DNA from: Candidatus Stoquefichus massiliensis AP9
GTDB taxonomy: Bacteria; Bacillota_I; Bacilli_A; Erysipelotrichales; Coprobacillaceae
Direction of reading: 5' to 3'
NCBI RefSeq assembly: GCF_000455285.1
Contig: NZ_HG005291.1
Location: 145,451-199,375 of the forward strand
Length of the DNA: 53,925 nt
The notes under the pieces are model-generated. The model searched no databases, was not told the origin of the DNA, and worked only from the letters and a program-made list of their open reading frames with translations. Below, one piece after another: positions 1 through 53,925 of the stretch. Numbering within the stretch: position 1 is the stretch's first letter; the number at the start of each line of letters is the position of its first letter. Position numbers and translations under genes: made by a program.

Positions 1-1261
1 TGGCAGCACGGAAAATGATACAACCTACACAAGTAATCCAAAATGTTCTTAAAATCTGAAATAATTGGAAAGCTTTCGACTTTGTATTGATATGTAAAGT
101 TTTATTCATCCAATTAAATACTGGTCTCATCATACCACTTATGGCAATTAATAAACCATAGAAAATTCCCCAAATGATGTAGTTCCAACTTGCTCCATGC
201 CAAACACCAACCAAAAAGAACACCAATAAATTTCCTAATGCGATAGGCAATGTTCGTCCAATATGTTTACCGAATTTTTTCTTTGCAAATTTCCCAAGTT
301 TAGAAACACTCTTTGTTAGTGAAAATGGGAAAAAAACATAATCTTTCATCCATGCACCCAATGACATATGCCATCTTCTCCAAAACTCTGAGACTGTCTT
401 AGAAAAATATGGTCTGCGGAAATTCTCTGCCATTGTAATACCCATTGTTTGAGCACAACCACGAGCAATATCAATACACCCAGAAAAATCTGTATAATCT
501 TGAATTGCATACATAAAAACACCAAAAACAACACCCATACCTGAAACATGAAAATAATTATCAAAGACATAGTTCGCAATGACCGCAGCACGATCAGCAA
601 TAATCATTTTCTTAAAATATCCCCACATCATCAGTTGCAAACCAAACTTAAGGTCCTCATAACTTGCTTTTTTAGGCGCATATAACTGTGGAGCTAAATC
701 CTTATAACGTCCAATTGGTCCTTGTAAAATCTGTGGAAAAAATGAAACAAACAAAGCAACCTTTGCTAAATTTCTTTCTGGTTTTACCTTTCCCCAATAA
801 ACATCAATCACATAAGACATTGTTTGGAACGTATAAAATGAAATACCCAAAGGTAAAATTAGATTTAATTTTGGTATATTGCCTCCAAATGATAAAGAAT
901 TCAATAAGTAATTTAAATTTTCTGAAAAGAAATTAAAATATTTCAAAACAAACAAAATACCAAAATTCAAAAGCAATAAACCAACCAACATTCTTTTACG
1001 TTGACTCTTTAAATGCTTCTTATCTTCCTTAGTCACACCGTCACTTTTCTCTAATTCATGCTGTTTCCCAATATAGAGAGCAGCTAAATAAGATGTGACT
1101 GTTGTCAAAATAATAAATATGCCAAATTTCGCACTCGCATAAAAATAAAAAAAGTAACTTGATGCTAATAAAAACATCCATTTCCATTTTGCTGGTACTA
1201 TAAAACTTCCAATCACAACGATTCCAAAAAAAAGAACAAATATCAATGTATTAAACGCCAT
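1..1261 (-). CDS. MBOAT-family membrane O-acyltransferase (3' end outside window)
   Basis: The reading frame is open from an ATG at 1261 to the window edge, giving about 420 residues without the C-terminus. It is a polytopic membrane protein of the AlgI/DltB class. The central part carries FWRRWHMSLG, and further on there is VGVWHGASWNY, where the WHG histidine is the usual catalytic histidine of the family. Family members transfer acyl groups (acetyl or D-alanyl) across the membrane to cell-surface polymers, usually with an SGNH/DltD-like partner. That partner would lie beyond the left edge and cannot be seen. The ribosome site GAGGGGAAGTT is close to the start. Substrate is unknown; dltB, algI-like and patA-like roles are all possible. 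Confidence 0.85.
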   Translation of the reverse strand, partial: MAFNTLIFVLFFGIVVIGSFIVPAKWKWMFLLASSYFFYFYASAKFGIFIILTTVTSYLAALYIGKQHELEKSDGVTKEDKKHLKSQRKRMLVGLLLLNFGILFVLKYFNFFSENLNYLLNSLSFGGNIPKLNLILPLGISFYTFQTMSYVIDVYWGKVKPERNLAKVALFVSFFPQILQGPIGRYKDLAPQLYAPKKASYEDLKFGLQLMMWGYFKKMIIADRAAVIANYVFDNYFHVSGMGVVFGVFMYAIQDYTDFSGCIDIARGCAQTMGITMAENFRRPYFSKTVSEFWRRWHMSLGAWMKDYVFFPFSLTKSVSKLGKFAKKKFGKHIGRTLPIALGNLLVFFLVGVWHGASWNYIIWGIFYGLLIAISGMMRPVFNWMNKTLHINTKSKAFQLFQILRTFWITCVGCIIFRAA

Positions 1262-1533
1262 AACTTCCCCTCATCCTACTTTCACTTCTTTATAAAATAT
1301 CTTTTCATCAATAAAATAACTCAAGACATTTATCATTAACATCATGAGTATAACCGTTCATTCTTGTTATTTCAACACAATTTAATATCTTTCTCTATGA
1401 TCATATTCATTTTTCTCATTATATAGATCATTTCATATGAACATATCGTCATTATAGAACACTGTTGTGGAATTTTTGTGTACAATATTCATTTTATTTT
1501 TTAATTTTATCTCTATATTCTAGAACACAAAAA
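1262..1533. other. AT-rich intergenic region upstream of the MBOAT gene
   Basis: No gene is recognisable in this roughly 270-base stretch. On the minus strand a TATAAT at about 1454-1459 could be the -10 element of the MBOAT gene promoter, but no convincing -35 element sits at the right distance. Nothing else stands out. Confidence 0.3.
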
Positions 1534-1569
1534 GAGAATGGCGTCTACCTGTTCATAACATCCATTCTC
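1534..1569 (-). terminator. Rho-independent terminator after corA
   Basis: On the minus strand GAGAATGG pairs with CCATTCTC around a 20-base loop and is followed at once by TTTTTGTG. It lies 10 bases after the corA stop codon. The long loop makes it a slightly weak example. Confidence 0.55.
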
Positions 1570-1578
1570 ATTCACTTT

Positions 1579-2511
1579 TTAAAAAAATTTCTTTTTCTTA
1601 AACCAAACAATTAACCCAATCACAACCAATATACTGACACCAACAACAATTGGATAAGCATAGACATTATCCAATTCTGGCATATTTTTAAAATTCATAC
1701 CATACCACCCTGTTAACAATGTTAATGGCATAAATATCGTTGTGACAACTGTAAAAAATTGCATTGTTTTATTCAACTTATAATCCAATTTAGACTGATG
1801 TGCTTCATTAGCTTGATTTAAAAGTTCTCTTAACATTTGTACATTACCAGATAAACGTTCTATTCTTCTAGTAAAAATTTCAAAATAACGCATATCATCA
1901 TCTTCAAAAATATGATGATGATTCATCTGTAATTCTTCTCCAATAATAACTAAATTATCATAATAGTTTCTTAATAAAAGTAATTCTTTACTTAATTGAC
2001 GTAACTGATTTGTAAAACGGATAGATTCTTCTTCACTATCATGAATTTCTAACTCTTCAATTTCTTCTTGCAATTCTTCAATATATTGATAATCTTTAGA
2101 AATCAATTCGCTTAAAAAATAATAAACAAGACGAGTAATAGAAATACCTTTTTCTAAAACATAACCACTAGATGATTGAAAAACTTCATTAATATGATGA
2201 TCTTCATCATCAACAACGACAACCAAAAAGATATTCTTAAATATAAAAAATGCTAAAGTATCTTTTTTAACAAATACATCTCTTGCATTAATTAAATTAA
2301 TCAAACCATAATAATAATTCTTATGTGGAATAATAATATTTTCATTAATTAGAGATGTTTCTTCACAACGCATAATAGATCTTTTTGTAATATGTAATTT
2401 CTGGTAACTATTCTTTAATTCATCTAATGTCATCATTGCAATATACATATGATCATCATTTATATCTTGTATATCTACCTCTATCTTATTGTCATCAACC
2501 TGATAAATCAT
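1579..2511 (-). CDS. corA: CorA-family magnesium/divalent cation transporter
   Basis: This 310-residue protein has a long cytoplasmic N-terminal part rich in acidic and coiled-coil sequence (about residues 120-240). Two C-terminal membrane helices follow (about 250-272 and 283-303). The signature motif YGMNF, the GMN selectivity loop of the CorA family, sits between them, and the protein ends in the basic tail KKKKFF. CorA proteins form pentameric Mg2+ channels. I chose the ATG at 2511 because AAGGAG lies 6 bases before it; an upstream TTG at 2532 has no ribosome site. It lies just behind a strong terminator and so probably has its own promoter. Confidence 0.93.
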   Translation of the reverse strand: MIYQVDDNKIEVDIQDINDDHMYIAMMTLDELKNSYQKLHITKRSIMRCEETSLINENIIIPHKNYYYGLINLINARDVFVKKDTLAFFIFKNIFLVVVVDDEDHHINEVFQSSSGYVLEKGISITRLVYYFLSELISKDYQYIEELQEEIEELEIHDSEEESIRFTNQLRQLSKELLLLRNYYDNLVIIGEELQMNHHHIFEDDDMRYFEIFTRRIERLSGNVQMLRELLNQANEAHQSKLDYKLNKTMQFFTVVTTIFMPLTLLTGWYGMNFKNMPELDNVYAYPIVVGVSILVVIGLIVWFKKKKFF

Positions 2512-2530
2512 ATTCTTCTCCTTATATATC

Positions 2531-2558
2531 AAAAAATAGAGGACATCCTCTATTTTTT
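2531..2558 (-). terminator. Strong terminator overlapping the acp stop codon
   Basis: AAAAAATAGAGGA pairs perfectly with TCCTCTATTTTTT. On the minus strand the stem begins within the acyl carrier protein stop codon region and ends in a run of T, so it should end the acp transcript before corA. The A-rich flank makes it bidirectional in principle. Confidence 0.8.
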
Positions 2559-2771
2559 AGAATCAATTAAATCTAATAAATCTTGAACAGTAGAAATCTT
2601 GATTAATTCATCATCTTGAAATTCGACACCAATTTCTTCTTCTAGTTCAAAAACCAAATCGACTAAATCTAAAGAATCTATTCCTAAATCTTTAAAAGAA
2701 GATTCTTTCGTTAATGTTTTTCCTTTTAATTTTGTAGCTAATCTCTCATTAATTTTATCAAAATAATTCAT
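2550..2771 (-). CDS. Acyl carrier protein (stand-alone copy)
   Basis: A 73-residue acidic helical protein with the phosphopantetheine attachment site GIDSLDLVDL; the serine of DSL carries the prosthetic group. It is the second acyl carrier protein in the window. The other, at 16793-17020, heads the fatty acid operon and has DSLAAVEL instead. This copy has its own promoter and terminator, so it is a single-gene unit. Stand-alone copies can serve housekeeping synthesis or a special pathway, and I cannot tell which applies. The RBS GAGAGGTG lies a few bases upstream of the ATG. Confidence 0.93.
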   Translation of the reverse strand: MNYFDKINERLATKLKGKTLTKESSFKDLGIDSLDLVDLVFELEEEIGVEFQDDELIKISTVQDLLDLIDSKK

Positions 2772-2790
2772 ATTTATTCACCTCTCTCTT

Positions 2791-2818
2791 ATTATAATTG
2801 TTTTTTATAGAATTACAA
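2791..2818 (-). promoter_or_regulatory. Probable sigma-A promoter for the stand-alone acp
   Basis: On the minus strand TTGTAA (2818-2813), 16 bases, then TATAAT (2796-2791). The predicted transcript would start only about 10 bases before the ribosome site. Confidence 0.6.
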
Positions 2819-2828
2819 TGTCATTTTC

Positions 2829-3329
2829 TTACATAAAAGCTTCTTTGTTTGCTAAAACATATTCCAAATTCATTTGTCCTAAATTATCTTCATATAAATA
2901 GAATTCTCTATCTAATTCATCAAATAGCCAAGAAACATCTCGATAATCAAGATTCTCAATTTCTTCAATTCTTGCATCCTGATCTTCAGGTACAATTCCT
3001 TCTTTAAATAAACTATTTCCTTTATCAAGAATCAAAGCAGTATGTTTAGCTCCTATCTCTAATAAAGCTTCTACTGTTTCATTTGCAAAATTACCTGAAA
3101 CACTTTGATAAAAATGATAAATCCCACCATTATTCATTTCTGATTCAAAAGTTTGACAAAGATAAAATATTCTTTCAATTCCATTTAATTCATTAATCAA
3201 ATCCCCATTTTCACATTTTTCACTTATAACATTATATAAATCAGAAACGATTTCATTCTGATTCTTTCGTGCAATAATTTCACTTGCCTGTAAAGTCACA
3301 TTATCTAAAACCTCTTCATAAGTCGCCAT
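2829..3329 (-). CDS. DUF4375 (DMP19-like) domain protein
   Basis: A soluble 166-residue acidic protein. The central stretch IERIFYLCQTFESEMNNGG followed by HFYQSVSGN matches the conserved core of the DUF4375 family as I remember it. Those proteins are widespread small bacterial proteins of unknown role, often in immunity or toxin contexts. The start at 3329 is chosen because GGGAG lies about 7 bases before it; the ATG at 3344 has the ribosome site on the wrong side. It ends 57 bases before the acp start. It is divergent from tetR, and the TetR operator lies between them, so TetR may affect it too. Confidence 0.7.
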   Translation of the reverse strand: MATYEEVLDNVTLQASEIIARKNQNEIVSDLYNVISEKCENGDLINELNGIERIFYLCQTFESEMNNGGIYHFYQSVSGNFANETVEALLEIGAKHTALILDKGNSLFKEGIVPEDQDARIEEIENLDYRDVSWLFDELDREFYLYEDNLGQMNLEYVLANKEAFM

Positions 3330-3414
3330 TATATCATCTCCCATTCCATATCCTTATTTTACACTTTCTTATAGAAAAAGTATAGTTTATCTTTTGTTAG
3401 CAAGACTAACCATT

Positions 3415-3431
3415 AATGAACAATGTTCATT
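3415..3431. promoter_or_regulatory. TetR operator palindrome, copy 1
   Basis: AATGAACAATGTTCATT: 7-base arms around a 3-base centre. It overlaps the -35 element of the tetR promoter, as expected for autorepression. The reverse complement is identical to the copy at 4111-4127. Confidence 0.8.
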
Positions 3432-3457
3432 GACTTTTTATATCATTGTCTTATAAT
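3430..3457 (+). promoter_or_regulatory. Promoter of the tetR gene
   Basis: TTGACT (3430-3435), 16 bases, TATAAT (3452-3457). This is nearly consensus sigma-A. The -35 element lies on the right arm of the palindrome at 3415-3431. Confidence 0.8.
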
Positions 3458-3479
3458 ACAATTGTCAGGAGATGAAACA

Positions 3480-4088
3480 ATGCCTAGAGAAAGAAACATA
3501 TCCAAACGGGAGATTAAAGATCCTCAAATCAGAAAACAGGAAATTCTAGATACAGCAATGACATTATTTACCTATCAAGGTTATGAACAAACCTCTATGC
3601 GTGATATCGCTAAAGAAATAAATGTTTCACTTGGTTTATGTTACCGATATTTTGATAGTAAACAAGTCTTATTTCAGGAAGCCATGAATCAATATGTAGA
3701 AAATTGCTGCGCGTTATTTCTATCTGTTTTACAAAATCCCAATAAAAACTTACTTGAAAAAATAGAAATTCTTTTTCAAATGATGATTCAAGAAAAAGAT
3801 ATCCACCAATATCATCACTTCTTTCATCAACCAGAAAACAAAAATTTACATGATGAACTTTCTATGCGTATTTGTCAGCATCTCTCTCCTATTATATTAG
3901 AAGAAGTTCAAAAATATTGTCTAGATAATCATCTCAAAATCAACCACCCTGACTACCTTATTCAATTTCTTACCTATGGACAAATTGGGCTTTTGTCTCA
4001 TACTGATATGCCAAATCTAGAAATTGCTCAAAGTATGAAAAACTATATGATGATTTTATTAAAACACGAAATGAACCCTGATAATTAA
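3480..4088 (+). CDS. TetR/AcrR-family transcriptional repressor
   Basis: A 202-residue regulator. The N-terminal helix-turn-helix covers about residues 20-65 and includes TLFTYQGYEQTSMRDIAKEI then GLCYRYFDSKQVLF, the classic TetR pattern. The rest is a variable helical ligand-binding domain. The start at 3480 follows AGGAGATGAAACA; an upstream in-frame TTG at 3423 lies inside the promoter and is rejected. A 17-bp palindrome overlaps its own promoter and the same sequence recurs directly before the next gene, so it most likely represses itself and the methyltransferase. The ligand is unknown. Confidence 0.92.
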   Translation: MPRERNISKREIKDPQIRKQEILDTAMTLFTYQGYEQTSMRDIAKEINVSLGLCYRYFDSKQVLFQEAMNQYVENCCALFLSVLQNPNKNLLEKIEILFQMMIQEKDIHQYHHFFHQPENKNLHDELSMRICQHLSPIILEEVQKYCLDNHLKINHPDYLIQFLTYGQIGLLSHTDMPNLEIAQSMKNYMMILLKHEMNPDN

Positions 4089-4098
4089 TCAGGGTTCA
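4072..4098 (+). terminator. Intercistronic hairpin at the tetR stop codon
   Basis: TGAACCCTGAT pairs perfectly with ATCAGGGTTCA around a 5-base loop that contains the tetR stop codon. There is no T run, so it is not a classical terminator. It could act as an mRNA-stabilising or attenuating hairpin between tetR and the methyltransferase gene. Confidence 0.5.
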
Positions 4099-4110
4099 AC
4101 CAAATATATG

Positions 4111-4127
4111 AATGAACATTGTTCATT
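4111..4127. promoter_or_regulatory. TetR operator palindrome, copy 2
   Basis: AATGAACATTGTTCATT, the exact reverse complement of the operator at 3415-3431. It sits 15 bases before the methyltransferase start and directly before its ribosome site. I see no good -10/-35 pair here, so bound repressor may block transcription coming from tetR. Confidence 0.78.
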
Positions 4128-4142
4128 GAAAGGAAAAATACT

Positions 4143-4751
4143 ATGAAAAACAGAAAAGAATTATCAAAACAAGCTTTTAATCAGCAGGCACTAACTTACG
4201 ATCATGATATCAAAGGTGTTCATGCCAGAAAACTTTATCCTCATATGTTACAAGAAATGATTCACATCTATGGGCAGGATATTTTAGATTTAGGATGTGG
4301 TACCGCCGAGTTAATGTATCAGGTCATTCGTGAAGATTCTTCACGAAATATAATTGGTTTAGATTTATCAGAAGAAATGTTAAAAATTGCTGAAAATAAA
4401 TTAGGTAATAAAGCCACTTTTATTTTAGGTGATGCTGAACATTTACCATTTGCTGATCAATCCTTTGATATTGTCTACTGTAATGACTCATTTCATCATT
4501 ATCCTCATCCCCAGTTTGTTCTTTCTGAGGTTTATCGTGTCTTAAAGCCTGGAGGGACACTGTTAATTGGTGACTGTTATCAAATAGGCGTAGCGAGATG
4601 GATAATGAATTTATTTATGAGATTTTCAACGGAAGGTGATATTAAAATTTACTCAAAAAAGGAAATGTATGCTCTTATGAGTGAATATTTTCATGAATTA
4701 AGATGGTATAAAGTTGATGGAGAATCTTTTATCATGAAAGGTAAAAAATAA
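4143..4751 (+). CDS. Class I SAM-dependent methyltransferase (UbiE-like)
   Basis: A 202-residue enzyme with the Rossmann-fold SAM-binding motifs in order: DILDLGCGTAEL (motif I), IGLDLSEEML, GDAEHLPFADQSFDIVYC (motif IV) and EVYRVLKPGGTLLIGD (post-motif). Family members methylate small molecules, and the substrate cannot be read from the sequence. The ATG at 4143 follows AAAGGA; the upstream TTG at 4119 lies inside the operator. It overlaps the next gene by one base (TAATG), so the two are translationally coupled and probably under TetR control. Confidence 0.88.
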   Translation: MKNRKELSKQAFNQQALTYDHDIKGVHARKLYPHMLQEMIHIYGQDILDLGCGTAELMYQVIREDSSRNIIGLDLSEEMLKIAENKLGNKATFILGDAEHLPFADQSFDIVYCNDSFHHYPHPQFVLSEVYRVLKPGGTLLIGDCYQIGVARWIMNLFMRFSTEGDIKIYSKKEMYALMSEYFHELRWYKVDGESFIMKGKK

Positions 4752-5128
4752 TGTCACTCACAATATCAATGCAAAAATATTTAATTACGATTTATCTTCT
4801 ATCACTTCAAAATTCTCATGTTCATCAAATTGATATTGCTATATCACTTGGTTATTCAAAGGCTAGTGTTTATCGTGCAATTCAATTGCTTTTACAGGCC
4901 CACTATATTTCTATTACCACTCACAATATCTCTTTAACACCCCTAGGACAACAAACAGTTAATCATTTCATTAATGAATATCAATTCTTTTACAAATTAC
5001 TTATCCAACATGAATTTTCTCATTATGAGGCACAAAACTATGCCTTAAAACTAATGAATGCTGTTGACCAAACATTTATCCAAAAGATTCATAGTTATCA
5101 TGAAAAAATAGGTATTCATCTGCTATAG
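4751..5128 (+). CDS. DtxR/MntR-like winged-helix regulator
   Basis: A 125-residue protein with a winged helix at about residues 8-68: YLITIYLLSLQ, then DIAISLGYSKASVYRAIQLL, then SLTPLGQQ. A C-terminal segment, SHYEAQNYALKLMNAVDQTF, resembles the metal-binding and dimerisation domain of DtxR/MntR repressors (the E..A...E/H pattern). It is shorter than typical DtxR proteins and lacks the SH3 domain, as MntR does. Metal ligands are only partly recognisable. Its start overlaps the methyltransferase stop. The pairing of a TetR-controlled methyltransferase with a metalloregulator-like protein is unusual. Confidence 0.7.
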   Translation: MSLTISMQKYLITIYLLSLQNSHVHQIDIAISLGYSKASVYRAIQLLLQAHYISITTHNISLTPLGQQTVNHFINEYQFFYKLLIQHEFSHYEAQNYALKLMNAVDQTFIQKIHSYHEKIGIHLL

Positions 5129-5143
5129 ATGAACACCTATTTT
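5104..5143. terminator. Bidirectional terminator between convergent genes
   Basis: AAAATAGGTATTCATC pairs with GATGAACACCTATTTT with one mismatch around a 7-base loop. It overlaps both stop codons (5126-5128 plus, 5139-5137 minus) and has A/T runs on both sides, so it can end transcription from either direction. Confidence 0.75.
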
Positions 5144-5892
5144 ATAATTTCATAAACAATATAAGAGTGATCAAATTGATATCCTAATTTTCTAGCTAAA
5201 GCTAAAGAAATTTGATTATGTGCATCCCAACTTGGATATATATTTCTTTTTAAACATTCTAATATGAGTTTTGCTGCACATATTTTCGCTAGACCTTTTC
5301 CTTGATAATTAGGATGTGTATCCACTTCTATTTCTATACCTTCTAAATAATAAGTATAAGAAGATGCTCCAGATATTATTTCTTGATTTTTCATAATTAC
5401 ACACCCTAATCCATACTTTTGATATACATCATAAGTCTTAAATTGACTACATAAATCATGAAATGGCTCATAGGAAGATGCCATAATTTTATGATAACAT
5501 TCTTGATCTATCATTTTCAATTTATATTGTCCATCTAATCCAGTAACCAATGATTGAAGGTATTCAACATCAAAAATATCTTTTTCCTTTAATGTTGCAT
5601 AGCGCTGATGATGTGTCGCATTCATACCATAAACATCCTTAATCAATAAAGACCACGCTTCATTTTGAGGAACCATAATCACAAAATCACTTTTGATATT
5701 TTTCACCAACTCAATACAGGGAACACCTGCATACAAATAAAAATCAGCAATCAAAATCTGTGCGGATTGTGGATTTTCTTGATTATCTACATAGCATTCT
5801 CCCATACACCCCTGCAAATATGAATAAATCATAGTCTCATGCCATCCTTCAAATAATTCTGTTACTTTTTGAGGATTATCACATAAAATCAT
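5137..5892 (-). CDS. GNAT-family N-acetyltransferase
   Basis: A 251-residue protein of the two-part GNAT type (GNAT_acetyltran). The C-terminal half carries the acetyl-CoA-binding motif A around HPNYQGKGLAK, followed by NQISLALARKLGYQF near the end. The N-terminal half has no clear motif. Substrate is unknown; family members acetylate amino groups of small molecules or antibiotics. The ATG at 5892 is chosen because AGAGGTGA lies about 6 bases upstream; the GTG at 5901 overlaps that ribosome site. It diverges from birA, with 53 bases between the starts. Confidence 0.8.
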   Translation of the reverse strand: MILCDNPQKVTELFEGWHETMIYSYLQGCMGECYVDNQENPQSAQILIADFYLYAGVPCIELVKNIKSDFVIMVPQNEAWSLLIKDVYGMNATHHQRYATLKEKDIFDVEYLQSLVTGLDGQYKLKMIDQECYHKIMASSYEPFHDLCSQFKTYDVYQKYGLGCVIMKNQEIISGASSYTYYLEGIEIEVDTHPNYQGKGLAKICAAKLILECLKRNIYPSWDAHNQISLALARKLGYQFDHSYIVYEIIK

Positions 5893-5910
5893 CTTACTCA
5901 CCTCTTTTGC

Positions 5911-5939
5911 TTTCCATTATAACAAATACTCGCTATAAT
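5911..5939 (+). promoter_or_regulatory. birA promoter implying a leaderless mRNA
   Basis: TTTCCA (5911-5916), 17 bases, TATAAT (5934-5939). The birA ATG begins only 7 bases after the -10 element, where transcription should start. No ribosome site is present upstream of the ATG. Confidence 0.6.
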
Positions 5940-5945
5940 AAAAAC

Positions 5946-6893
5946 ATGGAAAAACAAATATTACGAATATTAACAAAAAAACAGGGACACTTTATTTCCG
6001 GGCAGGAAATCAGTAACAAATTAAATGTCTCAAGAATGACAATATCTACATATATGAAGAAATTAAAAGAGAAAGGATATCAAATTGTCACTTCAACAAA
6101 AAAAGGATATTGTTTAACATTAGACAATGATATTATTTTCAGTGATGATATCAAAAAACAACTTCATTCCTTTTATCAAAACATTGAATATTATGATGAA
6201 GTCACTTCAACAAATTTACTAATGAAAACAGGAAATTATCAACAAGGTGATATTATTATTGCTGATAGTCAAACTGCTGGTCAAGGAAGAAATGGCAGAA
6301 CTTTTTATTCACCAAAACAAAAAGGCATCTATCTTTCTTTTTTACTCAAACCACAACGTTCTATCTATGATTCATTAAAAATCACTTCCTGTTGTGCTGT
6401 TGCACTCATCAAAACTATCAAGAAGAATTATTCACTTGAGCCAACCATCAAATGGGTCAATGACATCATGTTAGGAGACTTGAAAATAGCTGGTATTCTT
6501 TGTGAAGCAACATTAGAAATGAATACTGCTCAAATTGAAAATATGATTGTCGGAGTTGGACTCAATGTTCATCATTATGATATGCCTCATGAATTACAAG
6601 GGATTGCTGGCTGTATTGAAGATGATTTGCAAAGTTTTGTTCCACGACAAAAAATCATCATAGATTTTCTGAATATTTTCTATGATGATTATTCAAAATT
6701 ATCTTCTTTATCATTTCTTGACATCTATCGTCAATCCTCTTATGTCTTACATCAAAACATTACAGTATTTGAAAATAACACAACTTATCCAGCCTATGTG
6801 GCCTCTATTAATGATGATTCCAGTCTAACAATCATTGTTAATGATCAAGAAAAGATTCTCCAATCAGGTGAAGTCAGCATTCGGAAAAACTAA
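5946..6893 (+). CDS. birA: Bifunctional biotin-protein ligase / biotin repressor BirA
   Basis: A 315-residue protein. The N-terminal winged helix (about 1-60: GQEISNKLNVSRMTISTYMKKL) is the DNA-binding half of class II BirA. The catalytic domain follows, with SQTAGQGRNGRTFYSP (biotinoyl-AMP loop), KWVNDIML (KWPND-like lysine) and VGVGLNVHH. The small C-terminal domain ends at residue 315. It attaches biotin to AccB, which is encoded in the neighbouring fatty acid operon, and represses biotin genes when biotin is plentiful. The start agrees with other BirA N-termini and has no ribosome site. Its stop codon overlaps the fabZ stop codon on the other strand. Confidence 0.93.
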   Translation: MEKQILRILTKKQGHFISGQEISNKLNVSRMTISTYMKKLKEKGYQIVTSTKKGYCLTLDNDIIFSDDIKKQLHSFYQNIEYYDEVTSTNLLMKTGNYQQGDIIIADSQTAGQGRNGRTFYSPKQKGIYLSFLLKPQRSIYDSLKITSCCAVALIKTIKKNYSLEPTIKWVNDIMLGDLKIAGILCEATLEMNTAQIENMIVGVGLNVHHYDMPHELQGIAGCIEDDLQSFVPRQKIIIDFLNIFYDDYSKLSSLSFLDIYRQSSYVLHQNITVFENNTTYPAYVASINDDSSLTIIVNDQEKILQSGEVSIRKN

Positions 6894-7321
6894 TCTCCTA
6901 CAGCACACATGATTTCACCTGTCACAGCAATTTCATTTTCAACTCTTGCTTCAATGGTGGCAAAATAAATGCCACCTTTTTCTTTTGTTAAAGTGACTGT
7001 CATTGTTAAAACGTCACCTGGAATCACTTGTTTTCTAAAACGTGCTTTATTAATCCCCGCAAAGAAAGCAATTTTTCCCTTGTTTTCTTCCTTAGAAAGT
7101 AATAATACACAACCTGTTTGAGCTAACGCTTCAATAATAAGAACACCAGGCATCACATGTTTATCTGGAAAATGTCCTAAAAACTGCATCTCATTAGCAG
7201 TCACACATTTTCTTCCAACAATCATTTTGCCATCTTCACTTATACTTTCAACACAATCAACTAATAAAAATGGATAACGATGAGGAATAATTTTTTGAAT
7301 ATCATTTGAATTATATAACAT
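6890..7321 (-). CDS. fabZ: 3-hydroxyacyl-ACP dehydratase FabZ
   Basis: A 143-residue hotdog-fold enzyme that dehydrates 3-hydroxyacyl-ACP to trans-2-enoyl-ACP. The catalytic histidine and glutamate are in LGHFPDKHVMPGVLIIEALAQ-type sequence: H of GHFP and E of IEALAQ. The start at 7321 follows GGGAGGATTAATC; the GTG at 7336 overlaps the fabF end and is less likely. It is the last gene of the operon and lies 2 bases after the fabF stop codon. No FabA or FabM homologue is present, so if unsaturated fatty acids are made here, either this FabZ or the FabX-like protein must supply the cis bond. Confidence 0.95.
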   Translation of the reverse strand: MLYNSNDIQKIIPHRYPFLLVDCVESISEDGKMIVGRKCVTANEMQFLGHFPDKHVMPGVLIIEALAQTGCVLLLSKEENKGKIAFFAGINKARFRKQVIPGDVLTMTVTLTKEKGGIYFATIEARVENEIAVTGEIMCAVGD

Positions 7322-7323
7322 GA

Positions 7324-8562
7324 TTAATCCTCCCACTTCTTAAAGATTAATGAAGCATTATGTCCACCAAAACCAAGTGAATTGTTCATTGCATAATGAA
7401 TATCCTGATATCTCCCATCATTTGGAACAATATCCAAATCGCAATCTTCATCTTTGATTTGATAATGAAGTGTTGCAGGAATATAACCATCTTCAAGTGC
7501 TTTGATACAAATCACTGATTCTAATGCACCACTCGCACCTAATAAATGTCCTGTATATGATTTTGTTGAAGACATCGCCACATGTTTCGCTGCTTCTCCA
7601 AATGCATATTTGACAGCTGCTGTTTCTGTTTTATCATTTAAAGGTGTACTTGTTCCATGAGCATTAATATAATCAATATTCGATGGCTCTATACCTGCAT
7701 CTTTCATAGCATTTATCATAGCTTTTCCACCACCACTGCCATCAGATAATGGTGCTGTAATATGATAAGCATCACAAGTTGCTCCATATCCAACAACTTC
7801 ACCATAAATTTTTGCTCCACGAGACAAAGCATGTTCTAAAGATTCTAAAACAAGTAAAGCTGCTCCTTCACCCATAACAAATCCACTACGTTCTTGATCA
7901 AAAGGAATAGATGCACGATTTTTATCAGTTCCCGTATGCAAGGCTTTCATAGAAGCAAAACCAGCCACTGATAATGGTGTAATCGAAGCTTCACTTCCAC
8001 CGGCTAGCATCATATCCTCATAACCATCTCTGATTTTATGAAAAGCTTCACCAATTGCATTTGTACCAGCAGCACATGCTGTAACAATAGATGAAACATG
8101 ACCATTGGCACCTAAATCAATCGCAACACTTCCAGCCGCTAAATTGATCAATGTCATAGGAATAAAATAAGGCGAAACCTTTGATGGTCCTCTATTGAGT
8201 AAAGACTGTTCTGCTTTTTCAATTGATTCAACACCACCAATACCAGAACCAACAATCACTCCAAAACGATCTTTATTCACCTTTTCTAAATCCAACTGTG
8301 CATCTTCAATCGCTTGTTTTGCAGCAACTCTTGCAAATTGCGTAAAACGATCATTGAATTTTAATTCACGTTTGGTAAAATATTCTTCCATATCTAAGTT
8401 TTTCACTTCACCAGCTAATTTCACTTTATAATCAGTTGTATCAAAATGTGTAATCTCATCAATTCCACAAACCTGATTTTGAATACTCTGCCAAGTTTCC
8501 TCAACTGTATTTCCAATTGGGGACAAAACTCCCATTCCAGTTATGACAACTCTTTTTTTCAT
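7324..8562 (-). CDS. fabF: 3-oxoacyl-ACP synthase II FabF
   Basis: A 412-residue elongating condensing enzyme. The catalytic triad is visible: Cys in VTACAAGTNAIGEA, His in NAHGTSTPLND, His in SYTGHLLGASGA. The N-terminus MKKRVVITGMGVLSPIGN is typical and supports the ATG at 8562, which follows AGGAGGATGGAGA. It condenses acyl-ACP with malonyl-ACP. It lies 13 bases downstream of fabG in the operon. No fabB is visible, so FabF is probably the only elongation synthase encoded here. Confidence 0.97.
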   Translation of the reverse strand: MKKRVVITGMGVLSPIGNTVEETWQSIQNQVCGIDEITHFDTTDYKVKLAGEVKNLDMEEYFTKRELKFNDRFTQFARVAAKQAIEDAQLDLEKVNKDRFGVIVGSGIGGVESIEKAEQSLLNRGPSKVSPYFIPMTLINLAAGSVAIDLGANGHVSSIVTACAAGTNAIGEAFHKIRDGYEDMMLAGGSEASITPLSVAGFASMKALHTGTDKNRASIPFDQERSGFVMGEGAALLVLESLEHALSRGAKIYGEVVGYGATCDAYHITAPLSDGSGGGKAMINAMKDAGIEPSNIDYINAHGTSTPLNDKTETAAVKYAFGEAAKHVAMSSTKSYTGHLLGASGALESVICIKALEDGYIPATLHYQIKDEDCDLDIVPNDGRYQDIHYAMNNSLGFGGHNASLIFKKWED

Positions 8563-8575
8563 TCTCCATCCTCCT

Positions 8576-9310
8576 CTACATGACCATTCCGCCATCAACA
8601 TTGATCACTTGACCAGTTACATATTTTGCTTGATCACTCGCTAAAAAATATGCCATATTCGCAATATCTTCTACCGCTCCTAATGTATTTAAAGGAATCG
8701 CCTGCAAGATGTTTTCTTTTGTCTTTTCATCTAGAACATCTGTCATATCAGTTGCAATAAATCCTGGAGCAATCGCATTCACACGAATTGAACGAGGTGC
8801 TAATTCTTTAGCTACTGATTTTGTTAAACCAATAATTCCTGCTTTACTAGCAGCATAATTGGCTTGTCCAGCATTTCCAATTTCACCAATGACACTAGCC
8901 ATATTAATAATCACTCCACTTCTTTGTTTCATCATAATACGAGTGACTGCTTTGATTGTATTAAATGTTCCTTTTAAATTCACATCAACAACATCCATAA
9001 ATGTTTGTGTATTCATTTTCAATAACAATTGATCTTTTGTAATTCCTGAATTGTTCACAAGAACATCAATACGTCCATAATTATCCATAGCTACTTTCAT
9101 CAAATGTTCCATCTCCTCATATTGAGAAACATCACCCTGACAAAGAATGGCACTCACACCTTTTGCCATACATTCCTGTCTGACCTGATTGGCTTTTTCT
9201 TCATTCCCACGATAATTAATCACAATACAGTATCCCTCTTTAGCAAACTTCAAGGCAATGGCTTTACCAATCCCTCGACTTGCACCCGTAATCACTACCA
9301 CTTTATTCAT
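8576..9310 (-). CDS. fabG: 3-oxoacyl-ACP reductase FabG
   Basis: A 244-residue short-chain dehydrogenase. It has the NADP(H) motif TGASRGIG at residues 8-15, the NNSG motif, and a Ser-Tyr-Lys triad in MASVIGEIGNAGQANYAASK. The C-terminus YVTGQVINVDGGM is typical of FabG. It reduces 3-oxoacyl-ACP. Its ATG overlaps the end of fabD by 8 bases, so it is translationally coupled. Confidence 0.96.
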   Translation of the reverse strand: MNKVVVITGASRGIGKAIALKFAKEGYCIVINYRGNEEKANQVRQECMAKGVSAILCQGDVSQYEEMEHLMKVAMDNYGRIDVLVNNSGITKDQLLLKMNTQTFMDVVDVNLKGTFNTIKAVTRIMMKQRSGVIINMASVIGEIGNAGQANYAASKAGIIGLTKSVAKELAPRSIRVNAIAPGFIATDMTDVLDEKTKENILQAIPLNTLGAVEDIANMAYFLASDQAKYVTGQVINVDGGMVM

Positions 9311-10217
9311 CTTTTAAAGCTCCTAACATTTTATTTAAACTTTCAACATTATCAACACTATAAACTGGTATTGTCTTATCTGTCTTTTTCACAAAAGAAC
9401 TCAAGGCTTTTCCTGGACCAATTTCCACAAAAACGTCTACACCTTTTTCAATCATATATTGTAATGACTGATAAAAATAAACACTTGATTTGATTTGCTT
9501 TGTTAATATATCTTGAAGATCCCCATCTTCTTCTTTTCCAGAAATATTATAAACAACAGGTATTTTTGGTTTTTGAATATCATATTTCCCTAATTCAGTT
9601 TTTAATTGTAACGATGCTTCTTCTAGCAATGGTGAATGAAAAGCCCCAGATACTTTTAAAGGAATAACACGTTTTGCCCCTGCTTCCTTTAATTTTTCAC
9701 TCGCCATTTCAATAGCTTCTTTTTTACCTGTAATTGCAATTTGTCCTGGACAGTTGTAATTGGCAATCGTAACATCATCAATATCGGCAATCACTTCCTG
9801 AATCTTATCAGCTTCCATGGCTAATACAGCAGCCATCGAAGTTGTACCAGCAGGTAATGCTTCGCTCATCAGTTGACCTCTCGCACGTACAATCTGAATC
9901 GCATCATGAATAGAAAAGGCATTGGCATAGGCAAGTGCAGAATACTCTCCTAAAGAAAGACCTGCTACATAATCAGGTTTAATGCCATGTGCTTCTACAA
10001 CTTTTGCGATTGCTAATGATGTTGTTAAAATGCATGGTTGAGCATATGATGTTTCATTTAAAATATCTTCTGGTCCCTCAAAGCAAATGTTATTGACATC
10101 AACATCAATATTAGCCTGATCAAAAACAGCTCTTGCTTCTTCAAAGTTCTCATAGAGTTCTTTTCCCATTCCAACATACTGAGCTCCCTGTCCAGCAAAG
10201 ATAAATCCTATTTTCAT
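9303..10217 (-). CDS. fabD: Malonyl-CoA:ACP transacylase FabD
   Basis: A 304-residue enzyme that transfers malonate from CoA to acyl carrier protein. It starts MKIGFIFAGQGAQYVGMG. The nucleophile serine is in GLSLGEYSAL, the arginine in IVRARGQLM, and the catalytic histidine in SGAFHSPLLEEA. Its start overlaps the upstream gene stop as ATGA. Confidence 0.96.
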   Translation of the reverse strand: MKIGFIFAGQGAQYVGMGKELYENFEEARAVFDQANIDVDVNNICFEGPEDILNETSYAQPCILTTSLAIAKVVEAHGIKPDYVAGLSLGEYSALAYANAFSIHDAIQIVRARGQLMSEALPAGTTSMAAVLAMEADKIQEVIADIDDVTIANYNCPGQIAITGKKEAIEMASEKLKEAGAKRVIPLKVSGAFHSPLLEEASLQLKTELGKYDIQKPKIPVVYNISGKEEDGDLQDILTKQIKSSVYFYQSLQYMIEKGVDVFVEIGPGKALSSFVKKTDKTIPVYSVDNVESLNKMLGALKDE

Positions 10218-11278
10218 AGCTCTCCCTCCATTTCCTGCATATATTCCTGAATTAATTCATCAACATGTTTCATTTGGTGAATCTTAGCTGCTTGTGTTCC
10301 TACAAAGATTAAACCCTGATTCACATTTCCTTGAACACTTTGAATCAATGCCTCACTAATACAATAAGGTGTATCTTCAGGTGTACATGGAATCATACAA
10401 TGTAAACAATTTTGCATGTGAATATTGCCTCTGTCTCTTGTTTTTTGAACAAATGCATTGACAATAGCTCGTCCTGGAAACCCAGTTGGACTCTTAACAA
10501 TTTCTATATCTTCTGCTGAAGCATTGATAACCATATCTTTAAATTCTTGAGCTGCATCACATTCATAAGTCGCAATAAACGGCGTTGCAATTTGAACTCC
10601 AGTTGCCCCTAACTTGATATATTCTGCAATTTTTTGACCACAGTCAATCCCACCTGCTACAAAAATAGGAATCTTCTTCTTAAACTTTTCTTGAAAAGGC
10701 TGTAATTCTTTTTTAACATCTGCTAGAATTTCTGATAATTTCTGGCATGTCCCTGCTAACAAATCTTCTTTCTTAAATCCTAAATGTCCACCTGCATCAC
10801 TACCTTCAATCACTACAAAATCAGGTGTACATTGATAACGTTTTTCCCATACTCTTGCAATCAGTCTAGCCGCTTTTCCACTTGAAACAATCGGTGCAAG
10901 AAGAGCCTTTCCTTTGGCAAACTTTGGTAAATCTAATGGTAATCCAGCACCAGAAATAATGGCATCACAGCCACCTTCAATAGATGCTTTGACCATATCT
11001 TCATACCCATGACCAGCGACCATGATATTCACACCAATCAAACCTTTTCCTTGCGCTATTTCTTTGGCACGTTTGATATGGTGTTTAATCGCTTGGCAAT
11101 TCGTTGCGATAGGATTTTTTCTAAATCCTTCAAAATTATATCCTGGATGAGCAGCACTGATGACACCCATACCACCACATTTCGCAACATGTCCTGCTAG
11201 CGATGATAGCGATACACCTACTCCCATTCCACCTTGAATCAGAGGAATACTTAAAAATTGATCTTGAATTTGAATCAT
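10214..11278 (-). CDS. FabX-like NMO-family flavoprotein with C-terminal Cys cluster
   Basis: This 354-residue protein is an FMN-binding TIM-barrel of the nitronate monooxygenase/FabK superfamily: IPLIQGGMGVG at the N-terminus, GSDAGGHLGF with the presumed catalytic His165, and FVAGGI as phosphate-binding loop. Unlike FabK it has a C-terminal cysteine cluster, CLHCMIPCTPEDTPYC (Cys291, 294, 298, 306), then NVNQGLIFVGTQA. From memory, Helicobacter pylori FabX has the same layout: GGH loop, Cys cluster holding a 4Fe-4S centre, and a final GLYFTG stretch. FabX oxidises decanoyl-ACP and isomerises it to start unsaturated chains. Here the gene starts directly after the fabK stop (TAAATG) and overlaps fabD. 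Assignment as FabX is inference; a generic nitronate monooxygenase is the alternative. Confidence 0.75.
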   Translation of the reverse strand: MIQIQDQFLSIPLIQGGMGVGVSLSSLAGHVAKCGGMGVISAAHPGYNFEGFRKNPIATNCQAIKHHIKRAKEIAQGKGLIGVNIMVAGHGYEDMVKASIEGGCDAIISGAGLPLDLPKFAKGKALLAPIVSSGKAARLIARVWEKRYQCTPDFVVIEGSDAGGHLGFKKEDLLAGTCQKLSEILADVKKELQPFQEKFKKKIPIFVAGGIDCGQKIAEYIKLGATGVQIATPFIATYECDAAQEFKDMVINASAEDIEIVKSPTGFPGRAIVNAFVQKTRDRGNIHMQNCLHCMIPCTPEDTPYCISEALIQSVQGNVNQGLIFVGTQAAKIHQMKHVDELIQEYMQEMEGEL

Positions 11279-12217
11279 TTATAACGCCTCCATGATTTGA
11301 CTTAATGATTGATAAACATCTTTGCTAGAAGACATCAATTCATCAAGAATTTGTTGCATTGGTTTCTTTTCTTGTATCATACCTGCAATTTGTCCCATCA
11401 TGACTGAACCCATTTTCACATCACCATCTTGAACAGCTTTTCTTAAACCACCCAATGTTAATTTTTCAAGTTCTTCACGACTTTCAAAATGTCCTTCTAA
11501 TTTCAAATATTCTCTCGCCATTTGATTCTTCAAAATACGAACAGGTGTGTTCACACTTTTTCCTGTCACAACTGTATCTGTATCTCTTGCTTTAATCACA
11601 GCATCTTTATAATTTTCATGAATTGGACATTCATCAGCAACCAATAAACATGTTCCCACTTGAACACCACATGCACCAAGTGCAAAGGCTGCCATCATTC
11701 CTCGTCCATCAGCAATACCACCTGCTGCAATGACTGGAATTGAAACTGCATCAACTACTTGAGGAACCAAAGCCATAGTTGTCATTTCACCAACATGTCC
11801 TCCTGATTCGCCACCTTCAACAATCAATGCATCAGCACCAGCACGTTCCATTCTTTTAGCCAATCCGACACTTGGAACAACTGGAAAGACCTTAATACTT
11901 GCTGCTTTAAACTGTTCCATATAAGTCCCAGGATTACCTGCACCAGTTGTCACAACTGGCACACCTTCCTCACAAATCACTTTGACAATTTCACTGGCAT
12001 AAGGATTCATCAACATGACATTGACACCAAATGGTTGACTTGTTAATTGTTTACACTTTTGAATTTCTTCACGTGTCTGCTTGGCATCCATTGATCCAGT
12101 TGCAATAATTCCTAGTCCTCCACAATTGGAAACACAGGCTGCAAACTCAGCTGTCGCAATATTTGCCATTGCCCCTTGAATAATGGGATATTTTATATTT
12201 AATAATTTATTTAACAC
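11279..12217 (-). CDS. fabK: FMN-dependent enoyl-ACP reductase II FabK
   Basis: A 312-residue protein very like streptococcal FabK: YPIIQGAMANIA, FGVNVMLMNPY, VVTTGAGNP, EGGESGGHVGE with His141, and PVIAAGGIADGRG. It reduces enoyl-ACP with NAD(P)H, the last step of each cycle. No fabI is seen, so this should make the pathway insensitive to triclosan. The start codon is GTG at 12217, inside the end of fabH and preceded by AGGAGGAGAAT; the overlap is 11 bases. No ATG lies nearby. Confidence 0.94.
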   Translation of the reverse strand: MLNKLLNIKYPIIQGAMANIATAEFAACVSNCGGLGIIATGSMDAKQTREEIQKCKQLTSQPFGVNVMLMNPYASEIVKVICEEGVPVVTTGAGNPGTYMEQFKAASIKVFPVVPSVGLAKRMERAGADALIVEGGESGGHVGEMTTMALVPQVVDAVSIPVIAAGGIADGRGMMAAFALGACGVQVGTCLLVADECPIHENYKDAVIKARDTDTVVTGKSVNTPVRILKNQMAREYLKLEGHFESREELEKLTLGGLRKAVQDGDVKMGSVMMGQIAGMIQEKKPMQQILDELMSSSKDVYQSLSQIMEAL

Positions 12218-13196
12218 ATTCTTCTCCTCCTACTTTGTCAATCAATGTTGCGCCATATGTGAGTCCAGACCCAAATCCAACAAGAATCACTCGTTTATGT
12301 TCGTCTATCAATCCTGCTTCATGAGCCTGAGCATAAGCAATAGGAATACTTGCTGCTGAAGTATTTCCAAATTCTTGCAAATTCATATAAAACTTAGAAA
12401 TATCAACTTTCATTCTTTTAGCAACATGATTAATAATTCGATAATTTGCTTGATGAGGAATAATCAAGTCAATATCATCAATTGTGAGATGGGCCTGTTT
12501 TAAAACATTTTCAATTGATTCTTTAAGAACACGCACTGCAAATCGAAACACATCATTCCCTTGCATTGTCAAAAATTGATCAATTGGGATTTGATTTTGT
12601 AAATTCTGCGTTAAAGTTAATCCATTGGCTTTTAACACACCAGATAAATCACCTTCACTATTGGCATAATGAAATAATTGAGATGAACCTTGACCTATTA
12701 TCATAGCCCCTGCTCCATCTCCAAATAAAACACAAGTACTGCGATCATCCCAGTTCAACATTTTGCTTAATGTTTCACTGCCAATAATTAATATTTTTTG
12801 ATAACGATTGATTAAATCACTCGCAAGTTGAAAAGCATACAAGAAACCACTACAGGCGGCATTGATATCAATCGCAAAGATTGGCACATCATTTAAACCT
12901 AACTTGGCTTGTACAAGACAAGCAGTCGATGGTGTTAAACAATCAGGTGTCATTGTTGCAACAAGAATAACATCTATATCCTTATTTTGTATATGGGCAC
13001 TTTCAATAGCCTGCAAAGAAGCACGTACAGCCAAATCACTCGTATTTTCATCAATCGTTATATAACGTGAAGAAATTCCTGTTCTTTGAACAATCCATTC
13101 ATCACTTGTTTCTACACGTTTCTCTAAATCAAAATTTGTAATTTTCTGTTGAGCTTTGGCCAAGCCACAACCTAGAATTTTTACTTGATTATTCAT
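12207..13196 (-). CDS. fabH: 3-oxoacyl-ACP synthase III FabH
   Basis: A 329-residue initiating condensing enzyme that joins acetyl-CoA (or a branched primer) to malonyl-ACP. The triad is visible: Cys in INAACSGF, His in IPHQANYRI, Asn in FGNTSAASIP. The N-terminal region has the typical SDEWIVQRTGI. Its start overlaps the accA stop as ATGA. Confidence 0.96.
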   Translation of the reverse strand: MNNQVKILGCGLAKAQQKITNFDLEKRVETSDEWIVQRTGISSRYITIDENTSDLAVRASLQAIESAHIQNKDIDVILVATMTPDCLTPSTACLVQAKLGLNDVPIFAIDINAACSGFLYAFQLASDLINRYQKILIIGSETLSKMLNWDDRSTCVLFGDGAGAMIIGQGSSQLFHYANSEGDLSGVLKANGLTLTQNLQNQIPIDQFLTMQGNDVFRFAVRVLKESIENVLKQAHLTIDDIDLIIPHQANYRIINHVAKRMKVDISKFYMNLQEFGNTSAASIPIAYAQAHEAGLIDEHKRVILVGFGSGLTYGATLIDKVGGEECVK

Positions 13197-14116
13197 CTTG
13201 ACATACTTCCCATCTTACGGAATTTCCCATAACGGTTGTCTAACATATCTTTTTCTTTGGTTGCCTTTAATGTCTGCAATGTTTCATATAAATAACGATC
13301 TAAATCATGTAAAACAAGTTTTAAATCATTTTGCATACCACCAGTTGGTTCTTTGATTAAATAATCAACAATACCTTTATCATATAAATCATAAGATGTT
13401 AATTTCATCACATCAGCCGCTTCTTGAACACGTGAATCATCTTTCCACAAAATACTCGCAAAGCCCTCTGGTGACAAGACAGAATAAACTGCATTTTCTA
13501 ACATGCAAATACGATCAGCTACACTCAATGCCAAAGCACCACCACTACCACCTTCTGATAAAACAACACAAATAACTGGCGTCTTTATATCTGAAAAAGT
13601 ATATAAACAATCAGCAATGGCTTGTGCTTGTCCACGTTCTTCTGCTTCAATCCCTGGGTAAGCTCCAGCAGTATCCACAAAAGTAATGATAGGACGATGG
13701 AATTTTTCAGCTTGTCTTGCAAGTCTTAAAGCCTTACGGTACCCCTCTGGATTACACATTCCAAAATGACGATCTAGATTTTCTTGTAAAGTCTTTCCTT
13801 TAGCTTGAGCAATCACTGTGACTGGCATATCATGAAAATACCCAACACCACCAATAATCGCATGATCATCCCCATAACAGCGATCACCATGCAACTCATA
13901 AAAATGCTCAAACAATCCGTCTATAAAATCAATTGCTTTAGGACGATTGGGATGTCTTGCCAGACAAACACGATCCCATGGCGTTAAATGATCATATGTT
14001 TCTTTCATTAACTCATCGATCTCTTTTGATAATTGATCATATTCATTCCCAGCGTCTAACAATGCACGTGTTGCCTGGAGTTCTTTGATTTTTCTTTCGT
14101 TATCTATGAGGCTCAT
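13193..14116 (-). CDS. accA: Acetyl-CoA carboxylase carboxyltransferase subunit alpha
   Basis: A 307-residue crotonase-fold subunit. Landmarks are HGDRCYGDDHAIIGG, FVDTAGAYPGIEAEERGQAQAIA, and SEGGSGGALAL, which forms the carboxybiotin oxyanion site. With AccD it transfers CO2 from biotin on AccB to acetyl-CoA. Its start overlaps the accD stop by 4 bases. It ends in a genuine TGA, which helps show that TGA is a stop codon in this genome. Confidence 0.96.
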   Translation of the reverse strand: MSLIDNERKIKELQATRALLDAGNEYDQLSKEIDELMKETYDHLTPWDRVCLARHPNRPKAIDFIDGLFEHFYELHGDRCYGDDHAIIGGVGYFHDMPVTVIAQAKGKTLQENLDRHFGMCNPEGYRKALRLARQAEKFHRPIITFVDTAGAYPGIEAEERGQAQAIADCLYTFSDIKTPVICVVLSEGGSGGALALSVADRICMLENAVYSVLSPEGFASILWKDDSRVQEAADVMKLTSYDLYDKGIVDYLIKEPTGGMQNDLKLVLHDLDRYLYETLQTLKATKEKDMLDNRYGKFRKMGSMSR

Positions 14117-14982
14117 AATTTTCCTCCATGTAATCTTAATAGTTCTGATAAAACCGTCTTTAAGTTTTGACGTTCAACAATCATATCAATAAAACCTTTA
14201 TCTAATAAGAATTCAGCAGTTTGGAACCCTTCTGGCAATTCTTGTTTAATTGTATCTTGAATGACGCGTTTTCCAGCAAATCCAATTAATGCTTGAGGTT
14301 CAGAGATAATGATATCTCCCAGCATAGCAAAACTGGCACTGACTCCACCTGTTGTCGGATGTGTTAGTAATGTGATATAGAAACCACCCTGATTAGAAAA
14401 TCTTTTCAAAGCCGCACTAATTTTAGCCATTTGCATTAAAGAATCAATCCCTTCCTGCATTCTGGCACCACCACTTGTACAACTAATAATCAAAGGAAGT
14501 TTTTTACGAGTTGCCAGTTCAACACCTTTACAAATCTTTTCACCAACAACTTTTCCCATGCTCCCCATCATAAAATGAGAATCCATCACACATAAAACAA
14601 CCCGCTGTTGATTCATTTTACCAATCCCACAAATTACAGCTTCATTCATTCCTGTAGACATTTTCGCTTTTTTTAGTTTTTCATCATATCCTGGAAAGTT
14701 TTCAATATTCACAGAACAATCTTTTTCAAAATATTCACGCCAAGTCCCTTCATCTACTAAACTTCGAATACGTTGTCTAGCACTAATTTTCATATGATGA
14801 CCACATTTAGGACAGACATAATTATTTTCTACAAATGAAAAATAAGGAATAGATTCATGACATGCATCACATTGTTTAAAGATATTATCTGGAACTTCTT
14901 TTTTCTGTTTTGGTTTATGTCTTTTTAACCAAGAAGAAAATTCTTTTAATTCTTGATTTCTTTTCTTAAACAATTGATCCAT
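14113..14982 (-). CDS. accD: Acetyl-CoA carboxylase carboxyltransferase subunit beta
   Basis: A 289-residue subunit with the N-terminal four-cysteine zinc ribbon, CDACHESIPYF then CPKCGHH, followed by the crotonase-like domain with SCTSGGARMQEG and TGGVSASFAMLGD. It pairs with AccA. The start at 14982 follows AGGAGTTGAAAGAGA and overlaps the accC end by 17 bases, implying coupled translation. Confidence 0.96.
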   Translation of the reverse strand: MDQLFKKRNQELKEFSSWLKRHKPKQKKEVPDNIFKQCDACHESIPYFSFVENNYVCPKCGHHMKISARQRIRSLVDEGTWREYFEKDCSVNIENFPGYDEKLKKAKMSTGMNEAVICGIGKMNQQRVVLCVMDSHFMMGSMGKVVGEKICKGVELATRKKLPLIISCTSGGARMQEGIDSLMQMAKISAALKRFSNQGGFYITLLTHPTTGGVSASFAMLGDIIISEPQALIGFAGKRVIQDTIKQELPEGFQTAEFLLDKGFIDMIVERQNLKTVLSELLRLHGGKL

Positions 14983-16333
14983 TCTCTTTCAACTCCTTTA
15001 TAAAACGTTCACAAAATCCTGTATCATATTGACCATCAATGAAATCTTTAGAATGTAAGACATAATAATGAAATTTTGTGTTAGTAGAAATACCATCAAT
15101 AATCACTTCACTTAATGCAGCACGCATTTTTTTGATACACTCTAAACGAGTTGGAGCAAATGTAATTAATTTTAAGATCATAGAATCATAATAAGGTGAT
15201 ATTTCATAGCCACAATACATTGCACTATCAACCCTAATTCCTCGACCACCTGGTAAATGCATAAAAGCAATTTTTCCTGGTGTTGGCGCAAAATCTCTAT
15301 TCATATCTTCAGCATTGATACGACATTCTAAGGCATATCCATTTTGATGAATATCTGATTGTTGATAAGGAAGTTTTAATCCTTCAGCAATCTTTAATTG
15401 TAATTTCACCAAATCAATTCCACAGATCATTTCTGTAATAGGATGTTCCACTTGGATTCTGGTATTCATTTCCATAAAATAATAATGACCATATTTATCT
15501 AGTAGAAATTCAATTGTTCCTAAACTATCATATCCTACATGAAGACAAGCTTTTAAAGCATCAGCAAATAGTTTTTCTCGTACATCTTTCTTTAAGATAT
15601 GACATGGTGCTTCTTCAATCATCTTTTGATGACGCCTTTGAAATGAACAATCTCTTTCATATAAATGAATCACATGACCATGCTGATCACCAACAACCTG
15701 AACTTCAATATGTTTTGGATTTTCAATAAATTTTTCCAGATATACATCATCATCTCCAAAACATGCTTTGGCTTCCGCTTTTGCATTCATATACTGGGTT
15801 TCAAATTCTTCTTCATTAGAAATAACACGCATGCCACGTCCACCACCGCCATTGCTTGCCTTAATGATGACAGGATAACCAATCTCTCTTGCGATTTCCT
15901 GACCATGTTCAACTGATTCAACAATTTCTTTAGAACCAGGAATCACAGGTACACCAGCATCTTTCATTAATTTTCTCGCTTGTGCTTTATTCCCTAACAT
16001 ATCAATAATATCTGGTGTCGGTCCTACCCAAATCAAACCACATTGGATGACCAATCTGGCAAATTGACTATTTTCACTTAAAAAACCAAATCCCGGATGA
16101 ATTGCATCACATCCTGTATTACAGGCTGCCTGTATGATTGCATTCATATTCAAATAAGAATCATTGGCAAGTGGTCCACCAATACACACTGCTTCATCAG
16201 CTAACTGTACATGCAATGATAATTTATCAGCAGTTGAATAGACCGCAACACTCTGTATTCCCATTTCTTTACATGTCCTTATAATTCTGACTGCAATTTC
16301 ACCACGATTTGCAATTAATAATTTTTCAATCAT
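14966..16333 (-). CDS. accC: Biotin carboxylase subunit of acetyl-CoA carboxylase
   Basis: A 455-residue ATP-grasp enzyme that carboxylates the biotin on AccB. It opens IEKLLIANRGEIAVRIIRTC. The glycine-rich ATP loop is KASNGGGGRGMR, and the active-site region reads EMNTRIQVEHPITEM. It lies 9 bases after accB and overlaps accD. It is the usual length for the stand-alone subunit. Confidence 0.97.
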   Translation of the reverse strand: MIEKLLIANRGEIAVRIIRTCKEMGIQSVAVYSTADKLSLHVQLADEAVCIGGPLANDSYLNMNAIIQAACNTGCDAIHPGFGFLSENSQFARLVIQCGLIWVGPTPDIIDMLGNKAQARKLMKDAGVPVIPGSKEIVESVEHGQEIAREIGYPVIIKASNGGGGRGMRVISNEEEFETQYMNAKAEAKACFGDDDVYLEKFIENPKHIEVQVVGDQHGHVIHLYERDCSFQRRHQKMIEEAPCHILKKDVREKLFADALKACLHVGYDSLGTIEFLLDKYGHYYFMEMNTRIQVEHPITEMICGIDLVKLQLKIAEGLKLPYQQSDIHQNGYALECRINAEDMNRDFAPTPGKIAFMHLPGGRGIRVDSAMYCGYEISPYYDSMILKLITFAPTRLECIKKMRAALSEVIIDGISTNTKFHYYVLHSKDFIDGQYDTGFCERFIKELKENGSIV

Positions 16334-16342
16334 GAAATCACC

Positions 16343-16753
16343 TTACCCTATCATCATTAAAACTTGATCATATTCAACAGTTTCACCATCGTTAACTTCA
16401 ATAGATAAGATATTTCCACTTGTTGTTGCCTTAATTTCATTCATCACTTTCATTGCCTCAATAATACAAATCGTATCACCCGTATTCACATGATCACCAA
16501 CACTCACAAATGCTTTTTGATCAGTACCACTAGCCTGATAATAAGTTCCTACTAATGGACTTTTAACAGGTGTTCCCACTTGAATAGGCTCCTCTTTTCC
16601 AATTTCTTTTTCAATAACTGGCTTTCTGATGACTTCTACTGCTTCTGTTTCTTTTTCTAATGTCATGTGTAAATCACCATCAGTCAGATCCATTTTAGAA
16701 ATTTGGCTTTCTTCAAACATTTTCATAATTGATTTAATTTTTTCAGTATCCAT
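16343..16753 (-). CDS. accB: Biotin carboxyl carrier protein AccB
   Basis: A 136-residue protein. The N-terminal 30 residues are helical. A linker follows (about 35-60), then the biotinyl domain with SPLVGTYY and the biotinylation site EAMKVMNEI, where the lysine is modified by BirA. The gene follows acpP after a hairpin that probably lowers read-through, so it should be made at a lower level than the acyl carrier protein. RBS AAGGAGGAAACTT precedes the ATG. Confidence 0.96.
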   Translation of the reverse strand: MDTEKIKSIMKMFEESQISKMDLTDGDLHMTLEKETEAVEVIRKPVIEKEIGKEEPIQVGTPVKSPLVGTYYQASGTDQKAFVSVGDHVNTGDTICIIEAMKVMNEIKATTSGNILSIEVNDGETVEYDQVLMMIG

Positions 16754-16772
16754 AAGTTTCCTCCTTAGAAAA

Positions 16773-16796
16773 ATAAGCTAAGTTAACTTAGCTTAT
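16773..16796 (-). terminator. Attenuator/partial terminator between acpP and accB
   Basis: A perfect 24-bp palindrome: on the minus strand ATAAGCTAAG pairs with CTTAGCTTAT around TTAA, followed by TTTTTC. It includes the acpP stop codon. Because accB follows after 40 bases with no promoter seen, it probably ends a share of transcripts and leaves a surplus of acpP mRNA. Confidence 0.7.
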
Positions 16797-17020
16797 GATT
16801 GTTTAGATTCAATTAATACAACGATATCTTTAACTGTCACTAAAGCAGCTAATTCTTCATCAGAGATTTCAACATCAAATTCAGTTTCTAAATCTAAAGA
16901 TAATTCAACAGCAGCTAATGAATCAATTCCTAAATCATCTTTTAAGTTAGATTCTAACTTAATATCTCCTCCATCAATATTTAATGATTCTACTAATGCA
17001 TCTTTCACTTGTTCAAACAT
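16793..17020 (-). CDS. acpP: Acyl carrier protein of the fatty acid operon
   Basis: A 75-residue acidic protein with the phosphopantetheine site DDLGIDSLAAVEL. It heads the fatty acid operon behind a strong promoter and carries the growing chains between FabD, FabH, FabF, FabG, FabZ and FabK. The RBS AGGAGGAAATAG precedes the ATG. A hairpin over its stop codon separates it from accB. Confidence 0.95.
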   Translation of the reverse strand: MFEQVKDALVESLNIDGGDIKLESNLKDDLGIDSLAAVELSLDLETEFDVEISDEELAALVTVKDIVVLIESKQS

Positions 17021-17062
17021 ATCTATTTCCTCCTGTATATTTACTTAAATTTTTTTAATTTC

Positions 17063-17084
17063 TTACTTCAAATTTTTGAAGTAA
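17063..17084. promoter_or_regulatory. 22-bp perfect palindrome at the operon transcription start
   Basis: TTACTTCAAA pairs with TTTGAAGTAA around a TT centre. It begins about 5 bases downstream of the -10 element on the minus strand, covering the expected +1 region. That is the position of a repressor operator. The arms do not match the FapR consensus I know and read in the opposite sense to a FabT box. The protein that binds is not identified; a leader hairpin is the alternative. Confidence 0.65.
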
Positions 17085-17088
17085 TGTC

Positions 17089-17117
17089 AGTATATACCTG
17101 TTTTTTCCATTTGTAAA
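17089..17117 (-). promoter_or_regulatory. Promoter of the acc-fab operon
   Basis: On the minus strand TTTACA (17117-17112), 17 bases, TATACT (17094-17089). It is the only good promoter upstream of acpP and should drive the 12-gene operon. Confidence 0.75.
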
Positions 17118-17142
17118 TACTTTTTATGAAATTTATTTAAAA
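17111..17142. promoter_or_regulatory. Candidate BirA box at the acc-fab promoter
   Basis: Arms TTGTAAATA and TATTTAAAA, 8 of 9 positions complementary, separated by exactly 14 bases. The near arm covers the -35 element, as in the stronger box at bioY (18601-18632). The region is very AT-rich, so chance is a serious alternative. Confidence 0.35.
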
Positions 17143-17221
17143 AATTTTATATATATTTTTTTAAGTATTATCGTGAAACAAAAAGATGGAATAAGTCCAT
17201 CTTCAAAGAAATATCATCTTT

Positions 17222-17875
17222 TTAGTTTAACAATGTTTTCACTAAATCTATCACAATATCTTTATCCTCTGGTCTAGAAGATGCTACCAATATCGTCAAT
17301 GTTGCAAAAGCATCATTACTGATTCTTTCCTTTTTACCTTTATATAAAGCTTTATTCTTCGACAAGAAATATAAAAATATGGTTGCCCCTATTCTTTTAT
17401 TATCATCAATAAAACTATGATTTTTAACAATGAAATAAAGTAATGCACTTGCTTTATCCTCAATTATTGGATATAAATCCTGATTTCCAAAACTTTGATA
17501 GATAGTCGCAATACTTGAATGAAAGGATTGATCTTTTTCAATCACAAACTGATCTTCCTTATCAACAAACATCGTTTTACGAATAAGTTCTATACATTCT
17601 TCATAATCAATAACATAAACATCTCTTTCTCCCTTAGGGAATGTTAATGTATGATGATCATCATCTAAAATCTTTGTCACATAATCAATATCTTGAAAAT
17701 GTCTATTGTTAATAACATAACCTTTCAACAAATAATCTTTTAATATTTTATTTGCCCATTTTCTAAACAATATGCCTCGTTTTGATTTCACACGATATCC
17801 TACTGATATAATGACATCTCATATAAATTCGTTATCTCTAAATTGTACAACTTCATTTTCCATAATGGCATCCAT
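17222..17875 (-). pseudogene. Broken RhuM-Fic (Fic/DOC) protein gene
   Basis: The ATG at 17875 has a good ribosome site (GAGGAGA) and reads 18 residues, MENEVVQFRDNEFI at the end, then an in-frame TGA at 17821-17819. The frame continues as DVIISVGYRVKSKRG, which is normally deep inside RhuM-type proteins. About 70-80 residues including the N-terminal winged helix are missing between these parts. The remaining 189 codons hold the RhuM middle and a C-terminal Fic-like domain with HSFIDDNKRIG, a variant of HPFxDGNKR. RhuM-Fic proteins are often found in accessory and toxin contexts. An internal deletion that left a stop at the junction is the simplest reading. Confidence 0.75.
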
Positions 17876-17939
17876 ATCATTCTCTCCTCGTCTATACTTA
17901 TGTTATATAAATTATGACAAACATCCCCATATTTACAAC

Positions 17940-17973
17940 AAGCAAATTATATCACAATAGTTGCTTAAAGAAA
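17940..17973 (-). promoter_or_regulatory. Promoter block shared with tnpB
   Basis: On the minus strand TTTCTT, 16 bases, TATAAT (17951-17946). The block GCAACTATTGTGATATAATT at this site is almost the same as the block upstream of tnpB at 30792-30823, including flanking GCAA and TTGC elements. Confidence 0.5.
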
Positions 17974-17988
17974 GTGATTAAATTATAT

Positions 17989-18015
17989 AAAAAACATAAT
18001 CTTTGATAGACTATG
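17989..18015 (-). terminator. Terminator after bioY
   Basis: On the minus strand CATAGTCT pairs with AGATTATG (one G-T pair) around ATCAA, followed by TTTTTTATA. It lies shortly after the bioY stop codon. Confidence 0.7.
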
Positions 18016-18031
18016 CTTTTGGTGGTATCAT

Positions 18032-18553
18032 CTATTGTGGTATCATGAATTGGACACGCTGATAGATGATTATTGCTATAATGATTGACAGCAAATCTCC
18101 AGGTAAATAAATAAGACATAAACTGACAACAATCCAGCTCATTGAAAAAACTTGATGATAATAAGCAAACTGTATAAAAACAAAATAAATCATGCCTACT
18201 ATATAAATGATTATAAGCCCAATAAAACATCTTATAAACAAAGCAAAACAATCACTCATTTGATAACTTCCAATAAAATAACTGCTGATCACAAATCCTA
18301 TTAAATAACCAAATGATGGAACAAAAACATAAGAAAGTCCACCACCATTTGTAAAAACAGGCAGTCCAACCAATCCCATGATAATATAAAGAAGAACACT
18401 ATAGACAGCTCTCTTTCTTAAAATCAATGCTGTTAATATTACAAATAATGTTTGTAATGTAATTGGAACAATTGAAACTGGTACTTTGACAAAAGCTCCC
18501 ACTGCTATTAAAATTGCAAACAATGCATATAAACACATATCCTGTACTTTCAT
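18032..18553 (-). CDS. bioY: Biotin transporter S-component BioY
   Basis: A 173-residue membrane protein with about six helices, typical of BioY. Landmarks are the N-terminal VPVSIVPITLQTLFVILTAL stretch and GLPVFTNGGGLSYVFVPSFGYLIGF, which matches the biotin-binding loop region. BioY imports biotin alone or with ECF energy-coupling proteins, none of which are in the window. The ATG at 18553 follows AGGAGGATTGTT; the upstream ATG at 18619 lies inside the promoter. A BirA-type box overlaps its promoter, fitting control by the nearby birA. Confidence 0.92.
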   Translation of the reverse strand: MKVQDMCLYALFAILIAVGAFVKVPVSIVPITLQTLFVILTALILRKRAVYSVLLYIIMGLVGLPVFTNGGGLSYVFVPSFGYLIGFVISSYFIGSYQMSDCFALFIRCFIGLIIIYIVGMIYFVFIQFAYYHQVFSMSWIVVSLCLIYLPGDLLSIIIAIIIYQRVQFMIPQ

Positions 18554-18578
18554 AACAATCCTCCTTGTATGTTTGAAT

Positions 18579-18607
18579 ATCATACAAAAAGAAAATGTAA
18601 TTGTAAA
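18579..18607 (-). promoter_or_regulatory. bioY promoter
   Basis: On the minus strand TTTACA (18607-18602), 17 bases, TATGAT (18584-18579). The -35 element lies within one arm of the inverted repeat at 18601-18632. Confidence 0.7.
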
Positions 18608-18632
18608 GTTATTTTTCATTTTTATTTTACAA
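18601..18632. promoter_or_regulatory. BirA-type operator upstream of bioY
   Basis: TTGTAAAGT and ATTTTACAA separated by 14 bases. The known bacterial BirA signal is TTGTnAACC-N14-16-GGTTnACAA, so the outer seven bases of each arm and the spacing fit. Overlap with the -35 element fits repression when biotin is plentiful. Confidence 0.65.
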
Positions 18633-18768
18633 TCAGATTTAAAATAATATAAACATTTTTGATTTATTCATTTTAATTTTTCTATTCTCCAAACAGAGTT
18701 TTCATATTTTCATACAATTTCTATATCCAAAAATCGCAAAACAAGATATATCATGTAATAAAAAATCA

Positions 18769-18798
18769 TTGCACTCATATATGTTAATCATGTACAAT
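18769..18798 (+). promoter_or_regulatory. Promoter of the M50-type protease gene
   Basis: TTGCAC (18769-18774), 18 bases, TACAAT (18793-18798), about 20 bases before the ATG with AAAGGAG between. Confidence 0.55.
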
Positions 18799-18818
18799 AA
18801 ACCAAAAGGAGTATTTTT

Positions 18819-19922
18819 ATGAAAAAAGTTCTTATTCAAATATTGGTTATCCTTCTCTATGCAATTGGTGGTGGTATCTGTGGTTATTTTGGAATTTCAT
18901 TTTTAGATTCTTCAGATCATTTTATTTTACCACTCTTATTTATATTATTTTCATTTTATATCAGTATCTTTTTACAAACCATTATTCATGAGTTAGGTCA
19001 CATGATTTTTGGCTTATTATCAGGATATCAATTCATATCTATACGTTTCTTCAACTTTACATTTATAAAAGAAGATGAGAAGTTAAAAGTAAAATCTATG
19101 AAAATACCTGGGACGATGGGACAATGTTTAATGACAATTGATCATTTTCAAGAACCTTTTCCTTTTGTATTGTATCATTTAGGTGGGATTTTCAGTAATC
19201 TCATTACTGCAATGATTACATTGATTTTATGCTTTGTTATTAATCAGCCTTACGTTCAAACATTTTTTATGTCGCTTTCTGTATTTGGTATAATAAGTGC
19301 AATAACAAATGCTATTCCATTTATTGCAGAATTAGATAATGATGGAACAAATGTTTATAATATGATAAAATATCCAATCACCAAATATGCATGTTTTCAA
19401 CAACTTAAAATTGTTGAATCTATAAATCTAGGATATTCATTAAAAGATACTCCTGAAGACTATTTTACAATCTATTCTCATCAGGATTTAAAATATTCTC
19501 TTTGTATGTCTATTACAGTTCTTGCTTGTTTAAGGCAAATAGATTTAGGACATTATCAGAAAGCCTATGATTTAGCAGAAGATATATTAAGTCATGTTTT
19601 TCATATTAATGATAATTATCGCTTTATCTTAAAAGGAACGATGATTTATAATATGTTATTAAATGATCCCCAAGATTCACGCATTGAAATCATGCGTGAT
19701 AAGAAATACATGAAATTAAGCAAATTACTATCCAGTGATTTAACCAATCTTAGAGTTGAGTATGCTTATGAATTATTACACAATCATAACCCTATTAAAG
19801 CAACACAAATCTTAGATAAGTTCAATAAAATAACAAAGACATATCCTTTTGAAGGAGAAGTCATCTTTGAACAAAATCAAATCAATCATATAAAAGAAAA
19901 AAATGACAATGAAACAGAATAA
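18819..19922 (+). CDS. M50-type (site-2 protease-like) membrane metalloprotease
   Basis: A 367-residue protein. The first 180 residues hold about five membrane helices. The zinc motif HELGH is in the second helix (about residue 58), and a second conserved acidic element, LDNDGTNVYNM, sits near residue 175, where S2P-family enzymes have a zinc-binding Asp (NPDG). The C-terminal 190 residues are soluble and helical, with LGHYQKAYDLAEDIL resembling a TPR-like repeat. This suggests regulated intramembrane proteolysis or processing of a membrane substrate. It is a single-gene unit with its own promoter and terminator. The substrate is unknown. Confidence 0.75.
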   Translation: MKKVLIQILVILLYAIGGGICGYFGISFLDSSDHFILPLLFILFSFYISIFLQTIIHELGHMIFGLLSGYQFISIRFFNFTFIKEDEKLKVKSMKIPGTMGQCLMTIDHFQEPFPFVLYHLGGIFSNLITAMITLILCFVINQPYVQTFFMSLSVFGIISAITNAIPFIAELDNDGTNVYNMIKYPITKYACFQQLKIVESINLGYSLKDTPEDYFTIYSHQDLKYSLCMSITVLACLRQIDLGHYQKAYDLAEDILSHVFHINDNYRFILKGTMIYNMLLNDPQDSRIEIMRDKKYMKLSKLLSSDLTNLRVEYAYELLHNHNPIKATQILDKFNKITKTYPFEGEVIFEQNQINHIKEKNDNETE

Positions 19923-19937
19923 TTTCATTGTCATTTT
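19900..19937. terminator. Bidirectional terminator
   Basis: AAAATGACAATGAAA pairs perfectly (15 bp) with TTTCATTGTCATTTT around an 8-base loop. It serves the protease gene on the plus strand and, through the A/T flanks, the LxxG protein gene on the minus strand. Confidence 0.85.
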
Positions 19938-19942
19938 ACTAT

Positions 19943-21445
19943 TTATTTCTTTTTACCACCAACACCTGAATATAATTCATTTGTTCCATTCTTTAAAACT
20001 TTAATTCCTTCATACAATCCATTCATAGCATCATGAACACCAGCATTACCATCTTTAATACCTTTGGCACCGGCTAATAAACCTGTTCTTAATTCACTTA
20101 ACTTCACAAGTCCTGTATTTAATGTTTGTACCCCATTTAATAGAGGAGCATTTGTTGAACTTAACTGATTCAACCCACTCATTAATGCAAATGTTCCATC
20201 AGTCAATGGTTGTGCATTTTGAGATAATTGAGAACTTCCTTCTTTTAAAATCTTAACACCACTATAAAGTGTTTGTGATCCCTGATTTAAAGTTTGAGCA
20301 CCTTTCTTTAATTCAGTTGTTCCCTGATGAAGAGCCTGTGAACCAACATAAGCAGTATGAACACCCTCAACATATGTCTTTAAACCTGTTTCAATCCCTT
20401 TATCTTTATCCTTAATCAATTGAATTATTCCATCAATACCTTGAATCAATCCATCTTTCACACCAGGTAACTTTGTTAATGTTTGTAGTCCTTGATTGAT
20501 TAGACTGTATTTTTGATTAAGTTGACTTGCACCTTCTGCTACATTTTTGGTTGCGTTTTTCAATCCATTCACAACTGGAACAGCTTGATCTAGCGCTTGA
20601 TCAGTTGCAGTGTAAGTTCCTGCTAATTGCATCAGCAACACTTGTGCATTTTCCTGACTCATAGCCTCAGAATATGTTAGTGGATTAGCAAGCTTAGCTG
20701 CAAATTGAGCTAATTCATCAGAACTATATGCTCCTTGAAGCTTACTTATACTTGTTTGTAATTGTCCTGCAACTGTATCAACACCTTTCGCTCCTGTTTC
20801 TAATCCAGCAATTCCTTGGGAAACAAGTTGTGAACCATCTGTCAATGTTTTCACTGTTGTTTGATCTGGCAAAACAGTTAAACCTTTTTTTATAGCTGTT
20901 AGAGCTTCTACAAGTTGATCTGGTGCTGCCAATAATGTTGCACTATTTTCATCCAGTAATGCCATACCATTTGTTAAAGTTTCCGTTCCTTGATTCAGTT
21001 GTGTTGCTCCTGTTTCTAATGTAGGTGTTCCATTTATAAGAACAGTTGTTCCATCATATAAAGTTTGCACTCCAGCATCCAATCCTTTGACACCACCCAT
21101 ATAAGCATAAACACCAGAATACAAACCATCTGCTCCGGTCTTTAATGCTGTTACAGCACCTGTATATTTTGTTAAACCTTGGTTCAAAACATCTGTTCCC
21201 TTTGCTAACGCATCAACTCCGGCAGTATACTGTTCAACACCTGTGTACAACTGTGAACTTCCATCGTTTAAAGATTTAGCTCCAGATAAAATTTTACCTG
21301 CTCCATCTTCTAAAGCTATCGCTCCATCATTCAATTGTCCTGTTCCACTTTGTAGTGTTGATAAGACTGTTCCCCCTCCAGCAGCAGTTCCTATAACCAG
21401 AACAGCAACTGCAGAACCAATGATAATCTTCTTTTTATGTTTCAT
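19943..21445 (-). CDS. LxxG heptad-repeat surface protein
   Basis: A 500-residue protein. The basic N-terminus MKHKKKIIIG and a hydrophobic segment (about 8-28) form a signal anchor. Nearly all the rest is a run of seven-residue repeats of the type xxxLxxG, for example LSGAKSLNDGSSQLYTG. The same repeats occur in the extracellular part of YhgE/Pip proteins and predict a long rigid rod, probably a helical bundle. Here they stand alone, without the ABC-2 membrane domain usual for YhgE. It ends in GVGGKKK with no sorting signal. Ribosome site AAAGGAGG. It diverges from an AraC regulator that may control it. Function unknown. Confidence 0.75.
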   Translation of the reverse strand: MKHKKKIIIGSAVAVLVIGTAAGGGTVLSTLQSGTGQLNDGAIALEDGAGKILSGAKSLNDGSSQLYTGVEQYTAGVDALAKGTDVLNQGLTKYTGAVTALKTGADGLYSGVYAYMGGVKGLDAGVQTLYDGTTVLINGTPTLETGATQLNQGTETLTNGMALLDENSATLLAAPDQLVEALTAIKKGLTVLPDQTTVKTLTDGSQLVSQGIAGLETGAKGVDTVAGQLQTSISKLQGAYSSDELAQFAAKLANPLTYSEAMSQENAQVLLMQLAGTYTATDQALDQAVPVVNGLKNATKNVAEGASQLNQKYSLINQGLQTLTKLPGVKDGLIQGIDGIIQLIKDKDKGIETGLKTYVEGVHTAYVGSQALHQGTTELKKGAQTLNQGSQTLYSGVKILKEGSSQLSQNAQPLTDGTFALMSGLNQLSSTNAPLLNGVQTLNTGLVKLSELRTGLLAGAKGIKDGNAGVHDAMNGLYEGIKVLKNGTNELYSGVGGKKK

Positions 21446-21576
21446 TTTTCACTTTTCCTCCTTTTTTGTTAGCGTTTTCATATCATTTTTGATGACCTTA
21501 GTATATAATAAAGAACAAGAAGATTATATTTATATTTTTATGTCTATATCACTATTTTTAGATAAAAGGAGAATTT

Positions 21577-22740
21577 ATGGAAGCTATTATTTCTATTATT
21601 GATGAACTCTATAATACCCTGCATATTCCCTGTGTCATTTTCGATCAGGAATATCATTTAATCCATCCTAAGATTACAATGATAAATCTTAAAGAATTCC
21701 TTGATGATGTCTTTACAATGACACATCACGATGTTCATATTCTTGTCTATGATCATAGTGTTGCATATGCACGATTACAAATTAATTTTGCTAAAAAAAC
21801 ATATTTTTTTATTACTGCCTGTATTCTCAATGACATTGAAAATACAGATCAATGTTTACCTGAATCATGGACACAGATTATACCTGAACATCTCATTCGT
21901 TCACATATTGCCAATCTTCATTTCATGTCTTTTCAAAACCATGTCAAAATGATCTATGAAATTGTCACTCATCAAGTTTTATCATTGAATCAAATTCATA
22001 TTGATTATGTCAATAAAAACCAAAAATCCAAAGAAAACGATGTTCTAACAAATCGCCGTATAACACAAAATACACCAGATTACTATCACTGGGAACAAAT
22101 GTTGCTAAATGCATATAAACAGGGACATTTTCATACAATTAAAGAGTTATTTTCAGAAATTAAGCAGTATGAATACTTTCCACTCTCCCCTGATATTTTA
22201 GAAGATCAAAAATATAAGTATATTGGGCTGGTTACAATATTAACACGTATTAATATCCAAGAAGGTGTTTCATCTGAACTTGCATTTACTTTGTCTGATC
22301 AAATGATTCAAAAAATAACACAAGCTCATCAATATCGCGATACATCTTCGCTTTTTTATCAGACACTTCAAGATTTCTATCATCAGTTAAATGAAGCTAA
22401 AAAAATGAATTATTCATTACATATTTATAAATGTATTCATTATATTGATACACATCTTTATGATAAAATATCACTTCATCATTTAGCCGAATATACAGGC
22501 TTATCCTCTAGTTATCTCTCACTTGCTTTTAAGCAGGAAATGAATGAAACAGTCACATCTTATATTCAAAGAAAAAAGGCGGACGAAGCTGCCAGATTAC
22601 TTTTATTTACAAATAAAAGTCATATAGATATTAGTTGTTTATTAAATTTTAGTTCTCAAAGTAACTTTATTCAAGTTTTTAAAAAATATAAACATATGAC
22701 TCCTAAACAATATCAAGATTCACATCTTAAAGACCAATAA
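21577..22740 (+). CDS. AraC-family transcriptional regulator
   Basis: A 387-residue regulator. The C-terminal AraC domain (about 285-380) has two helix-turn-helix motifs: HLAEYTGLSSSYLSLAFKQE and INISCLL-like IDISCLLNFSSQSNFIQVFKKY followed by MTPKQYQ. The N-terminal 280 residues start LYNTLHIPCVIFDQEYHLI and form a sensor of the same kind as in the regulator at 53396. AAAGGAG precedes the ATG. It diverges from the LxxG surface protein. The last 168 bases of the gene recur almost unchanged at 29010-29177, so a paralogue once existed there. Confidence 0.9.
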   Translation: MEAIISIIDELYNTLHIPCVIFDQEYHLIHPKITMINLKEFLDDVFTMTHHDVHILVYDHSVAYARLQINFAKKTYFFITACILNDIENTDQCLPESWTQIIPEHLIRSHIANLHFMSFQNHVKMIYEIVTHQVLSLNQIHIDYVNKNQKSKENDVLTNRRITQNTPDYYHWEQMLLNAYKQGHFHTIKELFSEIKQYEYFPLSPDILEDQKYKYIGLVTILTRINIQEGVSSELAFTLSDQMIQKITQAHQYRDTSSLFYQTLQDFYHQLNEAKKMNYSLHIYKCIHYIDTHLYDKISLHHLAEYTGLSSSYLSLAFKQEMNETVTSYIQRKKADEAARLLLFTNKSHIDISCLLNFSSQSNFIQVFKKYKHMTPKQYQDSHLKDQ

Positions 22741-22771
22741 CATATTTTTAACAACAATAAATATCTTGACT

Positions 22772-23440
22772 TTATGTATTTCTTTTAAACATGATCCATA
22801 ATGCTATTATCATAGGTAATATACAAATCAGTATGGCTTTTTCAACAATCACATTCGTCAATTGAACTCCTAGCATAACACCTAGCACGAAGAATAGAAT
22901 AATCAAACAATAATGCATACATTTTTTCATCTCTGCTTGATTATGATAGCAAATTGCATGATAAAAATATTCTGTTCCACTTCTTAAATTCCCTGTACAC
23001 ATTGTAGATGAAAAAGGTTTTCCAAGTACTTTTTTAAAACATTCTGCCTGCATTGCACAAATAAAAGATACCATAATATTCGCCAAAATATTAAACGAAC
23101 CAACAGGAATCCAACTCACAAAAAACATTACTAGCATTTCTATAAAGAGTGCAATCTGTCGCCAATGAAAATATCTTTTATGCCTATCATAATTTCTAAT
23201 CAGCATTGTTAACATAATGCCCAAACAAAAAGCAATGATAGGTATACAATATCTCACTGTTTTTAAATACTCACCATGAACAATTGTCATCCCCATTTTT
23301 ACAATATTTCCTGTTTGAGCATTAGCAAAAACCTGACCTCTACAAACATATGTATATGCATCTAAAAAGCCTCCTACCAATGCTAACAAAACAGCAAGAA
23401 TAAATGATTCAGACATTTGTTTTTCTATTCTTACTTTCAT
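22772..23440 (-). CDS. DUF1275 (YoaK-like) membrane protein
   Basis: A 222-residue protein with six predicted membrane helices. The N-terminal GGFLDAYTYVCRGQVFANAQTGN is the hallmark of the DUF1275/YoaK family. Members are conserved inner-membrane proteins without a settled function. GAGGAG precedes the ATG. It lies downstream of the rpiR-type gene but is separated from it by a strong terminator, so it should have its own promoter. No adjacent gene suggests a substrate. Confidence 0.85.
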   Translation of the reverse strand: MKVRIEKQMSESFILAVLLALVGGFLDAYTYVCRGQVFANAQTGNIVKMGMTIVHGEYLKTVRYCIPIIAFCLGIMLTMLIRNYDRHKRYFHWRQIALFIEMLVMFFVSWIPVGSFNILANIMVSFICAMQAECFKKVLGKPFSSTMCTGNLRSGTEYFYHAICYHNQAEMKKCMHYCLIILFFVLGVMLGVQLTNVIVEKAILICILPMIIALWIMFKRNT

Positions 23441-23495
23441 TATCTCTCCTCATCATCTTTCATTCTATAGATGATTTTCCTCAATTCAAAAATAC

Positions 23496-23546
23496 AAAAA
23501 GAGATTTTTATCTACTATGAGAAAATAGTATTTAAAATCTCTTTTT
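23496..23546. terminator. Compound hairpin terminator after the RpiR gene
   Basis: Outer stem AAAAAGAGATTTT with AAAATCTCTTTTT (13 bp, perfect) and inner stem TACTAT with ATAGTA. Both flanks suit termination in either direction. It lies 25 bases after the stop of the minus-strand regulator gene. Confidence 0.8.
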
Positions 23547-23570
23547 CATTATATATCACAATTATTTTCT

Positions 23571-24341
23571 CTATTGTTTACACATTTTTGAATATTCTTG
23601 TGCAATTAAACTGGCTACAAACTGTAACTGATAAGGATGACTTGCTTGATCTTGTAATGACTCAAATGAGATCACTTCATCAACAAAGGAAGGATAATTT
23701 TTCTTATCACCAGATATCATCCATATTTTAGGAGCAATCAATTTTTTCTTCAATGCTCTCAAATTTTGATAATCAAAATAGGATCCCGTATAAGAGAAAA
23801 TAATAATTAAATCATTTTCATCAGCTGTTATGATATATTGCATTTGTTGTGTATAAGATATATGCGTATAAACTTGTTTTCCAAGCATTAATAAATCTCC
23901 TTGAAGATTAATCGCTACTGAACCTGCTTTTAACAAGCCAAACACGCCAACTCTTTGATACTTTTTGATATCATCACATAGTTTCATTAATTGATGACCA
24001 TCAATTGTATTCTTCACCATTTGAATACTATCATGAATTTTATCGCTATAATCCTCAATTCTTTGATGCAAAGACTTGGACTGCGATTGTTCTTCAAAAT
24101 GAAAATCTATTGAAGCTAGTAACTCTTTTAATTCAACAAAATCTCTTAATCCTGTTTCTTTACAAAAACGTGAAATAGAACTCACTGCAACATTACATTT
24201 CTTAGCAATTTCTTTAATACCAATATCTTGCATCTCATCTAAATGTTCCAAAATATATGTTGCGATCACACAATTTGTTGACCCATTTTTTTCACTCGCA
24301 ATGGTACTTAAAAACACAACAGGCAATTTTCCATAAATCAT
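23571..24341 (-). CDS. MurR/RpiR-family transcriptional regulator
   Basis: A 256-residue protein. The N-terminal HTH_6 domain (about 1-75) has IGIKEIAKKCNVAVSSISRFCKETGLRDF, and the C-terminal SIS sugar-phosphate-binding domain (about 100-240) has VGVFGLLKAGSVAINLQGDL and LIIIFSYTGSYFD. Such regulators sense phosphosugars. It is 17 bases downstream of the second DJ-1 gene, so the three form an operon. The start has only a weak ribosome site (TAAGG directly before the ATG). The target may be the adjacent beta-glucoside PTS or genes elsewhere. Confidence 0.85.
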   Translation of the reverse strand: MIYGKLPVVFLSTIASEKNGSTNCVIATYILEHLDEMQDIGIKEIAKKCNVAVSSISRFCKETGLRDFVELKELLASIDFHFEEQSQSKSLHQRIEDYSDKIHDSIQMVKNTIDGHQLMKLCDDIKKYQRVGVFGLLKAGSVAINLQGDLLMLGKQVYTHISYTQQMQYIITADENDLIIIFSYTGSYFDYQNLRALKKKLIAPKIWMISGDKKNYPSFVDEVISFESLQDQASHPYQLQFVASLIAQEYSKMCKQ

Positions 24342-24358
24342 CCTTAATCACTCACTTT

Positions 24359-24910
24359 CTATCTTCCACCAGCAAAATTATACATCAATCTTTCCTTCAT
24401 TTCAGTCGTATCTTTATTAAATACTTCTATAATCTTAAATGCAAATGGATAAGGTGTTGCAGGTCCTTGACTTGTGATAATATTTTGATCAAAGACAACA
24501 ACATCATCTACAAATTCTCCACCCACTAATTTTTCAGCATATCCTGTATATCCAGTTACTTTTTTACCTGTAATGACTTGAGCATCTGATAAAACAAGAG
24601 TTCCCGAACACATTGCTGCAATATATTTATGATGCTCATGAAAATACTGAACCATTGCAATCACATCTGGATTGTTTTTCAAATTCTCTCCTCCTGGTCT
24701 TCCACCTGGTAAAACAATCATATCATAATCTTTCACCGCTTGGCCAAACATTTTATCAGCCTTAATCAACATATGATGCATGCCTTTAACAAATTCATTG
24801 TCAAAACTAAAGGTATGACATTCAATTCCTGCCCTTCTTAACAAATCAACAATTGTTAATGTTTCCCCTTCTTCAAATCCTTCAGACATGAATACTGCAA
24901 CACGTGCCAT
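24359..24910 (-). CDS. DJ-1/PfpI-family protein, copy B
   Basis: A 183-residue protein of the DJ-1/ThiJ/PfpI superfamily. The conserved glutamate is in SEGFEEGETLT, the nucleophile cysteine is in IAAMCSGTLVL, and MIVLPGGRPGGENL precedes it. Members act as glyoxalases, deglycases or chaperone-like redox proteins, and the reaction cannot be read from the sequence. The ATG at 24910 follows GGAGGATGAATAGT; the ATG at 24919 falls inside that ribosome site. It is a tandem paralogue of copy A, 1 base after its stop codon. Confidence 0.88.
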   Translation of the reverse strand: MARVAVFMSEGFEEGETLTIVDLLRRAGIECHTFSFDNEFVKGMHHMLIKADKMFGQAVKDYDMIVLPGGRPGGENLKNNPDVIAMVQYFHEHHKYIAAMCSGTLVLSDAQVITGKKVTGYTGYAEKLVGGEFVDDVVVFDQNIITSQGPATPYPFAFKIIEVFNKDTTEMKERLMYNFAGGR

Positions 24911-24911
24911 A

Positions 24912-25472
24912 CTATTCATCCTCCTTCACATCAAACGCATTGAAATAAACCATTCTCTTTTTCACTGCTAATGAATCTCCACCTAATAAATCAACTAATT
25001 TATATGCAAATGCATATGCTGTGGCTGGACCACGACTTGTCACAAGATTTCCATCAATCACAATTTTATCTTCTAAATAATGTCCTTGCTTTATTTTTTG
25101 ATCATACCCCCTATATGCTGTATAGTTTTTATTCATCAATAAGTTAGCTCTTTCTAATACAATAGGTGCGGCACACATAGCACAAATATATTTTCCTTTT
25201 TCATTCATAGAGTGAAGAATGGAAATCACTTCTTCACTATCTCTCATATTCGCTGCCCCATCATATCCACCAGGTAAAACAATCATATCATAATCAATGA
25301 TTTCATCACTCAGAACTCGATCACATTGAACACTTATGCTATGTCCACCCTCAACAACTTTATCAAAACCAAACATATCGCATTGTATATTTGCTCGGCG
25401 AATAATATCTACAATTGTTAATGTTTCTCCTTCTTCAAATCCAGGTGCAACGATTACTGCTGCTTTTTTCAT
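24912..25472 (-). CDS. DJ-1/PfpI-family protein, copy A
   Basis: A 186-residue paralogue of the downstream gene: APGFEEGETLTIVDIIRRA near the start, MIVLPGGYDGAANM, and the cysteine in ICAMCAAPIVL. It lacks the histidine-type third residue that full catalytic triads show, as do many DJ-1 proteins. It opens a three-gene operon with copy B and the RpiR regulator. AAGGAGGTAGAAAA precedes the ATG. A tandem pair of DJ-1 genes suggests gene duplication with differing substrates. Confidence 0.88.
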   Translation of the reverse strand: MKKAAVIVAPGFEEGETLTIVDIIRRANIQCDMFGFDKVVEGGHSISVQCDRVLSDEIIDYDMIVLPGGYDGAANMRDSEEVISILHSMNEKGKYICAMCAAPIVLERANLLMNKNYTAYRGYDQKIKQGHYLEDKIVIDGNLVTSRGPATAYAFAYKLVDLLGGDSLAVKKRMVYFNAFDVKEDE

Positions 25473-25503
25473 TTTTCTACCTCCTTCATTCTTTACATCT
25501 CTT

Positions 25504-25530
25504 ATTTTAATTAGATTTCATGATTTCTCA

Positions 25531-25531
<1 letters not shown>
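25504..25531 (-). promoter_or_regulatory. Promoter of the DJ-1/RpiR operon
   Basis: On the minus strand TTGAGA (25531-25526), 16 bases, TAAAAT (25509-25504), about 30 bases before the first ATG. Confidence 0.5.
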
Positions 25532-28793
<3,262 letters not shown>

Positions 28794-28889
28794 AATATCC
28801 TCCATTTTGTTGTTTTTCGATCATTTTTTCCGGATTAACAATCTACAACAACAATTATAAGGGACATCTCACATAGTCACTATTGTTTT

Positions 28890-28923
28890 CCTGTTTTAAG
28901 AAATAATACCAGTTTTAAGAAAT
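28890..28923. promoter_or_regulatory. Direct repeats upstream of bglP (AraC-type operator)
   Basis: CCTGTTTTAAGAAAT (28890-28904) and CCAGTTTTAAGAAAT (28909-28923): 14 of 15 bases the same, 19 bases apart, close to two helical turns. AraC-family activators typically bind such repeats. On the minus strand they lie upstream of a TATAAT at about 28855, the likely bglP -10 element. Confidence 0.6.
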
Positions 28924-29009
28924 ATTAACAAAAAATCATTTGACCTTTGCAATGAAAATTTCAAATCTGTATTATCTACTGAATATAAAAGCAAAATAAT
29001 ATGAATGTT

Positions 29010-29177
29010 AAAAAAGCAGCCTAAGCTGCCAGATTACTTTTATTTTCAAATAAATGTCATATAGATATTAGTTGTTTATTAAATTTTAGTTCTCAAAGTA
29101 ACTTTATTCAAGTTTTTAAAAAATATAAACATATGACTCCTAAACAATATCAGGATTTACATTTAAAAGATCAGTAA
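29010..29177 (+). pseudogene. Remnant of an AraC-family regulator gene
   Basis: This 168-bp stretch aligns without gaps to the last 168 bases of the AraC gene at 21577-22740, with about a dozen differences by eye. It encodes AARLLLFSNK, then HIDISCLLNFSSQSNFIQ and a final HLKDQ before the stop codon, but one codon (29022-29024) is TAA where the parent has GAA. Everything upstream, the sensor and first helix-turn-helix, is missing. It stands divergent to bglP, just as intact AraC genes stand beside their PTS targets, so it is probably what is left of the bglP regulator. Confidence 0.85.
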
Positions 29178-29374
29178 GATTTTAAATGTCATTCATCTAA
29201 AAAATAAGAATGATATGAAGAATTATTGTTGAATACAAAATAAGGTAAATACTCATCTCACATTCTTTTCATTTACTAATATTAGAAATATATTAAGAAA
29301 TAATCAGTATACTTTTCGTATTTTCTCTCCAGCAATCATTTTAATCGTTATGAGATTAAAAAGTGAATTTACTA
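29178..29374. other. Intergenic region without a gene
   Basis: AT-rich sequence between the AraC remnant and the short RNA unit. No open frame with a ribosome site and no hairpin of note. Confidence 0.3.
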
Positions 29375-29402
29375 TTGATTTTCTTCCAAAATTGCATATA
29401 AT
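29375..29402 (+). promoter_or_regulatory. Promoter of a probable short RNA
   Basis: TTGATT (29375-29380), 16 bases, TATAAT (29397-29402). A terminator follows about 50 bases after the predicted start. Confidence 0.6.
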
Positions 29403-29408
29403 GACATT

Positions 29409-29460
29409 GATGGAGGAAGACTTGGTCTTCAAACTAGTGAATCGAAAGGTTCACTTTTTA
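29409..29460 (+). ncRNA. Candidate ~50-nt small RNA or orphan leader
   Basis: From the predicted start the transcript would hold a first hairpin, GAAGAC-TTG-GTCTTC (29416-29430). An intrinsic terminator follows: AGTGAAT with GTTCACT around CGAAAG (29436-29455), then a run of T. Promoter and terminator frame it as an independent unit. It contains GGAGG but no convincing coding sequence. It could also be a leader or attenuator whose gene was lost when the insertion element or deletions arrived. It does not match a riboswitch class that I can recognise. Confidence 0.45.
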
Positions 29461-29544
29461 TTTATAATATCTTTCATTACATTTAAATTTTTTACATATT
29501 TAGAGTTAAAATTCGTTATCTCTATATCAAAATTATTATATGAC

Positions 29545-29700
29545 ACTCCACATGTAAAACATGTGGTATCTTGGATATCCATGTCTCATGAGGTTTCGTT
29601 TCGGTGCTGAGTATAACTCGCACTTCGTTTCCTAGACTGTGCCCTCGTCTATTGTTTTATAGAGTCGCTATATTGGCGGCTTTTATTATATTGATTGCTG
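29545..29700 (-). ncRNA. Presumed omega (right-end) guide RNA
   Basis: In IS605-type elements the TnpB guide RNA covers the tnpB 3' end and the right end of the element, with the guide reading into flanking DNA. Here the sequence between the tnpB stop (29657) and the right-end hairpin contains several possible stems, for example around GAAGTGCGAGTTATACTCAG. The guide would start in the AT-rich flank below about 29540. This is placed by analogy; the structure was not computed. Confidence 0.4.
29548..29566. repeat. Right-end hairpin of the tnpB element
   Basis: CCACATG pairs with CATGTGG around TAAAA. In the tnpB direction it lies about 90 bases after the stop codon, where the guide-RNA scaffold normally ends. 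Confidence 0.75.
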
Positions 29701-30775
29701 CATTGATGTCTCGATTATGTTTTGCTCCACACTGGCGACATTCCCATTCTCTTATACTGAGTTCCTTAACACCTTTATTGATATATCCACAAACATGACA
29801 TTTCTGTGATGTTGGTTCATACTGATTAATCCTGATGAACCTCTTTCCATACCACTCTGCCTTGTATTTTAGCATATATAAGAATCTTGACCATGATGCA
29901 TCAGATAGATTAAGATTACTGACCTTTCCATTCATCATTGATTTGATATCTAATGTTTCCACTGCAATAACATCATAATCCTCTATCAACTGTTTTGACA
30001 GTTTATGATAATAATCAGTTCTTTGATTTCTTATCTTTTTATGCAGCTTATGAACTTTCCTTCGCTGTCTTTCATAATTGTTGGATCCTTTTATCATCCT
30101 TGAAAGTTTCTGTTGTTGAACAATCAGCTTATCTAGTGTTGATGCATAGAATCTTTTATTGTCATAGATATCTCCATTACTTAATGTCAGCAGTTCACTG
30201 ATTCCTACATCAATACCAATACGCTTACCAGTTGATGGTAATGTTTCAACTGGTACATCTGTTGCACATATGGAAAGTGAGTAGTTTCCATCTCCATGAT
30301 CAATAACTGTCACTCTCTGTATATGACCCTCTATTTTTTGATAGAGTTTGGTTTTCACCCAACCAATCTTAGGAAGTCTTATACAATTATTACCAGTACG
30401 GATACAGTTGTTATTGTTCTTGGCAGTATAGGTACTATAATACCCTTTCTTCTTGAAACGAGGGAATCCCTTATGTTCATTAAAGAACTTCATAAAAGCC
30501 CAGTTCAGGTTTTCACATGATGATTGCAAAGCAACTGAATCCACTTCCTTCAAAAAAGAAAACTGTCCATCTTTTTTCATAAGTGTCAGCATATGAGATA
30601 TTTCATTCTTTGTATAAATATGGCCCTGATTGATCAAGTTGTTTTTTTGAACATCAAGGAAATGATTAAAGACAAGACGAACACATCCAAAGGTCTTTGC
30701 TAGCATTATCCTCTGAAGACAGTCAGGATATAAAGGAACACAGTATCCTCTAGTCACATAGTTAACAGACATCAT
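29657..30775 (-). CDS. tnpB: TnpB RNA-guided nuclease / IS605 OrfB
   Basis: A 372-residue protein with the helix-turn-helix start (CVRLVFNHFLDVQ), the OrfB core and a split RuvC nuclease. The catalytic residues are Asp in RIGIDVGISELLTL (about 190), Glu in VIAVETLDIKSM (about 278) and Asp in NRDINAAINI near the end. A four-cysteine zinc finger (CHVCGY then CRQCGA) sits before the last Asp. All three acidic residues are present, so the nuclease is probably active. TnpB cuts the empty donor site under guide-RNA direction and helps the element persist. Tandem ATGs follow GAGGTGAT, with a good promoter upstream. Confidence 0.93.
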   Translation of the reverse strand: MMSVNYVTRGYCVPLYPDCLQRIMLAKTFGCVRLVFNHFLDVQKNNLINQGHIYTKNEISHMLTLMKKDGQFSFLKEVDSVALQSSCENLNWAFMKFFNEHKGFPRFKKKGYYSTYTAKNNNNCIRTGNNCIRLPKIGWVKTKLYQKIEGHIQRVTVIDHGDGNYSLSICATDVPVETLPSTGKRIGIDVGISELLTLSNGDIYDNKRFYASTLDKLIVQQQKLSRMIKGSNNYERQRRKVHKLHKKIRNQRTDYYHKLSKQLIEDYDVIAVETLDIKSMMNGKVSNLNLSDASWSRFLYMLKYKAEWYGKRFIRINQYEPTSQKCHVCGYINKGVKELSIREWECRQCGAKHNRDINAAINIIKAANIATL

Positions 30776-30797
30776 ATCACCTCATTTCTATAAGCAA

Positions 30798-30826
30798 ATT
30801 ATATCATATATAGTTGCGTAAATCAA
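30798..30826 (-). promoter_or_regulatory. tnpB promoter
   Basis: On the minus strand TTGATT (30826-30821), 17 bases, TATAAT (30803-30798). The core overlaps the block shared with the RhuM-Fic pseudogene promoter at 17940-17973. Confidence 0.6.
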
Positions 30827-30895
30827 TCGAATACGCAACTTATTAGAAACAATTTCTTCGTCTGTAAGACTACGAAACAACTAGAAGCATTTCAT

Positions 30896-30914
30896 CCACG
30901 CCTAAAAGACGTGG
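30896..30914. repeat. Left-end hairpin of the tnpB element
   Basis: CCACGCC with GACGTGG around TAAAA, one mismatch. It has the same loop and outer bases as the right-end hairpin. Confidence 0.65.
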
Positions 30915-30970
30915 TATTCATGCTCATTTCAATAAAATATTTTTTCTAAAAATTTAAGTACAGAATAAAT

Positions 30971-31269
30971 TTATGAGTTTTCAATTTTTTTATGTTGTTT
31001 CATTTCTAAAACCAAAAATGGAAATATAGGTTCGTAATGATTTACAATATTTCGTATTCTTCTTATAATTTCTAAAATTCTTTCAAAACCAACAGCGTTC
31101 TTATATATATGATTTCCATTATCATCTCTCCCATAAGAAAAAACCTTTATATGAATTAATCAAGAATGAATAATTTCTTTCTTCAAAAGCATACTTATCT
31201 TCTTGCGAAACAATTATTTTTTATATTTTATTTAATTTGCTCATCAATTGTTTTATAAATCTTATTCAT
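30971..31269 (-). pseudogene. Decayed Abi_2-type (abortive infection) gene
   Basis: The ATG at 31269 follows AAAGGTGGTTAG and reads MNKIYKTIDEQIK before a stop. Another frame continues IVSQEDKYAFEERNYSF and NSYKGFFL, and a third reads GRDDNGNHIYKN, AVGFERILEIIRRIRNIV and NHYEPIF to a stop at 30971. The order TIDEQI - ED-A - LR/ERNYSFL - INSYK - RN-VNHYEP is the skeleton of Abi_2 (AbiD/AbiF-like) proteins as I recall them. Several frameshifts are present and the middle (over 100 residues) is missing. It is certainly non-functional if the family call is right. Confidence 0.6.
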
Positions 31270-31468
31270 CTAACCACCTTTTATAGTTACATAAACAAGT
31301 TCCTTTCTCATTATACAGATAGATCATACCTATTCCTTATTATATTTCAATACATTTTCGTAAGTATCTCATAACTTGGACGACCATCAAACTTCTATCT
31401 AAAATCAACTCAAATAAGAATGATGTATCAAGTGATTTAGCATCATTTTTTGATTTTTCATCTAAAAA
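31270..31468. other. Intergenic region
   Basis: No intact gene. A plus-strand hairpin with a T run (AATGATG with CATCATT, 31419-31447) could act as a terminator. A short minus-strand stretch around 31350-31395 reads FDGRPSYEILTKMY and may be a coding relic, but it is too short to assign. Confidence 0.3.
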
Positions 31469-32008
31469 TTATAATGCAGTTCCCTTCTTTGGTCTATGAT
31501 AATCACTTAAATCAACGCCTTCTAACTCTAAAAGAGCAATCTTTTTATCAATCCCACCAGCATAACCAGTTAAGCTTCCTTGTGTTCCCACAACACGGTG
31601 ACAAGGAATAATAATAGATATAGGATTATGTCCTACAGCATTTCCAACAGCTTGTGCTGACATAGAGGCTATACCTTTTTCCTTTGCAATCTGTTTTGCT
31701 ATATCACCATATGTTGTGACTGTTCCATAAGGAATATCACAAAGAATTTTCCAAACCCTTTGTCTAAATTCACTACCAATAGGAACTATTGGTAATTCTT
31801 TTATATCTGGTTTTTGTGATGCAAAATATCTATCCATCCAATTCTTCGTTTGTTTTATAACTACATTGTCAGTATACTGAAAAGCTTCATGAGAAAGTGT
31901 TCCCAAGAAATACTTTTGACCTACCATCCATAAACCAATGATATTTTTTTCATCACTTACAATAATGAGTTTCCCTATTGGTGAATCATAACTTGATTGA
32001 TAATACAT
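31469..32008 (-). CDS. ogt: Methylated-DNA-protein cysteine methyltransferase (Ogt)
   Basis: A 179-residue suicide DNA-repair protein that removes methyl groups from O6-methylguanine. The acceptor cysteine is in IIPCHRVVG, the helix-turn-helix region is FRQRVWKILCDIPYGTVTTY with the arginine finger, and GYAGGIDKKIALLELEG closes it. Length fits Ogt rather than the larger Ada. It appears to be a single-gene unit. Confidence 0.93.
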   Translation of the reverse strand: MYYQSSYDSPIGKLIIVSDEKNIIGLWMVGQKYFLGTLSHEAFQYTDNVVIKQTKNWMDRYFASQKPDIKELPIVPIGSEFRQRVWKILCDIPYGTVTTYGDIAKQIAKEKGIASMSAQAVGNAVGHNPISIIIPCHRVVGTQGSLTGYAGGIDKKIALLELEGVDLSDYHRPKKGTAL

Positions 32009-32137
32009 ATTCTTTTTCCTCCATTTTCAAATATTTATTTAACTCTGTTCTTCTATAATTAATACTATTACATCATTTCAAATAAAACAATCCTATTTCC
32101 CATGTTTTTTCTGACTATCAAAACATAGACATCAATC

Positions 32138-32176
32138 AAAAATAGATCCCCATCTCAGAAAGATAAAGATCTATTT
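32138..32176 (-). terminator. Terminator after the EIIB/ROK fusion gene
   Basis: On the minus strand AAATAGATC pairs with GATCTATTT around a 19-base interval that can pair further, followed by TTGATTG. It starts just after the stop codon. Confidence 0.6.
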
Positions 32177-32179
32177 GAA

Positions 32180-33574
32180 TTATTTTTCAAGATAATCAAT
32201 ACATAGTTCTGTAATTCCACTTAACATATATGAAATAGGTTCCTTGATATAATAAAATTCAGGTAAAAATTCTTCAGAAATAAATGATTTTAGTTTATTC
32301 TTCACTTCATTTATGTCTGGCATCATAGGTGCATATAAGGCGACTGCTTCAGGTCCAATAACAGTTAAAGATGGTAATAATGATTTTGTGATTAATTCTA
32401 ATGTTCCCTGCTGAGTCCATGCTAATTTATGAACATCATCTGAAAGCTGCATACGTCTTAAAAAATACTTCACTTCACCAGCAACACCATTTTTTCCTCT
32501 AATGACTTTCCCATTCACAACGATTCCCTGACCACCTACTCCAAATCCAAATGGCTGAGAATGATAAATAACATTTTGATATTCAGGATGTTCTAATACA
32601 AATCCAACAGCTGCAGCATCAGCATTATTATACACAAATATATCAATATGATATTTCTTTTCAAAATCATTCTTCATATCAATCATCTTACCATCATTAG
32701 GTTCTTTAAAGACTTTGTTATCTTCTACAATTCCTGGTGTGGCTATACCAATGACATCAATATAAGAATGTTTCAATAATACCGTATCAATAATATCATA
32801 TAAATCATAAATATCCATTGAAGGTTTCATAATCACATGACTATCAATAATTTCACATTGATCATACAAACGATAAGTAATACGTGTTTGTTCGCCATTA
32901 ATCATAATCGCAATAGATAAAATTCTTTTTTCATATTCTGTACAGCAAACACAACAATCCTCTTCTTTTTCCTCTTCCTTTTCTTTATTTTGAAATTCCT
33001 GCTGAATAAATTGGATGGCCCCTAAGGCATCATATGATGCAAATACAGCAGTTGGAATCTGTAAAACCAATTTATTAGGTAAACTTTCTTTTAAACGATT
33101 AAACATATAACCAATTTGAGGAGCAATGAAAACAATATCATAATTTTGAACTTCTTCATAAATACTCAAATAAGACACTGCATCAAAATGATAATCTAAA
33201 CCTAGCATTTCAGCAACAGAATTTAAATTTTCTGCAAACATAGACGTTGTCAGACCAGCTGAACATGATAATAAAACTCTTAATGTTTTTTGATCTTTTA
33301 AACCAATCAATGTTTCAACCATCTCATCATATAGTTGTTTTGCATGATCTTCATCATTTAATTCAAAATGAAGATAGAATTTTACAGAGTGGTCTTTATC
33401 AAATGTTATTGTAAATTCAACAATTGTATTATTATCTATTTCTGTAAATTGAATAGATGCTTCACCATAATCTGTTTTCAACTTAATCAACTGATCATTT
33501 TCCTGACTGACATGATACTCCTCACTCTGATGTCCTAAAATCCATGTCTTAAAATCAAATGTTTCATTTGCCAT
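32180..33574 (-). CDS. Fusion of PTS EIIB (cellobiose/lactose type) and inactive ROK-like domain
   Basis: A 464-residue protein. Residues 1-95 form a beta-rich domain I do not recognise. Residues 98-195 look like a lactose/cellobiose EIIB: VLLSCSAGLTTSMF holds Cys104 where EIIB is phosphorylated. An acidic linker with a CCVCC cluster (207-211) follows. Residues 217-464 are ROK-like (IGIATPGIV, FGVGGQGIVVNGKV), but the DxGGT phosphate motif is absent. The catalytic Asp of xNDANAA is Asn317 (YNNADAA), and the zinc motif and GEIGH histidine are missing. So it is probably a sensor or regulator that combines PTS phosphorylation with sugar binding. It is transcribed alone. No EIIA or EIIC neighbour. 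Confidence 0.7.
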   Translation of the reverse strand: MANETFDFKTWILGHQSEEYHVSQENDQLIKLKTDYGEASIQFTEIDNNTIVEFTITFDKDHSVKFYLHFELNDEDHAKQLYDEMVETLIGLKDQKTLRVLLSCSAGLTTSMFAENLNSVAEMLGLDYHFDAVSYLSIYEEVQNYDIVFIAPQIGYMFNRLKESLPNKLVLQIPTAVFASYDALGAIQFIQQEFQNKEKEEEKEEDCCVCCTEYEKRILSIAIMINGEQTRITYRLYDQCEIIDSHVIMKPSMDIYDLYDIIDTVLLKHSYIDVIGIATPGIVEDNKVFKEPNDGKMIDMKNDFEKKYHIDIFVYNNADAAAVGFVLEHPEYQNVIYHSQPFGFGVGGQGIVVNGKVIRGKNGVAGEVKYFLRRMQLSDDVHKLAWTQQGTLELITKSLLPSLTVIGPEAVALYAPMMPDINEVKNKLKSFISEEFLPEFYYIKEPISYMLSGITELCIDYLEK

Positions 33575-33614
33575 AGGTTTTCTCCTTTAAATTTCATATA
33601 TTCTTCTTACTTCT

Positions 33615-33643
33615 ATTTTATCATTCAAAAAACCTAACATCAA
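33615..33643 (-). promoter_or_regulatory. Promoter of the EIIB/ROK fusion gene
   Basis: On the minus strand TTGATG (33643-33638), 17 bases, TAAAAT (33620-33615). Confidence 0.55.
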
Positions 33644-33656
33644 ACAAAACCCTTAA

Positions 33657-34274
33657 TTAACGAATAAAATTCGTTCTTACAAATTCTTCTTTTTGAGGCA
33701 ATCCATATTTTTCTTTACCATCATGAATACTCTTTAATAAGAATGACATATTTCTAGCAAGGACTCTCATTGTTTGTAAACCTTCTTCATCTTTACTCGC
33801 TTCTCCCTGCTCTCTACCATGAATAGCATTCCAATATTGCGTTGAAGCAATAGGCATTCCTGAAATCGCAAAGAATTTATTGATTTCATCATAAGTTGCT
33901 GAAATGCCACCACGTCTTGCAACAACAATACTTGCCCCCACTTTCATTGTTTTATCAAAAGGTACACTATAAAACAAACGCGTTAAAAACGATATTAATG
34001 TTGAATTGGCTGATCCAAAGTAAACTGATGTTCCAACAACCAAGCCATCACATTCTTCAAACTTTTGAGCCACTTCATTGACCATATCATCAAAAACACA
34101 TTTTCCTGTTTTCTTACATGACATACATGCAATACAACCTCTGATATCTTTGTTTCCAATATGAATGATCTCAGTATCAATATTTTGTTGATCAAATATT
34201 TTTATCATTTCATTCAAGGCAGTTTGTGTATTCCCTTTTGGATGAGGGCTGCCATTTATCATTAATACTTTCAT
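33657..34274 (-). CDS. NADPH-dependent FMN reductase / flavodoxin-like oxidoreductase
   Basis: A 205-residue flavoprotein. The N-terminus MKVLMINGSPHPKGNTQTAL is the FMN phosphate loop. GCIACMSCKKTGKCVF is the cysteine-rich segment typical of iron-sulfur flavoprotein-like reductases, and GTSVYFGSANS lines the flavin. It probably passes electrons from NAD(P)H to small acceptors. The ATG at 34274 follows AAGGAG; upstream starts overlap the previous gene. It is the last gene of a seven-gene redox operon. Confidence 0.87.
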   Translation of the reverse strand: MKVLMINGSPHPKGNTQTALNEMIKIFDQQNIDTEIIHIGNKDIRGCIACMSCKKTGKCVFDDMVNEVAQKFEECDGLVVGTSVYFGSANSTLISFLTRLFYSVPFDKTMKVGASIVVARRGGISATYDEINKFFAISGMPIASTQYWNAIHGREQGEASKDEEGLQTMRVLARNMSFLLKSIHDGKEKYGLPQKEEFVRTNFIR

Positions 34275-34284
34275 TTTATTCTCC

Positions 34285-35043
34285 TTATTGTTTATTTGAT
34301 TTGACAATTTCTTTTAAACTCACTTGTGGATGACGATATCGTGCATCTGGATTTTTATCTGTAACCAAATGAATAGCTTTAAATGGACAATGATGAACAC
34401 ATGCTAAACAGAATTCACAAGTCTTATTGAGTCTTTTGGCTTTCCCATCAATAACTTTTATATTACCTATTGGGCAAACTTGCTCACAAATCTTACATCC
34501 TGCACATTGATCGGTCATGATAATAGCCTCTCCATTATTTAATTCAGGGTGCTTTGCAAATCTTTTTGAAGCCATAGCATATAAATCTTTAGCAGCCTGA
34601 TCTGGTTCAGGAATAAATTTCATTCTTTTTTCAATATTCTCTTTTGCAATTTGAATTTGTGCATCTATTTTTTTATCAATTAATATTTCTTCTTCCATAT
34701 CAAATGAAGGGAGATAGTTATCAACCATTAGAATAGATTGTGCATAATCTAAGTGTATATGATTTTTTTGATAAAATGCTTCACTCCAAACAGTAGCAAC
34801 ACTGTCAGATTTTCCATATGTTAATATCATATAAAAATAATCTGTAACAAAATGTGCCTGTTCTATAAACTTTCTGACTATTTGAGGTAATTCACCTGCA
34901 TAGACAGGAGTCACAATTCCAATCTTTTCATCCTTATAATGAAGATTCTCTTTCTTTAATTCTTGAGGAATACTCAAAATCTGGTTTTCAAGTTTTCTAG
35001 CTACATAAAGGCAATTGCCTGTAGCTGTGAAATAAAATAGCAT
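34285..35043 (-). CDS. EFR1-type flavodoxin-ferredoxin protein
   Basis: A 252-residue protein. The N-terminal flavodoxin-like domain is MLFYFTATGNCLYVARKL (FMN loop). Near the C-terminus are two 4Fe-4S motifs, CAGCKICEQVCP and CEFCLACVHHCP. This is the EFR1 arrangement common in anaerobic gut Firmicutes, where it passes low-potential electrons. It lies between an aldo/keto reductase and an FMN reductase gene with 10-25 base gaps, so it is part of the same operon. Confidence 0.9.
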   Translation of the reverse strand: MLFYFTATGNCLYVARKLENQILSIPQELKKENLHYKDEKIGIVTPVYAGELPQIVRKFIEQAHFVTDYFYMILTYGKSDSVATVWSEAFYQKNHIHLDYAQSILMVDNYLPSFDMEEEILIDKKIDAQIQIAKENIEKRMKFIPEPDQAAKDLYAMASKRFAKHPELNNGEAIIMTDQCAGCKICEQVCPIGNIKVIDGKAKRLNKTCEFCLACVHHCPFKAIHLVTDKNPDARYRHPQVSLKEIVKSNKQ

Positions 35044-35068
35044 ATTTTCTCTCCTCTCTACTTTTCAT

Positions 35069-36049
35069 CTAAGAAGAATGTCCTCCAAAGATATCAAAGT
35101 CAATACTATCTAATAATGCATCTATCTTTTCAATCTCATAATTGATTAATTTGACATCTTGTGCTTCAAAATTCTCAGTGAGTCTGTTTACTTTTCGACT
35201 TCCTGGAATAGGAACAATAAAATCTTCTTTACATAGCATCCAAGCTAATGATAATTGTGCCATCGTACAGTTTTTCTTTTTTGCCAAATCTTTTAATAAA
35301 CTTAATAGTTTTTCTGCCTTTTGATATCCTTCTTTCTGATATTGAGGCATATTATTTCTAAAATCCCCTTTTTCAAAAGCAGATTGTGGTGTAAATTGTC
35401 CTGATAAGATGCCATTAGCCATAGGTGAAAAAGCAACATATGTGATACCTAATTCAGCACATACTGGGAATAGATTTTCATGCCATCTTGCCATCATGGA
35501 ATATCTATTTTGAATCGCTGTTACTGGACAAACCGCATGAGCCCTTCGTAAATAATCTTCATCGGTTTCCGAAATACCCCATGCTTTGATTTTTCCTTCT
35601 TCTATAAGTTCCTTCATAACTTGTGCAACGACTTCTGGTTCAACATTTGGATCAATTCTATGCTGATAATATAAATCAATATAATTTGTCTGTAATTTTT
35701 TGAGACTTCCTTCTATTGATTCACGTATTTTCTTAGGAGAACTATCTAATTCTAAATGATCACCTTTATGTTCAACGCCAAACTTTGTTGCAATTATGAC
35801 TTGATTTCTCACGTCTTTTAATGCGGTACCAACAAGTTCTTCGTTATAAGAAATACTTCCATCAGCATTTTCACCAGTATAGCACTCTGCTGTATCAAAA
35901 AAGTTATATCCCATTTCATAAGCTTGCCTTATCGTTTGAATTACTGTTTCCTTATCTTGTGCCAATCCATAAGCATGTGAAAAGCCCATACATCCAAGCC
36001 CCACAGGGCGAACATACATATCTGTTTTTCCTAATCGTCTTTTTTCCAT
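35069..36049 (-). CDS. Aldo/keto reductase (YajO/Tas-like)
   Basis: A 326-residue NADPH-dependent oxidoreductase with a TIM barrel. The catalytic tetrad is visible: Asp and Tyr in FFDTAECY, Lys in IATKFG, His in LYYQHRID. The cofactor end reads IPIPGSRKVNRLTENF. It belongs to a different subgroup from the three reductases upstream. Nine bases separate it from the broken flavodoxin gene before it. The carbonyl substrate is unknown. Confidence 0.93.
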   Translation of the reverse strand: MEKRRLGKTDMYVRPVGLGCMGFSHAYGLAQDKETVIQTIRQAYEMGYNFFDTAECYTGENADGSISYNEELVGTALKDVRNQVIIATKFGVEHKGDHLELDSSPKKIRESIEGSLKKLQTNYIDLYYQHRIDPNVEPEVVAQVMKELIEEGKIKAWGISETDEDYLRRAHAVCPVTAIQNRYSMMARWHENLFPVCAELGITYVAFSPMANGILSGQFTPQSAFEKGDFRNNMPQYQKEGYQKAEKLLSLLKDLAKKKNCTMAQLSLAWMLCKEDFIVPIPGSRKVNRLTENFEAQDVKLINYEIEKIDALLDSIDFDIFGGHSS

Positions 36050-36058
36050 AACTATATC

Positions 36059-36474
36059 CTATTTTGTAATCATACCTTTGTAGTTCATACCATACAATGA
36101 TGCAAAACGTTTCATTGTATAATCACCAGCTTCTAATTGTTGTAGAGTCGGTGCATATCCCTGAAAGATAAAATACATGTCCTTTCCTTTTCATAAACTC
36201 TCACTCACATGATTATAAAATCTATCTAATAAATTACGAATAGCACCAGACATACTATGCCAGTATAATGGTGAACCAATGATTATTGTATCAGCCTGAC
36301 TCATTTTTAAAACAACTTCATCAAACTGATCATCCTCAAAATTCTGTCCATAACTATAAATCTTATAATCAACAAGATCTAATGCTCATAATCTTTATCT
36401 TTTAAAAAACTTTCTGCTAATTTCACTGTATTCCCATTTTTATGAGGACTACCATTAATAAATAAGATACTCAT
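36059..36474 (-). pseudogene. Flavodoxin-like NAD(P)H oxidoreductase, frameshifted
   Basis: The ATG at 36474 reads SILFINGSPHKNGNTVKLAE, the flavin loop, then shifts frame near 36386, where one base appears to be lost. The next frame reads LDLVDYKIYSYGQNFEDD, then IIIGSPLYWHSMSGAIRNLL and a TGA at 36194-36192. The same frame then continues KGKDMYFIFQGYAPTLQQLE to a stop at 36059. So there are two lesions. The intact protein would have been about 138 residues. Its place inside the redox operon with 10-base gaps shows it was once a working member. Confidence 0.85.
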
Positions 36475-36484
36475 TTTTCTCTCC

Positions 36485-37354
36485 TTAATCATGTATTTTC
36501 TTGTTAAGAACCATTCTCACAAAATCAGGTTCAAAATGTTTGGCTCTTGTTCCTGAATAACCCATATCTAATGCAGATATCTTATTCATTTCTTCATCAT
36601 TTAATACAAAATCAAAAACATCAATATTTTCAATCATTCTTTCAATATGGGTTGTTTTAGGAATCACAACAACACCTCTTTGAATATTCCATCTTAAGAG
36701 TACCTGTCCAACTGTTTTCTGATATTTATTAGCAATTGATATTAACATCTCATCCTCAAAAGGATTATATCTGCCACCACCAAGTGGTGCCCAAGCTTCA
36801 GCAATCACTCCATAATAATTCATTGTTTCAAGTGCCTGCTCCTGTGTGAAATAAGGATGCAATTCAACTTGATTGACCATTGGTTTGATGTCTACAATTT
36901 CACAGAAATTTGTTAAGATATTGGGATAAAAATTAGAAACACCAATTGCCTTTAACTTACCTTCACGAAAAGCATCTTCCATCGCACGCCACGCTGCAAA
37001 ATAATCACCTATAGCTTGATGAAGCAAGTATAAATCAAAATATTCCAATCCACTCTTTTGTAATGAATTGTCTATTCCCTGCTTCGCATCTTCGTAAGTA
37101 CGCATATCCTGTACCCAAAGTTTAGATGTAATAAATAATTCTTCTCTTGTACAAATACCATCCTTTATTGCCTGTTTGACTGCTAATCCAACAGCATCTT
37201 CATTCATATAAGAAGCTGCTGTATCAATTAAGCGGTAACCAGCTTTGATTGCCTGATAAACACTTTCCTGACATTCTTTTTTATCTGGTACTTGAAATAC
37301 CCCTAATCCTAAAATCGGCATTTTTAATTGATGGCTTAAAGTCACATATTCCAT
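36485..37354 (-). CDS. Aldo/keto reductase (AKR5-like), copy 3
   Basis: A 289-residue reductase. The tetrad is Asp and Tyr in RLIDTAASYMNE, Lys in ITSKLWVQD, and His in [19 protein letters not shown] and VVIPKTTHIERM complete the AKR pattern. It is paralogous to the two genes upstream and like them resembles 2,5-diketo-D-gluconate reductases. It lies 21 bases after copy 2. NADPH dependence is assumed from the family. Confidence 0.93.
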   Translation of the reverse strand: MEYVTLSHQLKMPILGLGVFQVPDKKECQESVYQAIKAGYRLIDTAASYMNEDAVGLAVKQAIKDGICTREELFITSKLWVQDMRTYEDAKQGIDNSLQKSGLEYFDLYLLHQAIGDYFAAWRAMEDAFREGKLKAIGVSNFYPNILTNFCEIVDIKPMVNQVELHPYFTQEQALETMNYYGVIAEAWAPLGGGRYNPFEDEMLISIANKYQKTVGQVLLRWNIQRGVVVIPKTTHIERMIENIDVFDFVLNDEEMNKISALDMGYSGTRAKHFEPDFVRMVLNKKIHD

Positions 37355-37375
37355 AAATATTTTCTCCTTGTTCTT

Positions 37376-38233
<858 letters not shown>

Positions 38234-38236
38234 CTA

Positions 38237-39085
38237 TTAATCATGTATTTTTAATCCCATTAATCTTGTTTCATTGGCTGGATCTTCAGGATTGTGTGTT
38301 GCTTTTCCAGTATCCAATGCTTCCATAGCTTTCATTTCATCATCTGTTAATTCAAAATCAAAGATTTCAATATTACCTTTCATTCTTTCTGGATTGGTTG
38401 ATTTAGGTAATGAAATAACACCTTCCTGATAAATCCATCTTAATATAATCTGTCCAGCATTTTTATGATATTTCTTTGCTAAAGATATGATTGTATCATT
38501 TTCCAGTAAATCTTTATTCCCATGTCCTAATGGATACCACGCTTCTAATCTGATATTGTTTTCAGCCATGACTTTTCTTAATTCTCTTTGTTGAGTAAAG
38601 GGATTAAATTCAACCTGATTCACAACTGGCATCGTTTTCATTCCATCTTTAAACTTATTCCATAAGTTCACAGTCATATTAGAAATACCAATAGATTTAA
38701 TCTTTCCAGCTATTAATGCTTCTTCTAACGCTTTCCATGCGCCTAAGTAATCACCATAAGGCTGATGTAATAGATATAAATCAATATAATTAACATCTAA
38801 TGCTTTTAAAGAGTTTTCAATTCCTTTCTTCGCATTTTCATAACCATAATCCTGTAACCATAATTTAGATGTAATATAAATGTCTTTTCTATCAATACCA
38901 CTCTCTTTAATGGCTTTTCCCACATCACATTCATTCATATAACCAGCCGCTGTATCAATATGGCGATAACCGGCTTTTAATGCTGCTAATGTTGCTTCAT
39001 AAGTTGGTCCATTATTAGGAATCATAAAGACTCCAAATCCTACTGCTGGTATCAATTCTCCATTATTCAGTTGAAATGTTTTCAT
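38237..39085 (-). CDS. Aldo/keto reductase (AKR5-like), copy 1
   Basis: A 282-residue reductase and first gene of the redox operon. The tetrad is Asp and Tyr in HIDTAAGYMNECD, Lys in ITSKLWLQDYG, and His in LYLLHQPYGDY. AAGGAG-type ribosome site before the ATG. A promoter and a 34-bp element shared with the LysR gene at 43733 lie 50-80 bases upstream, so LysR control is likely. Natural substrates may be sugars, quinones or reactive aldehydes. Confidence 0.93.
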   Translation of the reverse strand: MKTFQLNNGELIPAVGFGVFMIPNNGPTYEATLAALKAGYRHIDTAAGYMNECDVGKAIKESGIDRKDIYITSKLWLQDYGYENAKKGIENSLKALDVNYIDLYLLHQPYGDYLGAWKALEEALIAGKIKSIGISNMTVNLWNKFKDGMKTMPVVNQVEFNPFTQQRELRKVMAENNIRLEAWYPLGHGNKDLLENDTIISLAKKYHKNAGQIILRWIYQEGVISLPKSTNPERMKGNIEIFDFELTDDEMKAMEALDTGKATHNPEDPANETRLMGLKIHD

Positions 39086-39134
39086 AGTCTGTTCTCCTTT
39101 TTTTCTACACTTTTATTTTATCTTTGTCCTTATG

Positions 39135-39168
39135 AAAAGTACAATAACAATACTGCAATCTGCTATAA
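39135..39168. promoter_or_regulatory. LysR-type element upstream of the redox operon
   Basis: AAAAGTACAATAACAATA then CTGCAATCTGCTATAA. It is the same as 43668-43701 at 30 of 34 positions. On the minus strand its TTGTAC could serve as -35 with TAAAAT 18 bases later as -10, for the first aldo/keto reductase gene. Confidence 0.7.
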
Positions 39169-39190
39169 CAAAAACAGATAGTCAGATTTT

Positions 39191-39427
39191 CTATCCATAA
39201 AATGATATCTTATGGCATACACAAACGAATACTTCATGCTGTTGATTTTGACTATAATCATGCATAAGTTTTGTCAATAAATTGATCTGATAGTCGTATA
39301 ATTCCAATAAAAGAATGACTTGATTTTCATTATCAAATTCTATTGGATGATAGTTATTGACTTTGAGAATATGAATGATATCATCCTTTTGTAATATTTG
39401 ACAATTGATTAATACTTTTTGCATCAT
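39191..39427 (-). CDS. Hypothetical 78-residue protein overlapping the MFS gene
   Basis: A small soluble protein starting MMQKVLINCQILQKDDI. I do not recognise it. It has a strong ribosome site (GAGAGGAGGTGTGA) that lies inside the end of the upstream MFS gene, and the reading frames overlap by 47 bases. That ribosome site is the main reason to believe it is real. It is 105 bases beyond the start of the divergent-lying redox operon, and no terminator is seen between. Confidence 0.6.
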   Translation of the reverse strand: MMQKVLINCQILQKDDIIHILKVNNYHPIEFDNENQVILLLELYDYQINLLTKLMHDYSQNQQHEVFVCVCHKISFYG

Positions 39428-40619
39428 TCACACCTCCTCTCATTCTTTGCTTTTTGAATATTTGAATAGTAACAACCACTCCTACAATCAAAGCCAAGAT
39501 CATAAATCCTATTCCGTCTACATAAAAAATCCCTCTTAAATCTTGTGTCCATGACAATTTTTGAATCAGCATACTGCCATAAGGTGCAAAAGCACTTCCC
39601 AAATTATAAGCTACCAATAGTAGTGAAGTTGCTAGTGTAGGATTTTTTAAATGTGAGCTATTCACAATATCTGTCAGACAAGGCATCATAACCCTAAATC
39701 CAAATCCGACCAAAAATCCTCCTAATACACTCATCCAAACTGTATGAGATAAACCAATTATTATCATCGCTATCGCTGTGATGATAAATCCTACTGATAA
39801 AATATAATTTTTTAAAATCTTATAGAGTTTTCCAAACAAGAATCCTGAGATCATTGATCCTAAACTAAGCAACATAATGACCATACTTGCATCACTTGCA
39901 TATCCATACCCTTCTTCTACCATTAAACTAGAAACTTTAATTCCCATTGTCATATTAAGAGTTGCGCCTATTACTATTAAAATCATAAAAACAAAAACTT
40001 TTGAAAAACGACCATATTGATGAGTGGTATCTTTTTGAACATTGCTTTCAAATTTCTGCAAGATATCTTTTGTTTCTACCTGTGGTATGACCTTTAAAAA
40101 GAAGAAAAAGACAGGAATAGCTATAGCATAAGCAAGAAAAGGTGCTTGCCAATTCACATTCATGAATCGACCCGCAATGTATGTAATCATCATACCTCCT
40201 AAACCACCTAACGCTTCATGATACCCAATAAGAGTTGTTCTTTCATCACCATCATAGAAATAGCTGATTAATGTAATAAGCAACGAATTAAATAATCCAA
40301 TACCGAATCCTAAACATGCCCTCGATAGAAGCACGATATAAAAATGATTCACAAACACAGGAACAATTCCTGATACAGCAACAATACCAATCCCCAACAT
40401 AATTGTCTCCTTATATCCTAACTTTTTCGCAATTATCCCACTTGTCAAAACAGATATCATTAAAAACAATGATGGAACTGTTGTAATCATTTCGACCAAT
40501 GAAAGTGATATATCAGGAAACGCCTCTTTCATCATTGGAATATTAGCATTGATTGCTGGTGCAATTGTGACCAGCATTGACACTGATAACAATGCCATTT
40601 TTAATAATTTATTTTTCAT
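39381..40619 (-). CDS. Major facilitator superfamily transporter
   Basis: A 412-residue protein with about twelve membrane helices. The first (MALLSVSMLVTIAPAINANIP) resembles sugar/drug antiporter MFS proteins, and ITLISYFYDGDERTTLIG with GYHEALGGLGG lies in the loop region. Substrate is unknown; efflux of small toxic compounds is a common role. The ribosome site AAGGAGGAATACAA precedes the ATG. A terminator separates it from the LysR gene upstream, and a weak promoter (TTCTCA, 17 bases, TATACT) lies between. Confidence 0.88.
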   Translation of the reverse strand: MKNKLLKMALLSVSMLVTIAPAINANIPMMKEAFPDISLSLVEMITTVPSLFLMISVLTSGIIAKKLGYKETIMLGIGIVAVSGIVPVFVNHFYIVLLSRACLGFGIGLFNSLLITLISYFYDGDERTTLIGYHEALGGLGGMMITYIAGRFMNVNWQAPFLAYAIAIPVFFFFLKVIPQVETKDILQKFESNVQKDTTHQYGRFSKVFVFMILIVIGATLNMTMGIKVSSLMVEEGYGYASDASMVIMLLSLGSMISGFLFGKLYKILKNYILSVGFIITAIAMIIIGLSHTVWMSVLGGFLVGFGFRVMMPCLTDIVNSSHLKNPTLATSLLLVAYNLGSAFAPYGSMLIQKLSWTQDLRGIFYVDGIGFMILALIVGVVVTIQIFKKQRMRGGVNDAKSINQLSNITKG

Positions 40620-40648
40620 TTGTATTCCTCCTTACATCTACAGTATAT

Positions 40649-40683
40649 AAAAAACAGAGAATCTTGAGAATTCTCTGTTTTTT
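40649..40683 (-). terminator. Terminator after the first LysR gene
   Basis: AAAAAACAGAGAAT pairs perfectly with ATTCTCTGTTTTTT around a 7-base loop. It works in either direction and separates the LysR gene from the MFS gene. Confidence 0.8.
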
Positions 40684-40712
40684 CATAGGTATGAACCTTT
40701 GGGTTATAACTC

Positions 40713-41588
40713 TCATTGTTCAATAGCATCTAAAAACAATTGAACTTCATGACTCGGATGAGGTGAATACATAATACCAAAAGGAATCACATAATCCCAC
40801 TCAATAGGAATGATTTTTAACATAGGATGGATATTTTTCCATTCAGGCATTGCCAACATGAGCTTACTTTCATTCACGCAACGATTAAAGACGTCCATAT
40901 TAAAAAAGGATATATCTTCTATTTGAATGGCAGAATGGTTTTTAAGCAAATCTGCTCTGATGATATCAAAATCATCAAAATAATGATGCTGTAGTAAAAA
41001 TATTGTTTCATGATATAAATCTTCAATAGTTAATTTATCATGAGCTGCCAATTTATGATTTCTAGGAACAGCACAACATACTGGAGTATGATAGAGAAGC
41101 ATAGCAGCACATCTTCTTTCTTCTAATAAATTTGAACTGTAAATACCTGCCACCATATCAATATTCACTCCAAAGTTTTTCATGATTTCTCTTGCATTAT
41201 CTGGTGTATTTTCAAAGGAAATTAATTCAAATTTTAACTGTGGATATATTTTTTGAACTTTATCCCATAATGAGATGAGATATTCAACAGGTGTTGTAAA
41301 AGAAACACCAATTCTTAAAGTTTTTTGGGGATTAAAGTGCTTTGCTCTTGCAATTGCATCTTTAGAATATTGAATGATATACAAGGCATCGTGATAGAGT
41401 GACTGACCAGCTGGTGTTAATTGAAGTCCTCTATGTGTCCGTTCAAACAAATGCAAACCTAAGTTTGATTCTAGTAAATTCATTTGTTTCATCACTGCAT
41501 TGGGTGATACATAAAGTTTCTCTGATGCTTTATTAAAACTACCAGCATCTGCAACTGCAATAAATGTATCTAGTTGTGGATTATACAT
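40713..41588 (-). CDS. LysR-family transcriptional regulator
   Basis: A 291-residue regulator. The N-terminal winged helix (about 1-60) reads LDTFIAVADAGSFNKASEKLYVSPNAVMKQMNLLE, and the rest is a periplasmic-binding-like effector domain. The start at 41588 follows AAGGAG; upstream starts at 41639 lack a ribosome site. The MFS gene and the 78-residue gene behind it are the nearest candidates for control. The effector is unknown. It is only distantly like the second LysR at 43733. Confidence 0.92.
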   Translation of the reverse strand: MYNPQLDTFIAVADAGSFNKASEKLYVSPNAVMKQMNLLESNLGLHLFERTHRGLQLTPAGQSLYHDALYIIQYSKDAIARAKHFNPQKTLRIGVSFTTPVEYLISLWDKVQKIYPQLKFELISFENTPDNAREIMKNFGVNIDMVAGIYSSNLLEERRCAAMLLYHTPVCCAVPRNHKLAAHDKLTIEDLYHETIFLLQHHYFDDFDIIRADLLKNHSAIQIEDISFFNMDVFNRCVNESKLMLAMPEWKNIHPMLKIIPIEWDYVIPFGIMYSPHPSHEVQLFLDAIEQ

Positions 41589-41665
41589 ACTGACATGCTC
41601 CTTCCCAAATAAAAACAACTGCATATGAATATTCATCATATGGAGAACTCAAAAATATAATGAAA

Positions 41666-43036
41666 TTACTCAGTTTTGACTCCCTTGATATATGGATTAT
41701 GATAAAATGAATACACAAGCTGTATGCACATAATACACCAGATAGCTGGTTCACAGAATATAACTGCCATATACTGAAATTGAGGAATGAATACAAAAAC
41801 AAAGATAATCTTTCCAATGAACTCAATTACACTTGATATAAGTGGTAATAATTTTTGTCCAATTCCTTGAAGGGCATAACGTGTTTGCATCAAAATTCCT
41901 AACACAGCATAAAATGGTCCCACAATTTGCAAATATAATGTTCCATTATCTAAAACAATAGCTTCACTTGATCCAGAAATGAGTTGTACTAACGAACTAC
42001 CAAAAAGGAGAATAATCACAGTAACCACAATAGCAGCAATCACATCATAAATATAAGCATATTTCAAAGCTTTTTTAATACGTTCTTTTTGATTTGCACC
42101 TTTATTTTGAGAAACAAAAGTAGAAATCCCTAATGCCATTGCAATAAAAGGCATATTAAAGAACATGTATAACTTTCTCGCAGCTGTGTGTCCAGCAATA
42201 ATTAAATAACCTAAGTTATTGATTCCATATTGTAATATCACTGAACCCGCTGAAACAATACAGCTCATCAATCCCATTGAAAAACCTTGTCCTAATAGTT
42301 CTCTATAGAGATCTTTATCCATTTGAAAATGTTTCTTTTCAGGTAATAAAACACGTGTTTTTTTGATGATATAAATGATGCATAAAATAACTGATATTCC
42401 TTGTGAAATAACCGTAGCAACTGCTGCTCCTCTAATCCCCATTTGAAATTGAGTAATAAAAAGAATATCTAAACCTACATTTAATACTGATGAAATAATC
42501 AAAAATATAAGTGGCATCATACTATTCCCAATAGCTCTTAATAACCCAGCACATAAGTTATAAGCAAACATTACAATAATAAACAAAACAATAAAGAAAA
42601 TATAACTGTACGCTTCATCAATAATTTCAATTGGTGTATTCAATATATTCAATAATGGTCTTAAAAAAACAAGACCAATAAGCGTTAAAACAACAGAAAC
42701 AATAATACCTATCACAATCGAACTGGCAACTGATTTCTTTAATAATGTTTCATCTTTCGATCCATAACTTCGTGCAGTCACAATTGATAACCCATTGCCA
42801 ATTCCTAATGCAAAACCAACCAGTAAATCATAAATTGCTGCACATGAACCAATTGCTGCCAAAGACACATCACCTAAGTATTGCCCAACGATCATTGTAT
42901 CAACAGTGTTATATAATTGTTGGAAAATATTAGATATCAATAATGGGATAGCAAAGATAACCAATGATTTAAATATGGGGCCATGAATTAAATCAACATC
43001 AAAATTCACAAATTTCTTTTTTTGAATATCCATCAT
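41666..43036 (-). CDS. MATE-family multidrug efflux transporter
   Basis: A 456-residue protein with about twelve membrane helices in two halves. MATE features are PLLISNIFQQLYNTVDTMIVG in helix 1, the loop GNGLSIVTARSYGSKD, and the second-half repeat with SKGANQ-like SQNKGANQKERI. It exports cationic drugs or metabolites in exchange for Na+ or H+. It starts 4 bases after the stop of the histidine phosphatase gene, with a weak ribosome site, so translation is probably coupled. Confidence 0.93.
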   Translation of the reverse strand: MMDIQKKKFVNFDVDLIHGPIFKSLVIFAIPLLISNIFQQLYNTVDTMIVGQYLGDVSLAAIGSCAAIYDLLVGFALGIGNGLSIVTARSYGSKDETLLKKSVASSIVIGIIVSVVLTLIGLVFLRPLLNILNTPIEIIDEAYSYIFFIVLFIIVMFAYNLCAGLLRAIGNSMMPLIFLIISSVLNVGLDILFITQFQMGIRGAAVATVISQGISVILCIIYIIKKTRVLLPEKKHFQMDKDLYRELLGQGFSMGLMSCIVSAGSVILQYGINNLGYLIIAGHTAARKLYMFFNMPFIAMALGISTFVSQNKGANQKERIKKALKYAYIYDVIAAIVVTVIILLFGSSLVQLISGSSEAIVLDNGTLYLQIVGPFYAVLGILMQTRYALQGIGQKLLPLISSVIEFIGKIIFVFVFIPQFQYMAVIFCEPAIWCIMCIQLVYSFYHNPYIKGVKTE

Positions 43037-43040
43037 CCAT

Positions 43041-43622
43041 CTATTCCGTTACATTCTTGTTATAGAGTTCTACTAATGTGAAGATCCCATTTTCATATTC
43101 AAACTTTAAAATACAGCAATTATAAAATCTTTCTTTTTTAAGAACCTTAGCATACTGTTCAAATGCACGATAAAACTGCGCACATGCAGCTCCATGAGAA
43201 ACAGCTAAAACAACTTTATGATCATCTTGATTCATAATATCAGTTAATGTTTTCACCATTCTTTCTCTTAATTCCATCTCACTATCACCACCAAATTGTT
43301 TAAAGAAATCACCATAAGGTAGTTTTGGATTTAAACATTCATCTTTTCCTTCAAATGCTCCAAAGTTCCATTCCTTTAAACCTTTGACTCTTGTATAAGG
43401 CATTTTCCCATCTGTGACAATTTCTAAAGTATCGCAGGCTCTTTCTGAAGTTGATGAATAAGCGTGATCAAAAGTAATCTGATTATCTTTAAAGTATTCA
43501 CTTGCAATCTTTGCTTGTTTGATACCAAGTTGTGTTAATGGGGCATCACACCATCCTTGAATTTTATGCTGTAAATTAAATAATGTCTGTCCATGTCTCA
43601 TTAAATATAATGTTTTTTTCAT
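43041..43622 (-). CDS. Histidine phosphatase (phosphoglycerate mutase-like)
   Basis: A 193-residue enzyme. The phospho-acceptor motif is LMRHGQTLFN at the N-terminus, the second catalytic histidine is in AVSHGAACAQF, and the glutamate is in LKEWNFGAFEG. These are broad-specificity phosphatases of the cofactor-dependent mutase superfamily. It is the first gene of a two-gene operon with the MATE transporter and diverges from the LysR gene at 43733. Confidence 0.92.
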   Translation of the reverse strand: MKKTLYLMRHGQTLFNLQHKIQGWCDAPLTQLGIKQAKIASEYFKDNQITFDHAYSSTSERACDTLEIVTDGKMPYTRVKGLKEWNFGAFEGKDECLNPKLPYGDFFKQFGGDSEMELRERMVKTLTDIMNQDDHKVVLAVSHGAACAQFYRAFEQYAKVLKKERFYNCCILKFEYENGIFTLVELYNKNVTE

Positions 43623-43667
43623 AATTATTATTCTCCTTTACACATCCATTTTACTCAATTATATTAA

Positions 43668-43701
43668 AAAAGTACAATATTAATATTGAAATCTGCTATA
43701 A
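43668..43701. promoter_or_regulatory. LysR-type element between the phosphatase and LysR genes
   Basis: Contains the perfect 14-bp palindrome CAATATTAATATTG (43675-43688) and the -10 element TATAAT of the LysR gene at its end. It matches 39135-39168 at 30 of 34 positions. Confidence 0.7.
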
Positions 43702-43732
43702 TGAATATGAATAGTGAAAGGAGATGATTATC

Positions 43733-44578
43733 ATGATTGAACTTGAACAATTAGTCCATCTGATTGCCTTTAATGAGCACAAAACATTATCCAATGCAGC
43801 TAAATCCTTGCATATTTCTCAGCCTGTGTTGACACGTTCTATGCAAAAATTAGAAGATGAACTTGATTTAATACTATTTGAAAGAACAAAAAACCGTATT
43901 AGTTTAAATGCAACAGGATTGCTGGCTATCGAACATGCCAAGAGAATTATCAATGATACTGACAATATGAAAAGACAACTCAAAGAATTTGATAGAAAGC
44001 AACATACTATTTCTATTGGATCCTGTGCTCCTGCTCCTCAAAATTATCTTAATCAAAAAGTTTCACGTTTTTATCCTGATAAAACGATTTCTAGTGAAAT
44101 CAAAGATATGGAAATTCTTCTTAAAGGTTTAAAAGAGAATACATATACTTTTATTATTACACCTTATGAAATAGATAATGAAACAATTGAGAGTATTCCT
44201 TTTATGGAAGAACAGCTTTTCTTTTCATTACCTTATGATCATCCTCTTGCAAAGAAAAAATCCATTTCATTAAAAGAAATGGATGGAGGTCGTATGTTAT
44301 TGATGTCTAATATTGGTTTTTGGAATCAAATGCATCAAGAAACAATGCCTCATACAAAATTCTTGATTCAACAAGATCGCAGTGTTTTCTATGATCTCAT
44401 TGAATTATCATCTTTACCTTCTTTCACATCAGATTATAGTATGAAATATGATGGTATTCCACCTAATAGAGCTATTGTTCCTATTACCGACCAACAAGCT
44501 CACGCTATGTTTTATTGTTGTTATTTAAAAGAAAAAGAATCAACATTTAAATCATTTCTCTATACATTAAATAAATAA
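43733..44578 (+). CDS. LysR-family transcriptional regulator (putative redox-operon activator)
   Basis: A 281-residue regulator: the N-terminal helix-turn-helix reads LVHLIAFNEHKTLSNAAKSLHISQPVLTRSMQKLE, and the effector domain ends at the C-terminus. The start at 43733 follows AAAGGAGATGATTATC; the ATG at 43724 overlaps the ribosome site. The element at 43668-43701 upstream recurs before the aldo/keto reductase operon, so I infer that this protein regulates itself, the phosphatase-MATE pair and the redox operon. The inducer is unknown, with electrophile or redox stress a reasonable guess. Confidence 0.92.
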   Translation: MIELEQLVHLIAFNEHKTLSNAAKSLHISQPVLTRSMQKLEDELDLILFERTKNRISLNATGLLAIEHAKRIINDTDNMKRQLKEFDRKQHTISIGSCAPAPQNYLNQKVSRFYPDKTISSEIKDMEILLKGLKENTYTFIITPYEIDNETIESIPFMEEQLFFSLPYDHPLAKKKSISLKEMDGGRMLLMSNIGFWNQMHQETMPHTKFLIQQDRSVFYDLIELSSLPSFTSDYSMKYDGIPPNRAIVPITDQQAHAMFYCCYLKEKESTFKSFLYTLNK

Positions 44579-44593
44579 TTCATGACACTTGGT

Positions 44594-45614
44594 TCATTTC
44601 TTCTTTTTTTGATTTTCAATAAGATATTGTCCAAGTAATTCATCCATAGAAGAAATATATTCTTCATCTTGCCTTATTCTAAACTTAGAATATTCCTCAC
44701 TCGCTTTTTGCATAGCTTGGTTATGCGATATTTTCCCTGAACATTCCAAAACTTGTTTTTTTCTAAACGTCAATAATTCATCTGTAGCATGAATCCAATC
44801 GTTCATAGTCATCACTTTATTTTCATAGGCCATGTCCTCAGCATAGTCTAAAAATGTGATTGTCAAACGTTCTAGTCCTTTTATTTCATCTTCTTTTAGA
44901 TAATTCTTTGCGATTTCTATATCAGATTTTTCCGTCAGGTGAATTTTTCCAATTTGTTAAACCCATATGCTCTAAATCTGCATCAACTCTTTCATAAATG
45001 AGTTCAGCAGCAGTTTTTCCTGTGATTGCATAATGTAATTTGTTTTGGACAATCTTAAAAAAAGTATATGCTTCTTCTGATTCAGCATTATAATCTACAC
45101 TTGTAGATTCAAAAATATCTGTTATTTTCTGATATTGTCTTCTTTCACTTAAACAAATTTCTTTGATGGTTTCAAGTAATTCATCGAAATAATCTTTACC
45201 AAAAGAAGACCCATTTTTCATTTTCTCTTTATCAATGATAAACCCTTTAATCATATATTCTTTCAATACATTTGTTGCCCATATTCTAAATTGAGTTGCT
45301 TTTTTCGAGTTAACCCTATATCCCACTGCGATGATAGCATCTAAATTATAGAATTCTACTGTTCGTTTAACTTGTCTATTGCCTTCTTTTCGAACTACCG
45401 AGAAATTCTCGGTAGTTGCTCCTTTTTCTAACTCATGCTCTAGATAAATATTTTTTAAATGCAAACCAATATTATCAGTAGAACATTCAAACAATTCAGA
45501 CATCCCTTTTTTAGTTATCCAAATAGTTTCATCTTTCAAAATAACATTAACGGTTATATCGCCTTCTTTATTCTTATAAATTATAAATTGTGACTCCTCT
45601 AGTTTATTGTTCAT
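44594..45614 (-). pseudogene. RhuM-family (virulence RhuM) gene with frameshift
   Basis: The ATG at 45614 follows GGAGGGTAGT and reads a normal RhuM protein: helix-turn-helix (ETIWITKKGMSELFECSTDN), FYNLDAIIAVGYRVNSKKATQFR, and ERVDADLEHMGLTNWKN. At SPDGKI the frame meets a TGA (44924-44922). The following frame reads KSDIEIAKNYLKEDEIKGLE and continues as the usual RhuM C-terminus to 44594. RhuM proteins usually have two more residues here, so an 8-base deletion between short AAAATC repeats is the simplest explanation. RhuM proteins are of unknown function and common on mobile DNA. Confidence 0.85.
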
Positions 45615-46029
45615 ACTACCCTCCATAAATCCATATTTACACTGATTGTATCTGTATTTTTCTAACTTTTTTTAACCTCCACTTTTTATAATGATTTGAG
45701 AGATCATTCTTATATTAAATCATTTATCATTTTATGACGATTATATTTGTTTTATCTTTTCCATTTCTTCTTTGGACGTCGAATTAAACCTGCCCATTAA
45801 TATAGTCCCATTACCTTTCATAATAGAAAAATCAATGAAAACACAACCATATATTCAATCAGATAACTTTTCTTATCCTATTTTATCACTTCTATTAACC
45901 AATAGCAATCTCATTCATCCTGTTGGCATATTTCAATATCTATATTAGATATCCTTATCATAAAATTGGAACTTATTTTTCTATATTGTTTTTATTCTTA
46001 CACTATTGATATTATACTTCTATGTGTTT
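45615..46029. other. Intergenic region without an assignable gene
   Basis: AT-rich DNA between two decayed genes. On the minus strand around 45740-45830 a short open stretch reads IDFSIMKGNGTILMG and RFNSTSKEEMEKIKQI before a stop, interrupted upstream by stops. It may be a relic, but I cannot assign it. Confidence 0.3.
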
Positions 46030-46241
46030 CAGTAAGTTCAATTGGGGTCTACAATTTTCTTCATCATCTTATTCTTCACTGTCCGGAAAAGAATTTCAAG
46101 ATGACAAGATACTATGGCTTTTATTCAAACAAAAGCAGACCGCTGCTTGAAAGGATATATGAACTCTATGGTAAAAAAGTAAAAATAAGAAAGATCAAAA
46201 CATCGCAGGAACGCAAAAAAACTTCTAAAAAGGAAACTTGA
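46030..46241 (+). pseudogene. C-terminal fragment of an IS91-like (Y2_Tnp) transposase
   Basis: The plus-strand frame reads VYNFLHHLILHCPEKNFKM, then RYYGFYSNKS and a basic tail ending KKTSKKET. The H-P-K-FK-RYYGFY pattern is that of the C-terminal part of Y2-type transposases (IS91/ISCR relatives). The zinc-binding and catalytic tyrosine parts are missing, and the open frame upstream is AT-rich and unrelated. It has no proper start codon. It shares richer codon use with the next gene. Confidence 0.6.
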
Positions 46242-46295
46242 TGATCTCAAATATTGCTGTCATATGATACAATCATATTGAGGGAGGAAAGAAAA

Positions 46296-46544
46296 ATGAC
46301 AGAAGATACAGAAACAGAAGCATTCGAGGAATGGGAAAACTGGAGCGAGGAAGAGATATTAGAATTCTTGGGACCTAGAGACACCTACATAAGAATGAAA
46401 TGCAACAGGTGTGGATATGAGGAAAATGTACCTGACTGGGTCTATGGAGAATTGAGAGGAGAAGATATTGCCTTAGGAAAAGCAGATAGAAAAACTGCAA
46501 TAGAATGTCCAAAATGTCATGGAGCAATGTTTAAAAAGGAATAA
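46296..46544 (+). CDS. Small zinc-ribbon protein
   Basis: An 82-residue acidic protein. The first 40 residues are rich in Glu and Trp (EEWENWSEEEILEFLG), and a zinc ribbon follows with CNRCGYEE and CPKCHGAMFKKE at the end. Its ribosome site (GGGAGG, 8 bases before the ATG) is very good, and it ends before a terminator. Base composition is less AT-rich than the neighbours, like the transposase fragment just upstream, suggesting both came in on one mobile element. Function unknown. Confidence 0.65.
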   Translation: MTEDTETEAFEEWENWSEEEILEFLGPRDTYIRMKCNRCGYEENVPDWVYGELRGEDIALGKADRKTAIECPKCHGAMFKKE

Positions 46545-46584
46545 AGCATTGTACTTTTTCAGTTACAGAAAAAGCAACACCTAT

Positions 46585-46616
46585 AAATAGATTGTTTAAT
46601 GCGATCTATTTGTTTT
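46585..46616 (+). terminator. Terminator after the zinc-ribbon gene
   Basis: AAATAGAT pairs with ATCTATTT around an 11-base loop, followed by GTTTTT. Confidence 0.65.
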
Positions 46617-46834
46617 TAAACTTTGACGAATCCAAATTCTTTATAGATCAAAAATCCATTTCTTCAAAAGAAATGGATTGAATAGTCATCTATCAATATT
46701 TCAAATACATTTTATAATACTAATATTACATTTTTATTTATGAATTTTTTTGATTCCTATATCAATATAATCATAAACAAAACTATACAGAATACATAAC
46801 CATGAAATAATAGACCACTTACTGATTTTCATAT
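46617..46834. other. Intergenic region with one perfect hairpin
   Basis: AATCCATTTCTT pairs with AAGAAATGGATT around CAA (46653-46679). The sequence also resembles bases 44265-44283 within the LysR gene (reading KSISxKEMD), so it may be a small gene relic. No gene is visible. Confidence 0.35.
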
Positions 46835-47568
46835 CTATTTTAATTCTTTTATAATCTGATCCCTAATTGCCATATATCCAGCAATATTAGGATGAAGTCC
46901 GTCACTTGTATAATCGTTCCTGAGTTCACCTTGTTCATTCATAAGATGTTCATTGACATTTAAGAAAGTGATTTCTTCATCACTTGCAAGTTTTTCTAAC
47001 TTTTGATTCAATTGCTTGATGGTTTCATTATCACGATCACCAATTTGAAACTTTTCGTAAAACTCTTTTCTATCTGTTTTATTGATTGGATAAACAGCCT
47101 GTAAAACAATATGTGTTTGAGGGCTTTTTGTTTTGGTTGTTTGAATCATTTGCTGAATATTTTGTACAATTTGATCTAATGGTGTTCCTTCAGATAAATC
47201 ATTAACCCCCATTAATAAAACAAGATTTCTTGGTTTTAAACCAATCACATTATCTTCAAATCTTTCCACCATTGTTGTAGTGGTTTCGGCACTAATGCCT
47301 CTATTAATGATAGGAATACCTGATTCTTTAATATAATCTGCATATATTTCTTCTGTTGAACAAAGTTCTGTAATGGAATCTCCAAAAAAGACAGTTGCTT
47401 CATGTGGGGCAATATCAGTTAGTGATGTATAATTATTTGTTTTAGTAAGTCTTTGCGATGTTCCCATCATTGTGACTTGACTCATCACAAAATTGAAAAG
47501 TACAATAAAAATGATCACAGGAATAAGGAAGGAGGAAATCCCTATGATCCATGCTGTTCTTTTTTTAA

Positions 47569-47572
<4 letters not shown>
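46835..47572 (-). CDS. Membrane-anchored SGNH/GDSL hydrolase
   Basis: A 245-residue protein. An N-terminal membrane anchor (about 8-32) is followed by a SGNH esterase domain with the four blocks: FFGDSITEL (Ser), INRG (Gly), LMGVNDL (Asn) and SDGLHPN (Asp-His). The anchor places the catalytic domain outside the cell. It may remove acyl groups from sugars before or during uptake. It is the last gene of the six-gene sugar operon, and its start overlaps the ROK kinase stop (ATGA). Confidence 0.87.
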
Positions 47573-50817
<3,245 letters not shown>

Positions 50818-50836
<19 letters not shown>

Positions 50837-51939
50837 ACCAACACCTCCAATTTCTGCATAATATGCTGTGCCATGATTTTCCCTGCTTCTTCATTAGGAT
50901 GCAGATAATCACCATGATGATATTCATTTTTCATTTGCTGAAATTCATTTAATAGCCATTCATCAAATGAAAGATAATTTTGATAATTGTTTTCTAACCA
51001 ATGATTGATATTTTGACGCACTTCTTCTTTTGCCACTGAAGAAGCCTCACCACCCAAGAAAGATGTAATACCTAGTGTCAATGTTTTTTCAATAGGAAAG
51101 AATTTTTGTAGACATTGATAGCCCTGAATCATATCTTCAACTGATGGAAACTCTTGTATACTGGCACAGAATGTACCTGGCTGATAAAGATCATTGACGC
51201 CAATTGCAAGTATAAGTCCCTGACAGCCATAACAACTTAAAACATCTTCATCAAATCTCTTGATAGCAGCTTTCCCAAAGACTTGCTTATCAATAGGAAT
51301 ACGAGTGTATATTTTATGTTCTAAATGAATATCTTCATGATATTCTCTACGAATATTCACATTTTCTAGTTCACGTAAAAGACGATTCCCACTGATTCCT
51401 AACTGTAATAATGCATAGCCACGTTTTCTTAACATCAAAGATAGTGGGGTTGTCCAGTGTCCCTGTTCCGTAATAGAATCACCAAAAGCAACAATACATC
51501 CTTTTAAGGAAGAATCCTTTATATCAATTCTTCTTAATAAATAAATCAATGGAGAAGAAGCTGTCATGTTGTCATATGACTCTAATCCAAAGCCTGATGC
51601 ACAAAGATAATTATCTTGAGTTTCAATTTCATAAACCAAATGAACATCTCCAGTAAAATCAAGGCTACTGATTTCATCTGTAGTTATCATCTGTTGAGGC
51701 TGCAATTGATACATTGTTTGTCCTTTAAAAGTAACAGGTATCTTTTGACTCTTATCACAATAACAATAAATATTCTTAATGATCACTGGCTGAGTATCAT
51801 AACATGTCCCAAATGTTAGACGAATCGATGAACATGGAGGCACATCATGAATATCAATTTCAATACGTGATGGACATTTTTCTGGCATGAAGTCAACACC
51901 TCGCTGTGCTCTTGCCCACCATGTTACCCAATTATTCAT
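50818..51939 (-). CDS. SGNH/GDSL hydrolase with N-terminal beta domain
   Basis: A 373-residue cytoplasmic esterase without signal peptide. The first 130 residues look like a beta-sandwich domain. The SGNH core follows: IVAFGDSITEQGHW (Ser), LGISGNRLL (Gly), AIGVNDLYQ (Asn) and DYLHPNEEAG (Asp-His). This matches two-domain SGNH esterases that deacylate sugars. It overlaps the EIIC gene by 8 bases, so its synthesis is coupled to transporter synthesis. Acetylxylan- or cellobiose-type esters are plausible substrates; this is inference from the operon. Confidence 0.85.
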
Positions 51940-53248
51940 TCTCTATTTTTTGAGCAGCAGCATTAGCTTGCTCTAATTCATATTCTCTTTTGTCAGCGAC
52001 TTTTAAGAATGGATACCACATTAAGAATGTAATAGCAAAACAGATGACCATTAAGATTGTATAATTTAATCCTCCTGATAAAGGCATTTTAATAAAAATT
52101 GGTGTTGTCCAAGGTAATAATGCCATGGTTGGATTTAAGTTGATAGGTAAAATTGTTGCGACTAATCCCCATGTCACAAAACCACAAATTATTTGTGTAA
52201 AACATTGTGGAATGAAGAACATTGGATTTAAAATAATTGGCATACCAAACATAATTGGTTCTGTAATATTGAATAATGAAGGAATAAATGATAATTTTGC
52301 AAGTTGTTTGAATTTTGCAGATTTCCCTCTAAACATTTTCATAATAATTAATCCTAAGAATCCTGATGCCATCATTCCACCATAAATCACTGATGGTAAT
52401 AAATAAGGTAATTCCTGACCATTTTGATAAGCAGTAATATTTCCCATCACCATTGTTAAACTAATCACTCCCAAAGGTCCTTGTAAAACAGCATTGTGAA
52501 TACCAAAGAACCATAAGAAAGCAAGCAATCCCATAATGATAATAATAGATATTGGACTGGCTGTTAATGACATCAATGGGGCATTAAGAACTTGGATAAA
52601 GAAATTAATGATATCTCCAGCAGATGTATAACTAAATCCAACACGAATCATAAATGCTAAGACAAAGATAATTGTTACTACAAAGACTGGTGATAATGAT
52701 TGAGATACCATTGGTGGAACTGTATCAGGTAATTTAAATGATAAGTTCTTAGAAGATAAATAAGCGTACAGTCTTGTGACAACCAAAGCAACAATCATAC
52801 CAATAAATAAACCTTGTCCCCCAAGATAATCTAATTTCAAGGCATTGATTGTCGATTCAACCAATTGTCCATCTTGCATTGCAGATGTTGTGATTGTTTG
52901 AGGCATAATCATAATAAAGAACGCCAATGAGATAATCGCAGAATTCTTTTCATTTGTTCCAATGCGACTTGCATAAGCCATTGCTAATGAGTAAATCACA
53001 TACAGTGTTAAAACACCAGTTGCTCCATTGGTAATGGCATTGACATGCTGCATTATACCAATACTTTCTAAATACTGTGTCCATCCTGGCACTGGGAAAT
53101 TTCCCACAATCGTAATAAATGCAATTCCTAAAGTAATAGGACTTGTTCTAATAAACCCTTCCATTAATGCCCCTAAGATTTTATTCTTTGTTAACTTTTC
53201 AGCTAATGGCATTAATTTGTCATTAATGATTTGTTCTAATTTGTTCAT
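51932..53248 (-). CDS. PTS EIIC transporter, cellobiose/lactose family
   Basis: A 438-residue membrane permease with about ten helices, matching CelB/LacE-type EIIC: LMEGFIRTSPITLGIAF near the start, FLWFFGIHNAVLQGPLG in the middle, and PSLFNITEPIMFGMPI with the conserved NITEP. It is the first gene of the sugar operon. Remarkably, no EIIB or EIIA gene follows, so it depends on components encoded elsewhere. AAAGGATTGAAAAT precedes the ATG. A cre-like site lies 50-60 bases upstream. Confidence 0.92.
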   Translation of the reverse strand: MNKLEQIINDKLMPLAEKLTKNKILGALMEGFIRTSPITLGIAFITIVGNFPVPGWTQYLESIGIMQHVNAITNGATGVLTLYVIYSLAMAYASRIGTNEKNSAIISLAFFIMIMPQTITTSAMQDGQLVESTINALKLDYLGGQGLFIGMIVALVVTRLYAYLSSKNLSFKLPDTVPPMVSQSLSPVFVVTIIFVLAFMIRVGFSYTSAGDIINFFIQVLNAPLMSLTASPISIIIIMGLLAFLWFFGIHNAVLQGPLGVISLTMVMGNITAYQNGQELPYLLPSVIYGGMMASGFLGLIIMKMFRGKSAKFKQLAKLSFIPSLFNITEPIMFGMPIILNPMFFIPQCFTQIICGFVTWGLVATILPINLNPTMALLPWTTPIFIKMPLSGGLNYTILMVICFAITFLMWYPFLKVADKREYELEQANAAAQKIENE

Positions 53249-53282
53249 ATTTTCAATCCTTTCTTCAATCGTAAAGTCTTAT

Positions 53283-53296
53283 TATATGGCCATATA
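53283..53296. promoter_or_regulatory. 14-bp palindrome in the divergent regulatory region
   Basis: TATATGGCCATATA, perfect, adjacent to the cre-like site. In the EIIC direction it would lie downstream of the likely start of transcription. Confidence 0.4.
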
Positions 53297-53310
53297 TGTA
53301 AACGCTTTAC
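53297..53310. promoter_or_regulatory. cre-like site (CcpA)
   Basis: TGTAAACGCTTTAC matches the cre consensus TGWNANCGNTNWCA at all but the last two positions. It lies upstream of the EIIC gene, as expected for carbon catabolite repression. Confidence 0.6.
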
Positions 53311-53313
53311 TTT

Positions 53314-53350
53314 ATTGCATGTTCATTATATAATAGTTTACACATGCAAT
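53314..53350. promoter_or_regulatory. Inverted repeat between the sugar operon and its AraC regulator
   Basis: ATTGCATG (53314-53321) and CATGCAAT (53343-53350) with 21 bases between that include the palindromic ATTATATAAT, which holds a -10 element readable in both directions. A likely binding site for the divergent AraC regulator. Confidence 0.55.
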
Positions 53351-53395
53351 ATATCATGATTTTAATATTTATATTAGATATTTAAGGAGGAAATG

Positions 53396-53925
53396 ATGAA
53401 TTTACATACATTACAAAATATTTTTGATTGTTTTTATCAAAGAACTTATATTCCTTTTTCTATTGTGAAAGATGATCAACTCATTTTTCCTGAATACTCA
53501 CCATTATTTCATTATCGACGAGACCTTCAATATCTTTATACCAATGATGAATTCCCTTTACATATCATTAATAACTATCAATTTCTTGGTGCTTCTTTTC
53601 TCTATCCTATCAATAAGCAAACATATCGTATTCTGATTGGTCCCTGTTTTGTCTTAGGATCACAGATTAAAGATCAATATATGAAAGACTTAACTTATCG
53701 TATTTCAAGTGAATCAACTGAAAGTTTTACATCCTTTTGTCAAAATATATATACATTACTCACAACAAAAACATTAAATGATAATCAGATTCCTGTAAAG
53801 TATCTACGACCTGACCATGAACAATTCACCCCTAAAGAAATCTTTGAAAAAAATCTTTATGAACGTCGAAGTGTTGATGCAACACGTGATTCTTATCAGT
53901 TTGAATTACGTTTTCTTGATTATGT
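53396..53925 (+). CDS. AraC-type regulator, N-terminal sensor part (3' end outside window)
   Basis: The frame is open for 176 residues to the window edge. It starts MNLHTLQNIFDCFYQRTYIPFSIV and has the same sensor layout as the AraC regulator at 21577 (there LYNTLHIPCVIF). So the missing C-terminus is probably an AraC DNA-binding domain. The ribosome site AAGGAGG precedes tandem ATGs; I take the second, at 53396. It is divergent from the EIIC operon with an inverted repeat between, and so it is the likely activator of that operon. Confidence 0.75.
   Translation, partial: MNLHTLQNIFDCFYQRTYIPFSIVKDDQLIFPEYSPLFHYRRDLQYLYTNDEFPLHIINNYQFLGASFLYPINKQTYRILIGPCFVLGSQIKDQYMKDLTYRISSESTESFTSFCQNIYTLLTTKTLNDNQIPVKYLRPDHEQFTPKEIFEKNLYERRSVDATRDSYQFELRFLDY

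What the first reader, a model, noticed from the sequence alone, without database searches (positions are those of the whole stretch)
10214..11278. FabX-like flavoprotein inside the fatty acid operon
Seen: an NMO-type protein next to and separate from fabK, with the GGH loop (His165) and a C-terminal cluster of Cys291, 294, 298 and 306, translationally coupled to fabK and fabD. Known: Helicobacter pylori FabX, from memory, has this layout with FMN and a 4Fe-4S cluster and makes the double bond needed for unsaturated fatty acids from saturated decanoyl-ACP. The operon has no fabA or fabM. Inferred: Erysipelotrichia may make unsaturated chains by a FabX-type route, a role not usually assigned to these nitronate monooxygenase annotations.
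Basis: partly seen in the sequence, partly recalled or inferred. Interest (0 to 1): 0.82.

Follow-up and report, generated by a model that had tools for sequence, protein, structure and literature searches.

The report
FabX-type unsaturated-fatty-acid enzyme in anaerobe
Inside its fatty acid operon this gut-type anaerobe carries a clear cousin of Helicobacter pylori FabX, the flavin and iron-sulfur enzyme that puts the double bond into membrane lipids, and the same protein is widespread in Clostridia, whose double-bond enzyme was still unknown in the papers I could read.

Summary
The 354-aa ORF at 10214-11278(-) has His165 and Cys291/294/298/306, abuts fabK (TAA|ATG) and overlaps fabD (ATGA). 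It is a FabX-family protein, not a second FabK: its best solved match is H. pylori FabX by sequence (E 1.7e-60) and by fold (VIA Z 47.9 against 37 for the best FabK). H. pylori FabX scores 341 bits on a profile built only from Firmicutes relatives and 103 on a FabK profile. The FMN residues, the His and all four Cys are conserved in every relative examined (109/109 for the Cys motif, spacing slightly shorter than in H. pylori). In 118 genomes of the order, 49 carry it; all 49 also carry fabZ, and in 48 it lies directly after fabK. The genome has one fabZ and no hit for FabM-type or desaturase families. Published profiles of Erysipelotrichaceae anaerobes show 16:1 and 18:1 chains. Function is inferred: no assay was possible. 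The open question is the electron acceptor, because H. pylori FabX uses O2. The idea is not wholly new (UfaA of Neisseria; FabX of Fusobacterium), but I found no paper placing FabX in Erysipelotrichia or Clostridia.

The parts
10214..11278 (-). fabX-like gene, 354 aa: NMO-fold FMN protein with His165 and C-x2-C-x3-C-x7-C (291, 294, 298, 306)
11279..12217 (-). fabK, the ordinary enoyl-ACP reductase, directly upstream
   Evidence: TIGR03151 460 bits, over its 453.1 cut-off
9303..10217 (-). fabD, start codon overlaps the fabX stop (ATGA)
8576..9310 (-). fabG
   Evidence: translation; same gene order in relatives
7324..8601 (-). fabF
   Evidence: TIGR03150 601 bits
6890..7336 (-). fabZ, the only FabA/FabZ-family gene in the genome
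12207..13196 (-). fabH
   Evidence: translation; gene order
13193..17020 (-). accA, accD, accC, accB and acyl carrier protein genes, start of the operon
   Evidence: translations; gene order

Best explanation
The gene encodes a FabX/UfaA-family flavoprotein that makes the cis-3-enoyl-ACP precursor of unsaturated fatty acids in an anaerobic fatty acid pathway. Likely steps, by analogy with H. pylori FabX: acyl-ACP binds over helix 7; the chain lies between FMN and His165; C2-C3 is dehydrogenated to the trans-2-enoyl (or trans-2-enoyl-ACP from FabZ enters directly); the kinked tunnel lets it move to cis-3; FabF then elongates it to 16:1 and 18:1. Electrons go from FMN to a 4Fe-4S cluster held by Cys291/294/298/306 and on to an unknown non-oxygen acceptor. 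Shown here: family, cofactor-site residues, four-Cys site, operon membership, absence of known alternatives. Inferred: the cluster itself, the reaction, chain length and acceptor.
For: PDB sequence search: H. pylori FabX 1.7e-60 over residues 6-346; FabK entries about 70 bits. AF2 model pLDDT 94.6; Foldseek FabX 7.6e-33 against FabK 3.9e-21; VIA Z 47.9 against 37.1. Profile swap 341 against 103 bits, and a 100/100 FabX clade apart from FabK. FMN contacts N99, E175, Q240, T243, the glycines and H182 conserved in 30 of 30 (residues named in PMC8626469). Four Cys in 109 of 109. Gene co-occurs with fabZ in 49 of 49 genomes of the order (Fisher 6e-27) and follows fabK in 48 of 49. No FabM-type, FabA/FabN-type or desaturase alternative in the genome. 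Erysipelotrichaceae anaerobes contain 16:1 w7c and w9c and 18:1 (PMC12827125). C. acetobutylicum FabZ lacks isomerase activity, so Clostridia need another enzyme (PMC2700279).
Against: No activity data. H. pylori FabX needs O2, which these anaerobes lack. Identity is about 37%, below the 50% line used in PMC8626469. ACP-contact residues R160 and T130 are not conserved, and R164 varies as R/K/H. The Cys spacing differs. Six fabZ-bearing genomes of the order lack the gene, so it is not universal. Genomes are related, so the co-occurrence p-values overstate independence. Fatty acid profiles come from rich media, and oleate uptake can explain 18:1 w9c.
Confidence: 0.78

Rival explanations
1. It is a second, Fe-S-linked enoyl-ACP reductase (ferredoxin-driven) that backs up FabK in saturated chain synthesis.
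For: Same superfamily and nearly always beside fabK in the order. In Fusobacterium, raised fabX expression partly overcomes a FabK inhibitor (PMC11091888).
Against: The region aligned to FabX's Fe-S domain replaces FabK's NAD(P)H part (PMC8626469). TIGR03151 score 107 against cut-off 453. FabK is already present, and in Clostridia the gene often lies apart from the fab cluster.
Confidence: 0.1
2. FabZ alone makes the cis double bond (FabN-like) and the NMO-type protein does something else.
For: Isomerase ability cannot be read from FabZ sequence; Enterococcus FabN is a FabZ homologue (PMC2700279).
Against: C. acetobutylicum FabZ was tested and lacks isomerase activity. Only one fabZ here. The FabX-like gene is kept in the operon in nearly all fabZ-bearing relatives.
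Confidence: 0.08
3. It is a nitronate monooxygenase, as its Pfam family name suggests.
For: Pfam NMO match, 136.9 bits.
Against: Solved nitronate monooxygenases score far lower than FabX by sequence and fold. It has a four-Cys site and a fixed place in a fatty acid operon, and NMO chemistry needs O2 (general knowledge).
Confidence: 0.03

Closest known systems
H. pylori FabX (HP0773; PDB 7e1q, 9lt5)
   Same: Full-length homology and fold, FMN contacts, catalytic His, four Cys for 4Fe-4S in the same place.
   Different: About 37% identity; Cys spacing x2/x3/x7 here against x3/x3/x11; lies in the fab operon beside fabK (H. pylori has no fabK); anaerobic host, so O2 is an unlikely acceptor.
Neisseria gonorrhoeae UfaA (NGO1024)
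   Same: FabX-type NMO protein needed for anaerobic unsaturated fatty acid synthesis with an unknown electron acceptor (as cited in PMC11300592).
   Different: Sequence could not be fetched, so direct comparison was not made; the original paper (Isabella and Clark 2011) is not held.
Fusobacterium nucleatum FabX (C4N14_08920)
   Same: FabX homologue in an anaerobe that also has FabK; Cys and FMN residues kept (PMC11091888).
   Different: 50.8% identical to H. pylori FabX; sits in an operon with a hypothetical gene rather than between fabK and fabD.
FabK (enoyl-ACP reductase II)
   Same: NMO-fold FMN superfamily, neighbour gene.
   Different: NAD(P)H-binding part instead of the Fe-S site; profile scores separate clearly.

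Membership tests
FabX | Closer to FabX than to FabK in sequence, profile and tree | tested here: met
FabX | FabX fold over the full length including the C-terminal domain | tested here: met
   AF2 pLDDT 94.6; VIA Z 47.9, 341 residues, rmsd 1.8
FabX | FMN-binding residues and catalytic His182 | tested here: met
   key polar contacts and His identical in 30 of 30
FabX | Four Cys ligands for a 4Fe-4S cluster | tested here: met
   Four Cys invariant, spacing altered; the cluster itself was not shown
FabX | ACP-contact residues of helix 7 (K152, I156, R160, R164) and T130 | tested here: inconclusive
   K152 as K/R, I156 as L/V, R164 as R/K/H; R160 and T130 not kept
FabX | Acyl-ACP dehydrogenase/isomerase activity | not testable with these tools
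   needs an assay
[quoted passage not shown]
   sequence and original paper not available; cited second-hand
FabK | TIGR03151 score over its 453.1-bit cut-off | tested here: not met
   107.1 bits
NMO superfamily (PF03060) | Pfam gathering score | tested here: met
   136.9 bits over 28

The most novel reading that the evidence does not exclude
The family is the long-missing double-bond enzyme of anaerobic Firmicutes at large, including C. beijerinckii (the species in which Goldfine and Bloch defined the anaerobic pathway). It works without oxygen, either as a redox-neutral trans-2 to cis-3 isomerase fed by FabZ or as a dehydrogenase passing electrons through its 4Fe-4S cluster to ferredoxin or a similar carrier.
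Probability: 0.4. Interest if true: 0.78.

Novelty: new member of a known kind. Interest (0 to 1): 0.56.

Why it matters
Clostridia and Erysipelotrichia contain unsaturated lipids, yet no dedicated enzyme was known in the papers I could read (PMC2700279). A conserved FabX-type gene in or near their fab operon gives a directly testable candidate and poses a sharp question: which electron acceptor replaces oxygen. It also bears on drug design: PMC8626469 argues FabX inhibitors would spare gut flora because close homologues are rare there, while here more distant homologues (the window protein is about 37% identical to the H. pylori enzyme) are common in gut genera such as Roseburia, Blautia and Massilimicrobiota.

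Tried and rejected
ECH (PF00378) hits are over cut-off in 21 genomes of the order but mostly in genomes without fabZ, so they probably are crotonases, not FabM. A cyclopropane synthase as a sign of unsaturated lipids: only sub-cut-off methyltransferase-like hits. A shared neighbour gene (ferredoxin or flavodoxin) beside clostridial copies that lie outside the fab cluster: none recurs broadly. The papers on UfaA and the first FabX paper are not held. Measuring distances between the four Cys was not possible because model coordinates are not given to scripts.

Full report
OBSERVATION. The ORF at 10214-11278(-) is real: 354 aa, ATG start. Upstream fabK ends with TAA directly before its ATG, preceded by GGAGG; its TGA overlaps the fabD ATG. 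The operon is ACP, accB, accC, accD, accA, fabH, fabK, this gene, fabD, fabG, fabF, fabZ. FabK is the ordinary enzyme, over the TIGR03151 cut-off, while the neighbour scores 107 bits against a cut-off of 453.

WHAT IT IS. The best match among solved structures is H. pylori FabX (E 1.7e-60, residues 6-346), far above FabK (about 70 bits). An AlphaFold model from 75 window and locus sequences reaches pLDDT 94.6. Foldseek puts all five FabX entries first (7.6e-33 to 6.2e-30), then FabK (3.9e-21). VIA-align gives Z 47.9 over 341 residues at 1.8 A for FabX, 37.1 for the best FabK and lower values for nitroalkane oxidase and nitronate monooxygenase entries. A profile built only from Firmicutes relatives scores H. 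pylori FabX at 341 bits and the window's own FabK at 110; a FabK profile scores FabX at 103. In the tree the FabX group is separate with 100/100 support, although H. pylori FabX sits on a long branch and no third outgroup was used.

RESIDUES. Residues named in the FabX structure paper (PMC8626469) were mapped by alignment. FMN contacts N99, E175, Q240, T243, G22, G23, G25, G180, G220, G221 and catalytic H182 are identical in 30 of 30 Erysipelotrichales proteins. Three of the four cluster Cys (C304, C308, C320) align column for column; the first is shifted by one because the spacing is Cx2C here and Cx3C in H. pylori. Four Cys occur in 109 of 109 relatives (x2-x3-x7 in 104) and are invariant in the 75-row alignment. 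The ACP-docking residues are only partly kept, so docking detail may differ.

DISTRIBUTION. Of 118 genomes of the order, 49 have the gene and 55 have a FabA/FabZ-family gene; all 49 are among the 55 (Fisher 6e-27, inflated by shared ancestry). It lies 17-71 bases (match to match) after fabK in 48 of 49. In the wider class, 53 of 296 genomes have it, 95 have fabZ, 48 have both. The genome scan found at least 551 encoding loci; the best 80 are Bacillota as far as titles tell, including C. beijerinckii, C. tyrobutyricum, C. celatum, Eubacterium callanderi, Roseburia, Blautia, Butyrivibrio and Massilimicrobiota. The fabK-fabX-fabD order recurs in 8 of those 80; of 53 long loci, 24 lie within 7 kb of a fab cluster and 29 apart.

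ALTERNATIVES IN THE GENOME. The genome (99.4% complete) has one FabZ and no second FabA/FabN-type gene, no ECH-family FabM candidate and no membrane desaturase. Only FabK and this protein are over the NMO cut-off.

NATURAL LOSSES. G019 and G072, in the same genus as G009 and G044 which have the gene, carry fabK directly followed by fabD; G108 likewise. Three genomes of another genus have fab operons without fabK or this gene in the operon. G019 has no FabM-type hit either. These predict strains without de novo unsaturated chains, or another route.

FUNCTION. Erysipelotrichaceae anaerobes contain unsaturated chains: C. innocuum 16:1 w7c 10.6% and 16:1 w9c 6.5%; Hoskinsella 16:1 w7c 4.4% and w9c 7.9% (PMC12827125). 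The 16:1 species are hard to obtain from medium oleate alone (inference). C. acetobutylicum FabZ has no isomerase activity and its authors concluded that an unknown enzyme makes the bond (PMC2700279). A FabX-type route fits. In H. pylori, O2 takes the electrons (PMC8626469), whereas UfaA of N. gonorrhoeae, cited as a homologue of about 36% identity, works anaerobically with an unknown acceptor (PMC11300592). So either an anaerobic acceptor exists, or the enzyme runs as a redox-neutral isomerase on FabZ's trans-2 product. The invariant four Cys favour an electron-transfer role, but a structural role is not excluded.

NOVELTY. The family and its role in unsaturated fatty acid synthesis are known, and its relevance to anaerobes lacking FabA was proposed in 2011 (title of Isabella and Clark, cited). 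Full-text searches for FabX with Clostridia found only the Fusobacterium work and two H. pylori-related papers. That library lacks most subscription papers, so priority cannot be settled here. I therefore file it as a new member of a known kind.

Noticed in passing
5907-6893 (+) and 18032-18619 (-): A BirA-type biotin ligase/repressor sits convergent to fabZ and a BioY biotin transporter lies beyond the ACP gene, so biotin supply genes flank the acc/fab operon.
   Followed up: partly
L127 (G019) and L128 (G072): fabK is directly followed by fabD with the fabX-like gene missing, in the same genus as G009 and G044 that have it: a natural loss pair.
   Followed up: partly
L130, L131, L132 (genus g42): Fab operons with fabZ but neither fabK nor the fabX-like gene; the enoyl reductase in G060 and G111 was not identified.
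   Followed up: no
L133 3182-4144 (G019:C35), also G009 and G072: A second FabK-type protein of about 310 bits (37% identical to the window FabK), outside the fab operon in G019.
   Followed up: no
17222-17791 (-): Small Fic/DOC-family protein with a RhuM-like start just upstream of the acc/fab operon.
   Followed up: no
19943-21445 (-): 500-aa highly repetitive protein (glycine-spaced repeats such as 'LNDGAxxLxxG') with no family match over cut-off.
   Followed up: no

Follow-up and report, generated by a model that had tools for sequence, protein, structure and literature searches.

Gene architecture and coding evidence

In the window, that is, the whole stretch of 53,925 nucleotides from Candidatus Stoquefichus massiliensis AP9 that was analysed, a gene on the complementary strand encodes a protein of 464 residues in which an N-terminal domain, a PTS EIIB domain and a ROK domain without HTH follow one another. 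Its parts are listed below, with the evidence used for each assignment given in brackets.

32180..33574, (-): whole gene, N-terminal domain, EIIB and HTH-less ROK, 464 aa (ORF, Pfam, AlphaFold2 model)
33290..33574, (-): N-terminal domain, residues 1-95, alpha-beta5-alpha, with an FYLHF motif that includes His69 (separate model, fold match)
32975..33289, (-): EIIB domain of lactose/cellobiose type, residues 96-200 (PF02302; 2wy2, Z 17.9)
33263..33265, (-): codon of Cys104, the presumed phospho-acceptor (Cys in 52/52 distinct fused proteins)
32927..32974, (-): linker, residues 201-216, with CCVCC at 207-211 (comparison of linker Cys across fused proteins)
32183..32926, (-): ROK fold without ATP motifs and without HTH, residues 217-464 (PF00480; fold match over 216..463; motif counts)
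32624..32626, (-): codon of Asn317, at the place of the ROK catalytic/sugar-contact Asp (alignment to ROK proteins)

The reading frame opens with ATG, and AAAGGAG lies 7 bases ahead of this start. Comparison with a 73% identical ortholog gave a dN/dS of 0.18 over the full length and of 0.16 in the ROK part, values which indicate a protein under selection; together with the fused copy found in 36 of the 43 genomes of the family, they rule out a chance ORF. An origin as a phage or plasmid gene was also rejected, there being no phage record and the sole plasmid match going to an E. coli chbB. Profiles of defence genes gave no match to the protein, and promoter-like sites around the gene were rarer than in shuffled sequence. 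The domain calls made with Pfam are shared by NCBIfam, but below the NCBIfam cut-offs. On scanning the protein against Pfam, neither a PRD nor an HTH, such as the N-terminal winged HTH of the ROK repressors Mlc, NagC and XylR, was matched at E up to 1, and no EIIA domain was found. The AlphaFold2 model, built from 29 aligned family members, has a mean pLDDT of 83.5 and a pTM of 0.57, at which the relative placement of the domains is uncertain.

The EIIB domain

The sequence-only reading had proposed an EIIB-like domain around Cys104, and both profile and fold bear this out. PF02302 (PTS_IIB) matches residues 99-177 with 39.8 bits against a cut-off of 23.6, and the corresponding part of the model superposes on the IIB-chitobiose structure 2wy2 with Z 17.9 and an rmsd of 1.2 over 103 of 103 residues, other EIIB matches being 1h9c (Z 17.6) and 1iib (Z 17.3). 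Cys104 is present in all 52 distinct fused proteins, as are Thr109 and Thr110 of the P-loop (each 52/52), and a Cys occupies the same position in 17 of 17 proteins that consist only of the N-terminal domain and EIIB. Mean pairwise identity is highest in this domain (0.45, vs 0.38 in the N-terminal domain and 0.40 and 0.36 in ROK). The genome holds 36 PTS_IIB places and 8 EIIA of the lactose/cellobiose class, and going by this class assignment any of these 8 could phosphorylate Cys104.

The N-terminal domain and the linker

Residues 1-96 modelled alone gave a pLDDT of 91.1 and the order helix, five strands, helix. The nearest solved fold is the TriTu immunity protein (7zhm_C, Z 8.6, rmsd 2.4, 78 aligned residues; the second row of matches has Z 8.1). 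The domain of the window protein matched none of the Pfam families, TriTu included, at E up to 0.1; a profile search of solved structures returned only 13-residue matches to repeat proteins, and Foldseek gave no match below E 0.4. Weak Pfam matches to TriTu were obtained in 6 of the 17 proteins of N-terminal domain plus EIIB only, the best at E 0.0028. His69 of the FYLHF motif is invariant in the 50 rows that have a letter there (52 rows in all). The window domain may resemble the TriTu immunity protein in fold, with weak profile matches in its relatives, but differs from it in having no profile match of its own and in being joined to EIIB wherever it occurs in the genome (6 of 6 places). It is possibly a TriTu-like interaction domain.

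The CCVCC motif noticed earlier in the linker was located at residues 207-211. At least one linker Cys is present in all 16 members of the clade that carries Asn at position 317, to which the window protein belongs, as against 2 of the 36 other fused proteins. The typical form of the linker motif in this clade is (H/C)C-x-(E/Q)-Y, and a metal or redox site is a possible role for it.

The ROK domain and its active site

ROK kinases are recognised by motifs that include DxGGT and ExGH. In the window protein PF00480 (ROK) matches residues 230-368 with 51.1 bits (cut-off 22.9), and residues 216-463 of the model align with complete ROK folds, the best of those cited being 6jdc (Z 22.0, rmsd 2.9, 233 aligned residues). 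The repressor Mlc is matched as well, both alone (1z6r, Z 17.6) and as the Mlc chain of the Mlc/EIIB complex 3bp8 (Z 18.1, rmsd 3.2, 241 aligned residues). Judging from the model, EIIB appears to stand where an HTH would be.

DxGGT, which 3 of 3 ROK kinases encoded by the same genome have, is found in 0 of the 52 fused rows, and compared with these three kinases the second, glycine-rich phosphate loop is missing from the fused proteins. Asn317 aligns to the D of ND in the same-genome ROK kinases and in solved ROK proteins. The full fold and the alignment to the kinases are thus in agreement with the earlier description of a ROK-like domain that has no DxGGT and has Asn317 at the catalytic Asp. 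At the ExGH His most fused rows have Tyr or Phe; the three control kinases lack this His too, so this site is not a discriminating test. Taking also the fold around Cys104, the two outcomes that had been named beforehand as telling against the sequence-only reading did not occur, as an EIIB fold is present there and the ATP site of the ROK part is not intact.

Of the 52 distinct fused proteins, 33 carry D at position 317, 16 carry N, 2 carry F (those of L082 and L085) and 1 carries E; Asn316 is kept in 52 and Glu367 in 50. All 13 HTH-bearing ROK relatives (HTH-ROKs) keep both the Asp and the Glu of the sugar site, and among the 36 fused proteins outside the Asn clade 33 keep the Asp and 34 the Glu. 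The 16 Asn317 rows form a clade with branch support of 100/100 in the ROK-domain tree. Since Asn317 occurs only in this clade and 33 of the 52 proteins keep Asp, the dead Asp does not define the family. The label "catalytically dead", in so far as it refers to the Asp-to-Asn change, describes a trait of one clade (16/52) and is not supported as it stood; the ATP motifs are lost in 52 of 52 fused proteins.

The ATP motif is likewise absent in at least 12 of the 13 HTH-ROK relatives, the 13th (L086) being aligned too short at that place to be judged. As these relatives are already without the ATP motifs, the fresh death of a kinase gene is ruled out, and the pattern fits descent from a ROK repressor. 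From the alignments, the loss of the ATP motifs belongs to the repressor lineage and the loss of Asp is a change within the window's clade.

Split two-gene forms and the origin of the fusion

Eight regions (L088-L094 and L095) were chosen because both halves looked separate in them. L095 turned out to be a broken copy and not a split pair. In the seven others (L088-L094) the first gene encodes the N-terminal domain plus EIIB (203-230 aa) and the second, on the same strand, a ROK protein (309-337 aa), with intergenic gaps of 0, 3, -14, -4, -1, -29 and -4 bases. In these ROK proteins 60-80 residues precede the ROK part, placed as an HTH of the Mlc/NagC kind would be. With HTH_24 this stretch scores above the cut-off in L090 and L093, and sub-threshold matches were obtained in L089 and L094; in the remaining ones the HTH search gave no match in L088 and none that is convincing in L091 and L092. 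In four genomes of one genus (L096-L099) the gene for the N-terminal domain plus EIIB is kept in a similar gene order and the HTH-ROK gene, which adjoins it in related genomes of this genus, is missing, so EIIB does not always need ROK. We also scanned for CcpA sites with the cre consensus. A cre-like promoter site was seen in 3 of the 7 split operons (L089, L090 and L094, all of one genus), none in L088, which is the fourth split pair of that genus, and none upstream of 50 fused genes and of 2 more with a late start.

In the ROK-domain tree (66 rows, including the 52 fused proteins and 13 HTH-ROKs) a branch with support of 99/96 separates all fused rows from the 13 HTH-ROKs. By profile score the HTH-ROKs of the split pairs are nearest to the fused proteins, with 238-269 bits vs 55-169 for the other six HTH-ROKs. 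Because the tree is rooted at its midpoint, on a very long branch, we infer, and do not prove, that the HTH was lost and not gained; on these alignments a fusion accompanied by loss of the HTH requires the fewer assumptions.

Distribution and paralogs

The genome itself has three full-length fused copies, of which the other two are 33-35% identical to the one in the window, and three genes for the N-terminal domain plus EIIB only. HTH-ROKs of the same wider group are also present in it (L014, L102). In its family, Coprobacillaceae, all 43 genomes give some match at 1e-25, and a single match spanning both halves (query start up to 60 and end from 370, at the same threshold) is present in 36 of the 43, the exceptions being G007, G008, G009, G034, G037, G038 and G042. 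Of the 196 genomes of the order, 59 match at 1e-40 (41 of the same family and 18 of a second one); in a phylum sample 19 of 392 genomes match, all 19 of the same order. On scanning named genomes we obtained 38 loci, nearly all in Coprobacillaceae or Erysipelotrichaceae (genera Thomasclavelia, Massilimicrobiota, Longibaculum, Sharpea, Kandleria and Eggerthia); among these loci L087 is an EIIB match only and L086 is an HTH-ROK. The same scan matched one Atopobiaceae MAG contig, whose gene has a G+C content of 64% in a contig of 67% and is therefore not a low-GC contaminant; this copy is likely a transfer. The survey of how widespread the architecture is, which had been suggested at the outset, thus points to a fused family that is hardly met outside a single order of gut bacteria. 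As a separate observation, a further, incomplete copy of the ROK C-terminus lies in genome G001 at L019:1552-1920, about 6 kb from the ortholog (L017).

Genomic context

The gene had been described as single, with no EIIA or EIIC beside it. None directly adjoins it, but a glucoside-type PTS gene with EIIA, EIIC and EIIB domains (26973-28805, (-)) is found 3.4 kb from it, on the far side of a transposase gene; moreover, the description as a single gene applies here, whereas relatives have the split pairs and a few PTS or signalling operons. The transposase gene between the two (29657-30775, (-)) is of the IS605 OrfB/TnpB type with a Cas12f-like TNB domain. Adjoining the glucoside-type EIIBCA gene is a GH1 glucosidase in two pieces (25553-27022, (-)), of 130 aa (profile positions 4-100) and 335 aa (127-452), which is probably a broken gene. 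Upstream of the window gene lie genes for a ferredoxin-domain protein and for an FMN reductase, in the same order as in L050, so in both of these linker-Cys loci flavin or iron-sulphur genes adjoin the fused gene.

We found no fixed neighbour across 36 fused loci. Their 51 close co-directional neighbours are mostly housekeeping or unrelated genes (AAA_22 in 5, HAD hydrolases in 4), and with no dominant family among them a conserved operon with PTS genes is ruled out. Individual loci do have sugar or signalling genes nearby. The paralog L011 of the same genome follows an RpiR-type regulator, a GH1 glucosidase and a cytidylate-kinase-like gene on one strand; the fused gene of L062 begins 13 bases behind a canonical EIIB; and in L101 a gene for the N-terminal domain plus EIIB comes after GH1 and is flanked by a canonical EIIB and an RpiR regulator. 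In L082 and L085 the fused gene has an SDF-domain gene on one side and a STAS gene on the other, the genes overlapping or being only a few bases apart, and the set continues with SpoIIE/HATPase in L082, where this was examined; by its gene content this neighbourhood is a partner-switching signalling set. It was also observed that L010-type paralogs are followed by a P-loop gene of 142-144 aa (L109:9256-9684, L063, L064, L065, L066, L068, L072 and L084). The one examined, in L109, matches PADLOC BrxF at 7e-21, and the others are of the same size and in the same place.

Proposed function and alternatives

Our preferred reading, to which we give a probability of about 0.5, is that the window protein serves in signalling in response to the PTS and is a relative of a ROK transcriptional repressor. 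For Mlc it is established that this ROK repressor is bound and sequestered by dephosphorylated EIICB-Glc (PMC3901232). By analogy we propose that in the split pairs an EIIA encoded elsewhere in the cell would set the phosphorylation state of the EIIB cysteine, and that this state would decide whether the HTH-ROK repressor is sequestered or released, in the way that EIIB-Glc acts on Mlc. The occurrence of the two halves as a tight gene pair in the split loci and as one chain in the fused family is classic evidence for interaction, and it is on this basis that we read the protein as a sensor of the EIIB phospho-state with the ROK part as its reader, in cis in the fused proteins. With EIIB in the place of the HTH and the HTH gone, the output of the fused form would probably be protein-protein and not direct DNA binding, for example through mixed oligomers with HTH-ROK repressors or through contact with PTS permeases. 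In the window's clade the loss of the presumed sugar-contact Asp together with the gain of linker Cys suggests the EIIB state, and not sugar, as the main input. Hence, of the earlier proposal that a sugar-binding ROK fold acts as a sensor, the preference for signalling over a kinase role is supported, while sugar sensing is least certain for this very copy, whose clade may have lost it. Several points speak against such a switch: no output domain was recognised in the window protein, no operon partner is conserved across the 36 fused loci, the EIIB is of another class than EIIB-Glc, the binder of Mlc, and for several split ROKs the HTH matches are weak, those of L091 and L092 being the most doubtful.

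The fully conserved EIIB fold and cysteine would also suit a working transport EIIB that passes phosphate to sugar on an unlinked EIIC, with the ROK part only tuning affinity or positioning the protein near a permease. Beta-glucoside genes adjoining L011 and some genes of N-terminal domain plus EIIB only, and the many unlinked PTS genes of the genome (its PTS_IIB places and 8 PTS_IIA), are in line with this. But there is no consistently linked EIIC, the operons of L062 and L101 already have a canonical EIIB next to the gene, and the ROK half, although unneeded for transport, is strongly selected (dN/dS 0.16); we consider this reading unlikely. The complete ROK fold without HTH, in a genome that also encodes HTH-ROKs of this wider group (L014, L102), would also allow a pseudo-repressor that titrates HTH-ROKs via mixed oligomers, with EIIB phosphorylation secondary or absent. 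As this leaves the invariant EIIB cysteine and P-loop unexplained, it seems to us quite unlikely. A phosphotransferase in which the ROK pocket binds the sugar and the EIIB phosphocysteine, instead of ATP, donates the phosphate is highly improbable despite the loss of ATP motifs in 52/52, the kept sugar-site Asp (33/52) and Glu (50/52) and the EIIB in cis, for the window protein itself has no Asp and 13 of 13 HTH-ROKs keep the same residues, where regulatory sugar binding suffices; we give equally little credit to a division in which the Asp-bearing members would be a soluble PTS enzyme without EIIC and the Asn317 clade a non-catalytic signalling offshoot.

Comparison with known systems

The window protein can be compared with known systems of several kinds. 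With ROK kinases (NanK, GlcK) the ROK part has in common the whole fold, Asn316, Glu367 and the PG motif, and it differs from them in lacking DxGGT, the second phosphate loop and the ExGH His and in having Asn317 for Asp. ChbB, the EIIB of the chitobiose/cellobiose PTS (1iib, 2wy2), has the same fold and cysteine loop as the window EIIB at 26-28% identity, but the latter sits in a three-domain protein with no linked EIIA or EIIC. PTS regulators that contain PRDs (MtlR, LicR, CelR) have an EIIB domain within the regulator and sense the PTS state, whereas the window protein is without PRD, EIIA and HTH. No description of a ROK/EIIB fusion was found in the titles and abstracts of the open-licence literature; EIIB in regulators (PRD) and EIIB-ROK pairs (Mlc) are known, and the joined HTH-less form appears to be new.

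A close parallel is the pair of Mlc and the EIIB-Glc of PtsG in E. coli, a ROK-fold regulator without an ATP site that has an EIIB partner in its control, as is proposed here. The differences are that the EIIB here is of the lactose/cellobiose fold class and is fused in cis or encoded by the preceding gene, and that the HTH is missing from the fused form; in addition, the cysteine pattern of the zinc site was seen in no row. The fused form has been repeatedly duplicated in one order of gut bacteria with its DNA-binding part gone, which suggests that Coprobacillaceae have a level of sugar signalling so far unstudied, for example in the PTS-rich genome considered here, with its 36 PTS_IIB places. 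Mlc-type control by EIIB is known as a matter of two proteins; here it would be contained in one operon and in one polypeptide, and the latter would offer a natural single-chain system for how a ROK fold reads the phospho-state of EIIB.
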